A DNA stretch of 64,000 nucleotides from Gemella morbillorum (GTDB lineage Bacteria > Bacillota > Bacilli > Staphylococcales > Gemellaceae). The DNA lies in NCBI RefSeq assembly GCF_900476045.1, contig NZ_LS483440.1:1116001-1180000 (forward strand), written 5' to 3'. A program made the translations under genes and the position numbers. Under the pieces are notes generated by a model. That model had not been told where the DNA came from and made no database searches. It was given only the letters and a program-made list of their open reading frames with translations. This document shows, piece after piece, positions 1 through 64,000 of the stretch. Within the stretch, counting starts at the first letter, position 1. Every line of letters starts with the position of its first letter.

Positions 1-338
1 CTACTCTCGTAAAAATAGCTGTGATCATCTGTCTAAATATATACATATTTCCTATTCCTACATTCAATTCTGCGGAATAAGTGCTTCTACCAAAATTTGA
101 ATTGCTCACTCAAGGGGTTTACCTCGTTCCACTTCTTATATTTCTATAAGAACTTCGTCACTGTGGCACTTTCAAGATGTATAACCATATACATGTACTT
201 AGGTTATACTTTCTGCCGTCACCTAATGGTGCCTAAACTTATTTTTTCGTTTAGCGTTGAACACTACAAGCATCTCAGCTTGTGTGAGTATGGACTTTCC
301 TCAGCGAAATACACCGCGACCACTCAAAGAAAAATACT
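1..338 (-). ncRNA. rnpB: RNase P RNA, Bacillus type (3' end off window)
   Basis: This is the catalytic RNA of ribonuclease P, which matures the 5' ends of tRNAs. Read on the minus strand it contains the conserved GAGGAAAGTCC block near the 5' end (complement of 292-302), the GACGGCAGAAAG block, CTTGAAAGTGCCACAGTGAC and the GTGGAACGAGGTAAACCCC block, and near the window edge AGACAGATGATCACAGC. All of these match the Bacillus subtilis type B RNA in order. The 5' end is estimated from the promoter at 345-373. About 40-60 nt at the 3' end lie beyond position 1. A 91-residue open frame on the opposite strand is a shadow of this RNA. Confidence 0.95.
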
Positions 339-344
339 TATATT

Positions 345-373
345 ACTTTACACTAAAATAATATTTTTGTAAA
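345..373 (-). promoter_or_regulatory. rnpB promoter
   Basis: On the minus strand TTTACA (368-373) and TAAAGT (345-350) are separated by exactly 17 nt. They place the start of transcription near 338, which suits the known 5' end of type B RNase P RNA. Confidence 0.6.
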
Positions 374-376
374 CTA

Positions 377-574
377 TTATTTTTCTAAAACAGAAATTTT
401 GCCTTCTGCTATTTCTTCTAATGCTTTCCCTACTTCTTTATGTGAAGTATATTTTTCTAATTTTGCTGTATCAGGATTAGCAAATAGTTCTCTTGCTCTT
501 TTACTTGCTAATGATACTAACATATATTTTGAATTTACTTTTGATTTTAATACATCTAATTTTGGATATAACAT
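377..574 (-). CDS. rpoZ: RNA polymerase omega subunit
   Basis: This 65-residue protein is the small omega subunit, which helps RNA polymerase assembly and stability in the cytoplasm. It shows the omega signature: an N-terminal MLYPKLDVL segment followed by [17 protein letters not shown], the helix that clamps the beta-prime C-terminus, then a short acidic/lysine tail. The length is typical for Bacilli. It lies 9 bp downstream of gmk on the same strand, the usual gmk-rpoZ pair. The rnpB promoter sits between its stop codon and rnpB. Confidence 0.95.
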
Positions 575-583
575 TCTTTTCTC

Positions 584-1222
<639 letters not shown>

Positions 1223-1270
1223 TCATTTATTATCTATCTATCATACCACAAAACTTATAAAAATTAAACT

Positions 1271-1279
1271 ATTATAGCA
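1271..1279 (-). promoter_or_regulatory. extended -10 promoter of gmk-rpoZ
   Basis: On the minus strand TGCTATAAT gives an extended -10 (TGnTATAAT) element about 65 bp before gmk. No good -35 is visible, as is common for extended -10 promoters. Confidence 0.5.
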
Positions 1280-1339
1280 TGTATTTACAAATTTTCATAG
1301 TAACTTCCTCTAAAATACAAAATCTTTTAGAGTTAAGTA

Positions 1340-3019
1340 TTAAACAAATTTATTGTTTATTAATTCGTTAATAAACATCTTATCTATTTTTTGTTTAATT
1401 GTTTTTTGCCCAGTATAAGTAACCATCCCGGGTTTTGCTCCTGATATTTTTTTCACATTTTTTATAAGTGTCATATCTACAGCAACTCTATCTTCATTTT
1501 TAAATTTAGAAAAATATCCAGCCAACATCGCCGCTACTTCTTTTGTTTTTTCATCTGGGTTATTATTAAAAATTACAACATGACTTCCTGGAATATCTTT
1601 TGCGTGAAACCAAAGATAATCACGGCGTGCAAGTTTGTTTGTAATTGCATCATTTTGAATATTATTTTTCCCAACATAAATATCTATTCCATTATAGTTA
1701 ATTACAAAGTAATTATTCTTATTTTTTTTCTTTGAACTTGAAACTTTTTCCTTTAATAATCCTGAGTTTATTAACTCTTCTTTTATTTCTATCAAATCAG
1801 ACTTATCGGCATTCTCTACTTGAAATTGTAGAGTTTCAAAATAAACTATATCTTCTTCTGTAATTTTTATTTGCTTATATAGATTTCCAATTGTTCTTTT
1901 ATTTTTTTTATAAAGATTAAAATATCTGTCTGAATTTTTTTCTATAGTTAAGTTAGGATCTAATTCTATCTTTATATCCTCGAATTCTTCACTATAAAAA
2001 TTTGGCAATGTCACAACTTCTGGAACACTCTTTTTAAACATATAAATATTTGAGATAAGCAATTGCCCTTTCAATTTATAGTCTTCTTTACTTTCAGCCT
2101 CAATCAATTCCTTATTCAAAATTTCTAGTTTTTTACTTAAGCGATTCAACTTTGTTTTTATAAAATCAAATAGTCTTTTATCTGTACTTTTATTAATATT
2201 AGATTTAGCTATATCTAAATAATAAAAGTCAAGCAAATCACATAGTGAAGCAAATTTTATATTATTCTCACCAGTATCTACATCAAAAAAGTAAAAATCT
2301 TTTTTCCCATTTCTTTCTAGCAATATAGGACTATAATAAATTTCTAAATTATAACAAAAACTTTTGAACTCTTCCTCAAATTCTATTTGTTTAGCAATAA
2401 AATAATTATTTAATAAGGCTGATACTCCGTAAAAGTTTTTCATTAAAAATCTTTTATCACTATAGTTAAATTCTAAATTTTTATAACTATCAAAGTCAAA
2501 TGGATTATATTTTGACTCTGTTGGAGGAAGTATATAATTCATATTAGCAATTGTTGAGCGTTTATAATCAATACTATAACTGTTTTTCAACGATTCAATT
2601 ATTACTTTATTATCATCGGTTAAAATAATATTAGAATGTTTCCCCATAAGTTCAGCTATTAAATAATAATATTTTTCATACCCTAACTCATCAAAATTTT
2701 TAATTTTAAACACTATAATACGATCATTATTAATCTGCTCAATATTTTGAATAATTCCACCTATTAAATATTTTCTAAGAACTGTGCAAAAATTAGATGG
2801 TGTATTAGGATTTTCATAAGTATTTTTTGTCAACTGAAAACGAGATGAACTAGAACTTGCTGATAATAACAATTTAAAGTTTTTTCTTTTCCTAATAGTT
2901 AGAATAAATTCATCAGTTGAAATATTATTAATTTTATTAATATGTGCTCCTAGTATGTTTTCCTCTATTTCTCCTACTAATTTTCTTATAAAAAAACCAT
3001 CAAATGCCATATATTTCAT
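1340..3019 (-). CDS. rqcH: NFACT-family RqcH / fibronectin-binding protein A homologue
   Basis: RqcH binds stalled, peptidyl-tRNA-loaded 50S subunits and directs alanine tailing in ribosome-associated quality control; older literature names the family FbpA, fibronectin-binding protein. The 559 residues follow the family plan: an NFACT-N domain starting MAFDGFFIRKLVGEI, a central helical coiled-coil stretch around residues 290-420, and a C-terminal NFACT-R domain with the hallmark DYLWFHAKDIPGSHVVI. The upstream residues MKY may not be translated, since Met-4 also fits the family start. It is a single gene followed by gmk after 135 bp. Confidence 0.92.
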   Translation of the reverse strand: MKYMAFDGFFIRKLVGEIEENILGAHINKINNISTDEFILTIRKRKNFKLLLSASSSSSRFQLTKNTYENPNTPSNFCTVLRKYLIGGIIQNIEQINNDRIIVFKIKNFDELGYEKYYYLIAELMGKHSNIILTDDNKVIIESLKNSYSIDYKRSTIANMNYILPPTESKYNPFDFDSYKNLEFNYSDKRFLMKNFYGVSALLNNYFIAKQIEFEEEFKSFCYNLEIYYSPILLERNGKKDFYFFDVDTGENNIKFASLCDLLDFYYLDIAKSNINKSTDKRLFDFIKTKLNRLSKKLEILNKELIEAESKEDYKLKGQLLISNIYMFKKSVPEVVTLPNFYSEEFEDIKIELDPNLTIEKNSDRYFNLYKKNKRTIGNLYKQIKITEEDIVYFETLQFQVENADKSDLIEIKEELINSGLLKEKVSSSKKKNKNNYFVINYNGIDIYVGKNNIQNDAITNKLARRDYLWFHAKDIPGSHVVIFNNNPDEKTKEVAAMLAGYFSKFKNEDRVAVDMTLIKNVKKISGAKPGMVTYTGQKTIKQKIDKMFINELINNKFV

Positions 3020-3090
3020 CTCCTTAAATATTTCCTAGTATCAATATAATTTAAAATTATATCATAGATACCTATATATTTCCATAATCA

Positions 3091-3119
3091 AAAAGGTCAG
3101 AGTACTTCTCTGACCTTTT
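3091..3119. terminator. bidirectional hairpin terminator between TerC gene and rqcH
   Basis: A 12-bp stem (AAAAGGTCAGAG with CTCTGACCTTTT) around a 5-nt loop has T-runs on either side. It lies just after the stop of the TerC-family gene on the minus strand. Confidence 0.8.
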
Positions 3120-3123
3120 TATA

Positions 3124-3888
3124 CTATTTTTTCTCAAATCTTTTAGAAATAAGCACTCCCCATACCAAAAGACCTAAAAGGACTACCCAAAAAATTGCCG
3201 TCCATAATGCCGAATGTGGAAAATGTTCTGAAATAAGCGCTACTTTAGGATGGGCTGCAGCTATAACAAAAAGTTTTATACCAACCCAACCCACTATTAA
3301 AAATGCGGCTATCTCCAATCCTGGTTTCTTTTCTAATATTTTTATAAAGGCATTAGCTGCATATCTCATAATAATTACGCCAATAAACCCTCCAATTACC
3401 ATAACAGAAAACTGTCCAAGATTAATTCCCCCTATTTTTGTTTCAGAAATATGAGGTAGGGTAATTGCAATAGCTACAGCTGCTAAAATAGAATCAATTG
3501 CAAAAGCTATGTCTGTTAATTCTACTTTTAAAACTGTCATCCAAAAACCACTTTGTTTTTTAGGCGTTTTTGTTTCTTCCGTTTCATCTGATTGTTTTCT
3601 ATTATCAAAGAATTCTTTAATGTGATTCCCTGCCATGTATAGTAGATATAAACCACCTAAAACCTGAATTTGCCAATATTGAGCGAGTAATGTAATTAGA
3701 AAAATAGCTACAACTCTAAAGACAAGCGCTCCTATTAAACCATATATTAAAGCATTCTTCTGCTCTTTATAAGGTAAGTGTCTTACCATAACTGCCAGTA
3801 CAATTGCGTTATCTGCTGAAAGCAAGCCTTCTAAAATAATTAAGCTTAATAAAACTATAACATATTGTATTAGTATTTGTGTATCCAT
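3124..3888 (-). CDS. TerC-family integral membrane protein
   Basis: A 254-residue polytopic membrane protein of the TerC family. Family members in Bacilli (YkoY/YceF type) have been linked to manganese export and metalation of secreted proteins; the substrate here is an inference from family. The acidic motif E20-x5-D26-N27 (LEGLLSADNAIVL) and the later VELTDIAFAIDSILAAVAI motif carry the conserved acidic residues within membrane helices. About seven hydrophobic segments are visible, with a charged cytosolic loop near residues 90-110. It starts 13 bp after the ABC-2-like permease gene, so it is probably the last gene of that transcription unit. No yybP-ykoY riboswitch can sit in so short a gap. 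Confidence 0.88.
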   Translation of the reverse strand: MDTQILIQYVIVLLSLIILEGLLSADNAIVLAVMVRHLPYKEQKNALIYGLIGALVFRVVAIFLITLLAQYWQIQVLGGLYLLYMAGNHIKEFFDNRKQSDETEETKTPKKQSGFWMTVLKVELTDIAFAIDSILAAVAIAITLPHISETKIGGINLGQFSVMVIGGFIGVIIMRYAANAFIKILEKKPGLEIAAFLIVGWVGIKLFVIAAAHPKVALISEHFPHSALWTAIFWVVLLGLLVWGVLISKRFEKK

Positions 3889-3901
3889 AAAACTCTTCTT
3901 T

Positions 3902-4663
3902 CTAAATAACTTTCTTTATTAATTTTACTATAAAAATAACTATGATTAATCCTACTATATTTAATGATATTGGTAAAAAAGTAACTAAATTAAATTCAAT
4001 AAATTGATTTAGGCTATTAAACTCTTTATCAAAAATATTTAGTATGCTGTTTTCTATTCTTTCTGATAAAAATGAAATTCTATCTTCTAACATTTTTGCA
4101 ATAACAGTTCCACCTATAAAGTACAACAATGATAGTGAAATAGCCAAATTTGTATTATTAAATAATGTTAGTACAAATAAAAATATTAGATTAGCTAACA
4201 ACAATAATAATAGAACCATAGATAAGTATGCTATTGAATTTTGTACATTTGAAAAAATAATATTTTTTATTTCTAAAAATTTATTTTTCTTAGTAAAAAA
4301 TAATATTAAAATTATTCCCCCTAGCATAATTAAATAATATGTAGCAAAGTATATTAAATTAGCTACTAATGCTGAGAAATCTCTTAAAGTTTTTTTCTTA
4401 GCTAATTCTAAAAAAATACTTACTTTTGATATGTAATCTTCACGATATGAATAGATATAGTTTATTCCCATAAGAAATATTATTAGTATTAATAATATTT
4501 TAAATGTAAATTTAAATATAAAATCTACTTCATCTAAATCATAGTATCCTGCTAAGCTACTTGTTTTATATATAAGGAGAAAGCTAATAAGTAAAATAAT
4601 CATACCAAAAAGGTAATTAAACTTCCTTTTAAAAATTTTTCCAAATTCTAGCGAAAATATCAT
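3902..4663 (-). CDS. putative ABC-2-like membrane permease
   Basis: A 253-residue membrane protein with about six hydrophobic helices and few conserved motifs. I do not recognise a named family, but its start codon overlaps by one base the stop of an ABC-ATPase-like gene, and the size and topology fit an ABC-2 type permease subunit. The N-terminus (KIFKRKFNYLFGMIILLI) has the positive-inside pattern of such permeases. The partner ATPase lacks catalytic motifs, so whether the pair still transports anything is unclear. Confidence 0.6.
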   Translation of the reverse strand: MIFSLEFGKIFKRKFNYLFGMIILLISFLLIYKTSSLAGYYDLDEVDFIFKFTFKILLILIIFLMGINYIYSYREDYISKVSIFLELAKKKTLRDFSALVANLIYFATYYLIMLGGIILILFFTKKNKFLEIKNIIFSNVQNSIAYLSMVLLLLLLANLIFLFVLTLFNNTNLAISLSLLYFIGGTVIAKMLEDRISFLSERIENSILNIFDKEFNSLNQFIEFNLVTFLPISLNIVGLIIVIFIVKLIKKVI

Positions 4664-5505
4664 TATAGTACTCCCTCCCCTTCATATAATTTTATTCGCT
4701 CCCCAAGATTTCTTATTTGAGATATCTCTATATTATTTTTCAATAGTAGATAGACAACGTCTTCAAGCACTTCTTCTCTTACTACAATTTCTTTATCATT
4801 ATAAATTGTATATTGATAATCTTGTAAAATATTATCTAAATCCTTTTGATGCGATACGCTTATCGCTGCTAGTTTTTTGATTATCAATAAATCATCCAAT
4901 AAGCCATAATATGATTTTTCTCCATCAGATATAACCAAAACATTATCCGCAATGTTATTATACTGATTTAATATTGTATCTAAAATTATAATATTAGCAT
5001 TATTAGAATGTTCTAAGATTAATTCTCTTAGAGCTTTTTTATCATCTCTTGTTAAATTATCTTTTGAATAATCAAGTATTAGAATATTTTGGTTAATTAA
5101 AACAGAAAATAGAGTATGAAATTTTATTTTCTCATTTTCTAATAATTGTTGATATTTCTTATTCGGATCTAATTCTAGTAAATCTAATCTACCTATTATA
5201 TCATCTTTCGGGACAGTAAGCCCTAAAATTTTTGATAAACTTAAAAGATTTTTTTCTAAAGACAAGTGATTATAGAAACCAAAATCTTCAGAAAATATTA
5301 ATTTTTCTTCATTTATATCAATATTATCAAAGGTAATTTCGCCTTTAAATTTAGTCCTTCTTTTAAAAGAATCTTTTAAACTGTCTAATTCTAAAGTATT
5401 ATTACTGATAATAGTCAGAATTTCTCCAGTGCTAACTTTAAAATCTAATTCTAAAAAAATATTTTTTTTTATTTTCTTTTTATACTCTCTAAATTCCAGT
5501 GTCAT
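4663..5505 (-). CDS. degenerate ABC transporter ATPase-like protein
   Basis: This 280-residue protein has the overall layout of an ABC ATPase but its motifs have decayed. Where Walker A should be it has IISNNTLELDSLK, without the G-x4-GK[ST] lysine. Where the LSGGQ signature should be it has LLENEKIKF. The Walker B strand NILILDYSKDN keeps the hydrophobic run and Asp but lacks the catalytic Glu. The H-loop histidine is also missing (IIILDTILNQ). The frame is intact and well started, so it is not an obvious pseudogene. It overlaps the downstream permease gene by one base. It may be a non-hydrolysing regulator or scaffold for the permease. The absence of motifs is seen directly; the role is inferred. 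Confidence 0.65.
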   Translation of the reverse strand: MTLEFREYKKKIKKNIFLELDFKVSTGEILTIISNNTLELDSLKDSFKRRTKFKGEITFDNIDINEEKLIFSEDFGFYNHLSLEKNLLSLSKILGLTVPKDDIIGRLDLLELDPNKKYQQLLENEKIKFHTLFSVLINQNILILDYSKDNLTRDDKKALRELILEHSNNANIIILDTILNQYNNIADNVLVISDGEKSYYGLLDDLLIIKKLAAISVSHQKDLDNILQDYQYTIYNDKEIVVREEVLEDVVYLLLKNNIEISQIRNLGERIKLYEGEGVL

Positions 5506-5645
5506 TGTAACTCCTACTTTATTAAAATAAAATACTATCTAACATCTACTAACTTATTATTCTTAATTTTTGTTAAACACAAGTAGTATTATATCTTATT
5601 ATGATACCATTGCTTTTAATTATTGTCAAAAAAGATTTACTTAAA

Positions 5646-5683
5646 ATAAACAGCAAACTATCATATGATAATTTACTGTTTAT
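5646..5683 (-). terminator. brnQ terminator
   Basis: A 38-nt near-perfect palindrome (ATAAACAG...CTGTTTAT arms). On the minus strand its two mismatches become G-U pairs, so the stem is complete in the brnQ transcript. Confidence 0.7.
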
Positions 5684-5695
5684 ATAATTAATAAA

Positions 5696-7021
5696 TTAAT
5701 TTTCTTTTTTCACAAGTGATAATACTAATCCTAAAATAAATCCTAATACTGCAAAGTTAATCCAAGAAAAATCTCCTTGAATAGGAAGAACTTTCACTAA
5801 GAAATTATCTACAGCTGGTACAGATAATTTAAATGTTGATGCAATAGTTGTATATAAACTATACGCTCCTGTTACTAATGCTGTTGATGCATAAACAACT
5901 TTTTTACCACCAAATAAATTATTTGCAAAACCTAATAATATTAATACCATTGTTAATGGATATAATAGTACAAGTACTGGAACAGCTCCTTGAATAATAG
6001 CAGATAAACCATAGTTCCCTACTGCAAATGAAAATAATGATAATCCTACTACATAAGTTTTATAACTTATTTTATCATATAATCTTACAAAGTAAGTTGC
6101 ACATGCAGTTACTAAACCTACACTTGTTGTTAAACATGCTAAGAATACAATTACGAATAATAAAATTTTACCTACATTACCGAAGTAGAAAGTAGTTGCA
6201 CCTGTTAAAACCCCAGCACCTGTTTTTTGTAATCCTAGCACTGATACTGATGTTGTTCCAATATTAGAAATAAATACATAAACTAGCGCCAGTAATAATG
6301 CTGCTATAACTGCTGCTTTAGCTGTATTTGAAAAAATTTGTTTTTCTGTCTTTGCACCATATAATTTAACTGAGTTAATTACGATAATACCAAATACTAA
6401 TGAAGCTAGTGCATCCATAGTATTGTAACCTTCCATTAATCCATTAGTAAATGCTAAAGAATTTGTTGAATATGCTTCAGTAGGTGCTTGTGCACTACCC
6501 ATTGGATTTAATAATGAAGCAATAATTAAAATAATCATTGATACTAATAAAACAGGTGTTATAATTGTTCCAATTCTATCTACAAGTTTATTAGGTGTTA
6601 ATGATAACCATAGCGTAATCCCCATGAAAATAGCTAAGAAAATTGCTTGTGCAATAACTGTATTTTCAGGTGCTATAAAACTAGATAATCCTAATTCAAA
6701 AGTTGTAGTTCCTGTTCTTGGAATTGCAAAAAATGGACCAATTGTCAAGTAAAGCAATGTAGTGAAGGTTATACCAAATCCCTTTCCTGCCCTACTAGAT
6801 AAATCTAATAAATCTTGGGCACCTGAGTAACCCATCACCAATACTCCTAATAGCGGAAGTCCAACTCCCATAATAATAAACCCTATCATAGCCACCGATA
6901 GATTACTTCCCGCATTTTGTCCTAAAAAAGCTGGGAAAATTAGATTACCTGCACCAAAAAATAGTGCGAATAGCATAAGTCCGATTGAAATATATGAATT
7001 TTTCTTTAAAAACTTCAACAT
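5696..7021 (-). CDS. brnQ: branched-chain amino acid:cation symporter BrnQ
   Basis: The protein (441 residues) imports leucine, isoleucine and valine across the membrane. It has about twelve hydrophobic helices, and the N-terminal ALFFGAGNLIFPAFLGQNAG segment and the IGPFFAIPRTGTTTFE segment are diagnostic of the LIVCS family. The start is preceded by AGGAGG. It is monocistronic, with a palindromic terminator after the stop. A CodY-like box lies about 125 bp upstream, consistent with repression when branched-chain amino acids are plentiful. Confidence 0.94.
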   Translation of the reverse strand: MLKFLKKNSYISIGLMLFALFFGAGNLIFPAFLGQNAGSNLSVAMIGFIIMGVGLPLLGVLVMGYSGAQDLLDLSSRAGKGFGITFTTLLYLTIGPFFAIPRTGTTTFELGLSSFIAPENTVIAQAIFLAIFMGITLWLSLTPNKLVDRIGTIITPVLLVSMIILIIASLLNPMGSAQAPTEAYSTNSLAFTNGLMEGYNTMDALASLVFGIIVINSVKLYGAKTEKQIFSNTAKAAVIAALLLALVYVFISNIGTTSVSVLGLQKTGAGVLTGATTFYFGNVGKILLFVIVFLACLTTSVGLVTACATYFVRLYDKISYKTYVVGLSLFSFAVGNYGLSAIIQGAVPVLVLLYPLTMVLILLGFANNLFGGKKVVYASTALVTGAYSLYTTIASTFKLSVPAVDNFLVKVLPIQGDFSWINFAVLGFILGLVLSLVKKEN

Positions 7022-7147
7022 TACATTTCCTCCTAAATAATTTAAATTTCATTTTAATTTATGGTATGTTATATAGATTAATATATTTGTAAAAATTTGT
7101 CAATAGATTTTTTAAAATAATTTAATTTTTTTCTTATAATTTATCTT

Positions 7148-7162
7148 AATTTTCTGACAATT
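7148..7162. promoter_or_regulatory. CodY box upstream of brnQ
   Basis: AATTTTCTGACAATT matches the CodY consensus AATTTTCWGAAAATT at 14 of 15 positions. It lies 45 bp upstream of a TTGACA element (complement of 7098-7103) that serves brnQ. CodY control of BCAA transport is well established in Bacilli; its action here is inferred. Confidence 0.6.
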
Positions 7163-7204
7163 GCAAGTAGAAGTCTACTTTACATTATTAGGCAGCAAAT
7201 ATAA

Positions 7205-7235
7205 ATAGAAGTCAATAGTACATATCGACTTCTAT
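7205..7235 (-). terminator. topA terminator
   Basis: A 9-bp stem ATAGAAGTC/GACTTCTAT just after the topA stop codon on the minus strand, with an AT-rich flank. Confidence 0.6.
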
Positions 7236-7240
7236 CTTTA

Positions 7241-9292
7241 TTATTTTTTTATTTCCTCTTTATAATCACAATTCCCACAATAAACTCCTTTTTTCCCTTC
7301 AAAAAGAATATTATTACATTTAGGGCATTGACGATTTAGAGGTTTATCCCATGCCACAAAATCACATTTCGGGAACCCTTCACAACCATAAAACACTTTT
7401 CCTTTTTTAGATTTTTTCTCTAGCACATCATGTTTATAACATTTAGGACAAGCTACACCAACTTTTTTCTGAATTGTATTTGTATATCTACAATCTGGGA
7501 AATTAGAACATGCTATGAATTTCCCAAATTTTCCTAATTTAAACACTAATGGAGAGTTACATTCTGGACAGTTTTCTCCAGTAAACTCTTGTTTGATCTC
7601 TACCTTCTCCATTTCTAATTCAGCTTTCTTTATATCTTTTTTAAAATTAGAATAAAAATCAAAAATAGCTTTTTCCCATTCAACTTTTCCATCAGCAATC
7701 TCATCTAATTGATTTTCTAAATTAGCCGTAAATTTAGTATTTATAATATCTGGAAAATATTCTTCAGTTATTTTACTTACCAAAGTACCTAATTCTGTTG
7801 GAGTAAACACTTTATTTTGCAGCTTAGCATAATAACGTTTTTGTAGTGTTTCTACTATAGTAGCATATGTTGAAGGTCTACCAACACCTAATGCTTCTAG
7901 TTCCGCTATAAGTTTGGCTTCAGAATAACGTGCTGGTGGTTGAGTAAAATGTTGTTCTTCTTTTATTTCTTTAATTTTTGCATCTTCCCCTACTTCAAAT
8001 TCTGGAAATAATTTTACTTTTTCTTTTTCTTTTAATACAGCTAAAAAACCATTAAATAATAATTTTGACTCCGAACCACGATAGACTACTTTATTATTTT
8101 CAAATGTGGTTGCAGTTGTTTCATATACAGCAGCACTCATACGGCTTGCTACAAATCGCTCCCATATTAACTTGTATAATTTATACTGATCATTTGACAA
8201 ATATTCTTTTATACTATCTGGTGTAAAATTAACATTTGTTGGTCGTATACCTTCATGCGCATCTTGAACATTTTTATTAGATTTTCTAACTTTTGTAGAA
8301 ATAGTAAGATATTCTTCACCATAATTTTTTTCAATAAAGTCACTCGCCATCTTTATCGCTTCATCTGATACTCTTATTGAGTCTGTTCTCATATAAGTAA
8401 TAAGCCCTGTTACTCCACCTAATTTTTTTAAGTTTATTCCCTCATACAATTCTTGAGCAACACTCATTGTTTTTCTTGTTTTAAAATTGATTTTTCGTGA
8501 GGCATCTTGTTGCATTGTTGAAGTAATATATACATTAGGCGCATTACGATTTTTCTTAGCTTTAGAAATATCCGTTACCTTAAAAGTCTCGCCTTTTATA
8601 GCTTTACGAACTTTACTTACATCTTTTTCATTCTCAAGCTTTATCTTTTCTCCATTATACGAATAGAAGTTTGCTGTTAAAACCTTTCTATTCTTTATAA
8701 AATCTATTGGCATAGTCCAATATTCTTGAGGTATAAAATTTTGGATTTCTTCCTCTCTATCTACTATCAATTTTAACGCTGCATTTTGTACACGTCCTGC
8801 CGATAACTTTGGCTTAACTTTCTTCCAAAGTACTGGTGAAATATTATATCCAACTAAACGGTCTAGAACACGTCTTGCTTGTTGTGATTGTACTAAATCC
8901 GTATTTATTTTTCTTGGATGTTTTATTGCATCCTTTACTGCATCTTTTGTTATCTCGTTGAAAACTATTCTATTATTTTCTTTATTATCTAAATCTAATA
9001 TATGTGCAATATGCCATGCTATTGCCTCTCCTTCTCTATCAGGGTCGGATGCTAAAAAGACTTTTTTCCCTTTCGCTTCTTTTTTTAAACTTTTTATTAC
9101 ATCACCCTTCCCACGAATTGAAATGTAATCTACATCAACATTTCCATTATCTAGTACTTCTACTCCCATTCTACTTTTAGGAAGGTCCCTTACGTGACCT
9201 TTTGAAGATATTACTCTATATTTTTTCCCTAGATATTTTTCTATAGTTTTCGCTTTAGAAGGAGACTCGACTATTACTAAATTCTCTGCCAT
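7241..9292 (-). CDS. topA: DNA topoisomerase I
   Basis: This type IA topoisomerase (683 residues) relaxes negative supercoils. The TOPRIM domain opens with VIVESPSKAKTIEKYLG and carries the acidic motif ASDPDREGEAIAWH. The catalytic tyrosine lies in GLITYMRTDSIRVSDEA. Three C-terminal zinc ribbons follow: CPECNSP...CSNFPDC, CPKCYKH...CEGFPKC and CPKCNN...CGNC, the last being the C-terminus itself. Length and domain order match Bacilli TopA. It lies downstream of map after a 77-bp gap with no clear terminator. Confidence 0.97.
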   Translation of the reverse strand: MAENLVIVESPSKAKTIEKYLGKKYRVISSKGHVRDLPKSRMGVEVLDNGNVDVDYISIRGKGDVIKSLKKEAKGKKVFLASDPDREGEAIAWHIAHILDLDNKENNRIVFNEITKDAVKDAIKHPRKINTDLVQSQQARRVLDRLVGYNISPVLWKKVKPKLSAGRVQNAALKLIVDREEEIQNFIPQEYWTMPIDFIKNRKVLTANFYSYNGEKIKLENEKDVSKVRKAIKGETFKVTDISKAKKNRNAPNVYITSTMQQDASRKINFKTRKTMSVAQELYEGINLKKLGGVTGLITYMRTDSIRVSDEAIKMASDFIEKNYGEEYLTISTKVRKSNKNVQDAHEGIRPTNVNFTPDSIKEYLSNDQYKLYKLIWERFVASRMSAAVYETTATTFENNKVVYRGSESKLLFNGFLAVLKEKEKVKLFPEFEVGEDAKIKEIKEEQHFTQPPARYSEAKLIAELEALGVGRPSTYATIVETLQKRYYAKLQNKVFTPTELGTLVSKITEEYFPDIINTKFTANLENQLDEIADGKVEWEKAIFDFYSNFKKDIKKAELEMEKVEIKQEFTGENCPECNSPLVFKLGKFGKFIACSNFPDCRYTNTIQKKVGVACPKCYKHDVLEKKSKKGKVFYGCEGFPKCDFVAWDKPLNRQCPKCNNILFEGKKGVYCGNCDYKEEIKK

Positions 9293-9369
9293 TTACTTCT
9301 CTCCATATTTTTTAATAAGTAGTATCTTAAAACATTTTCTTTATCTTGTCAACTTTTTTCAATATTGGA

Positions 9370-10131
9370 TTAATCAATTTTTGTTAAGATAAGTGGTTCG
9401 TTATTTTCTCTTATTACAATAGTATGTTCATATTGAGCTATATAAGAACCATCTTTTGCTACTAATTCCCACTCATCTTTATCTGTATTTGTTACTGTTT
9501 TTGCTTTTGTTGATACAAATGGCTCCACAGCTAAACACATTCCTTCTTTTAAAATCAAATTATCCCATGGATCAAAGTAATTAAACACATGTTGCGGCGC
9601 TTGGTGAAGTGATGTTCCAATCCCATGCCCTGTTAAATTCTCTATCACTTCTAATTTATGCTCTTTAATCTTTTTATGGATATGTTTTCCTATTTGATTT
9701 ATTTTGCTACCTGCTCTTGCATGTTTGATTCCTTCAAAAAATGCTTCTTCAGCAACTTCACATACTTTTTCTTTCATTTCATCATCAACTTTCCCAACAA
9801 CAAAGGAAATCCCTGTATCAGCGTAATATCCATCTTTACAACCTGAAACATCTATATTTAACAAATCACCATCTTTTAAAATTTTTGTGCTAGAAGGTAT
9901 ACCATGTGCTGCTTGGTAATTTAATGAAATACATGTATATCCTGGAAAATCATATTCTGTTATTGGTGCTGATTTTGCACCATATTTTTCAAATAGTTCT
10001 TTCGCGATATTATCCAATTCTTTAGTAGATACCCCCGGAACAGCTTTTTTCTTCATTTCATCGCGAATAGTTGCGCAAATAAAACCTATTTCCTTCATTT
10101 TTTCTAATTGTTCTTCTGTTTTTATAATCAT
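9370..10131 (-). CDS. map: methionine aminopeptidase type I
   Basis: It removes the initiator methionine from nascent proteins in the cytosol. The dinuclear metal site residues are visible: Asp in LLNIDVSGCKDGYYADTG, His in LTGHGIGTSLHQAPQ, Glu in AVEPFVST and Glu in AQYEHTIVI. The substrate histidine is in AAHGIPSS. The length of 253 residues fits type Ia. The gene follows the HAD phosphatase gene by 15 bp, so the two probably share a transcript. Confidence 0.96.
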   Translation of the reverse strand: MIIKTEEQLEKMKEIGFICATIRDEMKKKAVPGVSTKELDNIAKELFEKYGAKSAPITEYDFPGYTCISLNYQAAHGIPSSTKILKDGDLLNIDVSGCKDGYYADTGISFVVGKVDDEMKEKVCEVAEEAFFEGIKHARAGSKINQIGKHIHKKIKEHKLEVIENLTGHGIGTSLHQAPQHVFNYFDPWDNLILKEGMCLAVEPFVSTKAKTVTNTDKDEWELVAKDGSYIAQYEHTIVIRENNEPLILTKID

Positions 10132-10146
10132 TGTAATCTCCTCAGT

Positions 10147-10914
10147 TTAATCTTCTATTAATTTTGATAAATCTTCTATTGTATATGTTGGTTGTATTTT
10201 TTTAAGTTTCAAGTTTTCTAAAGTAGTTACTCCTGTTTGAACATGGATAGTATCGATTCCGCTATTTATACCCGACATTATATCAGTATCATAGTTATCA
10301 CCGACCATAACTATCTCCTCTTTTTTATAATCAAAAAGTTCCATTGCGCATTCCATAATTATCTTACTTGGTTTTCCTATTACTGTCGCTTGAACACTCG
10401 TAGCATATTCTAAATATTTTATTTGTCCTCCATTACTAGGTATAAAACCATCTGCAGTTGGAAGTAGCGTATCTGGATTAGTTCCTATTAACTCTGCCCC
10501 AGCTAAAACAGCTCTTGCTGCAACTGTAAGTTTTTCATAAGTTAATTCTCTATCAAGTCCAACAATAACAGCATCCACATCTTCAGTATTTTTTTGTTCA
10601 AAGTTTACTAAAGTATCTTTTAATCCTCTTTCGCCGATTATATAGATATTATTATATCCTTTCTTCAAAAGATACATTTTTGTAGCATCACTTGACGTAT
10701 AAACATGTTCTTCTGTTGTATTTACACCTAAATTTTTTAATTTATCAACTACATCTTTTGGCTCTTTTGTTGAATTATTTGTTAAAAAAAGGTAATCTGT
10801 TTTAGTTTTATTTAGGTAATCAACAAATTGATCAGCAAATTTTATTTTTTTTTCACCATTATAAATAGTTCCATCAAGATCAATAAGATATAATTTATAT
10901 TTTTTTATATTCAT
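10147..10914 (-). CDS. HAD-IIA family sugar/nucleotide phosphatase (NagD-like)
   Basis: A haloacid-dehalogenase phosphatase of subclass IIA. Motif I is YLIDLDGTIYNGE, motif II TNNSTKEP, motif III around VIGKPSK, and motif IV VMVGDNYDTDIMSG. The substrate is unknown; relatives act on phosphosugars or nucleotides. I start it at the ATG complementary to 10914, because GGAG lies 7 nt upstream; the longer reading (to 10938) has no such site. The resulting 255 residues fit the family length. It lies 15 bp before map. Confidence 0.85.
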   Translation of the reverse strand: MNIKKYKLYLIDLDGTIYNGEKKIKFADQFVDYLNKTKTDYLFLTNNSTKEPKDVVDKLKNLGVNTTEEHVYTSSDATKMYLLKKGYNNIYIIGERGLKDTLVNFEQKNTEDVDAVIVGLDRELTYEKLTVAARAVLAGAELIGTNPDTLLPTADGFIPSNGGQIKYLEYATSVQATVIGKPSKIIMECAMELFDYKKEEIVMVGDNYDTDIMSGINSGIDTIHVQTGVTTLENLKLKKIQPTYTIEDLSKLIED

Positions 10915-10990
10915 TTTATTTCTCCGTAAATTAGTCAACTTCCATTTAATTTAACTAAATACTATTTTACAACGTTTATAAAAAAAATAA

Positions 10991-11023
10991 AAGCATTAAT
11001 TAGGTTTTTCCTTCTTAATGCTT
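10991..11023 (-). terminator. terminator after CcrZ-like gene
   Basis: The stem AAGCATTAA/TTAATGCTT overlaps the stop codon region and on the minus strand is followed by TTTTATTTTTTT. Confidence 0.8.
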
Positions 11024-11798
11024 ATATAAATTCGTTAAAAATACTATTTAAAAATATTAACCACGCATTCATCTCTGTTAACTGTTTCTTTTCGTGGTAC
11101 CAAACTATCATAATAACAGACTGTAGTGTTATATACCATTTTAATCTACTTCTATACTTTATCGTTGGTTCTTGACCATAGATTTCCAGCCATTCTCCCC
11201 ACTTTTCTTGTGGTATATAGCGATATAATATAAAAGAAATATCTATTGCAGGATCACACAATATTGAATGTTCCCAATCAACCAAAAATAGTTTCCCTTT
11301 GTCAGACAATAACCAATTATCCTTATGAAGATCTGTGTGACATGGAGTATATTCTATATCTTCATCTGGTAAGAAATTCTCCAAATAGTTTAATGCATCA
11401 ACTACATTTTTATTTTTTCTCAATTCATCTGCAATAATGGTTTTTAGATTATTAAGTGAATTAGAAGCCGTCTCTTCTTTATATCCTTGCGCCTTCATAA
11501 TCTTTTTTAACTTTGGAGACGTATGAACTTTTTTTATAATTTCAGGAATACGCTTATCAGTCATATCTTCCTTCTCAAGCGTTCTTCCATGCTCAAAATC
11601 TTGAGCAATTAAAACATCTCCGTTGCTTATTCTTTTAGTCCAACGTAAACGAGGCACTATTCCCTCCGCAGAAAGAGTTGCAATCATAGGAGTAGTATTC
11701 TTTTTTATAAAATAACGACGATTATCTCGTGAACAAAAATAATCTTCTTCATAATTTTCATCTAAAGTCCAACCCATTTGATAATATTCTTTAGACAT
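11022..11798 (-). CDS. CcrZ/YtmP-like phosphotransferase-fold protein
   Basis: A 258-residue member of the aminoglycoside/choline kinase-like superfamily. The catalytic loop CHTDLHKDNWLLS and the metal-binding LVDWEHS follow the kinase pattern. The overall sequence resembles YtmP of Bacillus and CcrZ of Streptococcus, a cell-cycle regulator that couples FtsZ with DnaA. Assignment to CcrZ is by resemblance and not proven. It is monocistronic with its own terminator. An unspecified small-molecule kinase is the alternative. Confidence 0.7.
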   Translation of the reverse strand: MSKEYYQMGWTLDENYEEDYFCSRDNRRYFIKKNTTPMIATLSAEGIVPRLRWTKRISNGDVLIAQDFEHGRTLEKEDMTDKRIPEIIKKVHTSPKLKKIMKAQGYKEETASNSLNNLKTIIADELRKNKNVVDALNYLENFLPDEDIEYTPCHTDLHKDNWLLSDKGKLFLVDWEHSILCDPAIDISFILYRYIPQEKWGEWLEIYGQEPTIKYRSRLKWYITLQSVIMIVWYHEKKQLTEMNAWLIFLNSIFNEFI

Positions 11799-11903
11799 AT
11801 TCCTACTCCTTTCTTAAAATTCTCTTTTATAAACTATAATGCACTATTTATTTTACAATCTTTGAACTTATTTTTCAAGTTACTATTTTGTTACATAATT
11901 AAA

Positions 11904-11961
11904 ATTCTCAAAGATATTTTAATTATCACTCTGTAGTATTTAATTAAATATCTTTGAGAAT
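11904..11961. terminator. long hairpin downstream of pepV
   Basis: The arms ATTCTCAAAGATATTTTAATTA and its near-complement form a long stem. A T-run follows it on the plus side (11963-11969) and a shorter one on the minus side. It most likely ends pepV transcription and may also block transcription from the other direction. Confidence 0.6.
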
Positions 11962-12025
11962 GTTTTTTTAACTTGTCTAATAAAGAAAGTTTCTTATAAC
12001 AAATAAATATTTTTATAAAAAATTT

Positions 12026-13423
12026 TTATTCACAACAAAGTTGATATATACCTTCAGCATAAATTGCAGTTGCTAATAATAAATCTTCAATTTCTAAAAA
12101 TTCATTGGCTTGATGCATTGTATCTTGTTTACCTGGGAACAATAGACCAAATGCTACACCTTTTTTAAGGCAACGTGCATAAGTTCCTCCTCCAAGTACG
12201 AAGGCATCATTTTTAGTATCGCCAGTATGTTTTCTATAGACATCAACTAATGTTGTAACAAGTTCATCATCTTTTGGAACATAGTGTGCTTCCTTAGTAC
12301 TTGTCACTTCTATAACCATATTATCTTCTTTTAAAGTTGCAAGTTTAGATACTAAATCAAAATTTTTAGGATGACGACAGTCTGTTGAAATAACCCCTAT
12401 TTTTTCTACTGCATCATATTTTAGAATTCCATAGTTATATGTTGAAGCACCCATTTCATCATCAGAATACTCAATTCCTAATACTTTACCAAATGGGTCA
12501 TTAGCAAGGCGTGTAGCAATGTATTCTACATAATTTTTACCATTAACATCTAAGCTTAATGTATTTAAAAATTCTGCTAATTTTGTTGCGGCATTAATAC
12601 CAAATTGTGGTGTTGATCCATGAGCTGCTTTACCTTTTAATACTAAAGTAATAACATCAGAAACTTTAATTTCTCCTTCTAATTTTTCAGCTGCTAAAAA
12701 TTTGTCAAATTTTTCTTCAATATCACGTGCTTCTCCTTTAAGAACAGCCTCTGCACTTGCAACTACCATATTTAATACTTGACCACCGTTAAATTTAACT
12801 AGTTTATAATCAAAATTTCCTTCTTCTGATTTGAATTCTAATTTATGATCAAATGTTGCACGAGCTTTTTCTGCATATACAAGAGGGAACATTGCATCAG
12901 GTGTAAATCCTAGTGCTGGTTGTTCTTCATGTTCAAAATATGATTTTACACATCTAAATCCTGTTTCTTCATCACTACCTATGATTAGGCGAATACGTTT
13001 ATTCCATTTCACTCCTAATTTATCAAGAAGTTTAACAGCATAATAAGCAGCCATTGTTGGTCCTTTATCATCTAATGAACCACGTGCATAAATTTTCCCA
13101 TCACGGACTTCTGGTTTAAAAGGATGACTAGTCCAATCCGCTTCTACCACTGGAACTACGTCAACATGACCTAGGATACCAAATAACTCTTCTCCTTCTC
13201 CCACTTCAATATGACCTGCTTTATTTTCTACTAATTTAGTTTTATAGCCATCACGCTCACCAAACGATAACATTTTATCAAGAGCTTCTCTTGGACCGCT
13301 GCCAAATGGTGTTTCTTCAGTAATATCTGTTCCTAAAATAGAACGAATACTTAATAACTCAAATAGGTCTTTTAACAAATCCTCCTTATGATTTTGAACT
13401 TCTTGTTTAAAATTGATATTCAT
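12026..13423 (-). CDS. pepV: dipeptidase PepV
   Basis: A Zn-dependent M20-family dipeptidase that completes intracellular peptide breakdown. Zinc-site motifs appear in order: GILGHVDVVP, YARGSLDDKGP, GSDEETGFRC and ISTDCRHP. I start at the ATG complementary to 13423 because the GGAGG 8 nt before it is an ideal ribosome site; the upstream ATG at 13438 is part of that site. This gives 465 residues, the usual PepV size. It directly follows rsuA, as in other Bacilli, where murJ, rsuA and pepV cluster. Confidence 0.93.
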   Translation of the reverse strand: MNINFKQEVQNHKEDLLKDLFELLSIRSILGTDITEETPFGSGPREALDKMLSFGERDGYKTKLVENKAGHIEVGEGEELFGILGHVDVVPVVEADWTSHPFKPEVRDGKIYARGSLDDKGPTMAAYYAVKLLDKLGVKWNKRIRLIIGSDEETGFRCVKSYFEHEEQPALGFTPDAMFPLVYAEKARATFDHKLEFKSEEGNFDYKLVKFNGGQVLNMVVASAEAVLKGEARDIEEKFDKFLAAEKLEGEIKVSDVITLVLKGKAAHGSTPQFGINAATKLAEFLNTLSLDVNGKNYVEYIATRLANDPFGKVLGIEYSDDEMGASTYNYGILKYDAVEKIGVISTDCRHPKNFDLVSKLATLKEDNMVIEVTSTKEAHYVPKDDELVTTLVDVYRKHTGDTKNDAFVLGGGTYARCLKKGVAFGLLFPGKQDTMHQANEFLEIEDLLLATAIYAEGIYQLCCE

Positions 13424-13437
13424 AATATATTCCTCCA

Positions 13438-14145
13438 TTAATTTTTTAATTTTTTCAGTTCCTGTTCTGTTAAATATCTATACTTACCTAGTTCTAAAGT
13501 TTCATCTAAAACTAACTCCCCTATAGATAATCTTTTTAAATATGTTACTTCGCAACCTAGTGCTTTCATCATTCTTTTAACTTGATGAAACTTACCTTCC
13601 GTTACATAAATATATGCCGTACTTTTAGATACATCTGAAGTTAAAATATCTAATTTTGCACTTTTACACTTATACCCATCTTCAAGTATTATTCCTTCTT
13701 TTAAATAAGGTATATGCTCAACCTTTAAAACCCCATTTACTTCAACATAATATTGTTTTTCAACATCTTTTTTAGGTGATGTAAGTTGATGTCCTAAATT
13801 TCCATCATTTGTTAGTAACATTAATCCTTCTGTATCTTTATCCAATCTTCCTACCGGAAATGGTTCAAAAATACAATCTTTTTCTTCCAGCAAATCAATT
13901 ACAGTCCTAGATATACTATCTTCTGTAGCAGATATTACCCCCTTGGGTTTATTCATCATAATATAAATATACTTTTGATAAATAAGCTTTTCTTCATTTA
14001 CTATAACTTCATCATTGAATTCATCTATTTTAAAATCCGGTGTCTTAACAATGTTTCCATTGACTAAAACCCCTTTTTTTATAATCTTTTTTGACTCTGC
14101 CCTGCTTAGTAAAGTAGTGTGCCCTATGTATTTATCTAATCTCAC
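13438..14145 (-). CDS. rsuA: RsuA/RluB-family rRNA pseudouridine synthase
   Basis: It modifies a uridine in ribosomal RNA to pseudouridine. An N-terminal S4 RNA-binding domain (MRLDKYIGHTTLLSRAESKKIIKKGVL region) precedes the catalytic domain with the signature PVGRLDKDTEGLMLLTNDG, whose Asp is catalytic, and the later GKFHQVKRMMKALG motif. The length of 235 residues fits the RsuA group acting on 16S rRNA. Its start overlaps the murJ stop by one base, implying translational coupling. Confidence 0.92.
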   Translation of the reverse strand: MRLDKYIGHTTLLSRAESKKIIKKGVLVNGNIVKTPDFKIDEFNDEVIVNEEKLIYQKYIYIMMNKPKGVISATEDSISRTVIDLLEEKDCIFEPFPVGRLDKDTEGLMLLTNDGNLGHQLTSPKKDVEKQYYVEVNGVLKVEHIPYLKEGIILEDGYKCKSAKLDILTSDVSKSTAYIYVTEGKFHQVKRMMKALGCEVTYLKRLSIGELVLDETLELGKYRYLTEQELKKLKN

Positions 14146-15782
14146 TATATTTTTCTCCTTAGACTCTTAAGGTTTTTTAATGTTATTTTTCTACCAAATA
14201 AGTATTCCACAAATCCCATATTAACAATACTGTAAAAATAGATTATAGTACCTAGTACTGCACAAATAACTATTAAAATCATACTTGATAGTTTTGCCTC
14301 TAAGACAAAATTTGATATTATAGCTTCATAAACCGCTGCTACCGCTATAAACATTATAAAACAACTGCACACCAGGATAATAAATTTTTTAACAAACTCA
14401 ATCATTCTTAATCTTACTTCTGCATTAATAATAACTAAATTAATAATTATCATTACTAAGTAAGTTATTACAGAGGATAAAATTACTCCATTAGTTTCAA
14501 ACATAATAACCAATGGCTTTATTGTTACGTATTTAATCACTAACCCGAAGATTATTGTAATCAAATTTATTAACTGTCTATTAATTGCCTGCATTATTAC
14601 ACTAGTTAAACTATAGATAGAATATAATATCGCAAGTGGTAGATAAAACCTTAATAATTCAGAATTTATCAAGCTCCTACTATAGAATGCTGAATATAAA
14701 GGATCAGCTAAAATATACATCCCAACTAATGCTGGTAAAACCACCATCATTAAAGACAACACCACTTTATTTATTTGATTACTAACTCCAGCTTTCTCTC
14801 CCACTGCATACAATCTAGTTATAGAAGGTAAAAACGTGCTAGAAAATGCTGGCGCAATAGCTACTGCTATCATAACTATTTTGTTAACAAGCTGTAAGGC
14901 TGAAAATCTACCATCTACTATATCTGCCTTACCTATTTCTGTCATACCATGAATAAAATTATGTTGATCTATAATATTTAAGATAGGAAATAATCCAACT
15001 ATAAAGATAAATGGAATAGATACAGAGAAAAATTCCTTCACAAGGCTCATTGTTGAAATATTTAATTCTACCTCATCGTTTTCTGTATTATAGTCTAAAG
15101 AGTTTTTATATTTTTTATAAAAATAAAATAGTGTAAGAACGGAGAATACTGCACCTACTGCTGCTGCAAATGTTGCAGTTACATTCCCTTCAACAATACC
15201 ATACCCTAAAATTTTAATAACAACATATGTTGCCCCTAACATAAATACAATACGAACAACTTGTTCAATAAATTGGCTTATTGCCGATGGAAACATTACC
15301 TCATGACCTTGGAATAATCCTCTAAGTCCTGCTGAAACTAAAACTATAGGCACCCCAAAACTTAAGCTTTTTAAAACTAACGCTCCATCTGCTGGTGTGA
15401 ATTTTTGTTGATTACTTATTAAAATTTGTTCAGAAATATAATCAGAACCAAAAAACAAGACACAAAAACCTACTATTCCCATAATTATTAATAACCATGA
15501 ACCCATTTTGTATATGCGTCTACTTACACTATATGCTCTAAGTGCATTATATTTTGCAACTAATTTTGCTATTGCTAGAGGCGTCCCTGCGGCAGAAATT
15601 TCTAAAATTGTTGCGTAATAACTATAACCATAATTGTACAATGCCATTTGTTCTTCTCCACCTATTATTTGATAAAATGGAATAAGATAAATAGCTCCTA
15701 AAATTTTTGTTAATATTAAACTAATACTAAGCATTGCAGTTCCTTTAAACAAGGAATCTTTTTTCAAAATTTTCACTTCCAA
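14145..15782 (-). CDS. murJ: MurJ/YtgP-family lipid II flippase
   Basis: A 545-residue polytopic membrane protein of the MOP (MATE/polysaccharide exporter) superfamily with about fourteen helices. The N-terminal KGTAMLSISLILTKILGAIYLIPF and the GLRGLFQGHEVMFPSAISQFIEQVVR segment match the YtgP group, which flips lipid-linked peptidoglycan precursor in Bacillus. Its place directly before rsuA and pepV is the same as for ytgP in Bacillus. The exact substrate is inferred from family. Confidence 0.85.
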   Translation of the reverse strand: MEVKILKKDSLFKGTAMLSISLILTKILGAIYLIPFYQIIGGEEQMALYNYGYSYYATILEISAAGTPLAIAKLVAKYNALRAYSVSRRIYKMGSWLLIIMGIVGFCVLFFGSDYISEQILISNQQKFTPADGALVLKSLSFGVPIVLVSAGLRGLFQGHEVMFPSAISQFIEQVVRIVFMLGATYVVIKILGYGIVEGNVTATFAAAVGAVFSVLTLFYFYKKYKNSLDYNTENDEVELNISTMSLVKEFFSVSIPFIFIVGLFPILNIIDQHNFIHGMTEIGKADIVDGRFSALQLVNKIVMIAVAIAPAFSSTFLPSITRLYAVGEKAGVSNQINKVVLSLMMVVLPALVGMYILADPLYSAFYSRSLINSELLRFYLPLAILYSIYSLTSVIMQAINRQLINLITIIFGLVIKYVTIKPLVIMFETNGVILSSVITYLVMIIINLVIINAEVRLRMIEFVKKFIILVCSCFIMFIAVAAVYEAIISNFVLEAKLSSMILIVICAVLGTIIYFYSIVNMGFVEYLFGRKITLKNLKSLRRKI

Positions 15783-15794
15783 ACATATTTTATA

Positions 15795-15977
15795 TTATAA
15801 ATATAAATATTGATAACAGTACACTAAAGCTGTAACTAGACTATAGGCTGCTATCAATTTTAAAACTTTATCCATACGTCTCTTCTTAATTTTATTATTA
15901 GCAACTAATAATATATATGTCCCTAATAATAGTACAAAAGAGATAAGGAATACCATAACAGATAAAAATATTACCAT
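15795..15977 (-). CDS. small two-helix membrane protein
   Basis: A 60-residue protein with two hydrophobic helices (about residues 2-26 and 40-58) joined by a basic NKIKKRRMDK loop. I do not recognise a family. It ends 12 bp before murJ on the same strand, so it is probably co-transcribed with murJ-rsuA-pepV. It may be real because its start and spacing fit, but no function can be assigned. Confidence 0.55.
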   Translation of the reverse strand: MVIFLSVMVFLISFVLLLGTYILLVANNKIKKRRMDKVLKLIAAYSLVTALVYCYQYLYL

Positions 15978-16170
15978 ACTGTCTATCCTTTCTTATTTGT
16001 TATATAGTCTATTCTATCATGATTTTTAAAATTTTTAAATACATTTTTCTGATTATTAAAAAATTCTTCAATGAAATGAAACTCATCTACATAGCCATAT
16101 TACTTTTCATTAAATCTTGTTAACTATCTTTTGCTTTTTCAAGTAAAATCATGTTATATTTCGAAGTATA

Positions 16171-16187
16171 TGTTATATTTTCTAACA
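16171..16187. promoter_or_regulatory. GlnR box of glnRA
   Basis: TGTTATATTTTCTAACA is a perfect match to the TGTNA-N7-TNACA operator of GlnR/TnrA. It sits just upstream of the promoter at 16193-16221, consistent with GlnR autorepression of glnRA in nitrogen excess. Confidence 0.8.
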
Positions 16188-16192
16188 TATAC

Positions 16193-16221
16193 TTTATATT
16201 GTTATACTTTTTTGCTATTAT
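16193..16221 (+). promoter_or_regulatory. glnRA promoter
   Basis: TTTATA (16193-16198) and TATTAT (16216-16221) are 17 nt apart, giving a leader of about 45 nt before glnR. Confidence 0.5.
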
Positions 16222-16274
16222 ACATATGTAGATTAAAAAATATTTATTTCACAAATTTAAAGTGAGGTGATTAG

Positions 16275-16658
16275 ATGGGGTTCAAAGAGTTTCAAAAAAA
16301 TCTTCCTGTTTTCTCAATAAGTGTCGTTACCAAAATTACACAGTTATCTGCACGACAGATTCGTTACTATGAAGAAAAGAAACTTTTCACTCCTAATCGT
16401 ACTGAGGGCAATACCCGGCTGTTTTCTTTAAATGACATCGATAAACTACTAACAATTAAAGATTTGTTAACAAAAGGCTTTAATTTAAAAGCTATCGATG
16501 AAATAATTAATGAAAAAGAAGTTTCTAATGAAACTACACAGTTACGACAAATTATTCATAATGATATTTTTGCTGGTCCTAGTGGTCTTCCTAGAGAACG
16601 ATCTATAGGTCGAGGCGACTTATCAAGATTTTATAACAACAAAAAAAATAAATTTTGA
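16275..16658 (+). CDS. glnR: MerR-family nitrogen regulator GlnR
   Basis: GlnR represses glnRA and other nitrogen genes when bound to feedback-inhibited glutamine synthetase. The N-terminal MerR helix-turn-helix and wing are visible ([15 protein letters not shown], then EGNTRLFS). The C-terminal tail ends in DLSRFYNN, like the GlnR autoinhibitory tail. The length of 127 residues fits. GTGAGGTGA precedes the ATG. It lies 32 bp before glnA behind a perfect GlnR operator. Confidence 0.95.
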
Positions 16659-16690
16659 CGTTAGGTTTTATTACAAAAAAAGGAGTTACC

Positions 16691-18028
16691 ATGGCTACAA
16701 AAATTACTAGAGAAGATATTTTAAAAAGAATTAAAGAAGAAAATGTGAAATACATTAGATTACAATTTACAGATATTACTGGTACAATAAAAAATGTAGA
16801 GGTGCCTGTAAGCCAAATTGAAAAAGTTTTAGATAATAAAATGATGTTTGATGGTTCTTCTATAGAAGGCTTTGTTCGTATTGAAGAAAGTGATATGTAT
16901 TTATACCCAGATTTAAACACATTCTTAGTATTCTCATGGGATAGTGAATATGGAAAAGTAGCACGCTTTATCTGTGATGTGTATACTGTTGACGGAAAAC
17001 CTTTTGCCGGTGATCCACGCGGTAATTTAAAACGAATTCTTAAAAAAATGAATGAATTAGGTTTTGATACATTAAATTTAGGACCAGAACCAGAATTTTT
17101 CCTATTTAGGCTTAAAGAAAATGGCGAACCTAGTTTAGAATTGAATGATAATGGTGGTTATTTTGACTTAGCTCCTGTTGATCTTGGGGAAAATGTACGA
17201 CGTGATATTGTTTTAGAATTAGAGAACCTTGGTTTTGATATCGAAGCCAGTCATCATGAGGTGGCTCCAGGTCAACACGAAATAGATTTCAAATATGATG
17301 ATGTAATCTCAGCTTGTGATAACATTCAAACTTTTAAACTTATTGTCAAAACTATAGCGAGAAAACACGGTCTACATGCAACATTTATGCCTAAACCTAT
17401 GTTTGGTATCAATGGTTCTGGTATGCACTGTAATGTCTCTTTATTTAGTAAAGGAGAAAATAGTTTTTATGATAAAAACAGCAAAAACGGCCTTTCAGAA
17501 ACAGCTTCCCATTTTATCGCTGGAATTTTAAAACATGCACGTAGTTTCACAGCCGTTTGTAACCCTACAGTTAACTCTTATAAACGTCTAGTGCCCGGAT
17601 ATGAAGCACCTTGTTATGTTGCTTGGTCTACTTCCAATAGATCTCCATTAGTTAGAGTACCCGCATCTCGTGGAAAATCAACACGTGTAGAGGTTAGATC
17701 TGTTGATCCAGCTGCTAATCCATACTTAGCAATGTCTACTATTCTAGCTGCCGGTCTAGATGGTATAGAAAACAAACTTGTTCCTGCTGATGAAGTAAAA
17801 AGTAATATTTATGTCATGACTCGTGAGGAAAGAATTGCAAATGGAATAGATGAACTCCCTTCTACTTTATATACAGCACTTAAAGAACTAAACTCTTCAT
17901 CAATCATGAAAGAAGCTCTTGGTAAACACATCTTCTATAATTTTATCGAAGCAAAATCTATAGAATGGGATTCATTTAGAACACAAGTTACAGATTGGGA
18001 AATTGATCATTATTTAAAAAATTATTAA
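16691..18028 (+). CDS. glnA: glutamine synthetase type I
   Basis: It makes glutamine from glutamate, ammonia and ATP and acts as the nitrogen sensor by binding GlnR. I start at ATG 16691, which has AAGGAG 5 nt upstream and the family start [14 protein letters not shown]; a further upstream ATG overlapping glnR lacks a site. Motifs include [18 protein letters not shown], the ATP-binding [14 protein letters not shown] and the cation loop around [13 protein letters not shown]. The 445 residues match the GS-I-alpha type found in Bacilli. It forms a two-gene operon with glnR. Confidence 0.97.
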
Positions 18029-18037
18029 TTATAAGAT

Positions 18038-18065
18038 AAAGGAAGTCAATGTACTGACTTCCTTT
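18038..18065 (+). terminator. glnA hairpin
   Basis: An 11-bp stem AAAGGAAGTCA/TGACTTCCTTT lies 10 nt after the glnA stop. Its T-tract is weak, so it may act together with the next hairpin. Confidence 0.6.
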
Positions 18066-18080
18066 AATCTATATTTTCAA

Positions 18081-18111
18081 AAAATCCCTAATTTTAAAAT
18101 TAGGGATTTTT
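18081..18111. terminator. bidirectional terminator between glnA and trxA
   Basis: A perfect palindrome, AAAATCCCTAATTTT with its complement, flanked by A and T runs, separates the convergent genes glnA and trxA. Confidence 0.85.
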
Positions 18112-18119
18112 ACTATTAA

Positions 18120-18425
18120 TTAATATTTAGATAATAATTGCACTAATGTTTCTTTTGGTTGGTAACCTGTTTTTTCTTCTAAAACTTCACCATTTTTCAT
18201 TACAAGTAATGTAGGAATTGACATTACTCCGTATTCTCCAGCTGCTTCTTGATTTTCATCTACATTAATTTTATAGAATTCAATGTTAGTAAGCTCATTT
18301 GAAACTTCTTCTAACACTGGCGCTAGCATTTTACAAGGACCACACCATGGTGCCCAAAAGTCAAAAACCTTAACGCTGTCTGTTTTTGATAATTCAAAAA
18401 ATTCTTTATCTGTAATCTCTCTCAT
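18120..18425 (-). CDS. trxA: thioredoxin
   Basis: A cytosolic dithiol reductase of 101 residues. The active site WCGPC is at residues 27-31 in FDFWAPWCGPCKM, the cis-proline is in the VMSIPTLLVMKNG motif, and the remaining thioredoxin-fold landmarks (FYKINVDEN) are present. It is monocistronic and convergent with glnA, with a shared terminator. GGAG precedes the start. Confidence 0.97.
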   Translation of the reverse strand: MREITDKEFFELSKTDSVKVFDFWAPWCGPCKMLAPVLEEVSNELTNIEFYKINVDENQEAAGEYGVMSIPTLLVMKNGEVLEEKTGYQPKETLVQLLSKY

Positions 18426-18507
18426 TATTTTATCTCCTTTTACTTTATATAATTCTATCTTATTATAATATTATCACTTATTCAACTATTTTGCATTTTC
18501 AAGAATA

Positions 18508-20396
<1,889 letters not shown>

Positions 20397-20534
20397 TTCT
20401 ATTACCTCTTTTTTTAAATTATGTCATTAATAATTATATATCATATTAACTTTAAAGCAAAATAAATAATTTATTAATAAAATCTTCTTTATATATATTC
20501 TTTATATATAATAAAAAAGATTTTTCTACTGTTC

Positions 20535-20563
20535 ATAATAAAACAAAAGTCAAATAAAGTCAA
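20535..20563 (-). promoter_or_regulatory. groESL promoter
   Basis: On the minus strand TTGACT (20558-20563) and TATTAT (20535-20540) are exactly 17 nt apart, near the SigA consensus. Confidence 0.75.
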
Positions 20564-20564
20564 A
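20548..20564. promoter_or_regulatory. CtsR operator at groESL
   Basis: AGTCAAATAAAGTCAAA matches the CtsR heptad repeat RGTCAAANANRGTCAAA completely. It covers the -35 element of groESL, so bound CtsR would block RNA polymerase. ctsR itself lies at 40131-40658. Confidence 0.8.
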
Positions 20565-20771
20565 TTATTGATTTTTATTTTTTAAGTGCATTTATATTTA
20601 ACTTTTATCGTTATATTTTAAATTATAAAAAATTTCTACTAATTAGCTATATAATTATTTTTATTTTATTTTTTTTAAACAAATTATTTTTATATAAAAG
20701 CGTTTCATGTTAAAATTTAAAATGTATATTAATACACCTAATTATAATTTATAGATACAGGAGGAAAAACA

Positions 20772-22136
20772 ATGAAATATATAGTTGTTGGAACATCGCA
20801 CTTCGGATATGAAGCAGTTCAAACTATTTTAAAAAATGACAAAAATGCTGATATTCATTTATATGAGAGAGGCTCTAGCGCTTCTTTTATGGGATGAGGT
20901 AGTCAATCTTATTTAGATGGGACATCTAAAGCATTATCAGAATTACACTTTGCAACAGAAAAATCTTATGCTGAACAAGGAATTAATATTCACTGCAATA
21001 GCGATGTTATAGGATTGAATGCAAAAGAGAAATACATAATAGTAAAAACTTCTTCTGGAGAAGAAGAAAAACAAAACTATGATAAACTTCTTTTAAGCCC
21101 AGGTGGCGCAGCAATTAAACCACCATTTGAAGGAATAGAATTAGAGAATATTCATACATTCCGTGGCCCAGAAGATACTCAAGCAGTATACGATTGCATG
21201 CAAAAAAGTAAAAAAACAGTAGTTGTAGGTGGTGGCTATATCGGCCTTGAAGTTGCAGAATCTTATGCAAAACATGGCATCGATGTTACAATCGTTGATT
21301 TTGCTCCAAGGATTCTAAATACATATCTAGACCAAGAACTTACTGATATCCTAACTAATGAAGGTGCAAAACACAACCTTAAAGTTCATGGTGGGGAAAA
21401 AGTTCTTTCATTTAAAGGTGAAAACGGAAAAGTTACATCTGTTGTAACAGACAAAGGCGAATATGAAGCAGACACAGTAATTATGTCAGTTGGAGTTCGC
21501 CCTGACGCTTCATGGTTAAATGGTGAATTAGAATTAACTGAACGCGGCTTTGTTATAACTAATGAATACCTAGAAACATCTGCTAAAGATGTATATGCTG
21601 GTGGAGACTCTACACTTCTACCATACGCTCCTACTCGCGGTCAATTACCAATTGCACTTGCTACTTTAGCACGACGTCAAGGAGTAATTGCAGCATTAAA
21701 TGCTATGGGAATCAAAACTAAAATGCCTGCTGTTAATGGTACATCAGCATTATCATTCTTTGATTATAAATTTGTGAGTACTGGATTATCACAAAATGGT
21801 GTTAACCTTTATGATGGCAAGGTCTCTTCTAAATATGTAGAGGAGAAGATTTACCCAGACTTTATGAGAAAAGAAAATAATCTTGTTCACATGAAAATCT
21901 ACTTCGATGAAGATACACACAGAGTTTTAGGAGCTCAATTAATGTCTAAACATGACGTTTCTAGCGCTATCGCAGCATTATCTATAGCTATCGCATCAGA
22001 CTGGACTTTAGAACAATTAGCACTTGCTGACATATTCTTCCAACCAGAATTTGATCGCCCATGGCACTTCATTAATGTACTTGCAATGGCAGCCCTTGAT
22101 TATAAATTAGGTGGAGCAGATAAATTACTATTCTAA
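20772..22136 (+). CDS. nox: NADH oxidase/peroxidase family flavoprotein, predicted selenoprotein (TGA at codon 42)
   Basis: A 454-codon flavoprotein disulfide reductase that reduces O2 or H2O2 with NADH. It starts at ATG 20772 after AGGAGG with MKYIVVGTSHFGYEAV, including the family's active-site His10. Codon 42 (20895-20897) is TGA, precisely where enterococcal NADH oxidase and peroxidase have redox-active Cys42 (SFLSCGM there, SFMG-U-GSQ here). The frame is otherwise intact: NAD-binding KTVVVGGGYIGLEVAESYAKHG, FAD-binding DVYAGGDSTLLPY, and C-terminal DIFFQPEFDRPW. A stem-loop with a G-rich apex lies 22 nt after the TGA. The likely reading is selenocysteine. A nonsense mutation is the alternative; without readthrough only 41 residues would be made from this start. 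It is divergent from groESL and ends in its own terminator. Confidence 0.85.
20912..20930 (+). promoter_or_regulatory. candidate bacterial SECIS stem-loop in nox
   Basis: TTTAGAT (20912-20918) pairs perfectly with ATCTAAA (20924-20930) around a GGGAC loop; a further G-C pair can close inside. The loop begins 22 nt after the TGA and starts with G, within the spacing and loop rule known for bacterial SECIS elements. It lies inside the coding region. Confidence 0.6.
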
Positions 22137-22145
22137 TAAAACACT

Positions 22146-22180
22146 AAAAAAGTTCGTTGGAAAATTCCAATGAACTTTTT
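22146..22180. terminator. bidirectional terminator between nox and TRAP-like gene
   Basis: The stem AAAAAGTTCGTTGGAA/TTCCAATGAACTTTTT has A and T runs on both sides and separates the convergent genes. Confidence 0.85.
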
Positions 22181-22385
22181 AATTACCAGAAATCACTTGG
22201 TCTAAATTCGATACTATTCTTGCTCTACCTTGAACTTTGAAATTAACAATATTATCAAACACATTTAGGATAATGACCTCTCCCTTATTTAATATTTCTA
22301 AAGCTTCTTCATTATTTGTTTTCTTAGTGATTACCTTCACATTATCAACTTCTGCCCTTATAATAATATAGCTAGTTTCTTTCAT
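22179..22385 (-). CDS. mtrB: TRAP-like (MtrB family) RNA-binding attenuation protein
   Basis: A 68-residue protein resembling TRAP, the tryptophan-activated 11-subunit ring that binds (G/U)AG repeats. The core alignment is YIIIRAEVDNVKVI and LNKGEVIILNVFDNIVNFKVQG against Bacillus FVVIKAVEDGVNVI and [22 protein letters not shown]. It sits next to folE (mtrA) after hup and gpsA, the same order as in Bacillus. It is divergent: by alignment the RNA-contact Lys37 is Ile and Arg58 is Gln (Lys56 is kept), the ligand-pocket Thr49 and Thr52 are replaced, and the loop carrying Thr25 is three residues shorter. Family membership is supported; whether it binds tryptophan or the same RNA is doubtful. Confidence 0.7.
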   Translation of the reverse strand: MKETSYIIIRAEVDNVKVITKKTNNEEALEILNKGEVIILNVFDNIVNFKVQGRARIVSNLDQVISGN

Positions 22386-22418
22386 AATATACTCCTTATC
22401 TCTTTACAATTCTTCAAA

Positions 22419-22979
22419 TTATAACTTAATTTTATATTGAATATCTTTGACTAGTTCTGTATCTTCTAAAAAAACACCAGTTTTTTTACTAGTTACTGTT
22501 TTTGAGCCTATTTTTTTAATACCACGCATTGCCATACACATATGCTCCGCTTCTATAATTACATATACACCTTTAGGTTGTAATTGCTCTTCTATTGCAT
22601 TTACCAACATAAGTGTCATATCTTCTTGAATTTGAAGTCTACGGCTTGCACTCTCTACAAGACGCGCCAATTTACTAAGACCAGTGATTTTTTTATTATT
22701 AGGAACATAAGCGATATGGCAAACTCCGTAAAAAGGTAGCATGTGATGTTCGCATAACGAATAAAATTGAATATCTTTGACTAATATTGGTTCATCGTTC
22801 TCTGATTCAAAAAATGTATTAATTTCTTCTTTTGGATCCATATTAGTTTTAGACAGTAACTCTTCATACATATTTACACATCTTTTCGGTGTATCTATTA
22901 ATCCAGCTCTTGAAGTATCTTCACCTATATTTTCTAATAATGTTTTTATTAGTTGTTGTGATTGTTCCTTATTTTTCAA
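22419..22979 (-). CDS. folE: GTP cyclohydrolase I
   Basis: It converts GTP to dihydroneopterin triphosphate, the first step of folate synthesis. The zinc and active-site motif YSLCEHHMLPFYGVCHIAYVP and the ITGLSKLARLVESASRRLQ motif are present; a second zinc cysteine is in EAEHMCMAMRG. The length of 186 residues fits. It lies between hup and the TRAP-like gene, matching mtrA in Bacillus, and ends 33 bp before the latter. Confidence 0.97.
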   Translation of the reverse strand: MKNKEQSQQLIKTLLENIGEDTSRAGLIDTPKRCVNMYEELLSKTNMDPKEEINTFFESENDEPILVKDIQFYSLCEHHMLPFYGVCHIAYVPNNKKITGLSKLARLVESASRRLQIQEDMTLMLVNAIEEQLQPKGVYVIIEAEHMCMAMRGIKKIGSKTVTSKKTGVFLEDTELVKDIQYKIKL

Positions 22980-23000
22980 AATTAACCTCCGAATTTTATA

Positions 23001-23028
23001 AAAAAAGAAGTTACCCGTAAGTAACTCC
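23001..23028 (-). terminator. hup terminator
   Basis: On the minus strand the stem GAGTTAC/GTAACTTC is followed by TTTTTTT. It lies just after hup and before folE, so some folE expression may come from readthrough or a separate start. Confidence 0.75.
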
Positions 23029-23047
23029 TCTTAAAATTAAATTTTTA

Positions 23048-23320
23048 TTATTTAACTGCGTCTTTAAGAGCTTTACCAGCTTTGAATGCAGGTACTTTGC
23101 TTGCAGCGATTTCGATAACTTCGTTAGTTTGAGGGTTACGTCCTTTACGAGCAGCTCTCTCTCTAACTTCAAAATTACCAAATCCAATAATTTGGATTTT
23201 TTCACCTTTAGCTAAAGTTTCTTCAACTGTTTCTACGAATGCTTCGATAGCAGCAGTTGCTTGTTTTTTTTGTAGTCCTGATTTTTCAGCTACTTTTGAA
23301 ATTAATTCTGATTTATTCAT
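23048..23320 (-). CDS. hup: DNA-binding protein HU
   Basis: A 90-residue histone-like nucleoid protein. It starts [21 protein letters not shown], with the [20 protein letters not shown] arm that wraps DNA, and ends in [15 protein letters not shown]. Length and sequence are typical. It has its own hairpin terminator and sits between gpsA and folE as in other Bacilli. Confidence 0.98.
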
Positions 23321-23507
23321 TAATTCTTTACCTCCATTATTGAGTAGCGGTTACCCGCTTCACTTATTAAATATTACCATATAAATTACTAATAATCAAG
23401 GATTTATTAAAGAAAAATAGCGAAAACACCTATTTTTTTCTATATTTTTAATAAATTTTCTTAAAAATCTAGCTTTTTCTACTAATTTATTTAGATAAAC
23501 CTTCTTT

Positions 23508-24518
23508 TTACTCAAATTTATTTAGTTCTTCGGCAGCCATTTTTTTCATTAAATTATTAACACAATCTTTAATACTTAATCCCTCATATAGAACTTTATA
23601 AATATTTTCGGTAATAGGCATATAAACATTATATTTTTTCGATAGAAAATAACAAACTTTTGTAGTTCTTACACCCTCTGCAACCATATCTAATTTTTCT
23701 ATGGCTTGTTCTAATGTATACCCTTGCCCAATTAAGTATCCACAATTGTAGTTTCTTGAGTGCTTAGATGTACAAGTTACCACTAGATCTCCAATTCCTC
23801 CAAGACCTAAAAATGTCATTTCATCTGCGCCTAGTTTTTTCCCAAGTCGTGTTATTTCTATTAAACCACGTGTAAGTAAGGCTGCCTTTGCATTATCACC
23901 ATACTGCATTCCATCTATAATACCACAACCTAATGCTATTATATTTTTTAGCGCACCACCTACTTCAACTCCAATAATATCCTTATTGACATATATTCTA
24001 AAATATTTATTATGAAAAATTTCTTGTGCTAGTTTATTCAATTCATCATTTTCAGAGGCAATTGCAACTACTGTAGGATTTCGAAGAATTAATTCTTCAG
24101 CATGAGAAGGCCCACTCAAAACACCCACACCTTTCAGATTGTCAGATATTATTTCATCTTTTATAACCTCTGACATTCTTTTATTTGTCTCCATCTCTAA
24201 TCCTTTAGAAACATGAATAATATATTTCGGCTTTTCCAAATATTCATTTATTTTCCTGGCAGTTTCCCTCATAACTTTTGTAGGTACTGCAATTACTATT
24301 ACATCAGCAAAAGTAACCGCCTCACTTAAATCAGATGTCGCTACAATTTCATTAGGTAATACAGCATCTTTCAAATATCTTTTGTTTGTATGCTCAATAT
24401 TAATTTCATCTCTGGCCTTTTCTGTCCTAGCGTACAGTAACAATTCATGCCCATTGTCTACTATTGCCTGTGACAAGGCTGTTCCCCAACTTCCTGAACC
24501 AATTACAGATACTTTCAT
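23508..24518 (-). CDS. gpsA: NAD(P)-dependent glycerol-3-phosphate dehydrogenase
   Basis: It reduces dihydroxyacetone phosphate to sn-glycerol-3-phosphate for phospholipid synthesis. The Rossmann motif VIGSGSWGTALSQA is at residues 4-17. The catalytic lysine region GVEVGGALKNIIALGCGI and the substrate motif TSKHSRNYNCGYLIGQG are present. The length of 336 residues fits. It lies upstream of hup on the same strand. Confidence 0.97.
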   Translation of the reverse strand: MKVSVIGSGSWGTALSQAIVDNGHELLLYARTEKARDEINIEHTNKRYLKDAVLPNEIVATSDLSEAVTFADVIVIAVPTKVMRETARKINEYLEKPKYIIHVSKGLEMETNKRMSEVIKDEIISDNLKGVGVLSGPSHAEELILRNPTVVAIASENDELNKLAQEIFHNKYFRIYVNKDIIGVEVGGALKNIIALGCGIIDGMQYGDNAKAALLTRGLIEITRLGKKLGADEMTFLGLGGIGDLVVTCTSKHSRNYNCGYLIGQGYTLEQAIEKLDMVAEGVRTTKVCYFLSKKYNVYMPITENIYKVLYEGLSIKDCVNNLMKKMAAEELNKFE

Positions 24519-24647
24519 TTTTCATCCTCACTATTTTTACTATTTACTTAATTATATCAAATTTTCATAAAATATACATTAATTTTCCTCTATAAATAAA
24601 TTTTTTACTTCTCTTAATTTTGCCTACTACATTTTTGTATAAAGCTA

Positions 24648-24656
24648 TGCTATAAT
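24648..24656 (+). promoter_or_regulatory. extended -10 promoter of the 24.7-25.7 kb cluster
   Basis: TGCTATAAT is a complete extended -10 element, 32 bp before the first gene of a three-gene cluster. No convincing -35 is seen. Confidence 0.5.
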
Positions 24657-24688
24657 AAAATTATAATTTTAAAAGGAGATTATTTTTT

Positions 24689-24892
24689 ATGAATTGGTTT
24701 GAAATAACACTAATTGATGGTACTCGAGGGCTTTTAAATCTTGATAATGTTGTTGATATTTGGAAAGGTTTAGATGATGATTATGCAACTATTAGCCAAG
24801 TCAATGATGAAGAACTAGAAGTACCCGCATCAGAATATGATAGACTAAAACGCGCATTAGACTTGAAAGGTTATACTCTAGGAGGATTCTAA
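24689..24892 (+). CDS. hypothetical protein, 67 residues
   Basis: A small acidic cytosolic protein (MNWFEITLIDGTRGLLNLDNVVDI at the start) with no signal or membrane segment. I do not recognise the family. AAAAGGAG precedes the ATG at good spacing and an extended -10 lies just upstream, so it is very likely expressed. It ends one base before the next gene, which argues for co-translation with the two following genes. Confidence 0.7.
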   Translation: MNWFEITLIDGTRGLLNLDNVVDIWKGLDDDYATISQVNDEELEVPASEYDRLKRALDLKGYTLGGF

Positions 24893-24893
24893 T

Positions 24894-25097
24894 ATGGTTA
24901 GGTTTTTTAAAATTTTTACTACACTATTGATTATTTCTCTACTAGCAATCGGTATATATTATTACTTTAACAATAACACTAATTCAGATAACATTGAGGA
25001 CAAAACAAATATAGAAAACACTGTAAAAAGTGAAACAAGTTCTAATGAAAGTATTGAAGGCACCGTTGTTGCTAAGCGTAGTACTGAAAATAAATAA
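24894..25097 (+). CDS. hypothetical single-pass membrane protein, 67 residues
   Basis: One N-terminal hydrophobic segment (about residues 5-25, FKIFTTLLIISLLAIGIYYYF) is followed by a polar Asn/Ser/Glu-rich tail, so the tail should lie outside the cell. No family is recognised. GGAGG from the end of the previous gene serves as its ribosome site. It is the middle gene of a three-gene cluster with a secreted protein. Confidence 0.6.
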   Translation: MVRFFKIFTTLLIISLLAIGIYYYFNNNTNSDNIEDKTNIENTVKSETSSNESIEGTVVAKRSTENK

Positions 25098-25117
25098 TTA
25101 ATAAGAGGTTAGATTTT

Positions 25118-25702
25118 ATGAAAAATAAACAATTAAAAAGATTAGGGAAAATTTTATTTTCTCTTACACTTATATTTTCTTCAATTGGGATAACAAATAC
25201 TCATGTTGTAGATGCTAAAAAAAGCTCTACTCCGCGCCCAAAACCAAGTAGCAAACCTACCAGCAGTAAGCCGAATGCAAAACCAAGTTCTCAAACATCT
25301 AGCAATAAACCTACTTCTAACTCAAGTTCTAAAAACTCTAAAGGAACTTACAACAAAAACTATAATAGTTATAATAATAAAGGTTACAAAAAGCAATATA
25401 CAGAGTATTTAAATAATAATTACAGAAATAGTGGTTTTTTCTCAGGAAGCAGTATCACAAATGCGCTTTTATGGTACACACTATTTAATTCAACAGCTTC
25501 TCGTAATCATATTCATGCTAGTGATAAACAAAAAGAATTGGTAGATAATGTTAAAGATAGTAAGGTACCTGTTTATATGCTTGAAATAAAAACTAAAGAT
25601 GGCGAAATAAAACACGTTACCGTTACTAAAGAACAGTATGATGAAGTGAAAGAAGGCGATAATATCTCTCTTAAAGATGGAAACTTAGAAATTAAAAATT
25701 AA
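25118..25702 (+). CDS. secreted Ser/Pro/Lys-rich hypothetical protein
   Basis: A 194-residue protein with a signal peptide (KRLGKILFSLTLIFSSIGITNTHVVDA, probable cleavage near residue 33). A low-complexity Ser/Lys/Pro/Asn stretch follows at about 35-75, then a Tyr/Asn/Lys-rich stretch, a short hydrophobic patch (NALLWYTLF), and a C-terminal domain of about 55 residues (VPVYMLEIKTKDGEIKHVTVTKEQYDEV). No sortase motif is visible. The composition suggests an extracellular, wall-associated protein. No named family is recognised. Confidence 0.7.
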   Translation: MKNKQLKRLGKILFSLTLIFSSIGITNTHVVDAKKSSTPRPKPSSKPTSSKPNAKPSSQTSSNKPTSNSSSKNSKGTYNKNYNSYNNKGYKKQYTEYLNNNYRNSGFFSGSSITNALLWYTLFNSTASRNHIHASDKQKELVDNVKDSKVPVYMLEIKTKDGEIKHVTVTKEQYDEVKEGDNISLKDGNLEIKN

Positions 25703-25728
25703 AGGAGCTAATTAATTAGCTCCTTTAA
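25699..25728. terminator. bidirectional terminator overlapping both stop regions
   Basis: A perfect 30-nt palindrome (TTAAAGGAGCTAATT and its complement) separates the secreted-protein gene from the MetE-like gene. The palindrome includes both stop codons. Confidence 0.85.
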
Positions 25729-26915
25729 TTTTTGTAGTATCTTTCTCTCAACATTTGCGCTGCTGCAACCATATTTTTCAATTTTTTTTGGATAATCGGG
25801 TACGGATTTAACGGTCGCTTAGCGAATGTTGCAAAACCACAATCAGGATTTAACCAAATTTTTTCAGGTGGAAGAAACTGTAAAACTTCCTCTACCCTTT
25901 CAACTATTTCTTCAACAGATTCAATTCGTTCACTTCGCGGGTTAATACAACCAAACCCTAGAATTATCTTGGTATCTAAGAAGTTATTAAAGAATAGTTT
26001 TTCTATTTCTCCTGCTCGCGGTGTTGAAAATTCTAGTGCTAACATATCTACATCTAGCGAATCAAAAAACTTACCTAATTTATCATATGCACCATGTAAT
26101 AAAACACTCTCATCTGTAGTCCAATTCCCTCGACATACATGCATTGCACTGGTGACACCTTCATACTTTCTAATTTCTGCAAGTACAGGCGTCAGCAATG
26201 ATTTTGCAAATTTTAACTCTTTGTCAACCTTGACTTTTTCTGATAAGGCCCCTCAGTAAAAAGAGTTATCTGCTTTTTCATTAGTAAATACTACCTCTGA
26301 TAAAATAGGTTCATCAATTTGAATTATTTTAGCTCCACTTTCTACCAATTCACGTATTTCATTACATAAAAGTTCTACAACATCTTCTCCCAATTCACGA
26401 CGCCCATCATAAACTTTTCCTGTTACTTCTTTTAACCACATTGAACGTGTTAATAAATATGGGCTTGGCAAGGTGCATTTTATATCACCATCTACTAATT
26501 CTTTTAAGATACCAAATTCAAAATCATTAAGTCTCTTTTTTGTATCAAGTTTTGAAAAACATATAGGGCTATTCATCGTATCGTCTGCAGCATCCATTTC
26601 TTCTAAACTCTTGCTAAAATTATCAGTATTATTAGTTAACGACATTACTTCTTCCATATTAAGTAATTTTATACCATCAACGACTTCAGCCACATAACTC
26701 ATATAATTATCTCTATTTAACTCACCGCTTACTATTACATCAATTCCACATTCTTTTTGTAATTCAACTACTCTGCGAGTTTCTTCCAATAATTTTTCTT
26801 TATACGCTTTTTCATACTTCGAACTATTATTACTACTTTCTTTTAATAATAGTAGTTCTTTAGTTCTTGGAAGACTACCTATTAAAGTTGTTGTAAAAGG
26901 TTTAAATTTCGTCAT
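25725..26915 (-). CDS. MetE-like (cobalamin-independent methionine synthase C-domain) protein, predicted selenoprotein (TGA at codon 221)
   Basis: A single-domain, 396-codon relative of the catalytic half of MetE, a zinc methyltransferase fold. It begins at ATG 26915 after AGGAGG with FTTTLIGSLPRTKEL. Zinc-ligand counterparts of MetE are seen: His259 and Cys261 (MHVCRGNW), Glu295 (DMLALEFSTPR) and Cys359 (IWLNPDCG). Codon 221 (complement of 26253-26255) is TGA in NSFY-U-GALSEK. The frame is open from 1 to 220 and from 222 to the TAA, with no other lesion, and the two parts complete one domain. A palindromic stem with a GG apex lies 24 nt after the TGA. The gene upstream is YedF-like, a selenium-linked family. 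Selenocysteine is the best reading; a nonsense mutation is the alternative. The methyl donor and acceptor are unknown. Confidence 0.8.
26223..26234 (-). promoter_or_regulatory. candidate bacterial SECIS stem-loop in MetE-like gene
   Basis: On the minus strand GTCAAGGTTGAC is a perfect palindrome: a 4-5 bp stem with the GG at its apex, 24-25 nt after the TGA. Spacing and G-rich apex match the nox element, although the stem is short and does not extend well. Confidence 0.45.
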
Positions 26916-26938
26916 ATATACCTCCTAATTAAAAATAA

Positions 26939-27009
26939 AAGGCTAGCAATATATTGTTATCACCTTTCCGTTAATCTCTCGTGATTCATTCATTATATCA
27001 ACTAGCCTT
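26939..27009 (-). terminator. structured intercistronic element with terminator arms, yedF to MetE-like gene
   Basis: Outer arms AAGGCTAG/CTAGCCTT enclose about 55 nt and are followed on the minus strand by TTTTATTTTT, so it can end yedF transcription. Inside are a 6-bp AT stem and an ATCAC/GTGAT hairpin, and an AAAGGTGAT sequence like a ribosome site. This is more elaborate than a plain terminator and could be an attenuator for the MetE-like gene. Confidence 0.5.
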
Positions 27010-27018
27010 ATAACATTA

Positions 27019-27360
27019 TTATGGTTCAACTACTAGATCACTATTAGTCATTATATCTATAACTTCTGACATTGTTGTAGTTCCACCTACTTTAAGGTAA
27101 TCATCTAAATCATAATAATCTAGACATATTCCACATGAAAGAATTTTAACACCTCGTTTTTCTAATTCTAGTAAATCTTCTAGTGATTCAGATCCTTTAG
27201 TAGTTAATTTTACTCCCTCACCATAAAAAACAATATGTTGTGGTAAATGTTCTTTTTGAGAAAGAACATGAATGAACCCTTTCATTAAATTATCTATTAA
27301 TTCTTGTTCTCCACTTCCCATTCCTGTTGTTTTTATTACAACGTCATATTTTAAAGCCAT
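27019..27360 (-). CDS. yedF: YedF-type selenium-associated DsrE-like protein
   Basis: A 113-residue protein matching the C-terminal DsrE-like part of YedF proteins, with TTGMGSGEQELIDNLMKGFIH near the start, VFYGEGVKLTTKGSESLEDL in the middle and the cysteine motif ILSCGICLDYY. YedF is known from comparative genomics as associated with species that use selenium. Most members have an N-terminal TusA-like domain of about 75 residues that is absent here; the ATG follows AAAGGAGG closely, so this is the true start. It lies about 100 bp upstream of the MetE-like selenoprotein gene on the same strand. The biochemical role is unknown. Confidence 0.8.
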   Translation of the reverse strand: MALKYDVVIKTTGMGSGEQELIDNLMKGFIHVLSQKEHLPQHIVFYGEGVKLTTKGSESLEDLLELEKRGVKILSCGICLDYYDLDDYLKVGGTTTMSEVIDIMTNSDLVVEP

Positions 27361-27417
27361 AATAACGCCTCCTTTTATAAATTGTTTAATTATATTTTTA
27401 GATTAATATCTATAAAT

Positions 27418-27447
27418 ATTATAACATAAGCATTATAACCTTATCAA
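27418..27447 (-). promoter_or_regulatory. yedF promoter
   Basis: On the minus strand TTGATA (27442-27447) and a perfect TATAAT (27418-27423) are 18 nt apart, about 60 bp before yedF. Confidence 0.6.
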
Positions 27448-27564
27448 GGACTTTATAAATCAATATATTTTATTATATTTTAGAATATAATAAATATAAT
27501 AAAATACTATACTTACATTTCCTTATTTATAGGTAAATAGATATATAATATAAAATTATATTTT

Positions 27565-27613
27565 TTCAATAAAAAAAGAAACTCTATATTATAAAGTTTC
27601 TTTTTTTATTGAA
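27565..27613 (-). terminator. typA terminator
   Basis: A 19-bp perfect stem (TTCAATAAAAAAAGAAACT and complement) lies directly after the typA stop. The long A/T tracts give a U-run in the minus transcript. Confidence 0.85.
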
Positions 27614-27614
27614 T

Positions 27615-29459
27615 TTATTCTTCTGCATATTTAGCTTTGCGTGCTGCTTTTTCACGCACCGCTTTATCTAATTCTTTTTTACGTAATCTTATTGATTCAG
27701 GGGTTACTTCTAAATACTCATCATCACTCAAGTACTCTAAACTTTCTTCTAATGTCATAATACGTGCTTTTTTAAGAGTTACTGTTTGATCTTTTGTAGA
27801 AGAACGAACGTTTGTTTGAGCTTTTGCTTTCGTAATATTTACCGTTAAATCATTTTCACGACTATTTTCTCCTACAATCATACCTCCGTAAACCTCTGTA
27901 CCTGGTTCAATAAACACTGTACCACGATCCTCTAAACTAGAAATTGAATAAGCTGTCGCTTGACCATTTTCTAATGCAACTAATACGCCATTTCTACGTC
28001 CACCAACTTTACCTTTTTGCATAGGTTGGTAAGAATCAAATGTATGATTAATAATTCCATATCCTTTTGTCATAGACATAAATTCTGTGCTATATCCGAT
28101 AAGACCACGCGCTGGTACATTAAAGATAAGACGTGTTTGTCCATTTCCATCAGCTTGCATATCTACCATGTCACCTTTACGTTGTCCTAGAGATTCAATT
28201 ACAGCTCCTACACTTTCGTCTGGTACATCTACTTGAACACGTTCAACTGGTTCACAATCTACTCCGTCAATATTACGGATAATTACTTCTGGTTTAGATA
28301 CTTGAAGTTCATAACCTTCACGACGTAAATTCTCAATTAAAATAGATAAGTGCAGCTCACCACGTCCACTTACAACCCAAGAATCACTACTATTTGATTC
28401 AACTCGAAGAGATACATCAGTTTCTAGTTGTTGCATTAATCTATCTTCTAATTTTCTTGCCGTAACAAATTTCCCTTCTTTTCCTGCAAATGGTGAATTA
28501 TTTACTAAGAACGTCATTTGTAAAGTTGGTTCATCAATGTGAAGTACAGGAAGTGCTTCTTGGTGCTCAGTAGGACAAACCGTTTCACCAACGTTAATAT
28601 CATCCATACCACTTACAGCAACAATATCTCCCGCATGGGCTTCTTGAATTTCATCACGTTTAAGCCCAAAATAACCAAAAATCTTTGTTACACGGAAATT
28701 TTTAACAGTTCCATCTAATTTCATTAGAGAAACAGATTCTCCAACTTTCATACTTCCTCTAAATACACGACCAATACCAATACGTCCAACATAGTCATTG
28801 TAATCTAATAACGCTACTTGGAATTGAAGTGGTTCATCACGATTGTCGACTGGTGCCGGTACGTAATCAATAATAGTATCATATAAGCATTGCATGTTCT
28901 CATCTTGTAGATTTGGATCACTTTCTAAAGATGCTGTTCCGTTAATTGCTGAGGCATAGACAACAGGGAATTCAAGTTGGTCATCATTAGCACCTAATTC
29001 GATAAATAAATCAATAACTTCATCAACTACTTCTTCAGGTCTTGCAGAATCTTTATCAATTTTGTTAACAACAACGATAGGTTTTAAATTCTGTTCAAGA
29101 GCTTTTTTAAGTACAAAACGAGTTTGTGGCATAGTTCCTTCATAAGCATCTACTACTAAAAGAACACCATCAACCATTTTCATAATACGCTCAACTTCTC
29201 CACCAAAGTCGGCATGTCCTGGTGTGTCTAGAATATTAATTCTTTTTCCTTTATAATCAATCGCAGTATTTTTTGCTAAAATAGTAATACCACGTTCTCT
29301 TTCTATATCATTAGAATCCATTGCTCTTTCTTCTACATGTTCATTAGAACGAAAAATACCTGATTGTTTCAGTAGTTCATCAACTAATGTTGTTTTACCA
29401 TGGTCAACGTGAGCAATAATAGCTATATTTCTAACATCATCTCTTAATTTTACTGACAT
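27615..29459 (-). CDS. typA: translational GTPase TypA/BipA
   Basis: A ribosome-binding GTPase involved in 50S assembly and stress adaptation. G1 is [16 protein letters not shown]3 [14 protein letters not shown] and G4 [12 protein letters not shown]. The C-terminal half has the BipA-specific region ending in [26 protein letters not shown]. The length of 614 residues is typical. It is monocistronic. Confidence 0.97.
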
Positions 29460-29649
29460 TTTTTTCTCCTTAAGTAATTAACTTATAAAATAAATTATAT
29501 AATATATTTTCACTATAATAATTATATATCAAAATAATTAATCTAACTTACCAATAATACCACTATTTTTTTCTCTTGTAAATAAATATACTAGTAATTT
29601 CTAATATTTTTTATAAAACTTTTATTAAATTTAAAGATTAAAACCAAAA

Positions 29650-29680
29650 AAAGAAGATTGAGAAAATCTCAATCTTCTTT
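29650..29680 (-). terminator. lctP terminator
   Basis: A 13-bp perfect stem AAAGAAGATTGAG/CTCAATCTTCTTT lies 20 nt after the lctP stop on the minus strand. Confidence 0.8.
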
Positions 29681-29700
29681 AATTAATTCACTATTTTATT

Positions 29701-31356
29701 TTATGGGTGATGAGGAATCATCCATCCAAGTATTCCACTAGCTTGCAGGTAAACTATAATACACACTACAATTAGTAAGATAAAGCTGTGTTTAACTGTA
29801 AATTTAAGTAAATCAGACTCTTTACCTACTAATCCAACCGCTGCAGCTGCAACTGCGATAGATTGTGGAGAAATCATCTTACCTACAACCCCTCCAGATG
29901 CGTTAGCTGATACTGCAACTAATGGATCCATACCAACTTGGCTAGCTGTAACTTGTTGAAGTTTACCGAATAGTAAGTTAGCTGATGTATCTGAACCTGT
30001 GATGAATACTCCGATCCATCCAAGAGCTGGTGATAAGATCTTGAATGCTGCACCTGTAGCTGCTAGAGCGTATCCCAGAGTATTTGACATACCAGAAGCG
30101 TTCATGATATATGCAAATCCAACTACGAAACAGATTGTTAATAATGCAAGTTTAACTTCTGAGAATGTTTCAACAAAAGTTTTGAATGTTTCTTTCCAGC
30201 TAAGTTTAATAATAAACTTAGATATTAATGCTGCAACAAGAATACCTGTTCCGATAGAACCGATAAGATCTAATTTAAATACAGCTGCAATTTCTTTATG
30301 AGAAATAGAATTCACTATATTGTTGTGGATAAGTGGAACTTTTGGATTAAGAGCAATCGTTTTAAAGAATGCTTTAACTGGTTTTAACGTCCAAACAAAG
30401 ATAATTATTGTTAATACCACGAATGGAGACCATGCTACCATAATCTCATTTAATGAGTGTTTAGGTGCTGCATTTTCTTTATTAGCACTTTCTTCTTCAC
30501 CTTCAAATCTCCAAGTTGTTTTTGGTTTCCAGTATTGTAATAAAATTACTGTTGCGATTAATGAAACTAATGAAGAAAGAATGTCTGGTAATTGTTCTCC
30601 CATATAGTTAGAACTTATGAATTGTGCAATTGCGAATGATCCACCTGATACTAATAGTGCAGGCCAGATTTCCATAGTTTTTTTGAATCCAGCCATCATA
30701 AGCACTAAGTAGAATGGGATGAATATAGAAATCAACGGTAATTGACGTCCAATCATAGCTGCGATTTCAACTGCTGCAATAGGTGTTCCATTAGCATAAG
30801 TAGTTAATCCATCTAAAGCTGTTACCGGTGCCCCAACTGCTCCAAAAGCAACTGGTGCAGTGTTAGCTACCATACAGATACCTGCTGCATATAACGGTTT
30901 AAATCCTAACCCTACTAAAAGTGCTGCTGTGATAGCAACTGGTGCCCCAAATCCTGCAGCTCCTTCTAAGAATGCTCCGAATGAGAAGGCAATGATTAAC
31001 GCTTGAATACGTCTGTCATCAGTTAATGATGTAATACTATCACGAATAATCGCAAAGTGACCACTTTTAACTGTCATTTTATATAAGAACACAGATGTTA
31101 AGATAATCCAAGAGATTGGAAGTATCCCGTAAACCATACCATGAAGAGTTGACATTGCTGCAAATTGGAATGGCATTTTGAAGAATACACAAGCTACTAT
31201 AATTGCAACTATTAGTGTAAGCATTCCTGTTAGCCAACCTTTTACTTTAAAACCTGCTAGCGTTACAAGATAGAACACTATAGGTATTAATGCAACAAGT
31301 GCAGAAATATAAAGATTATCAGCCACTGGCTGTAATAATTGAGTGAATTTTTCCAT
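29701..31356 (-). CDS. lctP: L-lactate permease
   Basis: A 551-residue lactate:proton symporter with about twelve to fourteen hydrophobic segments. Family landmarks are GAFLEGAAGFGAPVAITAALLVGLGF, GFKPLYAAGICMVANTAPVAFGAVG and the C-terminal SPQSIAVAAAAVGLVGKESDL. It is monocistronic with an unusually long, repeat-containing leader and a promoter near 31624-31652. It likely takes up or exports lactate, according to the redox state. Confidence 0.95.
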   Translation of the reverse strand: MEKFTQLLQPVADNLYISALVALIPIVFYLVTLAGFKVKGWLTGMLTLIVAIIVACVFFKMPFQFAAMSTLHGMVYGILPISWIILTSVFLYKMTVKSGHFAIIRDSITSLTDDRRIQALIIAFSFGAFLEGAAGFGAPVAITAALLVGLGFKPLYAAGICMVANTAPVAFGAVGAPVTALDGLTTYANGTPIAAVEIAAMIGRQLPLISIFIPFYLVLMMAGFKKTMEIWPALLVSGGSFAIAQFISSNYMGEQLPDILSSLVSLIATVILLQYWKPKTTWRFEGEEESANKENAAPKHSLNEIMVAWSPFVVLTIIIFVWTLKPVKAFFKTIALNPKVPLIHNNIVNSISHKEIAAVFKLDLIGSIGTGILVAALISKFIIKLSWKETFKTFVETFSEVKLALLTICFVVGFAYIMNASGMSNTLGYALAATGAAFKILSPALGWIGVFITGSDTSANLLFGKLQQVTASQVGMDPLVAVSANASGGVVGKMISPQSIAVAAAAVGLVGKESDLLKFTVKHSFILLIVVCIIVYLQASGILGWMIPHHP

Positions 31357-31623
31357 AAATACACTTCTCCTTTTATAAATATATTTTGTTTATATAAAAA
31401 CATTATTTAATATCAAAAAAACTTTCTATATTAATATTATTTTAAAAATATTATCATACTTTATTTTATTTAGACTTATTATAAATACTTAATTAAATTT
31501 AAAGTACAGTTATATAACAATGTTGGAACTGTAATATATCAATCACTGTATTTTACAGTCACATGTTATATTAGCATATTTTTTTGTGATATTTATTTAA
31601 TGCTTTTTCAACTTACATTTAAT

Positions 31624-31652
31624 ATTGTAGCACGCTTTCATAAAAATGTAAA
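31624..31652 (-). promoter_or_regulatory. lctP promoter
   Basis: On the minus strand TTTACA (31647-31652) and TACAAT (31624-31629) are exactly 17 nt apart. Confidence 0.6.
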
Positions 31653-31655
31653 GCG
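31633..31655. promoter_or_regulatory. inverted repeat over the lctP promoter
   Basis: CGCTTT and AAAGCG arms are 11 nt apart and cover the spacer and -35 element. Each arm looks like half of a CcpA cre site (TGAAAGCG type), but neither gives a full consensus. It is a likely operator with an unknown regulator. Confidence 0.4.
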
Positions 31656-31901
31656 TTTTTTTAGTTGTTTTATCAATATTCTTTGCAAATGCTTTTGTAG
31701 CAAAGAAAAAGATATATATTTTTTGAAATACATTCATTATTTTCAATATAACAGATTTTCATATTCTATATTTATTTTTGATATATTAGATAATAGTATT
31801 ATATTTTTTTAAAATAAGTATAATCAATATAATAAAAAAATACATCTTTTTAATGAATCAAAGATGTATTTTCCTAAAATTATAAAATAATAAGTTGTTT
31901 T

Positions 31902-32366
31902 TTAATATCGTTGTTTGTCTTTTAATACCCTATTTATTTCTTTTGTAGCTTCTTTTTGTTTCAAGACATGACGTTTATCATAATTCTTTTTACCTTTTGC
32001 TACACCTATTAGTAATTTAGCATAACCATTTTTTATATACAACTTTAGTGGAATTATACTAATTCCTACTTCATTTTGTGCATTGGTCAAAACTGCTATT
32101 TGTTTTTTCTTTAATAGTAATTTTCTAACACGTAGTGGCTCATGATTAAATCTGTTCCCCTCTTCAAAATGTGATATATGCATATTATAAACAAACATTT
32201 CTCCACGTCTTGATTGGCAATATGAATCTTTTAGATTTATTCTACCACGACGTATAGATTTTATTTCTGTACCAGTTAAAACTAATCCAGCCTCATATGT
32301 GTCTTCTATAAAATAATCATGGTTAGCTTTCTTATTTTGAGCTATTACTTTTATCTCTTTATTCAT
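31902..32366 (-). CDS. smpB: SsrA-binding protein SmpB
   Basis: It binds tmRNA and brings it to stalled ribosomes for trans-translation. I start at the ATG complementary to 32366, because GAGG lies 9 nt upstream; the ATG three codons earlier touches that site. Motifs are [40 protein letters not shown] and the C-terminal [20 protein letters not shown] tail. The 154 residues fit the family. It ends the secG-rnr-smpB cluster, 12 bp after rnr. Confidence 0.97.
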
Positions 32367-32378
32367 AGACTTCATCCT

Positions 32379-34505
32379 CTATTTTTTCTTTATCAATGAT
32401 TTATGTTTTAGTATTTTAAAATCAATCTCTTGATTTTCTAAATCAACATTAGCAACCTTTACGATTACCTCATCTCCCAAACGATAAATCTTTTTGTTTC
32501 GACGTCCTATTAAGATCATATTTTTTTGATCGTAAGTATAATAATCATCATTCATTGTCTTAATATGAACTAAACCTTCTATCCCTTTACTCTCCAGTGT
32601 TATAAAGATTCCAAAGTTTGTTACACTTGAAACCATCCCTCTAAAACTTTGTTCTTGGTATTTCAACATATACTCACACTTTTTCATTTTATCAACTTCG
32701 CGCTCACAGTCAACAGCACGTTTTTCATATTCAGATGAACTCTCTGCTAACTCTGGAAGTTTACAAGCGTAATGCTCCAGTGTTTTTTCACTTACATCTC
32801 CTTCAAATAAGTATTTTCTAATCATCCTATGAACCAATAAATCTGGATATCTTCTTATTGGTGATGTGAAATGAGTATAGTATTTAGTAGATAAGGCGAA
32901 ATGTCCAATATTAGACGTTGAATAGCGAGCTTGATTCATCGTTCTAAGAAGGATTGTTGATAACATAGGCTCAACTACCTCTCCCTTAAATTTTTTAAGC
33001 ATATTAGCTAAAATATAAGGAGATATTTCATCTACCTTCCCTTTTGTTCTATATCCCAAACTAGCTGATATATCAAAAAACTGGCGTAGTTTTTCTATTT
33101 TCGGCTCTTCATGAATACGATAGATAAATGGTACTTGCATCCAGTAAAAATGTTCTCCTATTATTTCATTCGCACTTAGCATAAAGTCTTCTATTAGTCT
33201 TTCCGATATCCCTCTTTCTCTTAGAACTATATCTAAAGCATCTCCATTTGAATCAACAATAATTTTTGACTCTTCCTTATCAAAATCAATCGCACCTCTT
33301 TTTTCACGATTGGTCCGAATTTTTTTCGACAACTCTAATGCTGTCTTTAACATAGACAAATATGGTTTATATTCTTCTACTGTCTCAGCAACATTTTCAT
33401 AAACTTCATTAACTTTCTTATACGTTAAACGTCCTTTTGATTTTATTATAGCTGGATATATATCATAACTTTCTGGGAAGCCTTTTTCTGAAAAATCAAT
33501 ATCACAACAAATAGTATATCGCAATACATCTGGATTTAATGAACATATATTATTAGATAGTTTCCTTGGTAACATAGGCACAACTCTATCAGCCAAGTAT
33601 ACACTACATCCCCTATTTGCAGCTTCCTTATCTAATGGACTATCTTCTGTTACATAGCGACTAACATCTGCTATAAAAACTTTTAATCTATAGCCTTTCT
33701 TTGTTTTCACAACAGAAACAGCATCATCTAAATCTTTTGCATCATCTCCATCTATTGTAACTATCATTTCTTTTGTACAATCACGATAGCTATCATCCAT
33801 TGTTATTTCATCGCTTATAGCATTTGTTTGTTCTTCTACTTCTTTCGGAAATTCATTAGGAACACCGTGCTTATATATTACTGATAGTATATCCATTCCA
33901 GGGTCATCCTTATGCCCCAATGTTTTTATTATTATTCCTTTATGATCTTCAAAACTCACTTTAGAATAATCTGTTATCTCAACTAATACTTTAGTTCCAT
34001 CAACTAAATTAAAATTTTTAGAATTAATTATTTTAATATACTTCTCTATATTTTTATCATCACTCTTTACAAAAGAGAAAAATTTAGCATTGGTTAACGT
34101 TCCAACAGTATACTTAGTATTTCTTTCTAATATCTTTTGGACTATACCTTCTAAATTGCGCTCATCCTTATATACACTATCAATTTTTACAAATACTTTA
34201 TCACCAGTCATAGCACTTTGAGTAAAGCCTTTAGGGATATAAACTTCTATTCCTAAACTTTCTACATAAACGAATGCAAAACCTTTTTGATGCAATCTAA
34301 TTATTCCCTCTAAACCTAATTGTTCTTTAACATAAAGAAATTTTTCATTAGGTAGTTGTACTATAGTCGATTTTTGTTCTAATTTTTCTACATGCTTAAT
34401 TAATTCAACAAAATCTTTTGCCGATTCTATATTTAACTTCTCTTTTAAATCTTCAATACTTAATACTTTATGTTCTTTGAATAAACTTAAGATAATTTCT
34501 GACAT
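32379..34505 (-). CDS. rnr: ribonuclease R
   Basis: A processive 3'-5' exoribonuclease (708 residues) that degrades structured RNA and works with tmRNA. N-terminal cold-shock-type domains precede the RNB catalytic core, which has the acidic motif TIDGDDAKDLDDAVSV and the FTSPIRRYPDLLVHR motif. A C-terminal S1 domain (GMVSSVTNFGIFITLESKG) ends in a short basic tail. The location between secG and smpB is standard for Bacilli. Confidence 0.97.
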   Translation of the reverse strand: MSEIILSLFKEHKVLSIEDLKEKLNIESAKDFVELIKHVEKLEQKSTIVQLPNEKFLYVKEQLGLEGIIRLHQKGFAFVYVESLGIEVYIPKGFTQSAMTGDKVFVKIDSVYKDERNLEGIVQKILERNTKYTVGTLTNAKFFSFVKSDDKNIEKYIKIINSKNFNLVDGTKVLVEITDYSKVSFEDHKGIIIKTLGHKDDPGMDILSVIYKHGVPNEFPKEVEEQTNAISDEITMDDSYRDCTKEMIVTIDGDDAKDLDDAVSVVKTKKGYRLKVFIADVSRYVTEDSPLDKEAANRGCSVYLADRVVPMLPRKLSNNICSLNPDVLRYTICCDIDFSEKGFPESYDIYPAIIKSKGRLTYKKVNEVYENVAETVEEYKPYLSMLKTALELSKKIRTNREKRGAIDFDKEESKIIVDSNGDALDIVLRERGISERLIEDFMLSANEIIGEHFYWMQVPFIYRIHEEPKIEKLRQFFDISASLGYRTKGKVDEISPYILANMLKKFKGEVVEPMLSTILLRTMNQARYSTSNIGHFALSTKYYTHFTSPIRRYPDLLVHRMIRKYLFEGDVSEKTLEHYACKLPELAESSSEYEKRAVDCEREVDKMKKCEYMLKYQEQSFRGMVSSVTNFGIFITLESKGIEGLVHIKTMNDDYYTYDQKNMILIGRRNKKIYRLGDEVIVKVANVDLENQEIDFKILKHKSLIKKK

Positions 34506-34585
34506 ATAACCCTCCTTTGTCCTAAATTTATCACTATAAAAATAAACCTAAAATGAGTTCACATTTTAGGTTTATCATTTTCAGT

Positions 34586-34816
34586 CTATAATTTTAACCA
34601 AGTAAGACACACTAGCGAAATAACAAATATTACTGCTAACACAATTGTAATTCGTTGTAAAACTAATTCTGCTCCTCTTACTTTTTGTTTCCCAAACAAT
34701 TCTTCTGCTCCACCAGTTAATCCCGATAGACCACCAGACTTACTTTCTTGTAATAAAACTACTATAATTATAAGTATACTACTTATCATTGCTGTTGCCA
34801 TTAAAAAAGTGTGCAT
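34586..34816 (-). CDS. secG: preprotein translocase subunit SecG
   Basis: A 76-residue protein with two membrane helices that assists the SecYEG channel. The first helix is ATAMISSILIIIVVLLQES, followed by the conserved GLSGLTGGAEELFGKQKVRG loop and a second helix. Length and position just upstream of rnr are typical. Confidence 0.95.
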   Translation of the reverse strand: MHTFLMATAMISSILIIIVVLLQESKSGGLSGLTGGAEELFGKQKVRGAELVLQRITIVLAVIFVISLVCLTWLKL

Positions 34817-34895
34817 ACTCTCCTCCTAAAATCTAATTCATTTATTATAATATCGCATTTTATCATAACATATTTTATGACAAAAAGCAAATTTA

Positions 34896-35984
34896 TTAAA
34901 CAATCTTGGTGAAGATAATTCTTCCTGATGAAGTTTGAAGAACACTTTGAACTTCTACTTCTATATTTTTTCCTACATAGCGTTTACCATTCTCTACGAC
35001 TATCATAGTTCCATCTTCTGTATAAGCAACACCTTGGTTATTTTCCTTACCTTCTCTTAGAACTTGGACTTTTAAGCGTTCACCTGTTGTTAGAATAGGC
35101 TTTACCGCATTACTTAAGTCATTAACATTAAGTACCTTAATCGATTGTAATGTTGCAAGTTTATTTAAATTATAATCTGTTGTTATTATAGCACATTTAT
35201 ATTTTAATGCATAATCTATTAATAGATTATCTACACCTTTATGTTCGCTATATTTATAGTGATTATCTATTTCCAAATCTATTTCTTTCATCTTTTGGAG
35301 ATCCTCTACACAGTCAAGCCCTAGTCTTCCCTTAGCTCGCTTTAGCGGATCTTCTGAATCGGAAATAAGTTGCAATTCTTTTAACACAAAATCAGGAACT
35401 ATTATTTTCCCTTCTAAAAATCCTGTTTTAGCAACATCGTGAATACGCGAATCTATAAGTGCACTAGTATCAATTACCTTTGCCATAACTTCTTGAAGCT
35501 TTTTAGATTTTTGTTTAGCTTCTTTATCCTTATTTCTATTACTAAATCGAAATGCATCAAAAATACTTATAAATTCTCCACCTCGACGATAACCTAAAAT
35601 TAAACCAAGGTAGCCAAAAACAATATAAATAACTGAAGAAATTATTCTTCCCATTATACCAGCCCCTGCTATTACATCAACAGCTGCAGATAATAATGCA
35701 GCTACTAATAACCCGAGTATTAATCCTATCGTAGTAAAGACAATTTTTTGAATAGGAGTTTTTGATAAACGATCTTCTATTCTTTTCATAGTTGTTACAA
35801 ATTTATCTGAAAATAATAAAGACATTAAAACGAAAACTACAGTAGTTCCTATTGTAACAACTAGTCTTAAAGTCGTTTCATTCATTGTTGGAAAAACATT
35901 ATAATTTAATAGAATTCCTGTTGATAAAGTTCCTATAGTTATTCCTAAAAATAATGAAACTACTATTAATACTTTTTTTAACAT
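34896..35984 (-). CDS. PIN/TRAM-domain membrane protein (YacL-like)
   Basis: A 362-residue protein with four N-terminal membrane helices (to about residue 135), a PIN nuclease-like domain starting at KVIDTSALIDSRIHDV with acidic residues also in IDYALKYKCAIITTDYNLNK, and a C-terminal TRAM RNA-binding domain (VLREGKENNQGVAYTEDGTMIVVENG). YacL of Bacillus has the same design and lies in the radA neighbourhood. The substrate is unknown. Confidence 0.9.
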   Translation of the reverse strand: MLKKVLIVVSLFLGITIGTLSTGILLNYNVFPTMNETTLRLVVTIGTTVVFVLMSLLFSDKFVTTMKRIEDRLSKTPIQKIVFTTIGLILGLLVAALLSAAVDVIAGAGIMGRIISSVIYIVFGYLGLILGYRRGGEFISIFDAFRFSNRNKDKEAKQKSKKLQEVMAKVIDTSALIDSRIHDVAKTGFLEGKIIVPDFVLKELQLISDSEDPLKRAKGRLGLDCVEDLQKMKEIDLEIDNHYKYSEHKGVDNLLIDYALKYKCAIITTDYNLNKLATLQSIKVLNVNDLSNAVKPILTTGERLKVQVLREGKENNQGVAYTEDGTMIVVENGKRYVGKNIEVEVQSVLQTSSGRIIFTKIV

Positions 35985-36222
35985 AAAATCACTCCTTTTT
36001 TTATTTTTATAACAAATCTTTTAAATTAAGCATCTAAATAATATAATTAGTAAAAATATAGGATACTAAATAATTTACTACTTAATAAAAAACTTACTAT
36101 ATTTCTATTCTACTACAACTTCTTTAAAATTAATATAATTTTTATAAAAAAATTAAAAATATTTTTTAAGTAAAATATCTTTAATCAGCCCTTGAAAATT
36201 AATATAAGAAATTTATAGAAGA

Positions 36223-36257
36223 ATAAGTTGAAATTCTACAACAAAATTTCAACTTAT
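36223..36257 (-). terminator. radA hairpin
   Basis: The stem ATAAGTTGAAAT/ATTTCAACTTAT lies just after radA. The following T-tract is short, so termination may be partial. Confidence 0.55.
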
Positions 36258-36263
36258 CTCTTT

Positions 36264-37649
36264 TTAAAATATACTTCCGAATGCTATATCTAAACATTCT
36301 CTAATATCTTTTACTGGTATAATTTCTATTCCAGGAGGAAATTCAGCATTCTTCATATTCCCAGCCGGAACAATCGCGCGTTTAAAGCCATGTTTTTTTG
36401 CTTCACTTATCCTTTGTTCAATACGGCTAACACGTCGAACTTCTCCAGTTAAGCCTACTTCTCCAATAAAACAATCATTCATATCGACTGCTATATCTTT
36501 AAAACTTGAAGCAACAGCAACAACTACACCAAGGTCTACCGCGGGATCATCTATTCTAACACCACCAGATACCTTTACATAAACATCTTGTTGTTGCAAC
36601 AAATATCCTACTTTTTTCTCAAGAACAGCCATAAGTAAAATCAACTTATTGTATTCTAGACCTGATGATACACGACGAGGATTATTAAAAGCTGTTGGAG
36701 TTGTTAAAGATTGGATTTCTACCAATAATGCTCTACTACCTTCCATTGTACTTATTATAGTAGCACCAGCTAAATTTTTACTTCTTTCCTCTAGGAACAT
36801 CTGTGAAGGATTAGCTAAGTCTTCTAATCCACTAGATTTCATTTCAAAAATTCCTATTTCATTAGTAGATCCAAAACGATTTTTCACCGCTCGAAGCATC
36901 CGATAACTATGTTGGCCTTCTCCTTCAAAGTATAGAACTGTATCAACCATATGTTCAAGCATACGAGGCCCCGCTATTGTTCCTTCTTTAGTTACATGTC
37001 CCACAATGAATATGGCAATATTTAAACTCTTTGCAATCTTCATAAGTTGTTGAGTACATTCACGAACTTGAGTAATACTTCCTGGTGAATTTTCTAAATT
37101 TGGATTATATATAGTTTGTATTGAGTCTATTACTAAGAATTTAGGTTTAACTTTTTTTACTACCTCATATATCAAGTTTAAATCTGTCTGTGCATATACA
37201 TAAAGTTCATCTGTATTATTTTTCAACCTATCTGCTCGGATTTTGACTTGTCTTACTGATTCTTCCCCAGTAACATAAAGAACATCATGTTCTTTCGCTA
37301 AATATGCTGATATTTGTAATAATAGCGTTGATTTACCAATCCCTGGATCTCCTCCTAAAAGAACTAGTGAACCTCCAACGACCCCACCACCAAGAACTCT
37401 ATTTAGTTCTTGACTATCTGTTAGAGTTCTCGGAACATCTTGAGTAGACACTGATTTTAGTTTTCCGGCCTCTAAACGTTCTGTATCACTACTTGTTGGA
37501 ATAAATGCGGTATGTTTTGTCTTTTTTTGTGGAGTTTCTACCACTTCTTCCATTGATGCCCATTTTTTACAACTTGGGCATCTCCCCATATATTTTAAAC
37601 TTTGATAACCGCAGGCATTGCACTCATATTTCACATTTACTTTTGCCAT
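36264..37649 (-). CDS. radA: DNA repair protein RadA
   Basis: A RecA-like helicase (461 residues) that extends D-loops in recombination and transformation. The N-terminal zinc finger has CNACGYQSLKYMGRCPSC, Walker A is GGDPGIGKSTL, the RadA-specific motif is KNRFGSTNE, and the C-terminal Lon-like domain contains RAIVPAGNMKNAEFP. It starts 2 bp after clpC stops, in a ctsR-clpC-radA operon. Confidence 0.97.
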   Translation of the reverse strand: MAKVNVKYECNACGYQSLKYMGRCPSCKKWASMEEVVETPQKKTKHTAFIPTSSDTERLEAGKLKSVSTQDVPRTLTDSQELNRVLGGGVVGGSLVLLGGDPGIGKSTLLLQISAYLAKEHDVLYVTGEESVRQVKIRADRLKNNTDELYVYAQTDLNLIYEVVKKVKPKFLVIDSIQTIYNPNLENSPGSITQVRECTQQLMKIAKSLNIAIFIVGHVTKEGTIAGPRMLEHMVDTVLYFEGEGQHSYRMLRAVKNRFGSTNEIGIFEMKSSGLEDLANPSQMFLEERSKNLAGATIISTMEGSRALLVEIQSLTTPTAFNNPRRVSSGLEYNKLILLMAVLEKKVGYLLQQQDVYVKVSGGVRIDDPAVDLGVVVAVASSFKDIAVDMNDCFIGEVGLTGEVRRVSRIEQRISEAKKHGFKRAIVPAGNMKNAEFPPGIEIIPVKDIRECLDIAFGSIF

Positions 37650-37651
37650 AA

Positions 37652-40126
37652 TTACCTCTTAGTCTTTTTAACCACAAATTTATCATTTTTATAGTCAATA
37701 TTGATAATCCCACTTAGTTCAGGATTTCTTAATAGCTCTTCACTCAATAAATCTTCGATATTTTTTTGAATACTACGTTTTAATGGACGAGCTCCATATT
37801 CTTTAATACTTCCATCTTCAACAATTTTCGCCATCGCTTTTTTAGTAAGTTTGATAGTTATATTTCTGTCTTCTAAGCGTTTCGATAAACCTTTAATTAA
37901 TAATTCAGATATTTTTTCTAATTCTTCTTTTTCTAGAGTTTTGAAGACTATAATATCATCAATACGGTTTAAAAATTCCGGACGATATTGTTTTTTCAAT
38001 GCTTCCATCATTGTATTTTGAACATTTTTATAATCATTTTTAATTGATTCACTTCCTCCAAAACCAACAAATTTCTGATCTTTAAGTTCACTAACTCCAA
38101 CATTTGAAGTCATAATGATAATTGTGTTTTTAAAATCGATTGTTCGACCAGAAGCATCTGTTAAACGACCATCATCTAATACTTGTAGTAAAATATTAAA
38201 TATTGATGGATGTGCTTTTTCTATTTCATCAAATAATACTACAGAATAAGGTTTCTGACGGACTTGTTCTGATAATTGGCCTGCTTCTTCATAACCAACA
38301 TATCCTGGAGGAGCTCCAACTAATCTACTAATTGAATGAGGTTCCATATATTCACTCATATCAATTCTTATCATATTATCTTCAGAACTAAACAATGCTT
38401 CTGATAAACTTTTAGCAAGTTCTGTTTTCCCTACACCAGTTGGCCCTAAGAAAATGAAACTTCCTATTGGACGGTTTTCCGCCTTGAAGCCACTTCTTGC
38501 ACGTCTAACTGCTTTAGCAAGGCTAGTTACTGCCTCATCTTGACCGATTACGCGCTCATGAAGAATTTCTTCAAGTTTTAATAATCTTTCACTTTCTGTC
38601 TCAGTAAGCTTAGTAACCGGAACTCCTGTCCATGCTGCTAATACCTCCGCTACATGATCTGATGTGATTTTTATTTTTTCTTTACTCAAGCTATCTTGCC
38701 AAGAAATTTTAAATTGCTCTATTTTATTTATAATTTGATTAACTTCATCACGTTTTTGTGCTGCAATCTCAAACTCTTGATTCATTACCGCTCGATCTTT
38801 TTCTTTATTTAAACGACTAAGTTCTTCTTCATATTCTTTAAGTTTTTCTGGTGATTTGTAAAATCTTAATTTAACTTTTGAACATGCCTCATCAATCAAA
38901 TCAATAGCTTTATCTGGTAAACATCTATCAGTTATATATGTTGTACTTAGTTTCACAGCAGCATCTATCGCCTCATCTGAAATCTCTACATTATGATGCT
39001 CTTCATATTTATGACGTAATCCTTTTAATATTTCTATAGAATTTTCCGTACTAGGTTCTTCTACTTTAATCGGTTGGAAACGGCGCTCTAAAGCTGCATC
39101 TTTTTCAAAGTATTTTCTATACTCTTCTGTTGTAGTTGCACCTATACATTGAATCAGTCCACGAGATAGAGCTGGTTTTAATATGTTTGATGCATCAGCA
39201 CTACCTTCTGTTCCACCTGCTCCTATGATTGTATGTATTTCATCAATAAATAGAATAATATCACCAGCATCTTCTATTTCTGAAATAATATTTTTTAATC
39301 TTTCCTCAAACTCTCCACGGTATTTAGTTCCAGCTAACAAAGTCCCCATATCAAGAACCATAACTCTTTTCCCTAATAAATTACTAGGAACATTTTGTGA
39401 AATTATTCTCTCTGCTAAACCTTCTACAATAGCTGTTTTCCCTACACCTGGTTCTCCAATAAGAACAGGATTATTTTTAGTTCTTCTATTTAATATTTCA
39501 ATCATACGCGTAATCTCTTTATCGCGTGCTAATACTGGATCTAATTTATTATTAAATGCATCTTTAGTTAAATCTTTTGCTAGAGAATTTAACGTTTTAG
39601 TTTTTGCCGAACTATCTTCGGGCATATCTAATTTTTTGAAACCATCAAACAACTTAGCGAATAACCCTTGACTTTGTTTTAACAGTTCAAATAGTTCTGT
39701 TATCATCGCCTCTACATGTACATTTAATTTTTCTTTTAGTAATCTTACCGCTGTACTAGTTTGTTCATTTAATAACGATAGTAATAAGTGCTCACTCGTT
39801 ACTACAAAGCTAGATGTATCATCAGCAAACTGTTGACTTTTTTCTATTGTTCTCACAGCACCATTTGTATAATCAATTTTCATAAGAACATTGCGATAAA
39901 AATCTGTTCCTTCTAACTCACTCTCATAAAATTCTACAACATTCTTTCTAAAATCGTCATAGTAGATGCCATATTTATTTAATGTTCTACAAGAAAGAGT
40001 ATTATTCATGCTAAGCATCGCAAGCAATAAATGTTCAGTTCCTACAGCCTTAACACCAAAATCGTTAGCTTCTTCTTTGGCAGTAGTTAAAACCATAAGA
40101 GCCGTTTCGTTAAATCTTATATACAT
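37652..40126 (-). CDS. clpC: ATP-dependent Clp protease ATPase subunit ClpC
   Basis: A Hsp100 unfoldase (824 residues) that feeds ClpP. It has the N-terminal repeat domain, AAA module 1 with GEPGVGKTAIVEG, a UVR-like middle segment (EIAAQKRDEVNQIINKIEQF region), and AAA module 2 with GPTGVGKTELAKSL followed by the VGFGGSES ClpP-binding loop. It sits 4 bp after ctsR. The mcsA and mcsB genes that separate ctsR and clpC in Bacillus and Staphylococcus are absent. Confidence 0.97.
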   Translation of the reverse strand: MYIRFNETALMVLTTAKEEANDFGVKAVGTEHLLLAMLSMNNTLSCRTLNKYGIYYDDFRKNVVEFYESELEGTDFYRNVLMKIDYTNGAVRTIEKSQQFADDTSSFVVTSEHLLLSLLNEQTSTAVRLLKEKLNVHVEAMITELFELLKQSQGLFAKLFDGFKKLDMPEDSSAKTKTLNSLAKDLTKDAFNNKLDPVLARDKEITRMIEILNRRTKNNPVLIGEPGVGKTAIVEGLAERIISQNVPSNLLGKRVMVLDMGTLLAGTKYRGEFEERLKNIISEIEDAGDIILFIDEIHTIIGAGGTEGSADASNILKPALSRGLIQCIGATTTEEYRKYFEKDAALERRFQPIKVEEPSTENSIEILKGLRHKYEEHHNVEISDEAIDAAVKLSTTYITDRCLPDKAIDLIDEACSKVKLRFYKSPEKLKEYEEELSRLNKEKDRAVMNQEFEIAAQKRDEVNQIINKIEQFKISWQDSLSKEKIKITSDHVAEVLAAWTGVPVTKLTETESERLLKLEEILHERVIGQDEAVTSLAKAVRRARSGFKAENRPIGSFIFLGPTGVGKTELAKSLSEALFSSEDNMIRIDMSEYMEPHSISRLVGAPPGYVGYEEAGQLSEQVRQKPYSVVLFDEIEKAHPSIFNILLQVLDDGRLTDASGRTIDFKNTIIIMTSNVGVSELKDQKFVGFGGSESIKNDYKNVQNTMMEALKKQYRPEFLNRIDDIIVFKTLEKEELEKISELLIKGLSKRLEDRNITIKLTKKAMAKIVEDGSIKEYGARPLKRSIQKNIEDLLSEELLRNPELSGIINIDYKNDKFVVKKTKR

Positions 40127-40130
40127 AACT

Positions 40131-40658
40131 CTATCCTCTCTTATTGTATTTTATATTGGTTAAAAATTTTACTGTTAAATCTTTTAAATTTGTTTTTGTT
40201 TTATGTTGCAACTTTTCAGCTACTTCTTTATTTATATAATTTAAGCATTCGTTATGAACCGCAATAATAGTTTCTAGACTGTTTAAAAAATGATTATAAT
40301 CAAATTTTTCTATATATTCTTTATCAAGTAAGATTTTAGCTATTCTCACAGCTTCATCTAACTCTATTATTTCGTCATCCATAGTATCAATTAAATAATC
40401 TATGTAATCTTTATTTGTATGAAGTGTAATTTTGGTAATTCTAATAAAGCCACCTCCACCTCTTTTACTTTCTATTATAAAACCATGTTCCGGTGTGAAA
40501 CGAGTTTTTATAACATAGTTTAATTGAGATGGTACACAATCAAATTTTTGTGCAACATTACTTCTTTTAATTATTATATGATCTTCTGGAGCTTCATTAA
40601 AAAGTTTTTTTATATATTCTTCAAGAATGTCCGTCATATTACTACTATTATTATTCAT
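40131..40658 (-). CDS. ctsR: transcriptional repressor CtsR
   Basis: A 175-residue winged-helix repressor of class III heat-shock genes and a heat sensor. It begins MTDILEEYIKKLFNEA after a short Asn-rich leader (the true start may be the internal Met at about residue 8). The glycine-rich wing SKRGGGGFIRITKI, key for heat sensing, is intact. Its own promoter overlaps a CtsR-type repeat, and groESL has one too, so it should regulate itself, clpC, radA and groESL. Confidence 0.96.
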   Translation of the reverse strand: MNNNSSNMTDILEEYIKKLFNEAPEDHIIIKRSNVAQKFDCVPSQLNYVIKTRFTPEHGFIIESKRGGGGFIRITKITLHTNKDYIDYLIDTMDDEIIELDEAVRIAKILLDKEYIEKFDYNHFLNSLETIIAVHNECLNYINKEVAEKLQHKTKTNLKDLTVKFLTNIKYNKRG

Positions 40659-40673
40659 AAGGCCACCTCCTTT

Positions 40674-40690
40674 ATTGACTAAAATTGACC
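40674..40690. promoter_or_regulatory. CtsR operator at ctsR
   Basis: On the minus strand GGTCAATTTTAGTCAAT has two CtsR-type heptads at the required 10-nt period, with T in place of the last A in each. It sits at the start of transcription. Confidence 0.65.
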
Positions 40691-40699
40691 TTTAATTAA

Positions 40700-40728
40700 A
40701 TTATACTACACAAATATATTTTTGTACA
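40700..40728 (-). promoter_or_regulatory. ctsR-clpC-radA promoter
   Basis: On the minus strand TGTACA (40723-40728) and a perfect TATAAT (40700-40705) are 17 nt apart, placing the start of transcription near 40692. Confidence 0.6.
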
Positions 40729-40814
40729 CAAAAAGATAGTCAATTATAGCAAAAGAAATGAAATATGCTCTCGTTTGAAAAAACAAATATAGCTTGATAT
40801 TTTTAATAAAAGAA

Positions 40815-40840
40815 GAGTCATAAGTTTTACCCTATGACTC
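40815..40840 (-). terminator. xanthine permease gene terminator
   Basis: The stem GAGTCATA/TATGACTC follows the permease stop and on the minus strand is trailed by TTCTTTTATT. Confidence 0.7.
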
Positions 40841-40848
40841 CTAAAAAA

Positions 40849-42108
40849 TTATTTTTTCCTTTTTGATCTTCTATTAAATATTAAATTCATAACAATCGCC
40901 ACTATTGTTCCAAGAACAATTCCACTATCTGTAAACATACGAATAAAACTTGGAAGTTGAGCAAATGCTGTCGGTACCGTCGTTACTCCTAAGCCAAGTC
41001 CAACAGAACATGCAATAATCATTAAATTCTCTTGTTTTGCAAAATCTGTACTACCTAACATTTTAACTCCGTAAGCAAGAACCATTCCAAACATACTTAT
41101 CATCGCTCCTCCTAAAACAGGTTGCGGCACAATAGTAGCAAGAGCTCCAATTTTCGGAATAGATCCAAACACTAAAAGAATAAGAACCATCACATACATT
41201 ACTCTCTTACTCTTAACCCCAGAAATTTGAACAAGACCTACATTTTGTGAATATGTAGTATAAGGAAAAGCATTAACAGTAGAACCAATCATAACAGCAA
41301 GCCCTTCTGCAAAATATCCACTACGTAAATCTTTTTCCCCTATTTTTTTATCACAAATATTTCCTAGTGCATAGTATACACCTGTTGATTCTATCATGCT
41401 AACAATACCTACAATAACAAAAGTTAAAATAGCACTAGCACGAAATTCGAACCCAGAAAATTTAAATGGTGTTGGATGTTGGAACCAAGAAGCATTTGAT
41501 ACTTCAGTAAGGCTAACCATCCCCATAAAACTTGCAATAATAGTACCTATAACAAGACCTAATAAAATAGCAATAGATTGAATAAAACCAGTTGTAAACT
41601 TGTAAATTACTAAAATTATTGCAAGGGTAATACAAGCAAGAACAATATTTTTTGGATTACCAAAATCAGGTGAACCTTGTCCTCCCGCAATATAATTCAT
41701 CGCAACTGGTACTAATGTGATACCGATAATAGTAACTACACTTCCTGTAACCACTGGTGGAAATAATTTTGCAACCTTAGCAAAAAATGGAGCGATTAAA
41801 ACCACCACTAATCCAGAAATAAAAATAGAACCATACATAGTTGCTAGACCTGCACTATTCCCTATCGCAATCATTGGAGCAACCGCAGTAAAAGTACAAC
41901 CTAAAACAACTGGTAGACCAATACCTACGAATTTCCCTTTGTAAACTTGTAGAAATGTTGCCACCCCACACATGAAAATATCAACTGATACCAAATACGT
42001 CGTTTGTTCAGCACTAAGTCCTAGACCCGCAGCTACTATAATCGGAACAATTACAGCTCCTGCGTACATGGCAAGAACGTGCTGCAAACTTAAAATAAAA
42101 GTTTTCAA
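40849..42108 (-). CDS. pbuX: xanthine permease (NCS2 family)
   Basis: A 419-residue purine:cation symporter of the NCS2 family with about twelve to fourteen helices. It shows QHVLAMYAGAVIVPIIVAAGLG near the start, the GLPVVLGCTFTAVAPM segment and the SMIESTGVYYALGNICD motif that carries the substrate glutamate. A guanine-type riboswitch and terminator precede it, which supports purine-base transport and repression by guanine or hypoxanthine. Xanthine as substrate is inferred from family and riboswitch context; uric acid or guanine are alternatives. Confidence 0.9.
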   Translation of the reverse strand: MKTFILSLQHVLAMYAGAVIVPIIVAAGLGLSAEQTTYLVSVDIFMCGVATFLQVYKGKFVGIGLPVVLGCTFTAVAPMIAIGNSAGLATMYGSIFISGLVVVLIAPFFAKVAKLFPPVVTGSVVTIIGITLVPVAMNYIAGGQGSPDFGNPKNIVLACITLAIILVIYKFTTGFIQSIAILLGLVIGTIIASFMGMVSLTEVSNASWFQHPTPFKFSGFEFRASAILTFVIVGIVSMIESTGVYYALGNICDKKIGEKDLRSGYFAEGLAVMIGSTVNAFPYTTYSQNVGLVQISGVKSKRVMYVMVLILLVFGSIPKIGALATIVPQPVLGGAMISMFGMVLAYGVKMLGSTDFAKQENLMIIACSVGLGLGVTTVPTAFAQLPSFIRMFTDSGIVLGTIVAIVMNLIFNRRSKRKK

Positions 42109-42183
42109 AATAAATTCTCCTTTATATTTTGCACATAAGACTGTAAAAGTAAGTTTTCGAATTCTTCTATAAAAATAAAAACT

Positions 42184-42211
42184 CGCCTATATTATAAAAA
42201 TAATATAGGCG
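42184..42211 (-). terminator. riboswitch-controlled terminator of pbuX
   Basis: On the minus strand the perfect 12-bp stem CGCCTATATTAT/ATAATATAGGCG with a 4-nt loop is followed by AGTTTTTATTTTT. It is the expression platform downstream of the aptamer at 42257-42325. Confidence 0.9.
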
Positions 42212-42256
42212 TAATCCTTCAATATACTAATAAAATTAGAATAAAATACTAAGAAA

Positions 42257-42325
42257 GCCCATAGTCGTTAAATTTACGGTTAAACGGTAGAAACTCGCAA
42301 GCCATATTCTTGCAGTTATATGTGC
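42257..42325 (-). promoter_or_regulatory. purine riboswitch aptamer, guanine type
   Basis: The minus strand shows the conserved core in order: ATATAA, ATATGG, GTTTCTACC, CCGTAAA and GACTATGGGC, with a P2 stem TGCAAG/CTTGCG and a P3 stem CGTTTA/TAAACG region. The specificity base before the final TATGG is C (GACTAT), which selects guanine or hypoxanthine; adenine types have T there. Ligand binding should favour the terminator and shut off pbuX. Confidence 0.93.
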
Positions 42326-42450
42326 ATATTTATTCTATTAATATATCAATTTTTATTTATAAATTCAAGTGTTAAATTAAAATTTTTTATTATTTTTCTT
42401 AATTACTTAAATGTGTATAATTAAATAATCATATATAACTTTTTATATTA

Positions 42451-42511
42451 TCAAGTTGCTATGTACTCATAATTTTATAACCTCATTATACTCCTTACAA
42501 AAACAACTTGA
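42451..42511 (-). terminator. possible terminator after the ABC pair
   Basis: TCAAGTTG and CAACTTGA arms enclose a long AT-rich loop after the ABC gene stop. The loop is long, so this is a weak call. Confidence 0.35.
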
Positions 42512-42525
42512 ATTAATCCTGGTAG

Positions 42526-44244
42526 TTAATATGTAAATTGTTCTACCAATTTTGCTCTGTCAATTAAATTTTTATAAATTTTTGAATGTTCTAACAAGTA
42601 GTTATGAGAACCTTGACATTCGACTATTCCATCATTCAAAACTATTATTTTATCTGCATTTTCTATTGATTTTAATCTATGAGAAATTACAATAACTGTT
42701 TTATTTTTTATCAGATTATTTAGGCTATCCTGAATTTTTTTCTCATTTTCAACGTCTAATGCTGCAGTTATTTCATCCAAAATTATTATTGGTGCATTTT
42801 TCAAGAAAGCTCTAGCAATAGATAACCTTTGTCTTTCCCCGCCTGACAATGTAGCACCATTTTCTCCAATAACTGTATTATATCCGTTTTCTAAATTATC
42901 AATAAAGTCACAGCATGCCATCTTAGCTGCTTCTATAACTTCTTCATCAGTAGCATCACTTCGTCCTATCCTAATATTTTCTAAAATTGATGTATTAAAC
43001 AATACTACATCTTGGAATACTATAGATACATATTTATACAAAGAATTTGTTGCTATGTCTTTTATATCATGATTATCAATAACTATCTTCCCATCATCAT
43101 AATCATACAATCTTGATATTAATTTTAATATACTAGTTTTACCACAACCAGATACTCCTACTAGAGCTGTTACTTCATTTTGTTTAGCTATAAAACTAAC
43201 ATCTTTTAAAACTGGATAGTTTTTATCATAACCAAACTTCACATTTTTTAGTTCAATATCAAAATTATTTAATTCTACTTCTTTTCCTTCTTGAATTTTT
43301 GTTTCTTTTATTTCTTTAATGCGCTTAATACGAGCATCTAAATAAAATAGCTCAGATGTATTCGCTCCTAAACCATCTACGATATCCTTCATCTTCATAG
43401 CAACAAATATATAACCTATTAAGTATAGTAGATTAATACTGCCATTAGCATATAAATTCGCACCGACAATAACTACTACAGCTAAAGTTCCTTGCGTAAC
43501 AACCCATGATAAGAATAAAGGGATAAACAGCGTGATTTCCGTCTTAAACATCATCTTTTCACTTTCATCCATATCTTTATTTAATTTTTCTCGTATTTTA
43601 TTTCCTAAGCCAAAACTCTTAATATCTTGCTGTAGTTCAATTGCTTCTTGAAAACTATCCGAGTTTTGGCGTAATTTGTCATAATGTTTTTTATGATTTT
43701 TTAATTGCAATTTCTTTGATACAAGTATCAAAGAATAACTTAATACAACCGGAATAATTATAGATAGACCTAAGTATATATTACCTACTAGCATTAGCGC
43801 CGACATAATAGGAAAGAATAATACAAAACCTATTATTTTTGCCATTGCATGACTCATCGCATGTTCTATAGCTTCTACATCCTTCATAACTGTCTGACTA
43901 ATATCTGATAAGTCATGTTTAGAAAAATATGCAAGTGGCAAATTACTCAGTGTTGTCGCTATATCTGTTCTTAGATTTGCACTTTCTCTATAAGTTGAAC
44001 TATATAAAGCATCATATTCTTTCGCCAAAAGAATATACATAATTACTAATATAAATATTGAAATACCAATATACAAAGTATCACTCTTCACATTCCCTAA
44101 TAATAATTCATCAATAAGAATCATCAGCAAAATTGCAGGAAACATATTACAAAAAAATACTAAGAACGAAAGCATACTTGCCTTCAAAAGATCACTTGCA
44201 CCTTGATTGGTTAATGCAAACCATTCTTTAATTTTATTTTTCAT
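42526..44244 (-). CDS. ABC transporter, fused permease-ATPase (second subunit)
   Basis: A 572-residue half-transporter with an N-terminal membrane domain of about six helices and a C-terminal ATPase: Walker A ALVGVSGCGKTSILK, signature TLSGGERQRLSIARAFL, Walker B IIILDEITAALD and H-loop VISHRL. I start at the ATG complementary to 44244, which has GGAGGG 6 nt upstream; it overlaps the end of the upstream half-transporter by 11 bp. The two form a heterodimer. Similarity to YbtP/YbtQ and IrtA/IrtB type iron-siderophore transporters is possible given the Fur-like box ahead of the operon. A drug or lipid exporter is the alternative. Confidence 0.85.
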   Translation of the reverse strand: MKNKIKEWFALTNQGASDLLKASMLSFLVFFCNMFPAILLMILIDELLLGNVKSDTLYIGISIFILVIMYILLAKEYDALYSSTYRESANLRTDIATTLSNLPLAYFSKHDLSDISQTVMKDVEAIEHAMSHAMAKIIGFVLFFPIMSALMLVGNIYLGLSIIIPVVLSYSLILVSKKLQLKNHKKHYDKLRQNSDSFQEAIELQQDIKSFGLGNKIREKLNKDMDESEKMMFKTEITLFIPLFLSWVVTQGTLAVVVIVGANLYANGSINLLYLIGYIFVAMKMKDIVDGLGANTSELFYLDARIKRIKEIKETKIQEGKEVELNNFDIELKNVKFGYDKNYPVLKDVSFIAKQNEVTALVGVSGCGKTSILKLISRLYDYDDGKIVIDNHDIKDIATNSLYKYVSIVFQDVVLFNTSILENIRIGRSDATDEEVIEAAKMACCDFIDNLENGYNTVIGENGATLSGGERQRLSIARAFLKNAPIIILDEITAALDVENEKKIQDSLNNLIKNKTVIVISHRLKSIENADKIIVLNDGIVECQGSHNYLLEHSKIYKNLIDRAKLVEQFTY

Positions 44245-45982
44245 AATTAACCCTCCATTCATTTGCTACACTATATAAGTTTTGGAATTTTCTATATCTG
44301 CTATCTATACTCATTAGTTGACTATCTGTCCCTCTTTCAATAATCTTTCCATCTTCCATCACTAATATTTCATCAACATTTCTTATACTTGGTAACCTAT
44401 GTGCAATCATAATAACAGTCTTATCTTTTATTAAATTTGAAAAGGCTTGTTGCAACTCATATTCATTATCTGGATCTACCGCTGCACTAGCTTCGTCCAT
44501 AATAATTATTTTTGCATCTTTTAATATCGCTCTTGCTATTGCAATTCTTTGTTTTTCTCCTCCTGACAGATAGACCCCTTCTGTACCTATAAGAGTCTGT
44601 TCTCTCAAATCAAACTTTTCAAGAATACTATCACATCCTGCTAACTGTAAAGCATTCATAACTTCTTCATAAGTTGCATCTTCCTTACCAATTTTTACAT
44701 TCTCATAAATAGTAGCTTTAAATAGCTTAACATTCTGAAAAACAAAAGCAATATTATTTATTAAGGCATCTTCTGTATATGACTCAATATTTTTACCCCC
44801 TATTTTTATAACTCCATCATTTATTTTATAAAACCCTGAGATTAATTTTGCTACAGTAGATTTCCCGCTTCCTGAAGCCCCAACAAGTGCATAGCATTTA
44901 TTCTCTTCTAAGCTAAAACTTAAATTTTCGATAACATTCTTATCTGTATATCCAAAGCTTACGTTATCAAATTCTATATTGAAACTATCAAATTTGTTAT
45001 CATTCCCAAATTTTAAGTTATTATTGTTCATTTCTTCAAATAATTTTTCTAACTTTTCAACTACAGACTGTCCCATAAAAGCATACATTGAAACATACAT
45101 AATAGCCATTAATGATACAAACAGAGTTCCACTTAAAAATAACAACATAATCAACTCAACAGTTAGCATCTTAGGATCATCTTTACCTATAAATAGGACT
45201 ATTATCGGAATAAGTATCGCAATAAAGCTGAAAAAGAACCATTGAAATCCTACAAATCCTCTTTTACATGTCATCGCATACTCCAATGAATATTTTGAAT
45301 AATTATTAATAGCAGTATTCAAAGCCTTAAATGATTCCACATTTATACCAAATATCTTAATTACTTGTATACCTCTAACATATTCAACGGTTTCACTACT
45401 TAATGTCTCTAGAGATTCTTGATAAATCTTCATAAATTCTTTTTCACCAGCCATCATTGAAAGTGAAATTCCCCCTACCACACAAAGACACATAAGAACT
45501 ATCCCTACTTTCAAACTAACAAAAAATCCTAGTATTAGTAGTAAAATAGGCATTAGTATTGCTCCTGCATTATCTGGAATTAGGTGTGCTACTATCATAT
45601 GTGTTTGAGAGGCATTGTCATCTATAATCTTCCTTGTTTTCCCTGAAGGATGTGTATCAAAAAAACTAAAACTCGCCTTTGATAAACCTCTTATACCATA
45701 TTTTCTAAGATTAGTTTCCAATCTAAAGCCTAATACATGTGTTACCAATCCTGCAATTCCATATAAAGTAATACCACCTACTAATAATCCAACAATTATT
45801 AAAGCATATGACTTAGCATCACTAATATTATTAAATATTATTAACTCAACTAAAAATCGACTTAAATAATAGTAGGCAAAAACTTTTAATACTACTGAAG
45901 CCATTGACAAGATAATCCCTATATATGCCAAATATTTTTCTTTTGGTACGTAAGACAATATTTTTTTATAAACTTCTAACAT
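44234..45982 (-). CDS. ABC transporter, fused permease-ATPase (first subunit)
   Basis: A 582-residue partner of the next gene. The membrane domain includes SFSFFDTHPSGKTRKIIDDNASQTHMIV, a segment like those of the YbtPQ/IrtAB group. The ATPase has Walker A ALVGASGSGKSTVAKLI, signature YLSGGEKQRIAIARAIL, Walker B IIIMDEASAAVD and H-loop MIAHRLPSI, all complete. I start at the ATG complementary to 45982 because AAGGAG lies 6 nt upstream; the upstream ATG at 46018 has no site. It heads a two-gene operon whose promoter abuts a Fur-like box. Confidence 0.85.
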   Translation of the reverse strand: MLEVYKKILSYVPKEKYLAYIGIILSMASVVLKVFAYYYLSRFLVELIIFNNISDAKSYALIIVGLLVGGITLYGIAGLVTHVLGFRLETNLRKYGIRGLSKASFSFFDTHPSGKTRKIIDDNASQTHMIVAHLIPDNAGAILMPILLLILGFFVSLKVGIVLMCLCVVGGISLSMMAGEKEFMKIYQESLETLSSETVEYVRGIQVIKIFGINVESFKALNTAINNYSKYSLEYAMTCKRGFVGFQWFFFSFIAILIPIIVLFIGKDDPKMLTVELIMLLFLSGTLFVSLMAIMYVSMYAFMGQSVVEKLEKLFEEMNNNNLKFGNDNKFDSFNIEFDNVSFGYTDKNVIENLSFSLEENKCYALVGASGSGKSTVAKLISGFYKINDGVIKIGGKNIESYTEDALINNIAFVFQNVKLFKATIYENVKIGKEDATYEEVMNALQLAGCDSILEKFDLREQTLIGTEGVYLSGGEKQRIAIARAILKDAKIIIMDEASAAVDPDNEYELQQAFSNLIKDKTVIMIAHRLPSIRNVDEILVMEDGKIIERGTDSQLMSIDSRYRKFQNLYSVANEWRVNYEK

Positions 45983-46058
45983 GATTTTCTCCTTATATTT
46001 ATAGATTTTTATTAACATAAAGTCATAGACAAATAAACCTAATAGATCTCTTACCTTA

Positions 46059-46087
46059 ATTTTATCACTTCAGTTATCAATTGTAAA
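46059..46087 (-). promoter_or_regulatory. promoter of the ABC pair
   Basis: On the minus strand TTTACA (46082-46087) and TAAAAT (46059-46064) are exactly 17 nt apart, about 80 bp before the first ABC gene. Confidence 0.65.
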
Positions 46088-46102
46088 TAATAATTATTAT
46101 CA
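46088..46102. promoter_or_regulatory. Fur-like box at the ABC pair promoter
   Basis: On the minus strand TGATAATAATTATTA matches the 7-1-7 Fur box TGATAATNATTATCA at all but one defined position and directly adjoins the -35. PerR and Zur boxes are related, so the metal is not certain. Confidence 0.6.
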
Positions 46103-46549
46103 GTTAAATTCTCTCTTAAAATTTTGCAAAAAAATAATTATAGAGATATTAATTATTCTGTAAATGAAATAGCTAAAAAAATGGACGTATATATTCCTAC
46201 AATATAAAAAACTCGACTTTTTACATCTAATCAAGAAAAATTTTTTTCAAATAGAAAAGATTAAGATGAAATTTTGTCTCACTAATCTCCATTTATCTTA
46301 GCAACAATTCTAATGAAAATAGTAATGGTCTTTTTAGGGGTATTACACTAAAAAGACCGATTTAAGTAATATTTATTTAGTTAAGTTAGTTGAAAATCTA
46401 ATTCAATAAACAAATAGAAATAGAAAACGCCTGAATTTTAAAACATCATTTGAAGCATATATACATAAACTTAATTTGTTATGATATATATTTCTTTTTT
46501 ATTTGTAATTTATCAATTTCCTATTCTCTTAACTTGATTTATAATTAAT

Positions 46550-47017
46550 TTAATCTTCATTTTTAGACACTAACATCTTTCCTGAAGCAACTTCTTTTCC
46601 TTCTTCGTCTAGAATCACAGCATCAATTCCTAAAAGTTTACCTAAATTAGACTGTAATTCGCAAATTATCCTTAATTGATCGCCTGGCATTACTAATTTT
46701 TTAAACTTAAAATTTTTAACACTAGCCAGATAGCCTACTTTATTAGTAATAGCTTCATAATCTACTATTTTATCTATTTCCTCTAATCCAATATAGTCCA
46801 AAATACATAACAATCCTGCTGATTGAGCTGCCATTTCAATCATTAAAACACCAGGTACAACCGGCTGTTTTGGGAAATGACCTTGAAAGTACGGCTCATT
46901 TATTGTTATATTTTTACGGCACTCAATTACTCCCTTTTTGTAACTAACTACTTTATCCACTAACAAAAATGGATAACTATGTGGTAACAACTTCATTATA
47001 GTTTCTATATTAATCAT
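46550..47017 (-). CDS. fabZ: 3-hydroxyacyl-ACP dehydratase FabZ
   Basis: A hot-dog-fold dehydratase (155 residues) of fatty acid elongation. The N-terminal MKLLPHSYPFLLVDKV and the active-site GHFPKQPVVPGVLMIEMAAQ, carrying the catalytic His and Glu, are intact. It stands alone, away from other fab genes, behind a strong promoter and a leader of about 200 nt. It could be the sole dehydratase or an extra copy; the rest of the genome would decide. Confidence 0.93.
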   Translation of the reverse strand: MINIETIMKLLPHSYPFLLVDKVVSYKKGVIECRKNITINEPYFQGHFPKQPVVPGVLMIEMAAQSAGLLCILDYIGLEEIDKIVDYEAITNKVGYLASVKNFKFKKLVMPGDQLRIICELQSNLGKLLGIDAVILDEEGKEVASGKMLVSKNED

Positions 47018-47225
47018 TATTAATTACCTCTCTATTTATATTAATAAAGCTTCATCTGAAAAATTCAATGAATAATATTACATAAATATCATTTCCGTAA
47101 TAACTCAGATATGAAAAGTTATTTTACTGCAAGGATTTTTGCTTATCTTTTCCTCCTTTCCTTTTCTAACAACTATTTTAATATCTATTGAGTAAATCTT
47201 AAAACTTTAAATATCTTTACTATAT

Positions 47226-47254
47226 ATAATAAAATTTTATTCTTCAATTGTCAA
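47226..47254 (-). promoter_or_regulatory. fabZ promoter
   Basis: On the minus strand TTGACA (47249-47254) and TATTAT (47226-47231) are exactly 17 nt apart, giving a leader of about 200 nt before fabZ. Confidence 0.65.
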
Positions 47255-47491
47255 ATCAAGAGAGGAAATTATCTATTAAATTAAGCTATAATTTCTTAAA
47301 CTATTAACCCTATATAAAATATTTTTCTATGAGAATTAAACAATAATCAATTATAGTTGTACAATAACTAGGTTTTATAATAAATACTATCCATAAAGTA
47401 CTTCTAACAGGTAATGCCCCTGTTATATCTTTTCTTTGTTTTATTATTCTTTATATAACTTACTAACACTACTTTATCTTAAGATAAAAAA

Positions 47492-47552
47492 GAAGTTGGT
47501 TTCTACCAACTTCATACTCTACTCCTTATCCCTAGAAAAATCTGAAGTAAGG
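47492..47552 (-). repeat. hairpin element copy A (loop TCTAGGGA) with terminator
   Basis: On the minus strand a CCTTA/TAAGG stem encloses a loop containing TCTAGGGA (complement of 47529-47536). After 10-15 nt a GAAGTTGGT/ACCAACTTC stem with a T-run follows. Copy B at 48641-48707 has the same layout with different stem bases. Confidence 0.4.
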
Positions 47553-47565
47553 TATGCCATTATAG

Positions 47566-47811
47566 TTATATATAGATATAGTGACTACTATTGAATAAAT
47601 CACCACCTAGTGAATGACCAATCAGATAAACCTCTTCACAATCTCTTACTTCATCATTAAACCAATTTTGCAGTTCCTTTTTATCTTGTATTATTTCTTT
47701 ATAGGGATTTAGAAAAATAGTTTCTACTTCAAGCTCTTGAAAGAAATCCTTTGCGAAATAATAATTACTGCCTAAACCACCTATAAAATATATTTTAATT
47801 TTTTGATTCAT
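47566..47811 (-). pseudogene. truncated alpha/beta hydrolase
   Basis: An 81-residue remnant of an alpha/beta hydrolase. The N-terminal strand region KIKIYFIGGLGSNYYFAKDFF and the nucleophile elbow VYLIGHSLGGD, with Ser as nucleophile, are present, but the protein stops about 11 residues later, so the acid and His of the triad are missing. Intact members have about 200-250 residues. No continuation is seen in the next few hundred bases, so a deletion is likely. Confidence 0.6.
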
Positions 47812-47895
47812 TACTACCTTTAACTCCTTAAAATACTAAGATAAATATAAAATCAATATTTTCAATATTAACTTATATATTATAGCTCTTAAATT

Positions 47896-48426
47896 TTAAC
47901 CAAAATATCTAAGCAACATTATAAACATAATGACTATTATAAATAAACTAAGTGTACTCCCCAATATCGCAAAAAACATTTTAACCGGCGAGTTATATTT
48001 ACGTACTTGAATAGATATATCTAATGGTTCTCGTACTCTTTCATCACAGCCATAAGAGATAATATACTCTCCTTCCGTAGCCTCAAATGAATATCGTTCT
48101 TCTCTGTGACTTCTTAGACCTGATACTGTTGTTTGAAGATTACTTTCATTCAAAAGTAATTTTTCTCCAGTATATCGATTCATTACACATATTCCTAAAT
48201 CTCTAGTTTTTGTTTTACCAAAAATAGTACTAACTAACCTAATAGAGTAATTTACCTTTAACCATATAGAATATTTTCCGTATTCACTTATTGTAAAAGT
48301 AGTTTCTTTCTCACTACTAGGTAATTCACAAATCGCTTTATTTATTATAATTTTCACAATAGACCTTATACAAAATAATAATAACAATACGCTAATTGCT
48401 ATTAATGCATAATATAAATTAACCAC
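47896..48426 (-). CDS. hypothetical membrane protein with two terminal helices
   Basis: A 176-residue protein with one hydrophobic helix at each end (about residues 4-28 and 148-173) and a polar, probably beta-rich middle domain of about 115 residues (for example YSIWLKVNYSIRLV and YSFEATEGEYIISYG). I do not recognise a family. It lies between a truncated hydrolase and a promoter-hairpin element, in a gene-poor stretch. An exported or cytosolic location of the middle domain cannot be decided. Confidence 0.6.
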   Translation of the reverse strand: MVNLYYALIAISVLLLLFCIRSIVKIIINKAICELPSSEKETTFTISEYGKYSIWLKVNYSIRLVSTIFGKTKTRDLGICVMNRYTGEKLLLNESNLQTTVSGLRSHREERYSFEATEGEYIISYGCDERVREPLDISIQVRKYNSPVKMFFAILGSTLSLFIIVIMFIMLLRYFG

Positions 48427-48640
48427 ACTGTTCTCCTAAATTTTTAGTTATTTAAATATAAATAATTCCTATAAGTATTTATATACTAATAATATTATTA
48501 TAAGCTATTTACTTTATGAAAACAATAGGAAATTAATAACCTATGATATATGATAGCAATTTTATAAATAATATATCAAAAAATAATATTATTCTTATAT
48601 TTATACGTGATTCTAAAAACTACATTTATAATAATTAATT

Positions 48641-48707
48641 AAAAAATCGAAGCTAATTTCTTAACTTCGACTCTTTACTATTACCCAATATCCCTAGAGT
48701 AATTAGG
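48641..48707 (-). repeat. hairpin element copy B (loop TCTAGGGA) with terminator
   Basis: On the minus strand a CCTAAT/ATTGGG stem encloses a loop with TCTAGGGA (complement of 48691-48698). It is followed by a 10-bp TCGAAGTTAA/TTAGCTTCGA stem with a GAAA loop and TTTTTT. Together with the promoter at 48764-48792 this is a complete short transcription unit of about 115 nt. Confidence 0.5.
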
Positions 48708-48734
48708 ATTTATTCTAATAATATATAAAATCAT
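48681..48734 (-). CDS. possible 17-residue peptide
   Basis: Within the short transcription unit, AGGGGA lies 6 nt before an ATG that encodes MILYIIRINPNYSRDIG. The reading could be a leader peptide or chance. A short reading in copy A also ends in SRD plus two residues, but that similarity may reflect the shared RNA element. Confidence 0.2.
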   Translation of the reverse strand: MILYIIRINPNYSRDIG

Positions 48735-48763
48735 ATTATTTCCCCTATACTACCTTTAAACAT

Positions 48764-48792
48764 ATTATACACCTCTTACAGAATTTCTGCAA
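48764..48792 (-). promoter_or_regulatory. promoter of the short unit
   Basis: On the minus strand TTGCAG (48787-48792) and a perfect TATAAT (48764-48769) are exactly 17 nt apart, with no gene start within 300 bp. Confidence 0.6.
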
Positions 48793-48943
48793 GGATTTAT
48801 TAAAAATAGTACGTATTCTCTAATGAAAATACAAAAAAAAATAATTTTACAGTAAAAACACAATATTAATACATATAATATTTTGAAACTAAAAAATAAC
48901 TCTAATTAAATACGAACATTATGTAAATCTATATTTAATATAT

Positions 48944-48978
48944 AAAAAAAGCAAGGTGAAATTCACCTTGCTTTTTTT
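48944..48978 (-). terminator. tuf / str operon terminator
   Basis: The perfect stem AAAAAAAGCAAGGTGAA with its complement, a very short loop and a T-run form a strong intrinsic terminator 15 nt after tuf. Confidence 0.9.
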
Positions 48979-48993
48979 GTTTCAATTCAATTA

Positions 48994-50181
48994 TTATTTA
49001 ACGATTGAAGTTACAACACCTGAACCTACAGTACGTCCACCTTCACGAATTGAGAAACGAGTTCCTTCTTCGATAGCGATTGGAGAAATAAGTTCTACGT
49101 TGATTGATACGTTGTCCCCAGGCATTACCATTTCAGTACCTTCTGGTAAAGTAACTACACCAGTTACGTCAGTAGTACGGAAGTAGAATTGTGGACGGTA
49201 GTTTGTGAAGAATGGAGTGTGACGTCCACCTTCTTCTTTAGATAATACGTACACATCAGCTACGAATTGAGTATGTGGAGTGATTGTTTTAGGAGCTGCT
49301 AAAACTTGTCCACGTTCGATATCTTCACGAGCAACACCACGTAATAATGCACCGATGTTATCTCCTGCTTCAGCGTAATCTAATAATTTACGGAACATTT
49401 CAACACCTGTTACAGTAGTTGAAGCTGGTTCTTCAGTTAATCCAACGATTTCTACTACGTCACCAACTTTAACTTGTCCACGTTCAACACGTCCAGTAGC
49501 AACTGTACCACGACCTGTGATTGAGAACACGTCCTCAACTGGCATCATAAATGGTTTAGCGTTATCACGTTCTGGAGTTGGGATGTACTCGTCAACTGTT
49601 TCCATTAATTCGATGATAGCTTTTTCAGCATCTGCATCTCCTTCAAGAGCTTTAAGAGCTGAACCTTTGATTACTGGTAGTTCATCTCCATCAAATCCGT
49701 ATTCAGATAATAGTTCACGAACTTCCATTTCTACTAATTCTAATAACTCTTCGTCATCAACCATATCACATTTGTTTAAGAATACAACAATTTTAGGTAC
49801 TCCAACGTTACGAGATAATAGGATGTGTTCACGAGTTTGAGCCATAGGACCATCTGTAGCAGCGATTACTAAGATAGCTCCGTCCATTTGAGCAGCACCA
49901 GTGATCATGTTTTTAACATAGTCAGCGTGTCCTGGGCAGTCTACGTGTGCGTAGTGACGGTTTGGAGTTTCATACTCGATGTGAGAAGTGTTGATTGTGA
50001 TACCACGTTCTCTTTCTTCTGGTGCGTTATCGATTGAAGCGTAGTCTTTAGCTTCTCCACCATATGTTTTTGCTAAAACAGTAGCGATAGCTGCTGTTAA
50101 AGTAGTTTTACCGTGGTCAACGTGACCAATTGTTCCAATGTTAGCATGTGTTTTACTACGGTCAAATTTTTCTTTTGCCAT
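48994..50181 (-). CDS. tuf: elongation factor Tu
   Basis: It delivers aminoacyl-tRNA to the ribosome. G1 is [18 protein letters not shown]3 [16 protein letters not shown] and G4 [10 protein letters not shown]. The length of 395 residues is standard. It is the last gene of rpsL-rpsG-fusA-tuf and has a strong terminator. Its codons are less AT-biased than those of the neighbours, as expected for a highly expressed gene. Confidence 0.99.
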
Positions 50182-50278
50182 TTTATAAAATCTCTCCTTA
50201 AATTTAATTTAATATACATTAGTCACATAGCAATCTATGATAACTATATTTTATAATGTTACAACAAAAATTGCAACT

Positions 50279-50306
50279 ATAAAGGGTAATTTTTATTACC
50301 CTTTAT
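50279..50306 (-). terminator. hairpin between fusA and tuf
   Basis: The stem AAAGGGTAAT/ATTACCCTTT overlaps the fusA stop codon. No T-run of note follows, so it may be partial or an RNA processing site. Confidence 0.5.
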
Positions 50307-52371
50307 TTTTTTTGATAATTTCTTCAGAAATTGATTTTGGTACTTCTTCATAGTGGTCGAATACCATTGAGTAAGTACCACGTCCTTGAGTTGAAGAACG
50401 TAAAGAAGTTGCATATCCGAACATTTCAGATAATGGTACTGAAGCACTTACTACTTGAGCATTACCACGAGCTTCCATACCTTCAACACGTCCACGACGT
50501 GAAGTGATATCACCCATGATGTCTCCTAAGTATTCTTCAGGCATAACAACTTCAACTTTCATGATTGGTTCTAAGATTACTGGGTTACATTTTTTAGCAG
50601 CTTCTTTAAGAGCTAATGATGCAGCAACTTTGAACGCCATTTCAGATGAGTCGACATCGTGGTATGATCCATCGAATAATTTAGCTTTAACGTCGATTAA
50701 TTCGTATCCAGCTAATACTCCGTTTGCCATAGAGTCTTTAAGCCCTGCTTCTACAGCTGGGATGTATTCACGAGGAACAACCCCCCCAACGATAGCATTT
50801 TCGAACTCAAATCCTGCACCTGGTTCATTTGGAGTAAACTCAATCCATACGTCCCCGTATTGTCCACGTCCACCAGATTGACGAGTGAATTTACCTTGTA
50901 CTTGTGCAGCTTGTTTGAATGTTTCACGGTAAGATACCATTGGAGCACCTACAGTACATTCAACTTTGAATTCACGACGCATACGGTCAACGATAATATC
51001 TAAGTGAAGCTCACCCATACCTGCGATGATAACTTGTCCAGTTTCTTCATCAGTTCCTGCGCGGAATGTCGGGTCTTCTTCTTGTAATTTTTGTAAAGCT
51101 GTAGACATTTTATCTTGGTCAGCTTTAGATTTTGGTTCAACTGAAAGTTGGATAACTGGTTCTGGGAATTCCATTGATTCTAAGATAACTTCGTTTTTCT
51201 CATCACAAAGTGTATCACCAGTTGTAGTATCTTTAAGACCAACAGCTGCTGCGATATCTCCAGCATATACTTCAGAGATTTCTTCACGAGTGTTAGCGTG
51301 CATTTGTAAGATACGTCCTACACGTTCACGTTTACCTTTTGTTGAGTTTTTAACGTATGATCCAGATGAAAGAATACCTGAGTACACACGGAAGAATGTA
51401 AGTTTCCCTACGAATGGGTCAGTCATAACTTTGAAAGCTAAGGCTGCAAATGGCTCTTCATCAGAAGAGTGTCTTTCGATTTCTTCATCTGTATCTGGGT
51501 TAGTACCTTTAATTGCTGGTACATCTAATGGAGATGGTAGATAAGCTACTACAGCATCTAGCATTGGTTGTACCCCTTTATATTTGAATGCAGATCCACA
51601 TACTACTGGGAAGAATTCTACTGATAAAGTAGCTTTACGAATAGCAGCTTTAAGCTCATCTACTGTAATTTCTTCTCCACCTAAGTATTTTTCCATGAAG
51701 TCTTCATCGAATTCTGCAACAGCCTCGATTAATTTTTCACGGTATTCTTCGGCTTGATCTTGGTATTCAGCTGGGATTTCTTTTTCTACAAGATTTTCCC
51801 CAACGCTTCCTTCGTTATAGATAGCTTTCATTTCAACAAGGTCAATAACACCTTCGAATAAATCTTCAGCTCCGATTGGAAGTTGAATTGGGTGTGCATT
51901 AGCTTGTAATCTATCATGGATTGTTCCTACAGAATATAGGAAATCTGCTCCTGTTTTATCCATTTTGTTAACGAATACGATACGAGGAACTCCATAAGTT
52001 GTTGCTTGACGCCAAACTGTTTCTGTTTGAGGTTCAACACCTGATTGCGCATCAAGTACAGCAACTGATCCATCAAGTACACGAAGTGAACGTTCAACCT
52101 CAACAGTGAAGTCTACGTGTCCTGGCGTATCGATGATGTTAATACGGTGATTTTTCCATTGAGCAGTTGTTGCAGCAGATGTGATAGTGATACCACGTTC
52201 TTGCTCTTGTTCCATCCAGTCCATTTGAGCATTACCATCATGAGTATCCCCAATTTTATGGATTTTCCCAGTGTAGAACAAAATACGCTCTGTTGCAGTT
52301 GTTTTACCTGCGTCGATGTGAGCCATGATACCGATATTACGTGTATCTTTTAAAGAAAATGCTCTAGTCAT
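50296..52371 (-). CDS. fusA: elongation factor G
   Basis: A 691-residue GTPase that drives ribosomal translocation. G1 is [20 protein letters not shown]3 [21 protein letters not shown] and G4 [10 protein letters not shown]. The switch I threonine is in [15 protein letters not shown] and the domain IV region [18 protein letters not shown] is complete. It is the third gene of the str operon. Confidence 0.99.
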
Positions 52372-52427
52372 GAGTCAATTTTCTCCTTTCATAATTTTTA
52401 AAGTTTTTGAGTAATTTGTCTTTTATA

Positions 52428-52464
52428 GTGAAAAACTCAAGCTATAAAATAGCTTGATATTCAC
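52428..52464 (-). other. hairpin in the rpsG-fusA gap
   Basis: Nested arms GTGAA/TTCAC and CAAGCTAT/ATAGCTTG lie in the gap just after rpsG. There is no T-run. It may be a processing or ribosomal-protein (S7-type) feedback site, by analogy with other str operons. Confidence 0.35.
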
Positions 52465-52471
52465 CCTATAA

Positions 52472-52957
<486 letters not shown>

Positions 52958-52987
52958 TCACAATATTCTTTATCAAATTTTATCTAA

Positions 52988-53407
52988 TTATTTTTTCTCT
53001 TTTGGTTTTTTAGCACCGTATAGTGAACGTCCTTGTTTACGGTCGTTAACTCCTGCAGTATCTAAAGCTCCACGGATAATGTGGTAACGTACCCCTGGTA
53101 AGTCTTTTACACGTCCTCCACGAATAAGTACAACACTGTGTTCTTGTAGGTTGTGTCCGATACCTGGGATATATGCTGTTACTTCGATTTGGTTTGATAA
53201 ACGAACACGTGCATATTTACGTAAAGCTGAGTTAGGTTTTTTAGGTGTCATAGTCCCAACACGAGTACACACCCCACGTTTTTGTGGTGAAGAAATGTTA
53301 GTTTCTTTCTTTCTTTGAGAGTTATACCCTTTGTTAAGAGCTGGTGAATCTGATTTCGATACTTTTGATTTACGAGGTTTACGAACTAATTGGTTAATAG
53401 TTGGCAT
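52988..53407 (-). CDS. rpsL: 30S ribosomal protein S12
   Basis: A 139-residue protein of the decoding centre. It shows [12 protein letters not shown] at the start, the [17 protein letters not shown] segment with the streptomycin-site lysine, and [16 protein letters not shown]. It is the first gene of the str operon. The leader is about 120 nt with a hairpin and one copy of a repeated CCTGGAAGTGT motif. Confidence 0.99.
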
Positions 53408-53450
53408 TTTTCTGGTTTCCTCCTTTCCTAAATATTTACATTTTATGAAT

Positions 53451-53678
53451 CACACTTCCAGGTGGTTCATAACTTCAAATTTTTTATAAGCCATAAAATG
53501 ACTTTACACAGAGTGCTTTTGCACTCACGTATAAAATAATAACACTTTTATTTTTCATTGTCAAGCATTTTTTTAAACTTTTTCACTATCTTTTAAAGCT
53601 TTTATCTCAACTTTTTAGTTTTACACACTTCCAGGTGTATCGAATTTCAAGTTTAAAACTCACATTTCCAGGTGTATC
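53451..53678 (-). repeat. three copies of a CCTGGAA hairpin motif around the str promoter
   Basis: On the minus strand CACCTGGAAGTGTG occurs at 53451-53464 (in the leader) and 53624-53637, with a CACCTGGAAATGTG variant at 53661-53674. Each can form a small stem with CTGGAA in the loop; the first sits in a longer ATGAA/TTCAT palindrome. Two copies are upstream of the mapped promoter. Confidence 0.55.
53536..53564 (-). promoter_or_regulatory. str operon promoter
   Basis: On the minus strand a perfect TTGACA (53559-53564) and TATTAT (53536-53541) are exactly 17 nt apart. A GAGTGC/GCACTC stem with a 4-nt loop (53511-53526) lies at the start of the transcript. Confidence 0.8.
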
Positions 53679-53820
53679 TTAATTGTAATTATCTTTTTAT
53701 TTCCCCGTCTTCTGTAAAGCTATTAAAAAAAATACAGTTTTACTTTACTTATAAATACTATCTTTTAACCTCTATAACTGTTATAATTAAAATACTTAAT
53801 TTTATAGGAGGAAATACATT

Positions 53821-54564
53821 ATGATAGAATTCAAAAATGTCTCAAAACAATACGACTCTAAATTGGCATTAGACAATCTTAATCTTACTATTAACGATGG
53901 AGAAATATTTGGACTAATAGGTCACAACGGAGCTGGAAAATCTACAGCTATAAAGGCTTTAACTAGTATAATTGAAGTTAGCAACGGGGATATTCTTTTT
54001 GATAATATGAACTTACGTGAGAATCGACTAGAATGTAAAAAACAAATAGGCTATGTCCCTGATAGTCCTGACATATTTTTAACTTTATCACCTTATGAAT
54101 ATTGGTCTCTAATTGCCAACCTTTATGAACTTGATGAAAAAACAACAGAAGAGCGTATATACGAATACTCTAAGTTATTTAACATGATAGGCGTTGAACA
54201 TCAAGAAATAAATTCATTTTCTCATGGTATGCGTCAAAAAGTTTTTCTTATAGCTGCCCTTCTATCTAACCCTCGCTTTTGGATAATGGATGAGCCAATG
54301 ACTGGACTTGATCCACAAGCAGCTTTTGATTTAAAGAATCTTATGAAAGAACATACAAAGCAAGGTCATAGCGTATTATTTTCTACACATGTCTTAGAAG
54401 TTGCAGAACATCTATGTGATAGAATTGGTATTCTTAGCCATGGTAAACTTATTTTTGTCGGAACACTTGATGAGTTAAGAGCACAACAGGAAGGAAACTC
54501 GCTCGAAGAAATTTATCTTAACCTAATCAAAAGTTCTAATCGATATAATCTAGGTGGTGTTTAA
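53821..54564 (+). CDS. ABC transporter ATP-binding protein (EcsA-like)
   Basis: A 247-residue ATPase with Walker A GLIGHNGAGKSTAIKAL, signature SFSHGMRQKVFLIAALL (degenerate but with Ser-x-Gly), Walker B FWIMDEPMTGLD and H-loop FSTHVLEVAE. The style matches the ATPases of ABC-2 exporters such as EcsA. It is translated with the permease that follows. The substrate is unknown. Confidence 0.87.
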   Translation: MIEFKNVSKQYDSKLALDNLNLTINDGEIFGLIGHNGAGKSTAIKALTSIIEVSNGDILFDNMNLRENRLECKKQIGYVPDSPDIFLTLSPYEYWSLIANLYELDEKTTEERIYEYSKLFNMIGVEHQEINSFSHGMRQKVFLIAALLSNPRFWIMDEPMTGLDPQAAFDLKNLMKEHTKQGHSVLFSTHVLEVAEHLCDRIGILSHGKLIFVGTLDELRAQQEGNSLEEIYLNLIKSSNRYNLGGV

Positions 54565-54565
54565 T

Positions 54566-56164
54566 ATGCGTTGGAATATCATAAAAAATTTATTTTTTAC
54601 TAACTTGATGTATGTTAATCCTATGCAAACAGCAAAATATAGAAAAAAATATAAGGGAACTGCTGATATTAGAAAGAAAATATTTAATAATCTATTACTT
54701 TTAAATATACTTAATATAGTCGTCTTCTATATATTATTCGGTAATTCAATGTTTAGCAGTGTTCTAGCAGGTCCTTCTTATAAATACATACTATTATTTT
54801 TAATTATAATGACTGCTTTAACACTATCAACAACATTTTTAAATATGTTTTATGAAAGCAAAGATACCCATTCTTTACTACCGCTACCCGTTAGCGAGAA
54901 AGAATTATTTATTGGGAAGTTTTTAGTATTACTTTTCCAACTATCCGGATTATTTATCCCTGTGATTGTAATTAACTTTATTATAGCAATTAATACAGAA
55001 TTTTCATTAATACAGATTATAATTTCTCTTATTTACTCATTATGCATAATTATTATTATTTCTGGAGGCCTAACATTACTTTTATCTACAATTACATACA
55101 TACCTAATTTTGAAAAAAATAAAAATAAAATTAATGGTATTATTATAATATTCGGATTACTATTAGGAGCAGGGTATGTTATCTTATCTAAAGAACTTGT
55201 TTCTAATGATTTAATGTTACTGCAAACAAAATATAGAGGAGACTTTTTCTTTGATATACTAACAAAAGAGTCTTATATGAATTTACTTATCTTGATTATC
55301 ATTACTATTGTTATAGCTGTTTTAGTGAATACTTTAGTGGCTAAAAAATATTTAAATGATATTCATAGAATAGCTGGTGTTCATAAAACAACTTTAAACT
55401 CAAAACAAAAAGAACACAAAGAAAGAAGTTCTAAAAACAGCTCTCTAAATGCAAAACTAATCAAACGTAATTTTAATCTATTTAGTCATGGTACACTTCT
55501 TGCTAATATTTTCTCTAGTTATTTATTATCTATTATAATTTTTGCCGGAGCTGTAATACAAATAAGACGTGAAGGTGGAATCCAACTTGGAATAGAATTC
55601 TATCCTTTTGCAATTTGTTTCGGATTTTCAATGGCATTACTTATGATGTCTAGTCCTATCAGTTTTACAGGTGTTGCAATCTCGCTTGAAAAACAAGATT
55701 ACTATCACTTGAAATCTTTGCCGATGGATTTTAAAAAATATATGAAAACAAAATTTATTGTAAGTACGTTCCTTCAAATTTCTTTAGGTATTATTATATT
55801 CATGATAATGCTTATATTTGCTGGAATATCAATTGAATTATTTATTATTACTATTTTTTCATATATCATTACCGGTATAGCTATAGCATTTTATAGTTTT
55901 ACTAGAGATTTTAATAAACTTTATTTAAACTGGAATAATATACTCGAACTTAGTACTCGAGGAATGAGTCAGATATTACTTGGGATAATTGGATTCTTAT
56001 CTTTTATCGGATTAATAATATTAAATACTGCTACTATTTTCTTGTTATTAGAGTATCCAAGCGTATCTCATATTTTGGGAGTAATTTATGCGATATTAAT
56101 TATAGTTGCTATTACTCTAACTAGTATGAAAGCAAAAAAACAAGTTTTTGACAAAATATTTTAA
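54566..56164 (+). CDS. ABC transporter permease
   Basis: A 532-residue membrane protein with about twelve hydrophobic segments. I start at ATG 54566, one base after the ATPase stop, which has AGGTGG 8 nt upstream; an earlier GTG at 54554 is possible but less likely. A cytosolic loop near residue 270-305 is highly charged. It resembles large ABC-2 permeases paired with EcsA-type ATPases, for which export of peptides or lipids has been proposed. The substrate cannot be stated. Confidence 0.75.
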   Translation: MRWNIIKNLFFTNLMYVNPMQTAKYRKKYKGTADIRKKIFNNLLLLNILNIVVFYILFGNSMFSSVLAGPSYKYILLFLIIMTALTLSTTFLNMFYESKDTHSLLPLPVSEKELFIGKFLVLLFQLSGLFIPVIVINFIIAINTEFSLIQIIISLIYSLCIIIIISGGLTLLLSTITYIPNFEKNKNKINGIIIIFGLLLGAGYVILSKELVSNDLMLLQTKYRGDFFFDILTKESYMNLLILIIITIVIAVLVNTLVAKKYLNDIHRIAGVHKTTLNSKQKEHKERSSKNSSLNAKLIKRNFNLFSHGTLLANIFSSYLLSIIIFAGAVIQIRREGGIQLGIEFYPFAICFGFSMALLMMSSPISFTGVAISLEKQDYYHLKSLPMDFKKYMKTKFIVSTFLQISLGIIIFMIMLIFAGISIELFIITIFSYIITGIAIAFYSFTRDFNKLYLNWNNILELSTRGMSQILLGIIGFLSFIGLIILNTATIFLLLEYPSVSHILGVIYAILIIVAITLTSMKAKKQVFDKIF

Positions 56165-56168
56165 ATTT

Positions 56169-56206
56169 AAAAGCAACGTTAAGTAATTTTTTAACGTTGC
56201 TCTTTT
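56169..56206. terminator. bidirectional terminator between the permease and DUF438 gene
   Basis: The stem AGCAACGTTAA/TTAACGTTGCT, flanked by A and T runs, separates convergent genes. Confidence 0.8.
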
Positions 56207-56207
56207 C

Positions 56208-57533
56208 TTATAATTCTCTATTAAAATCTGTATCTATATCTCGATATGGTTTTATATCTTGAACATATTCTAATACACCTTCAAATTCACCTTTTTCATT
56301 ACGAACTGCTGCATAAGTTATATGAACAAATTTCCCTCGTGATTCTGATTTAAACCACATCTCATACTTATCTTTTTTTCCTTCTCGAAGATTTTGCATT
56401 ATTATTTTTACTTTCTCAAAATACTTCGGAGGATGACAAAGTTCTACATTACGTCCAATTTGGCTTGGCACACGAGGAAATATCATTTCTTCTTCACCTA
56501 TTTGTTTATTATAGTATTGAAAAATATCATCTTTATTTACGAAAGTAATCTCTAATGGCAAATGATTCAAAATTAAATTTGCTTGTTCAACAGATAAATA
56601 ACCTTCTCCAAATTTCTGTTGACTATCTCTATTTATTATTTCCTCTTTTTTATTTGGTTTAAAGGAAATAGTAAACTCTCCTTCTGATGTTTTTATAACT
56701 TTTGTAAGTTCATCTTGAACAGTTTCTTCTGCATCTACATTATCTGCATTTTGTTCAAAATCTTCACGATGCGGAATCCATTCTTCTGTTGGTGTTATTA
56801 TTGCATAACCATAAATTGCACTATCGTGAGCTATAGTTAGCCAATCATCTTGACTAAATGTTTCAAGAAGAATCATAAGTAAAATAGATTCCTCTTTAAA
56901 AATCATTTCTTCAAACTCTTTTACAAATATTTCAAATTTCTCTTTAATTTCTAATATATCTGCGTTTGGAAGCTTCTGAACCTCATTAAGAACCTCTTTA
57001 AACAAATCACGAATTTCATCATCAACTCCCCACATAACTTTTGGTGGAGCTGTGTGACCATAGCGTTCCATTAAAGGAAACATCAATTCTTCTTTTCGTT
57101 TATAATGTATATCAAAAGTTCCTAATAAGTTTAGTTGGCGATTTAAACCTTTTAATACCGCTCCTTGCATTTCCTCATCTTCAACATTCTTATAATTATC
57201 TAAAATACGACGTATACGAATAATAGCAGCTCTAAAAGCTAGGTTCTCTTGTTTAAACACTTGAACCGGATGCCCTGGATGTTCACTATCAGTTACTTCA
57301 ACATCTTTTATCGCACCTTTAAATAAATTAGCATGTACATTACACAATTTCATAACATCTTCAAAGGTAACTCCAGAATCAGAGTTCATAAGTTCATGTT
57401 CCATTAGGCTAATCTCTATTGCAGAGACACCTGTAAAGTGTTTGTCAAATTCCTCTTGAACGTTTTCTGCACTCTCACCGTTATGAAGCCTAAGCAATAT
57501 ATCTTTTAATACTTCTATTCTTTTTTCAGCCAT
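56208..57533 (-). CDS. DUF438 / hemerythrin-like / PAS domain protein
   Basis: A 441-residue protein in three parts: an N-terminal DUF438 segment (ILLRLHNGESAENVQEEF to about residue 80), a hemerythrin-like four-helix domain at about 85-240 with HP.H and DIHYKRKEELMFPLME type metal-binding residues, and a C-terminal PAS domain (about 310-435; EITFVNKDDIFQYYN, GRNVELCHPPKYFEKV). Such proteins probably sense oxygen, NO or redox state through a di-iron site. It overlaps the upstream DUF1858 gene by one base. The exact signal and output are unknown. Confidence 0.85.
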   Translation of the reverse strand: MAEKRIEVLKDILLRLHNGESAENVQEEFDKHFTGVSAIEISLMEHELMNSDSGVTFEDVMKLCNVHANLFKGAIKDVEVTDSEHPGHPVQVFKQENLAFRAAIIRIRRILDNYKNVEDEEMQGAVLKGLNRQLNLLGTFDIHYKRKEELMFPLMERYGHTAPPKVMWGVDDEIRDLFKEVLNEVQKLPNADILEIKEKFEIFVKEFEEMIFKEESILLMILLETFSQDDWLTIAHDSAIYGYAIITPTEEWIPHREDFEQNADNVDAEETVQDELTKVIKTSEGEFTISFKPNKKEEIINRDSQQKFGEGYLSVEQANLILNHLPLEITFVNKDDIFQYYNKQIGEEEMIFPRVPSQIGRNVELCHPPKYFEKVKIIMQNLREGKKDKYEMWFKSESRGKFVHITYAAVRNEKGEFEGVLEYVQDIKPYRDIDTDFNREL

Positions 57534-57766
57534 TAGTCTAACCCCACTACCTCATAACCATTCATTTCTAATGTTGAAATGATAGTTTCTAATTTGATTC
57601 CTGCTAATTTAGAACCCATCCTTAATGAAGTTTTTCTGCCAACTGTATTCCTCATAATTGGATTTGCTAATGGTTTAAACCCTAAATCAACCAAGATATC
57701 TAATACCTCTGGGTGTTTATCTACTACCTGTGCAACAGGTATACTTACATCAATTATATTATCCAT
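57533..57766 (-). CDS. DUF1858 domain protein
   Basis: A 77-residue protein. I start at the second ATG (complement of 57766), because GAGG lies 8 nt upstream. The family core IPVAQVVDKHPEVLDILVDLGFKPLANP is intact. DUF1858 domains often accompany DUF438/hemerythrin or hybrid-cluster proteins and belong to the ScdA N-terminal type linked with iron-sulfur repair. Here it forms a two-gene operon with the DUF438 gene. A role in nitrosative or oxidative stress is an inference. Confidence 0.85.
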   Translation of the reverse strand: MDNIIDVSIPVAQVVDKHPEVLDILVDLGFKPLANPIMRNTVGRKTSLRMGSKLAGIKLETIISTLEMNGYEVVGLD

Positions 57767-57855
57767 TTTCATTACCTCACTAGCTCATATTATTATCATA
57801 ATTATAACATAAAGCATTGATAATCTCTATCATGAATTATTAATAGAAAAATAAA

Positions 57856-57883
57856 GAAGATTAGTATATTTCTACTAATCTTC
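57856..57883 (-). terminator. pyrE terminator
   Basis: The stem GAAGATTAGTA/TACTAATCTTC is followed on the minus strand by TTTATTTTT, 70 nt beyond pyrE. Confidence 0.7.
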
Positions 57884-57952
57884 CTCAACACTTTCTAGAT
57901 TAATTAATAACAAAAACTACTTTCTCTATATACTAATTTTAATAGAAAATAA

Positions 57953-58567
57953 CTATAAATTATTTCTCCACTCAAGAAGTTTTTCCACATCTTCTTGTTT
58001 GATATAATTACTAGCTACCGCTTCTTCTATTAAGAAATTGTAGTTTGTTAATGTATGATATTCTACATTATCTGTTACAAAGGCATCTTGTGCTTTTTTA
58101 AGTTCATAACTGAAAATTGCAACCACCCCTAGAACCTCGGCTCCAGCTTCTTCTAATGCTTTTGCAACTTTTAATGAAGAAAGCCCTGTTGATATCAAGT
58201 CCTCTATAATAACAACTTTTTGTCCTTCTAATAATTTACCTTCTATTTGATTTGTTTTACCATGTTTTTTAGCAGAATCTCTCACATAAATCATTGGAAG
58301 ATCAAGTACTTCACTTACCCATGCTGCATGAGGAATACCAGCTGTTGCAGTTCCAGCTACTACCTCTACTTCTGGGAATTTTTCTTTAATAACTTTGCTC
58401 ATTCCGGCAGCAATTTCACGACGAATTTTTGGATATGACATTGTAATTCTATTATCACAGTAAATTGGTGATTTAATTCCTGATGTCCAAGTAAAATAAT
58501 CATTTGGTCTTAATGCCACCGCTTCTATATCTAACAAGTGTTTAGCTATTGTTCTTTCTAAAGTCAT
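57953..58567 (-). CDS. pyrE: orotate phosphoribosyltransferase
   Basis: It joins orotate to PRPP to make orotidine monophosphate. The PRPP-binding motif is [26 protein letters not shown], and [10 protein letters not shown] and the flexible lysine loop [16 protein letters not shown] are intact. The length of 204 residues is typical. It is the last gene of the pyr cluster, 13 bp after pyrF. Confidence 0.97.
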
Positions 58568-58580
58568 GTTTATTCTCCTT

Positions 58581-59285
58581 TTAATATTTCTTCGTAAATT
58601 GTTCTTTTATTAAGTTGTAAACTTCAAGTGGATTTTTAGCTTTTGTTATTGAACGACCCACTACAATGTGAGTACTTCCCTCACAAGCAGCACGTTCCGG
58701 TGTTGCTACACGCTTTTGGTCACCCACTTCATCAGTCTCAAGCCTTATACCTGGTGTTACTTTTAAAAATTCTTCTCCACAATTTTCTTTAATTACTTTC
58801 GCTTCCCATACAGAAGATACTACCCCATCTAGACCAGCTTTTTTAGCAAGTTTTGCATAATTTATTACACTCTCTTCTAAACTTACACCTACTAACTGCT
58901 CTTCTTTTACTTGTTTTTCAGAAGTAGATGTTAATTGTGTTATTGCTATAACATTAGTTTCCGCGCTTCCACCTTCAATCATTCCGCGTTTTGCTGCAGC
59001 AAGCATCTCATATCCCCCTGCTCCATGAACAGTAAGTATATCAACTTTGAATTGTGCTAATCCTTTTGTTGCTCCATAAACTGTATTTGGAATATCATGC
59101 AATTTTAAATCTAAAAAGACTTTATGTCCTAAAGATTTTATTTTTTCCAATACTACTGGACCATTTTGAAGATACAGTTCCATTCCGACTTTTACAAAAA
59201 GTTTTTCATCTCCAAATTTTTCTAAGAAATTTATAGTATCTTCCAGTGTAGGAAAGTCTAATGCTATTATTACATCTTTGTTCAT
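58581..59285 (-). CDS. pyrF: orotidine 5'-phosphate decarboxylase
   Basis: It decarboxylates OMP to UMP. I start at the ATG complementary to 59285, with AAAGGAG upstream; the ATG at 59303 is in that site. The catalytic [16 protein letters not shown] motif, the [18 protein letters not shown] phosphate loop and HIVVGRSIT are complete. The 234 residues fit. It overlaps no gene but lies 18 bp from pyrD. Confidence 0.97.
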
Positions 59286-59303
59286 AATAATTCTCCTTTT
59301 CAT

Positions 59304-60991
<1,688 letters not shown>

Positions 60992-61010
60992 CTACACACT
61001 CCTTCTCATG

Positions 61011-61081
61011 AAAAAGGAGAAGATAACTTTAAATATTGATTTTATAGAATCAAATCTATCAAGTTAACTTTCTCCCCTTTT
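61011..61081 (-). terminator. long hairpin between the Imm51-like gene and pyrK
   Basis: On the minus strand AAAAGGGGAGAAAGTTAACTT pairs with AAGTTATCTTCTCCTTTTT with few mismatches and ends in T5. It can stop transcription or attenuate pyrKDFE. I see no clear PyrR anti-antiterminator loop. Confidence 0.55.
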
Positions 61082-61100
61082 CATTAAATTTTTATAGTTG

Positions 61101-61457
61101 TTAATCCCATTCTATATTAGCAGCTTCTTCTTTTATAACTTTATATAATTTTTCCTCATTTTCAATTAAGTCAATTATAATTACTTTGAACTTTTCTGCT
61201 TTAATTTCGTTTTCTGGCGTATAATCATAGTACACTGTAAACATTCCTGCTTCTGGATCAAAATCTATCCCCTCTAATATTTCTGGATAGTTTTTTCCAA
61301 GGTAATAATTGAAAAATGCCTCCCAATTATATCCATTCATATAAGCATCTGCACAAATCTCATTCATTTTTTCGCCAATATCAAATGGTTTATCCTGCTC
61401 AATATTAAATGTAAGATTAATTATATTCCCATATTTCATGATTTTTACATAATCCAT
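61101..61457 (-). CDS. Imm51-like immunity protein
   Basis: A 118-residue protein resembling the Imm51 immunity family in AYMNGYNWEAFFNYYL, FDPEAGMFTVYYDY and IIDLIENEEKLYKVI. Imm51 members protect against toxins of polymorphic toxin systems in other bacteria. No toxin is adjacent; the gene lies in the pyrimidine cluster between carB and pyrK with 10 bp after carB, so it is likely co-transcribed. The family call is by memory of sequence pattern and of moderate strength. Confidence 0.5.
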   Translation of the reverse strand: MDYVKIMKYGNIINLTFNIEQDKPFDIGEKMNEICADAYMNGYNWEAFFNYYLGKNYPEILEGIDFDPEAGMFTVYYDYTPENEIKAEKFKVIIIDLIENEEKLYKVIKEEAANIEWD

Positions 61458-61467
61458 GACTTTTCTC

Positions 61468-64000
61468 CTATAATGGTAAGATGCTAAATGAAATTGATTC
61501 TAATACTTTTAGTAAAGCATCCGCTGTATCAAGTGATGTTAGACATACAATTTCTTGTTCACTTGCTACACGGCGAATCTTAAAGCCGTCTTTTGTTACA
61601 TCTTTATCTTTTGATGTTGTATTAACTACTACATCCACATCTCCATTGTAAATTGCATCTAAAACGCTGTACTTGCTTTGATTAATTTTTCCAACAGCAG
61701 TTACTCGTAATCCATTTTCTGCTAGGAACTTCGCTGTTCCTTCTGTAGCAAGTAGGTTATAGCCAATATCAGAAAAGCGTTTAGCTATATTTAGTGCTTC
61801 TTGTTTATCATCATCACTAATTGTAAATAGAATATTTCCTTGATCGCTTATTTTAATACCTGCTGCAAGTAACCCTTTATATAGAGATTTTTCTAAAGTA
61901 GAGTCACTTCCCATTACTTCTCCTGTTGATTTCATCTCAGGTCCAAGTGTTGTATCAACATCTTTAAGTTTTTGGAAACTAAATACTGGAACTTTCGTAT
62001 AAACATTTGTACTTTCTGGTAATAACCCTGTCTCATATCCTTTAGATTTAAGTGTTTCGCCTATAATTGCACCAGCTGCAAGCTTAGCCATCGGTACTCC
62101 TGTAATTTTACTTAAGAATGGTACTGTACGTGAACTACGTGGATTTACTTCAAGAACAAATACTTCACCTTTGCTTATTACATACTGGATATTTAATAAT
62201 CCAACAATATTCAATCCTTTTGCCAACTTAATAGTATATTCTATAAGCTTATCCTTTTCATTTTGAGTTAATGTTTGCGGCGGGTAAACTGCTATTGAGT
62301 CTCCAGAGTGAACCCCTGCTCGTTCAATATGTTCCATAATACCTGGAATTATAACTGTTTCGCCATCGCTAATTGCATCAACTTCAATTTCACGTCCTAC
62401 TAAGTAACGGTCAGTTAATACAGGATGTTCTGGGCTTAATTTAACTGCTGTTTTCATATAACGACGTAATTCTGATTCTTCATAAACAATTTCCATAGCA
62501 CGTCCACCAAGTACGTAAGAAGGTCTTACTAATACTGGATAGCCGATTTCCTCAGCATTTTTAACTGCTGTTTCTACATCAAAGGCCGTTTTTCCTAATG
62601 GTTGTGGGATTTCAAGCTTGCGTAATAATTCTTCGAACTTATCGCGATCTTCCGCATTATCAATTTCTTCTAACGCTGTTCCTAATATTTTTACACCATG
62701 TTTTTCTAATTTTGCAGCAAGATTAATTGCTGTTTGTCCACCGAATTGAACCACAACTCCAATTGGATTTTCATGGTTAATTATTGCCATTACATCTTCT
62801 TCTGTTAATGGTTCAAAGTAAAGTTTATCAGAAATTGTAAAGTCTGTTGATACAGTCTCCGGGTTATTGTTAACGATAATCGCTTCATAACCTGCATCTT
62901 TAATCGCCATTACAGCATGCACTGTTGCATAGTCAAACTCTACCCCTTGACCTATACGAATTGGCCCAGACCCAAGAACAACAATTTTCTTTTTATCACT
63001 AACAATAGATTCTTCTTCTTGCTCATAACTTGAATAGAAGTATGGTGTTTCTGATACGAATTCTGCTGCACAGGTATCTACCATTTTGAACACTGGCGTA
63101 ATATTTTTTTCTTGACGTAGCATGTAGATTTCATCTTCTGTAGTATTCCAACGATGAGCAATTACTTTGTCAGAAAAACCATATTTTTTAGCATATTCTA
63201 ATAAATCTGTATTACCTACATTATCTTTCAAATCATGTTCGATATCGATAATATTTTGCATTTTTTCTAAGAAAAACATATCTATTTTAGTTATATCATG
63301 GATATCTTTTGTGCTTTGTCCACGACGTAGCGCTTCTCCAATGAAGAATAATCTCTCATCACCTGCTTGTTTTACTTTATCCAAAATTTCTTCTAAAGTA
63401 AACTCATCACCATTAGGTAATCCTAAATGATGAACTCCGTATTCAAGAGAACGGATAGCTTTTAATAAACTTTCTTCATAAGTTCTACCCATCGCCATAA
63501 CTTCCCCAGTAGCTTTCATCTGAGTTCCAAGTTTTCTATCAGCATTTTCAAACTTATCAAACGGGAAACGTGGGATTTTACTTACAACATAGTCAAGTGT
63601 TGGCTCGAAACATGCATAAGAATTTTTTGTAACTGGGTTTATAATTTCATCTAGTGTTAAACCAACTGCAATTTTTGCTGCGATTTTTGCAATTGGATAT
63701 CCTGTGGCTTTTGAAGCTAGCGCTGATGAACGTGATACCCTTGGATTTACTTCGATAATATAATATTTGAATGATTCCGGATCAAGTGCAAGCTGAACAT
63801 TACATCCACCTTCAATTTTTAATGCGCGAATAATCTTTAATGACACATCACGCAACATGTGATACTCTCTGTCCGTTAATGTTTGAGATGGCGCTACTAC
63901 AACTGAATCCCCTGTATGAATACCAACTGGATCTATATTTTCCATATTACATACTACAATCGCAGTGTCATTTGAGTCACGCATTACTTCATATTCAATT
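61468..64000 (-). CDS. carB: carbamoyl-phosphate synthase large subunit (5' end off window)
   Basis: The enzyme makes carbamoyl phosphate from glutamine-derived ammonia, bicarbonate and ATP for pyrimidines. The visible 844 codons start inside the first ATP-grasp domain ([21 protein letters not shown]) and continue through the oligomerisation domain, the second half ([38 protein letters not shown]) and the C-terminal MGS-like domain that binds regulators. About 220 N-terminal residues are beyond position 64000. It precedes the Imm51-like gene by 10 bp. Confidence 0.97.

Follow-up and report, generated by a model that had tools for sequence, protein, structure and literature searches.

A predicted selenocysteine form of NADH peroxidase in Gemella morbillorum, and probable recurrent Cys/Sec exchange in its family among Bacilli

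The analysed stretch of Gemella morbillorum DNA (the window, 64 kb of a 1.76 Mb genome in one contig) contains a gene for an NADH peroxidase-type flavoenzyme (npx; 20772..22136, forward strand), which is predicted to incorporate selenocysteine (Sec). The reading frame starts with an ATG after an AGGAGG ribosome-binding site (20759..20764), which is kept in the Gemella orthologs, and ends with TAA at 22134-22136; it comprises 454 codons, counting Sec, and its sole internal stop is the TGA of codon 42 (20895..20897), followed by 413 open codons. This TGA aligns with Cys42 of the Enterococcus faecalis NADH peroxidase (Npx), and the active-site histidine of the family, His10, is coded by CAC at 20799..20801. 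An earlier note, made from the DNA alone, had described a frame open except for codon 42 and preceded by AGGAGG, a TGA exactly at the position of the redox cysteine, and a conserved His10; the first of these is confirmed on the sequence and the other two by the alignment. In annotation, such a gene could easily be mistaken for a pseudogene or a truncated fragment. Alignment of the upstream regions revealed little conservation except for the ribosome-binding site; a PerR box upstream of npx was also considered and dropped, as no good match was found and the pattern is over-represented throughout the AT-rich window.

The window was scanned for TGA-interrupted frames having 15 or more codons ahead of the TGA and an open run of 80 or more codons behind it. 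Of these, just two were not plainly shadows of larger or known genes: npx and a MetE-type gene (PF01717) on the reverse strand (25725-26915), with a single in-frame TGA at codon 221 (NSFY*GALSE). The latter is a probable second selenoprotein gene. Another Gemella genome (G004, locus L170) has a MetE-like gene, 74% identical, with TGA at the same codon, while a homolog on a Paracoccus ferrooxidans plasmid (WGR63586.1) has Cys at the TGA position and adjoins a gene annotated as selA. A candidate hairpin, GTCA-AGGT-TGAC, was read by eye in the MetE-like gene, with a loop that begins 22 nt downstream of the UGA, and codons 225-234 around it are identical in the two Gemella; under the terms searched, a 2026 review (PMC13188914) lists no MetE-like Sec family. 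The window also comprises a class B RNase P RNA, cut at the window edge (1-331, reverse strand), and a purine riboswitch (42242-42343, reverse strand).

The machinery for Sec synthesis and insertion is encoded in the same genome. Profile searches of the genome identified, all above the family cut-offs, selA (246670-248019), selB (243557-245416), selD (241338-242246) and tRNA-Sec (235213-235305), which are the genes that the earlier note had proposed to look for; the complete set of selA, selB, selC and selD, by which a bacterial selenoprotein is recognised, is thus found in one genome. The selD, selB and selA genes are clustered with SirA/YedF-like and cysteine-desulfurase-like genes, these two being named from their translations. 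The selD gene itself contains one in-frame TGA, in the context CGG-TGA-NSKIGPG, and is a predicted selenoprotein gene in its own right.

A bacterial SECIS element (bSECIS) is expected as a hairpin soon after the UGA whose apical loop begins with G, and npx has a predicted hairpin of this type, TTTAGATG-GGA-CATCTAAA (20912..20930, forward strand), with 8 bp and a GGA loop that begins 22 nt downstream of the UGA. Its folding energy is by itself weak evidence, as an equally stable fold is obtained in 9% of synonymous shuffles, and 7% of them form all 8 pairs; because of this, the case for the hairpin relies on conservation and covariation. In a set of nine Gemella-type genes, synonymous variation affects 82% of the 291 degenerate codons with an invariant amino acid; within the hairpin only one codon in six is affected, the change lying in the loop, and the 9-codon windows around the hairpin are the least variable in the gene. 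In two more distant TGA-containing loci, L125 and L138, compensatory changes occur at two pairs (T-A to G-C or A-T, and T-A to C-G). Pairing is kept in 98.8% of the alignment cells, and falls to 24-54% when the register is slid; in the homologous stretch of the Cys-encoding genes, 3-7 of the 8 positions pair. Similar elements are found elsewhere: the selD gene of the same genome has 8 pairs closing a GGG loop, 17 nt downstream of its UGA, and in a third distant locus, L139, a hairpin of its own has GGA in the loop, also at 17 nt. The Sec genes of a further family, f7, displayed no clear conserved bSECIS; two candidates, the consensus from RNAalifold and one of 5 bp drawn by hand, were discarded, since neither showed covariation.

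Codon 42 is TGA in all the Gemella orthologs found, which have 77-92% identity (G. sanguinis and G. haemolysans 90-92%, Gemella sp. GH3 77%) and an otherwise open gene; the earlier note had suggested comparing this codon among homologs, and no close relative has TGC or TGT. The Gemella-type TGA loci number 12, some of them being the same species in two collections. The TGA is present also in four further lineage groups: L125, L138 and L139 (the same as L058, from an Atopococcus tabaci MAG), with identities of 67%, 50% and 48% respectively, and f7, which includes seven genomes (L124, L150-L155) and whose protein resembles the classical E. faecalis Npx most (68% identity for L124). In the tree set, every remaining Npx row, 38 of 38, has Cys at this position, and the nearest Cys homologs, from Globicatella, Ruoffia, Aerococcus, Carnobacterium and others, use TGT or TGC. 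Codon 42 therefore shows what is expected of a selenoprotein, a UGA in frame at a position where the homologs conserve Cys. One genome, G465, carries both Npx-type forms, Sec and Cys (C1:173043-174377 and C41:80383-81726; L154 and L159).

TGA lies one base away from the TGT and TGC codons of the closest Cys homologs, so that a nonsense mutation or a sequencing error in an ordinary Cys npx gene might be proposed; this explanation is very improbable, since the same TGA is shared by all the Gemella orthologs found and by several other lineages, the remaining frame is open and conserved, and the sel genes are present in the genome. Conservation of the TGA at codon 42 across lineages excludes a chance origin. 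Decoding of UGA as Trp or Gly through a changed genetic code, or near-cognate read-through, has nothing in its favor except the open frame and is hardly credible: only two plausible read-through genes occur in 64 kb, which fits Sec insertion and not a genome-wide change, for which reason the altered code was rejected; the 38 Npx rows without TGA always have the redox Cys at position 42, with no instance of Trp or Gly; and the TGA forms co-occur with selA and selB. Indeed, selA was found in 10 of 10 and selB in 7 of 7 of the TGA genomes searched, while in the Cys-form genomes searched selA is absent from 11 of 13 and selB from 8 of 10, the exceptions, which retain the Cys form despite the sel genes, being two Aerococcus MAGs (G022 and G023). 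The reading of UGA42 as Sec is thus very probably right, judging from the comparative sequence data, and would extend well beyond a single strain.

Other genomes give a view on the history of the sel genes. In one Gemella genome (G001), selA and selB are present and no npx ortholog was found at the cut-off used, indicating that the sel machinery is not kept for npx alone. G011 (L112), a genome of the same family that lacks a TGA-form ortholog, contains a C-terminal selA remnant (G011:C1:30904-31182; 58 bits, profile positions 364-454) and gave no selB match, which looks like a loss of Sec decoding. In G440, a single contig carries selB and the Sec npx at a distance of about 9 kb (G440:C3:32293-44358).

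The earlier note had proposed an NADH oxidase selenoprotein; the Sec assignment holds, but the name of oxidase does not. Among proteins of solved structure, the best relative, E. faecalis Npx, scores 365 bits and shares 42% identity over 440 aligned positions; oxidases follow with 246-290 bits, and CoA-disulfide reductases with at most 187. An AlphaFold2 model of the protein (mean pLDDT 91.3) retrieved Npx entries at the top of a fold search, with Z of 49.8-50.9 and rmsd of 1.7-1.8 Å over 442-443 residues, compared to Z of 44-48 for oxidases. Residue 303 is Arg in this protein, in 15 of the 16 Sec rows and in all 38 Cys rows, and Glu14 is retained as in Npx; the nine outgroup rows have Val, Ile or Asn at 303 and Ala, Phe or Ser at the Glu14 position. 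The top NCBIfam model is the H2O-forming NADH oxidase NF046103, with 364 bits against a cut-off of 600; the CoA-disulfide reductase model TIGR03385 reaches 307 bits, below its cut-off of 578.8, and the motif is UGSQ, not UGxP. Taken together, the similarity to Npx, Arg303 and Glu14, the fold and the sub-cut-off oxidase scores led us to name the protein a Sec NADH peroxidase. Full-length sequence and fold are closest to Npx, and His10 and Arg303 are present; residue 42 is coded by TGA instead of Cys, making the protein a Sec variant of the family and not a standard member. A search of the same genome revealed no second close Npx/Nox paralog.

From these similarities, the enzyme most likely has the chemistry of a peroxidase and not of an oxidase. 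A genuine Sec enzyme with a main substrate different from H2O2, namely a water-forming NADH oxidase or an enzyme acting on organic peroxides or low-molecular-weight disulfides, is an unlikely, yet not negligible, alternative: the oxidase model ranks first in NCBIfam, albeit well below its cut-off, and the fold is common to Nox and CoA-disulfide reductase, but the similarity to Npx exceeds that to any oxidase, the Arg303 and Glu14 of Npx are kept and differ in the oxidase-type relatives, and all the Sec forms fall inside the Npx side of the tree.

This tree was built with 63 rows (16 Sec, 38 Cys and nine outgroup), after removal of the columns around residue 42, and its starred branches force at least three Cys/Sec changes; L138 and L139 may be paired through a long-branch effect. 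Only columns 41 and 44 of the whole alignment distinguish all 16 Sec rows from all 38 Cys rows. Residue 41 is Gly in 15 and Ala in one of the Sec rows, versus Ser in all 38 Cys rows, while residue 44 is Ser or Thr in the Sec rows versus Ile, Ala or Met in the Cys rows; Met at residue 40 is found in all Sec rows, and also in 10 Cys rows. We consider it probable that Npx has a Sec form, with at least three exchanges between Cys and Sec among Bacilli, and that each Sec form is accompanied by Gly or Ala at 41 and Ser or Thr at 44. What surprises most is that this change recurs so close to residue 42; the substitutions at 41 and 44 may accommodate selenium, through its greater atomic size or its hydrogen bonding, or may matter for the UGA context on the mRNA. 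If the pattern is true, they would represent a small code, local to the site, for housing selenium where a flavin-linked sulfenic acid otherwise forms. The Sec form of L139 (G015, Atopococcus MAG) lies on a long branch and has Ser in place of Arg303 and Gln in place of Glu163, possibly reflecting a changed substrate or relaxed selection.

The explanation that we favor, with high confidence on the basis of the sequence comparisons, is that the gene codes a homologue of the enterococcal Npx in which UGA42 is decoded as Sec and Sec plays the role of Cys. Sec-tRNA(Sec) would be produced by SelA using selenophosphate from SelD; when the ribosome meets UGA42, the downstream hairpin would recruit SelB with Sec-tRNA(Sec), and translation would proceed to the natural stop. 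By homology, NADH would reduce FAD, and the flavin would reduce the oxidised residue 42; the selenolate, together with His10 and Arg303, would then attack H2O2, with formation of water and of a selenenic acid, which would be re-reduced by the flavin. Sec would thus act in the Cys role with a local adjustment at residues 41 and 44. By chemical analogy, the Sec enzyme may have an altered rate or resistance to overoxidation, as the earlier note had suggested. Gemella is catalase-negative, so that Npx would be a natural defence against H2O2; these findings would place the use of Sec, and a predicted selenium-dependent peroxide defence, in this genus. Npx is a textbook example of an enzyme in which a cysteine sulfenic acid is stabilised, and the structure matches include crystal structures of its active-site mutants; a comparison of natural forms from adjacent branches, Sec and Cys, would allow the effect of selenium on rate, pKa and overoxidation resistance to be measured, as well as the roles of residues 41 and 44.

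Sec forms named "NADH oxidase" or "CoA-disulfide reductase" have been listed since 2006 (PMC1794560, PMC2398784, PMC9312934); an example of this Sec FAD-dependent oxidoreductase family is Geobacter metallireducens WP_011365774.1 (PMC1794560, PMC9312934, PMC13188914). A text search of the literature retrieved no Sec NADH peroxidase, which may nevertheless have been listed earlier under another name, and no report on selenoproteins or selenium for Gemella or Vagococcus; in the searched parts of the 2026 review, there is no Npx entry (PMC13188914). Thus, the Sec Npx appears to be unlisted in the literature searched.

The Sec CoA-disulfide reductases belong to the same flavoenzyme superfamily, and Sec replaces the redox Cys, at a position deduced from the motif. 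The 2026 review gives this motif as UGxP for the CoA-disulfide reductase/NADH oxidase family (PMC13188914), which is of the TIGR03385 type, whereas the Gemella protein has UGSQ, is of the Npx type and occurs in Bacilli. The water-forming Nox enzymes (PDB 2cdu, 5er0, 2bc0) share the fold and the position of the redox Cys with the Gemella protein, but with lower similarity. E. faecalis Npx (PDB 1npx, 1joa) resembles it over the full length, in His10, in the position of residue 42, in Arg303, in Glu14 and in the fold; the enterococcal enzyme has Ser41, Cys42 and Met44, while the Gemella protein has Gly41, a predicted Sec42 and Ser44.

Follow-up and report, generated by a model that had tools for sequence, protein, structure and literature searches.

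The analyzed DNA, hereafter the window, is a stretch of 64,000 nucleotides from the Gemella morbillorum genome (1.76 Mb). A first-pass annotation of the window had described a YedF-type gene at 27019-27360 that lacks its TusA half and lies directly upstream of a TGA-containing gene on the same strand, and each of these points was reproduced (Table 1). The downstream gene encodes a MetE-like protein and is separated from yedF by 103 bp.

Table 1. Features of the yedF-metE locus and of the second TGA-containing gene in the window.
Feature	Position	Strand	Remarks and basis
Short yedF	27360..27019	-	ATG start, 113 aa, stop included; ORF list
Promoter-like site TTGATA-18-TATAAT, upstream of yedF	27418..27447	-	Consensus match, 11/12
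Strong inverted repeat between yedF and metE	26939..27009	-	Possible attenuator or partial terminator; folding
MetE-like gene, read through one TGA	26915..25725	-	396 aa, selenoprotein candidate; ORF list, models, alignment
TGA codon (U221)	26253..26255	-	Aligned with the invariant Cys of sister proteins
SECIS-like hairpin GTCA-AGGT-TGAC	26223..26234	-	21-32 nt past the T of TGA; position computed
Terminator-like hairpin 3' of metE	25693..25734	.	Listed for + strand; end shared with the opposite gene
NADH oxidase-like gene	20772..22136	+	TGA at codon 42 (20895-20897) of a 454-codon frame; ORF list, models

The short YedF scored 126 bits against the NCBIfam model TIGR03527 (selenium_YedF), above the cut-off of 110, and the match was restricted to model positions 86-193 of 194, which correspond to the DsrE half. 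The Pfam DsrE model PF02635 gave 27.4 bits (cut-off 22.7), the NCBIfam and Pfam models returned no TusA match, and the ORF begins at the DsrE domain. The SCGIC motif is of the CGxC type, with both cysteines invariant in 24 aligned rows. The AlphaFold model (pLDDT 96) has the DsrE/TusD fold; its best PDB matches were 1l1s, 2pd2, 1jx7 (YchN), 2hy5 (DsrEFH), and 2d1p (TusBCD), with E values from 1.5e-5 to 4e-4, and these DsrE-fold proteins include MTH1491. No solved structure was related to YedF by sequence with E < 0.1, and no TusB/TusC-like or DsrF/DsrH-like neighbor was recognized among the ORFs inspected by eye. In the accessible part of PMC5322559, YedF is a SelD-linked protein with SirA/TusA-like and DsrE-like domains and a CGXC motif, and the two-domain signature marks the orthologues. 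Judged by sequence, the short protein is therefore a YedF under the NCBIfam cut-off and is not one under that two-domain signature. Promoter-like sites upstream of yedF were no more frequent than in shuffled sequence, and TTGATA-18-TATAAT is to be read as a consensus match only. The Rfam search of the window found no riboswitch at the yedF-metE locus; the hits, RNase P and a purine riboswitch, were in other parts of the window.

The MetE-like protein scored 115 bits against the MetE model TIGR01371, below the cut-off of 930, and comprises the catalytic half only, without the folate-binding N-terminal half. The putative zinc ligands H259, C261, E295, and C359 and the putative substrate residues S14, E65, and D201 are invariant in 41 aligned rows. 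These roles were assigned by eye from comparison with PMC7857596, the accessible part of which gives the positions that hold zinc and homocysteine in methionine synthases. The protein thus carries the residue set of the core methionine synthases of the MesA-D type (H, C, E, and C for zinc; S, E, and D for homocysteine), and its predicted fold matches MetE and MesD. By sequence, residue 221 falls in an extra loop after the substrate Asp, which was modeled at low confidence (block pLDDT 52-75, residues 201-230). Gemella also has a separate full-length MetE-like ORF (761 aa frame).

The TGA context of the Sec form, SFYUGALS, aligned with SFMCAALS in the Cys form. A contig search with both forms resulted in 432 relatives, of which 80 were kept and analyzed; among these, position 221 is TGA in 14 and Cys in 66. 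The codons GTC AAG 3' of the TGA are identical in the 16 rows checked, although GTC accounts for only 4.3% of the window's Val codons and AAG for 15.7% of its Lys codons. Both codons belong to a short hairpin whose loop is AGGT, in which no covariation was found because the hairpin hardly varies (three of four pairs never do). The gene thus combines the sequence features of a bacterial selenoprotein, namely an in-frame TGA facing Cys in the homologues, Sec machinery in the genome, and a SECIS-like hairpin, and Sec is very probably incorporated at U221. The gap between yedF and metE contains an inverted repeat in 12 of the 15 gaps folded (the window and L049-L062), the other three gaps being 30 nt or shorter; this repeat may set the ratio of yedF to metE.

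The Sec trait of the host was located in a sel region elsewhere in the genome, with tRNA-Sec (found with Rfam), selD, a 266-aa YedF, Se_S_carrier (DUF3343), selB, a cysteine-desulfurase-like gene, and selA; here selA, selB, and the desulfurase were named from sequence and not by model search. The selD match contains a TGA, and the 266-aa YedF (L004:8399-9199) has two TusA-like stretches followed by DsrE. The window has another Sec gene about 5 kb from yedF, which encodes the NADH oxidase-like protein; for this protein the earlier reading of a selenium sign was borne out by the TGA at codon 42. It is not new as a kind, since a FAD-dependent oxidoreductase selenoprotein family is listed in the 2026 review PMC13188914 and in the accessible part of the 2022 review PMC9312934. 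A TGA-containing NADH oxidase-like gene was also found in Alloiococcus otitis (L105, about 1300-2692), with the matching place SFMG-TGA-GSQSYL. The first-pass annotation had counted three independent selenium signs in the window; they are not independent because all depend on the single Sec trait of this genome (tRNA-Sec, selA, selB, and selD).

The association of yedF with the TGA-containing gene, for which a check of co-occurrence in other genomes had been proposed, recurred widely. Among the 80 relatives kept of 432, YedF lies directly upstream of 14/14 TGA-type genes and 0/66 Cys-type genes. After removal of duplicates (two of the 14 TGA-type loci belong to records already present among the Gemella genomes), the short YedF is immediately upstream of MetE in 17 of 18 distinct Sec-type loci, and the genera with the pair are Gemella, Parvimonas, Facklamia, Atopobacter, and Companilactobacillus. 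The nine Gemella genomes gave a matching pattern, with the short YedF and the adjacent TGA gene together in the same five and neither in the other four. At the 18th locus (L185, genome G027 of the Bacilli sample), the position of YedF is occupied by a two-stretch rhodanese gene (L185:4566-5621), and the YedF of that genome adjoins selD (L186) and not the Sec-type MetE. Because L185 has the rhodanese gene and no adjacent YedF, YedF is dispensable for the enzyme class; the search patterns for the pair would miss forms like L185, and therefore more exceptions may exist. Five Companilactobacillus species (L057-L060, L062) have both selB and a Sec-type MetE, and the papers listed by a literature search included none on Sec in Companilactobacillus. 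The pair is present in the food isolate Companilactobacillus versmoldensis. A tblastn search of viral contigs found no related loci.

A lone TGA in a single genome could be a mutation, and YedF could then be a chance neighbor of a pseudogene with a stop codon. We rejected this explanation, which we regard as extremely improbable, on the conservation of the TGA and of the pair across loci: 18 distinct loci share the position of the TGA, rare codons are conserved past it, YedF is paired in 17 of the 18, and selB was above the cut-off in all 15 genomes searched (those of 14 Sec-type loci and L105). The yedF-MetE(Sec) arrangement is almost certainly a real conserved pair as far as sequence can tell, and the near-constant placement of YedF before the Sec-MetE gene suggests joint selenium handling.

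In the YedF tree, the MetE-linked YedFs form one clade (99/97), which also holds the YedF of Alloiococcus otitis; the sel-operon YedFs and the Bacillaceae-type group fall outside it. In the Alloiococcus otitis genome, the yedF gene is near selD, selB, and the TGA-containing NADH oxidase gene, 2.5 kb upstream of a cluster of the Cys type (acyl-CoA-dehydrogenase-like, PhnD-like, MetE, and OsmC). This tree omits 13 loci without a usable motif match (L140-L143, L163-L165, L167, L170, L172, L175, L176, and L178), including the second short YedF of two Facklamia (L140, L142). The MetE tree used for the results was the version without the distant row L027, in which Sec-MetE forms one clade (100/100) and, in the drawn tree, the rhodanese-linked form is the earliest branch inside it. 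Inclusion of L027 distorted the root and required two changes for the Sec group, with one change in 70% of the bootstrap trees; this version was discarded.

We consider that the short YedF is, with somewhat better than even chances, a dedicated partner of the Sec-containing MetE-like protein, the two being inherited as one unit and acting in selenium assimilation. It might instead be a general selenium chaperone that serves Sec synthesis overall and adjoins metE without acting on the enzyme, as would agree with the SelD linkage of YedF in the accessible part of PMC5322559. The locus L053 also speaks for a chaperone: its gene order is csd - Se_S_carrier - YedF - MetE(Sec), and its YedF is the only DsrE-type YedF match of that genome. 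However, a separate long YedF occurs in all nine Gemella genomes and is the sole form in the four without Sec-MetE, and the MetE-linked clade is distinct from the sel-operon YedFs, which makes the chaperone improbable.

The wider family was examined in a sample of 398 Bacilli genomes, 27 of which have a YedF match (E<=1e-18). The absence of the TusA half had been called unusual; this did not hold, as 25 of the 27 have a listed match without a full in-frame TusA half. The association of YedF with selenium was upheld, with selD in 25/27 YedF-bearing genomes versus 121/398 overall (P 3.5e-12, hypergeometric, kinship ignored). Homologues found mainly in genomes with no selenium genes and no linked TGA gene had been named as the outcome that would speak against the proposal. 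Selenium-free genomes were not the main home of YedF by the same selD count, whereas many of these YedFs do lack a linked TGA gene, and the outcome of this second half depends on the clade that is meant. The Bacillaceae-type group has a CKTC motif, falls below the 110-bit cut-off, forms a separate branch (100/99), and lies away from sel genes within the short stretches read. The TusA-less YedF-like proteins of Bacilli (L164-L184) score below the YedF cut-off, and many have CKTC; within the short stretches read they are not near sel genes, yet nearly all are in selD genomes.

The Cys-type relatives were also linked to selenium. Of the genomes of the 66 Cys-type loci, 49 were examined and 48 have selD, the exception being G462 (L123). 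The L123 gene was considered as a pseudogene and this was rejected, since its two stops lie beyond the natural end; the gene is intact, and therefore the selD-less genome stands as an exception. In the Bacilli sample, selD is present in 13/13 MetE-clade genomes versus 121/398 overall (P 1.2e-7, hypergeometric, kinship ignored); these 13 comprise 11 Cys-type and two Sec-type genomes (the window's genome and G027) and are spread over seven families. Of 341 sampled genomes from the class to which Parvimonas belongs, four have the MetE clade, all with selD. An OsmC-domain ORF adjoins 62 of the 66 Cys-type loci, and a DsrE gene with a TusA-OsmC fusion occurs at 14; these neighbors were found by profile searches with one seed each, and the seeds themselves were checked with Pfam. 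Two kinds of Cys-type cluster were seen in selD genomes (L063-L128), ACAD-PhnD-MetE-OsmC and DsrE-(TusA-OsmC)-MetE. The selD linkage of the Cys-type relatives suggests that the MetE-like enzyme takes part in selenium metabolism proper, a role absent from the proposals of the first-pass annotation and raised here.

These neighborhoods can also be read in terms of sulfur, with YedF as a persulfide or disulfide-exchange partner of a MetE-like enzyme that has a sulfur substrate, and with selenium entering only through the catalytic Sec. DsrE, TusA, OsmC, and rhodanese are all sulfur-carrier families, and the enzyme retains a methionine-synthase-like site. Nevertheless, this explanation leaves unaccounted for the selD of 48/49 Cys-type genomes, the 13/13 in Bacilli (a count that includes two Sec-type genomes), and the gene order of L053, whose row of csd, Se_S_carrier, YedF, and MetE(Sec) fits selenium over sulfur; we judge it rather unlikely. 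A selenium-metabolism role for the pair is likely, and that YedF acts as a selenium/sulfur carrier for the MetE-like enzyme is moderately probable.

As a mechanism for the dedicated partner, the cysteines of the YedF CGIC motif would carry selenium (or sulfur) to or from Sec/Cys 221, in what we infer to be an active-site loop. The MetE-like enzyme would demethylate a methylated selenium compound, with homocysteine as the methyl acceptor, and the freed selenide would be passed to YedF, destined for SelD; this sequence of steps is put forward tentatively. The demethylation reading draws on the anatomy, on the linkage to selD, on the rarity of corrinoid cap domains, and on the corrinoid precedent in the accessible part of PMC10418091, and both its direction and its substrate are doubtful. 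The corrinoid cap domain PF02607 was not found in 15 of 16 Sec-type genomes, and a corrinoid route is therefore unlikely in them. More broadly, the MetE-like clade (Sec and Cys forms) with its carriers YedF/DsrE, TusA, OsmC, and rhodanese could, speculatively, make up a corrinoid-free system for regaining selenide from methylated selenium. The methyl group would then be transferred to homocysteine by a zinc methyltransferase, while selenium would be kept on Sec/Cys and the carrier before reaching SelD. This mechanism does not account for the acyl-CoA-dehydrogenase-like and PhnD-like proteins that accompany the Cys form.

The same anatomy would suit the reverse direction, in which the enzyme methylates selenide or another selenol for detoxification and YedF supplies the selenium; a corrinoid-dependent methyltransferase was assayed for methyl transfer to selenide, according to the accessible part of PMC10418091. 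For detoxification, however, selD would be unneeded. Methyl transfer from methionine to selenide without SAM is also energetically awkward, and we hold the reverse direction to be very unlikely.

The papers listed by the literature searches, with subscription papers mostly outside their scope, included none on a Sec-containing MetE-like protein or on the yedF-MetE pair. The accessible main text of PMC13188914, the 2026 review of prokaryotic selenoproteins, mentions no MetE, methionine synthase, PF01717, or homocysteine, and Sec-MetE looks like a selenoprotein family missing from it. YedF has long been tied to selenium without a known function (PMC5322559, in its accessible part), and a DsrE-only YedF tied to one enzyme provides a defined partner for tests of YedF function. 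The linkage of the Cys relatives to selD suggests that commensal and soil bacteria have a selenium pathway of which no description was found in the literature searched. If selenide is indeed freed from methylselenium, this would explain how corrinoid-less bacteria could use methylated selenium made by hosts and other microbes.

Compared with the sel-operon YedFs (TIGR03527), the short YedF shares the DsrE domain, the CGxC-type motif, the occurrence in selenium-trait genomes, and a score above the curated cut-off, but it differs in the missing TusA half, its own clade, and its Sec-MetE partner, and the window's genome retains, as a separate gene, the long YedF and its two TusA-like repeats. With the TusD/DsrE/YchN proteins it shares the predicted fold, although the identity is 11-18%. 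The MetE-like protein resembles MetE and the core methionine synthases (MesD, PDB 3rpd; 1ypx) in fold, zinc ligands, and homocysteine residues, whereas it lacks the folate-binding N-terminal half, scores far under all curated cut-offs, and carries the extra loop with Sec/Cys 221. The closest functional parallel described in the accessible part of PMC10418091 concerns the type I mlp gene clusters and dimethylselenide use by M. voltae, with methyltransferases in methyl-selenium salvage. Both systems have methyltransferases tied to the Sec trait and a proposed release of selenide from methylselenium; those described in that paper are corrinoid-dependent, whereas 15 of the 16 Sec-type genomes have no corrinoid cap domain.
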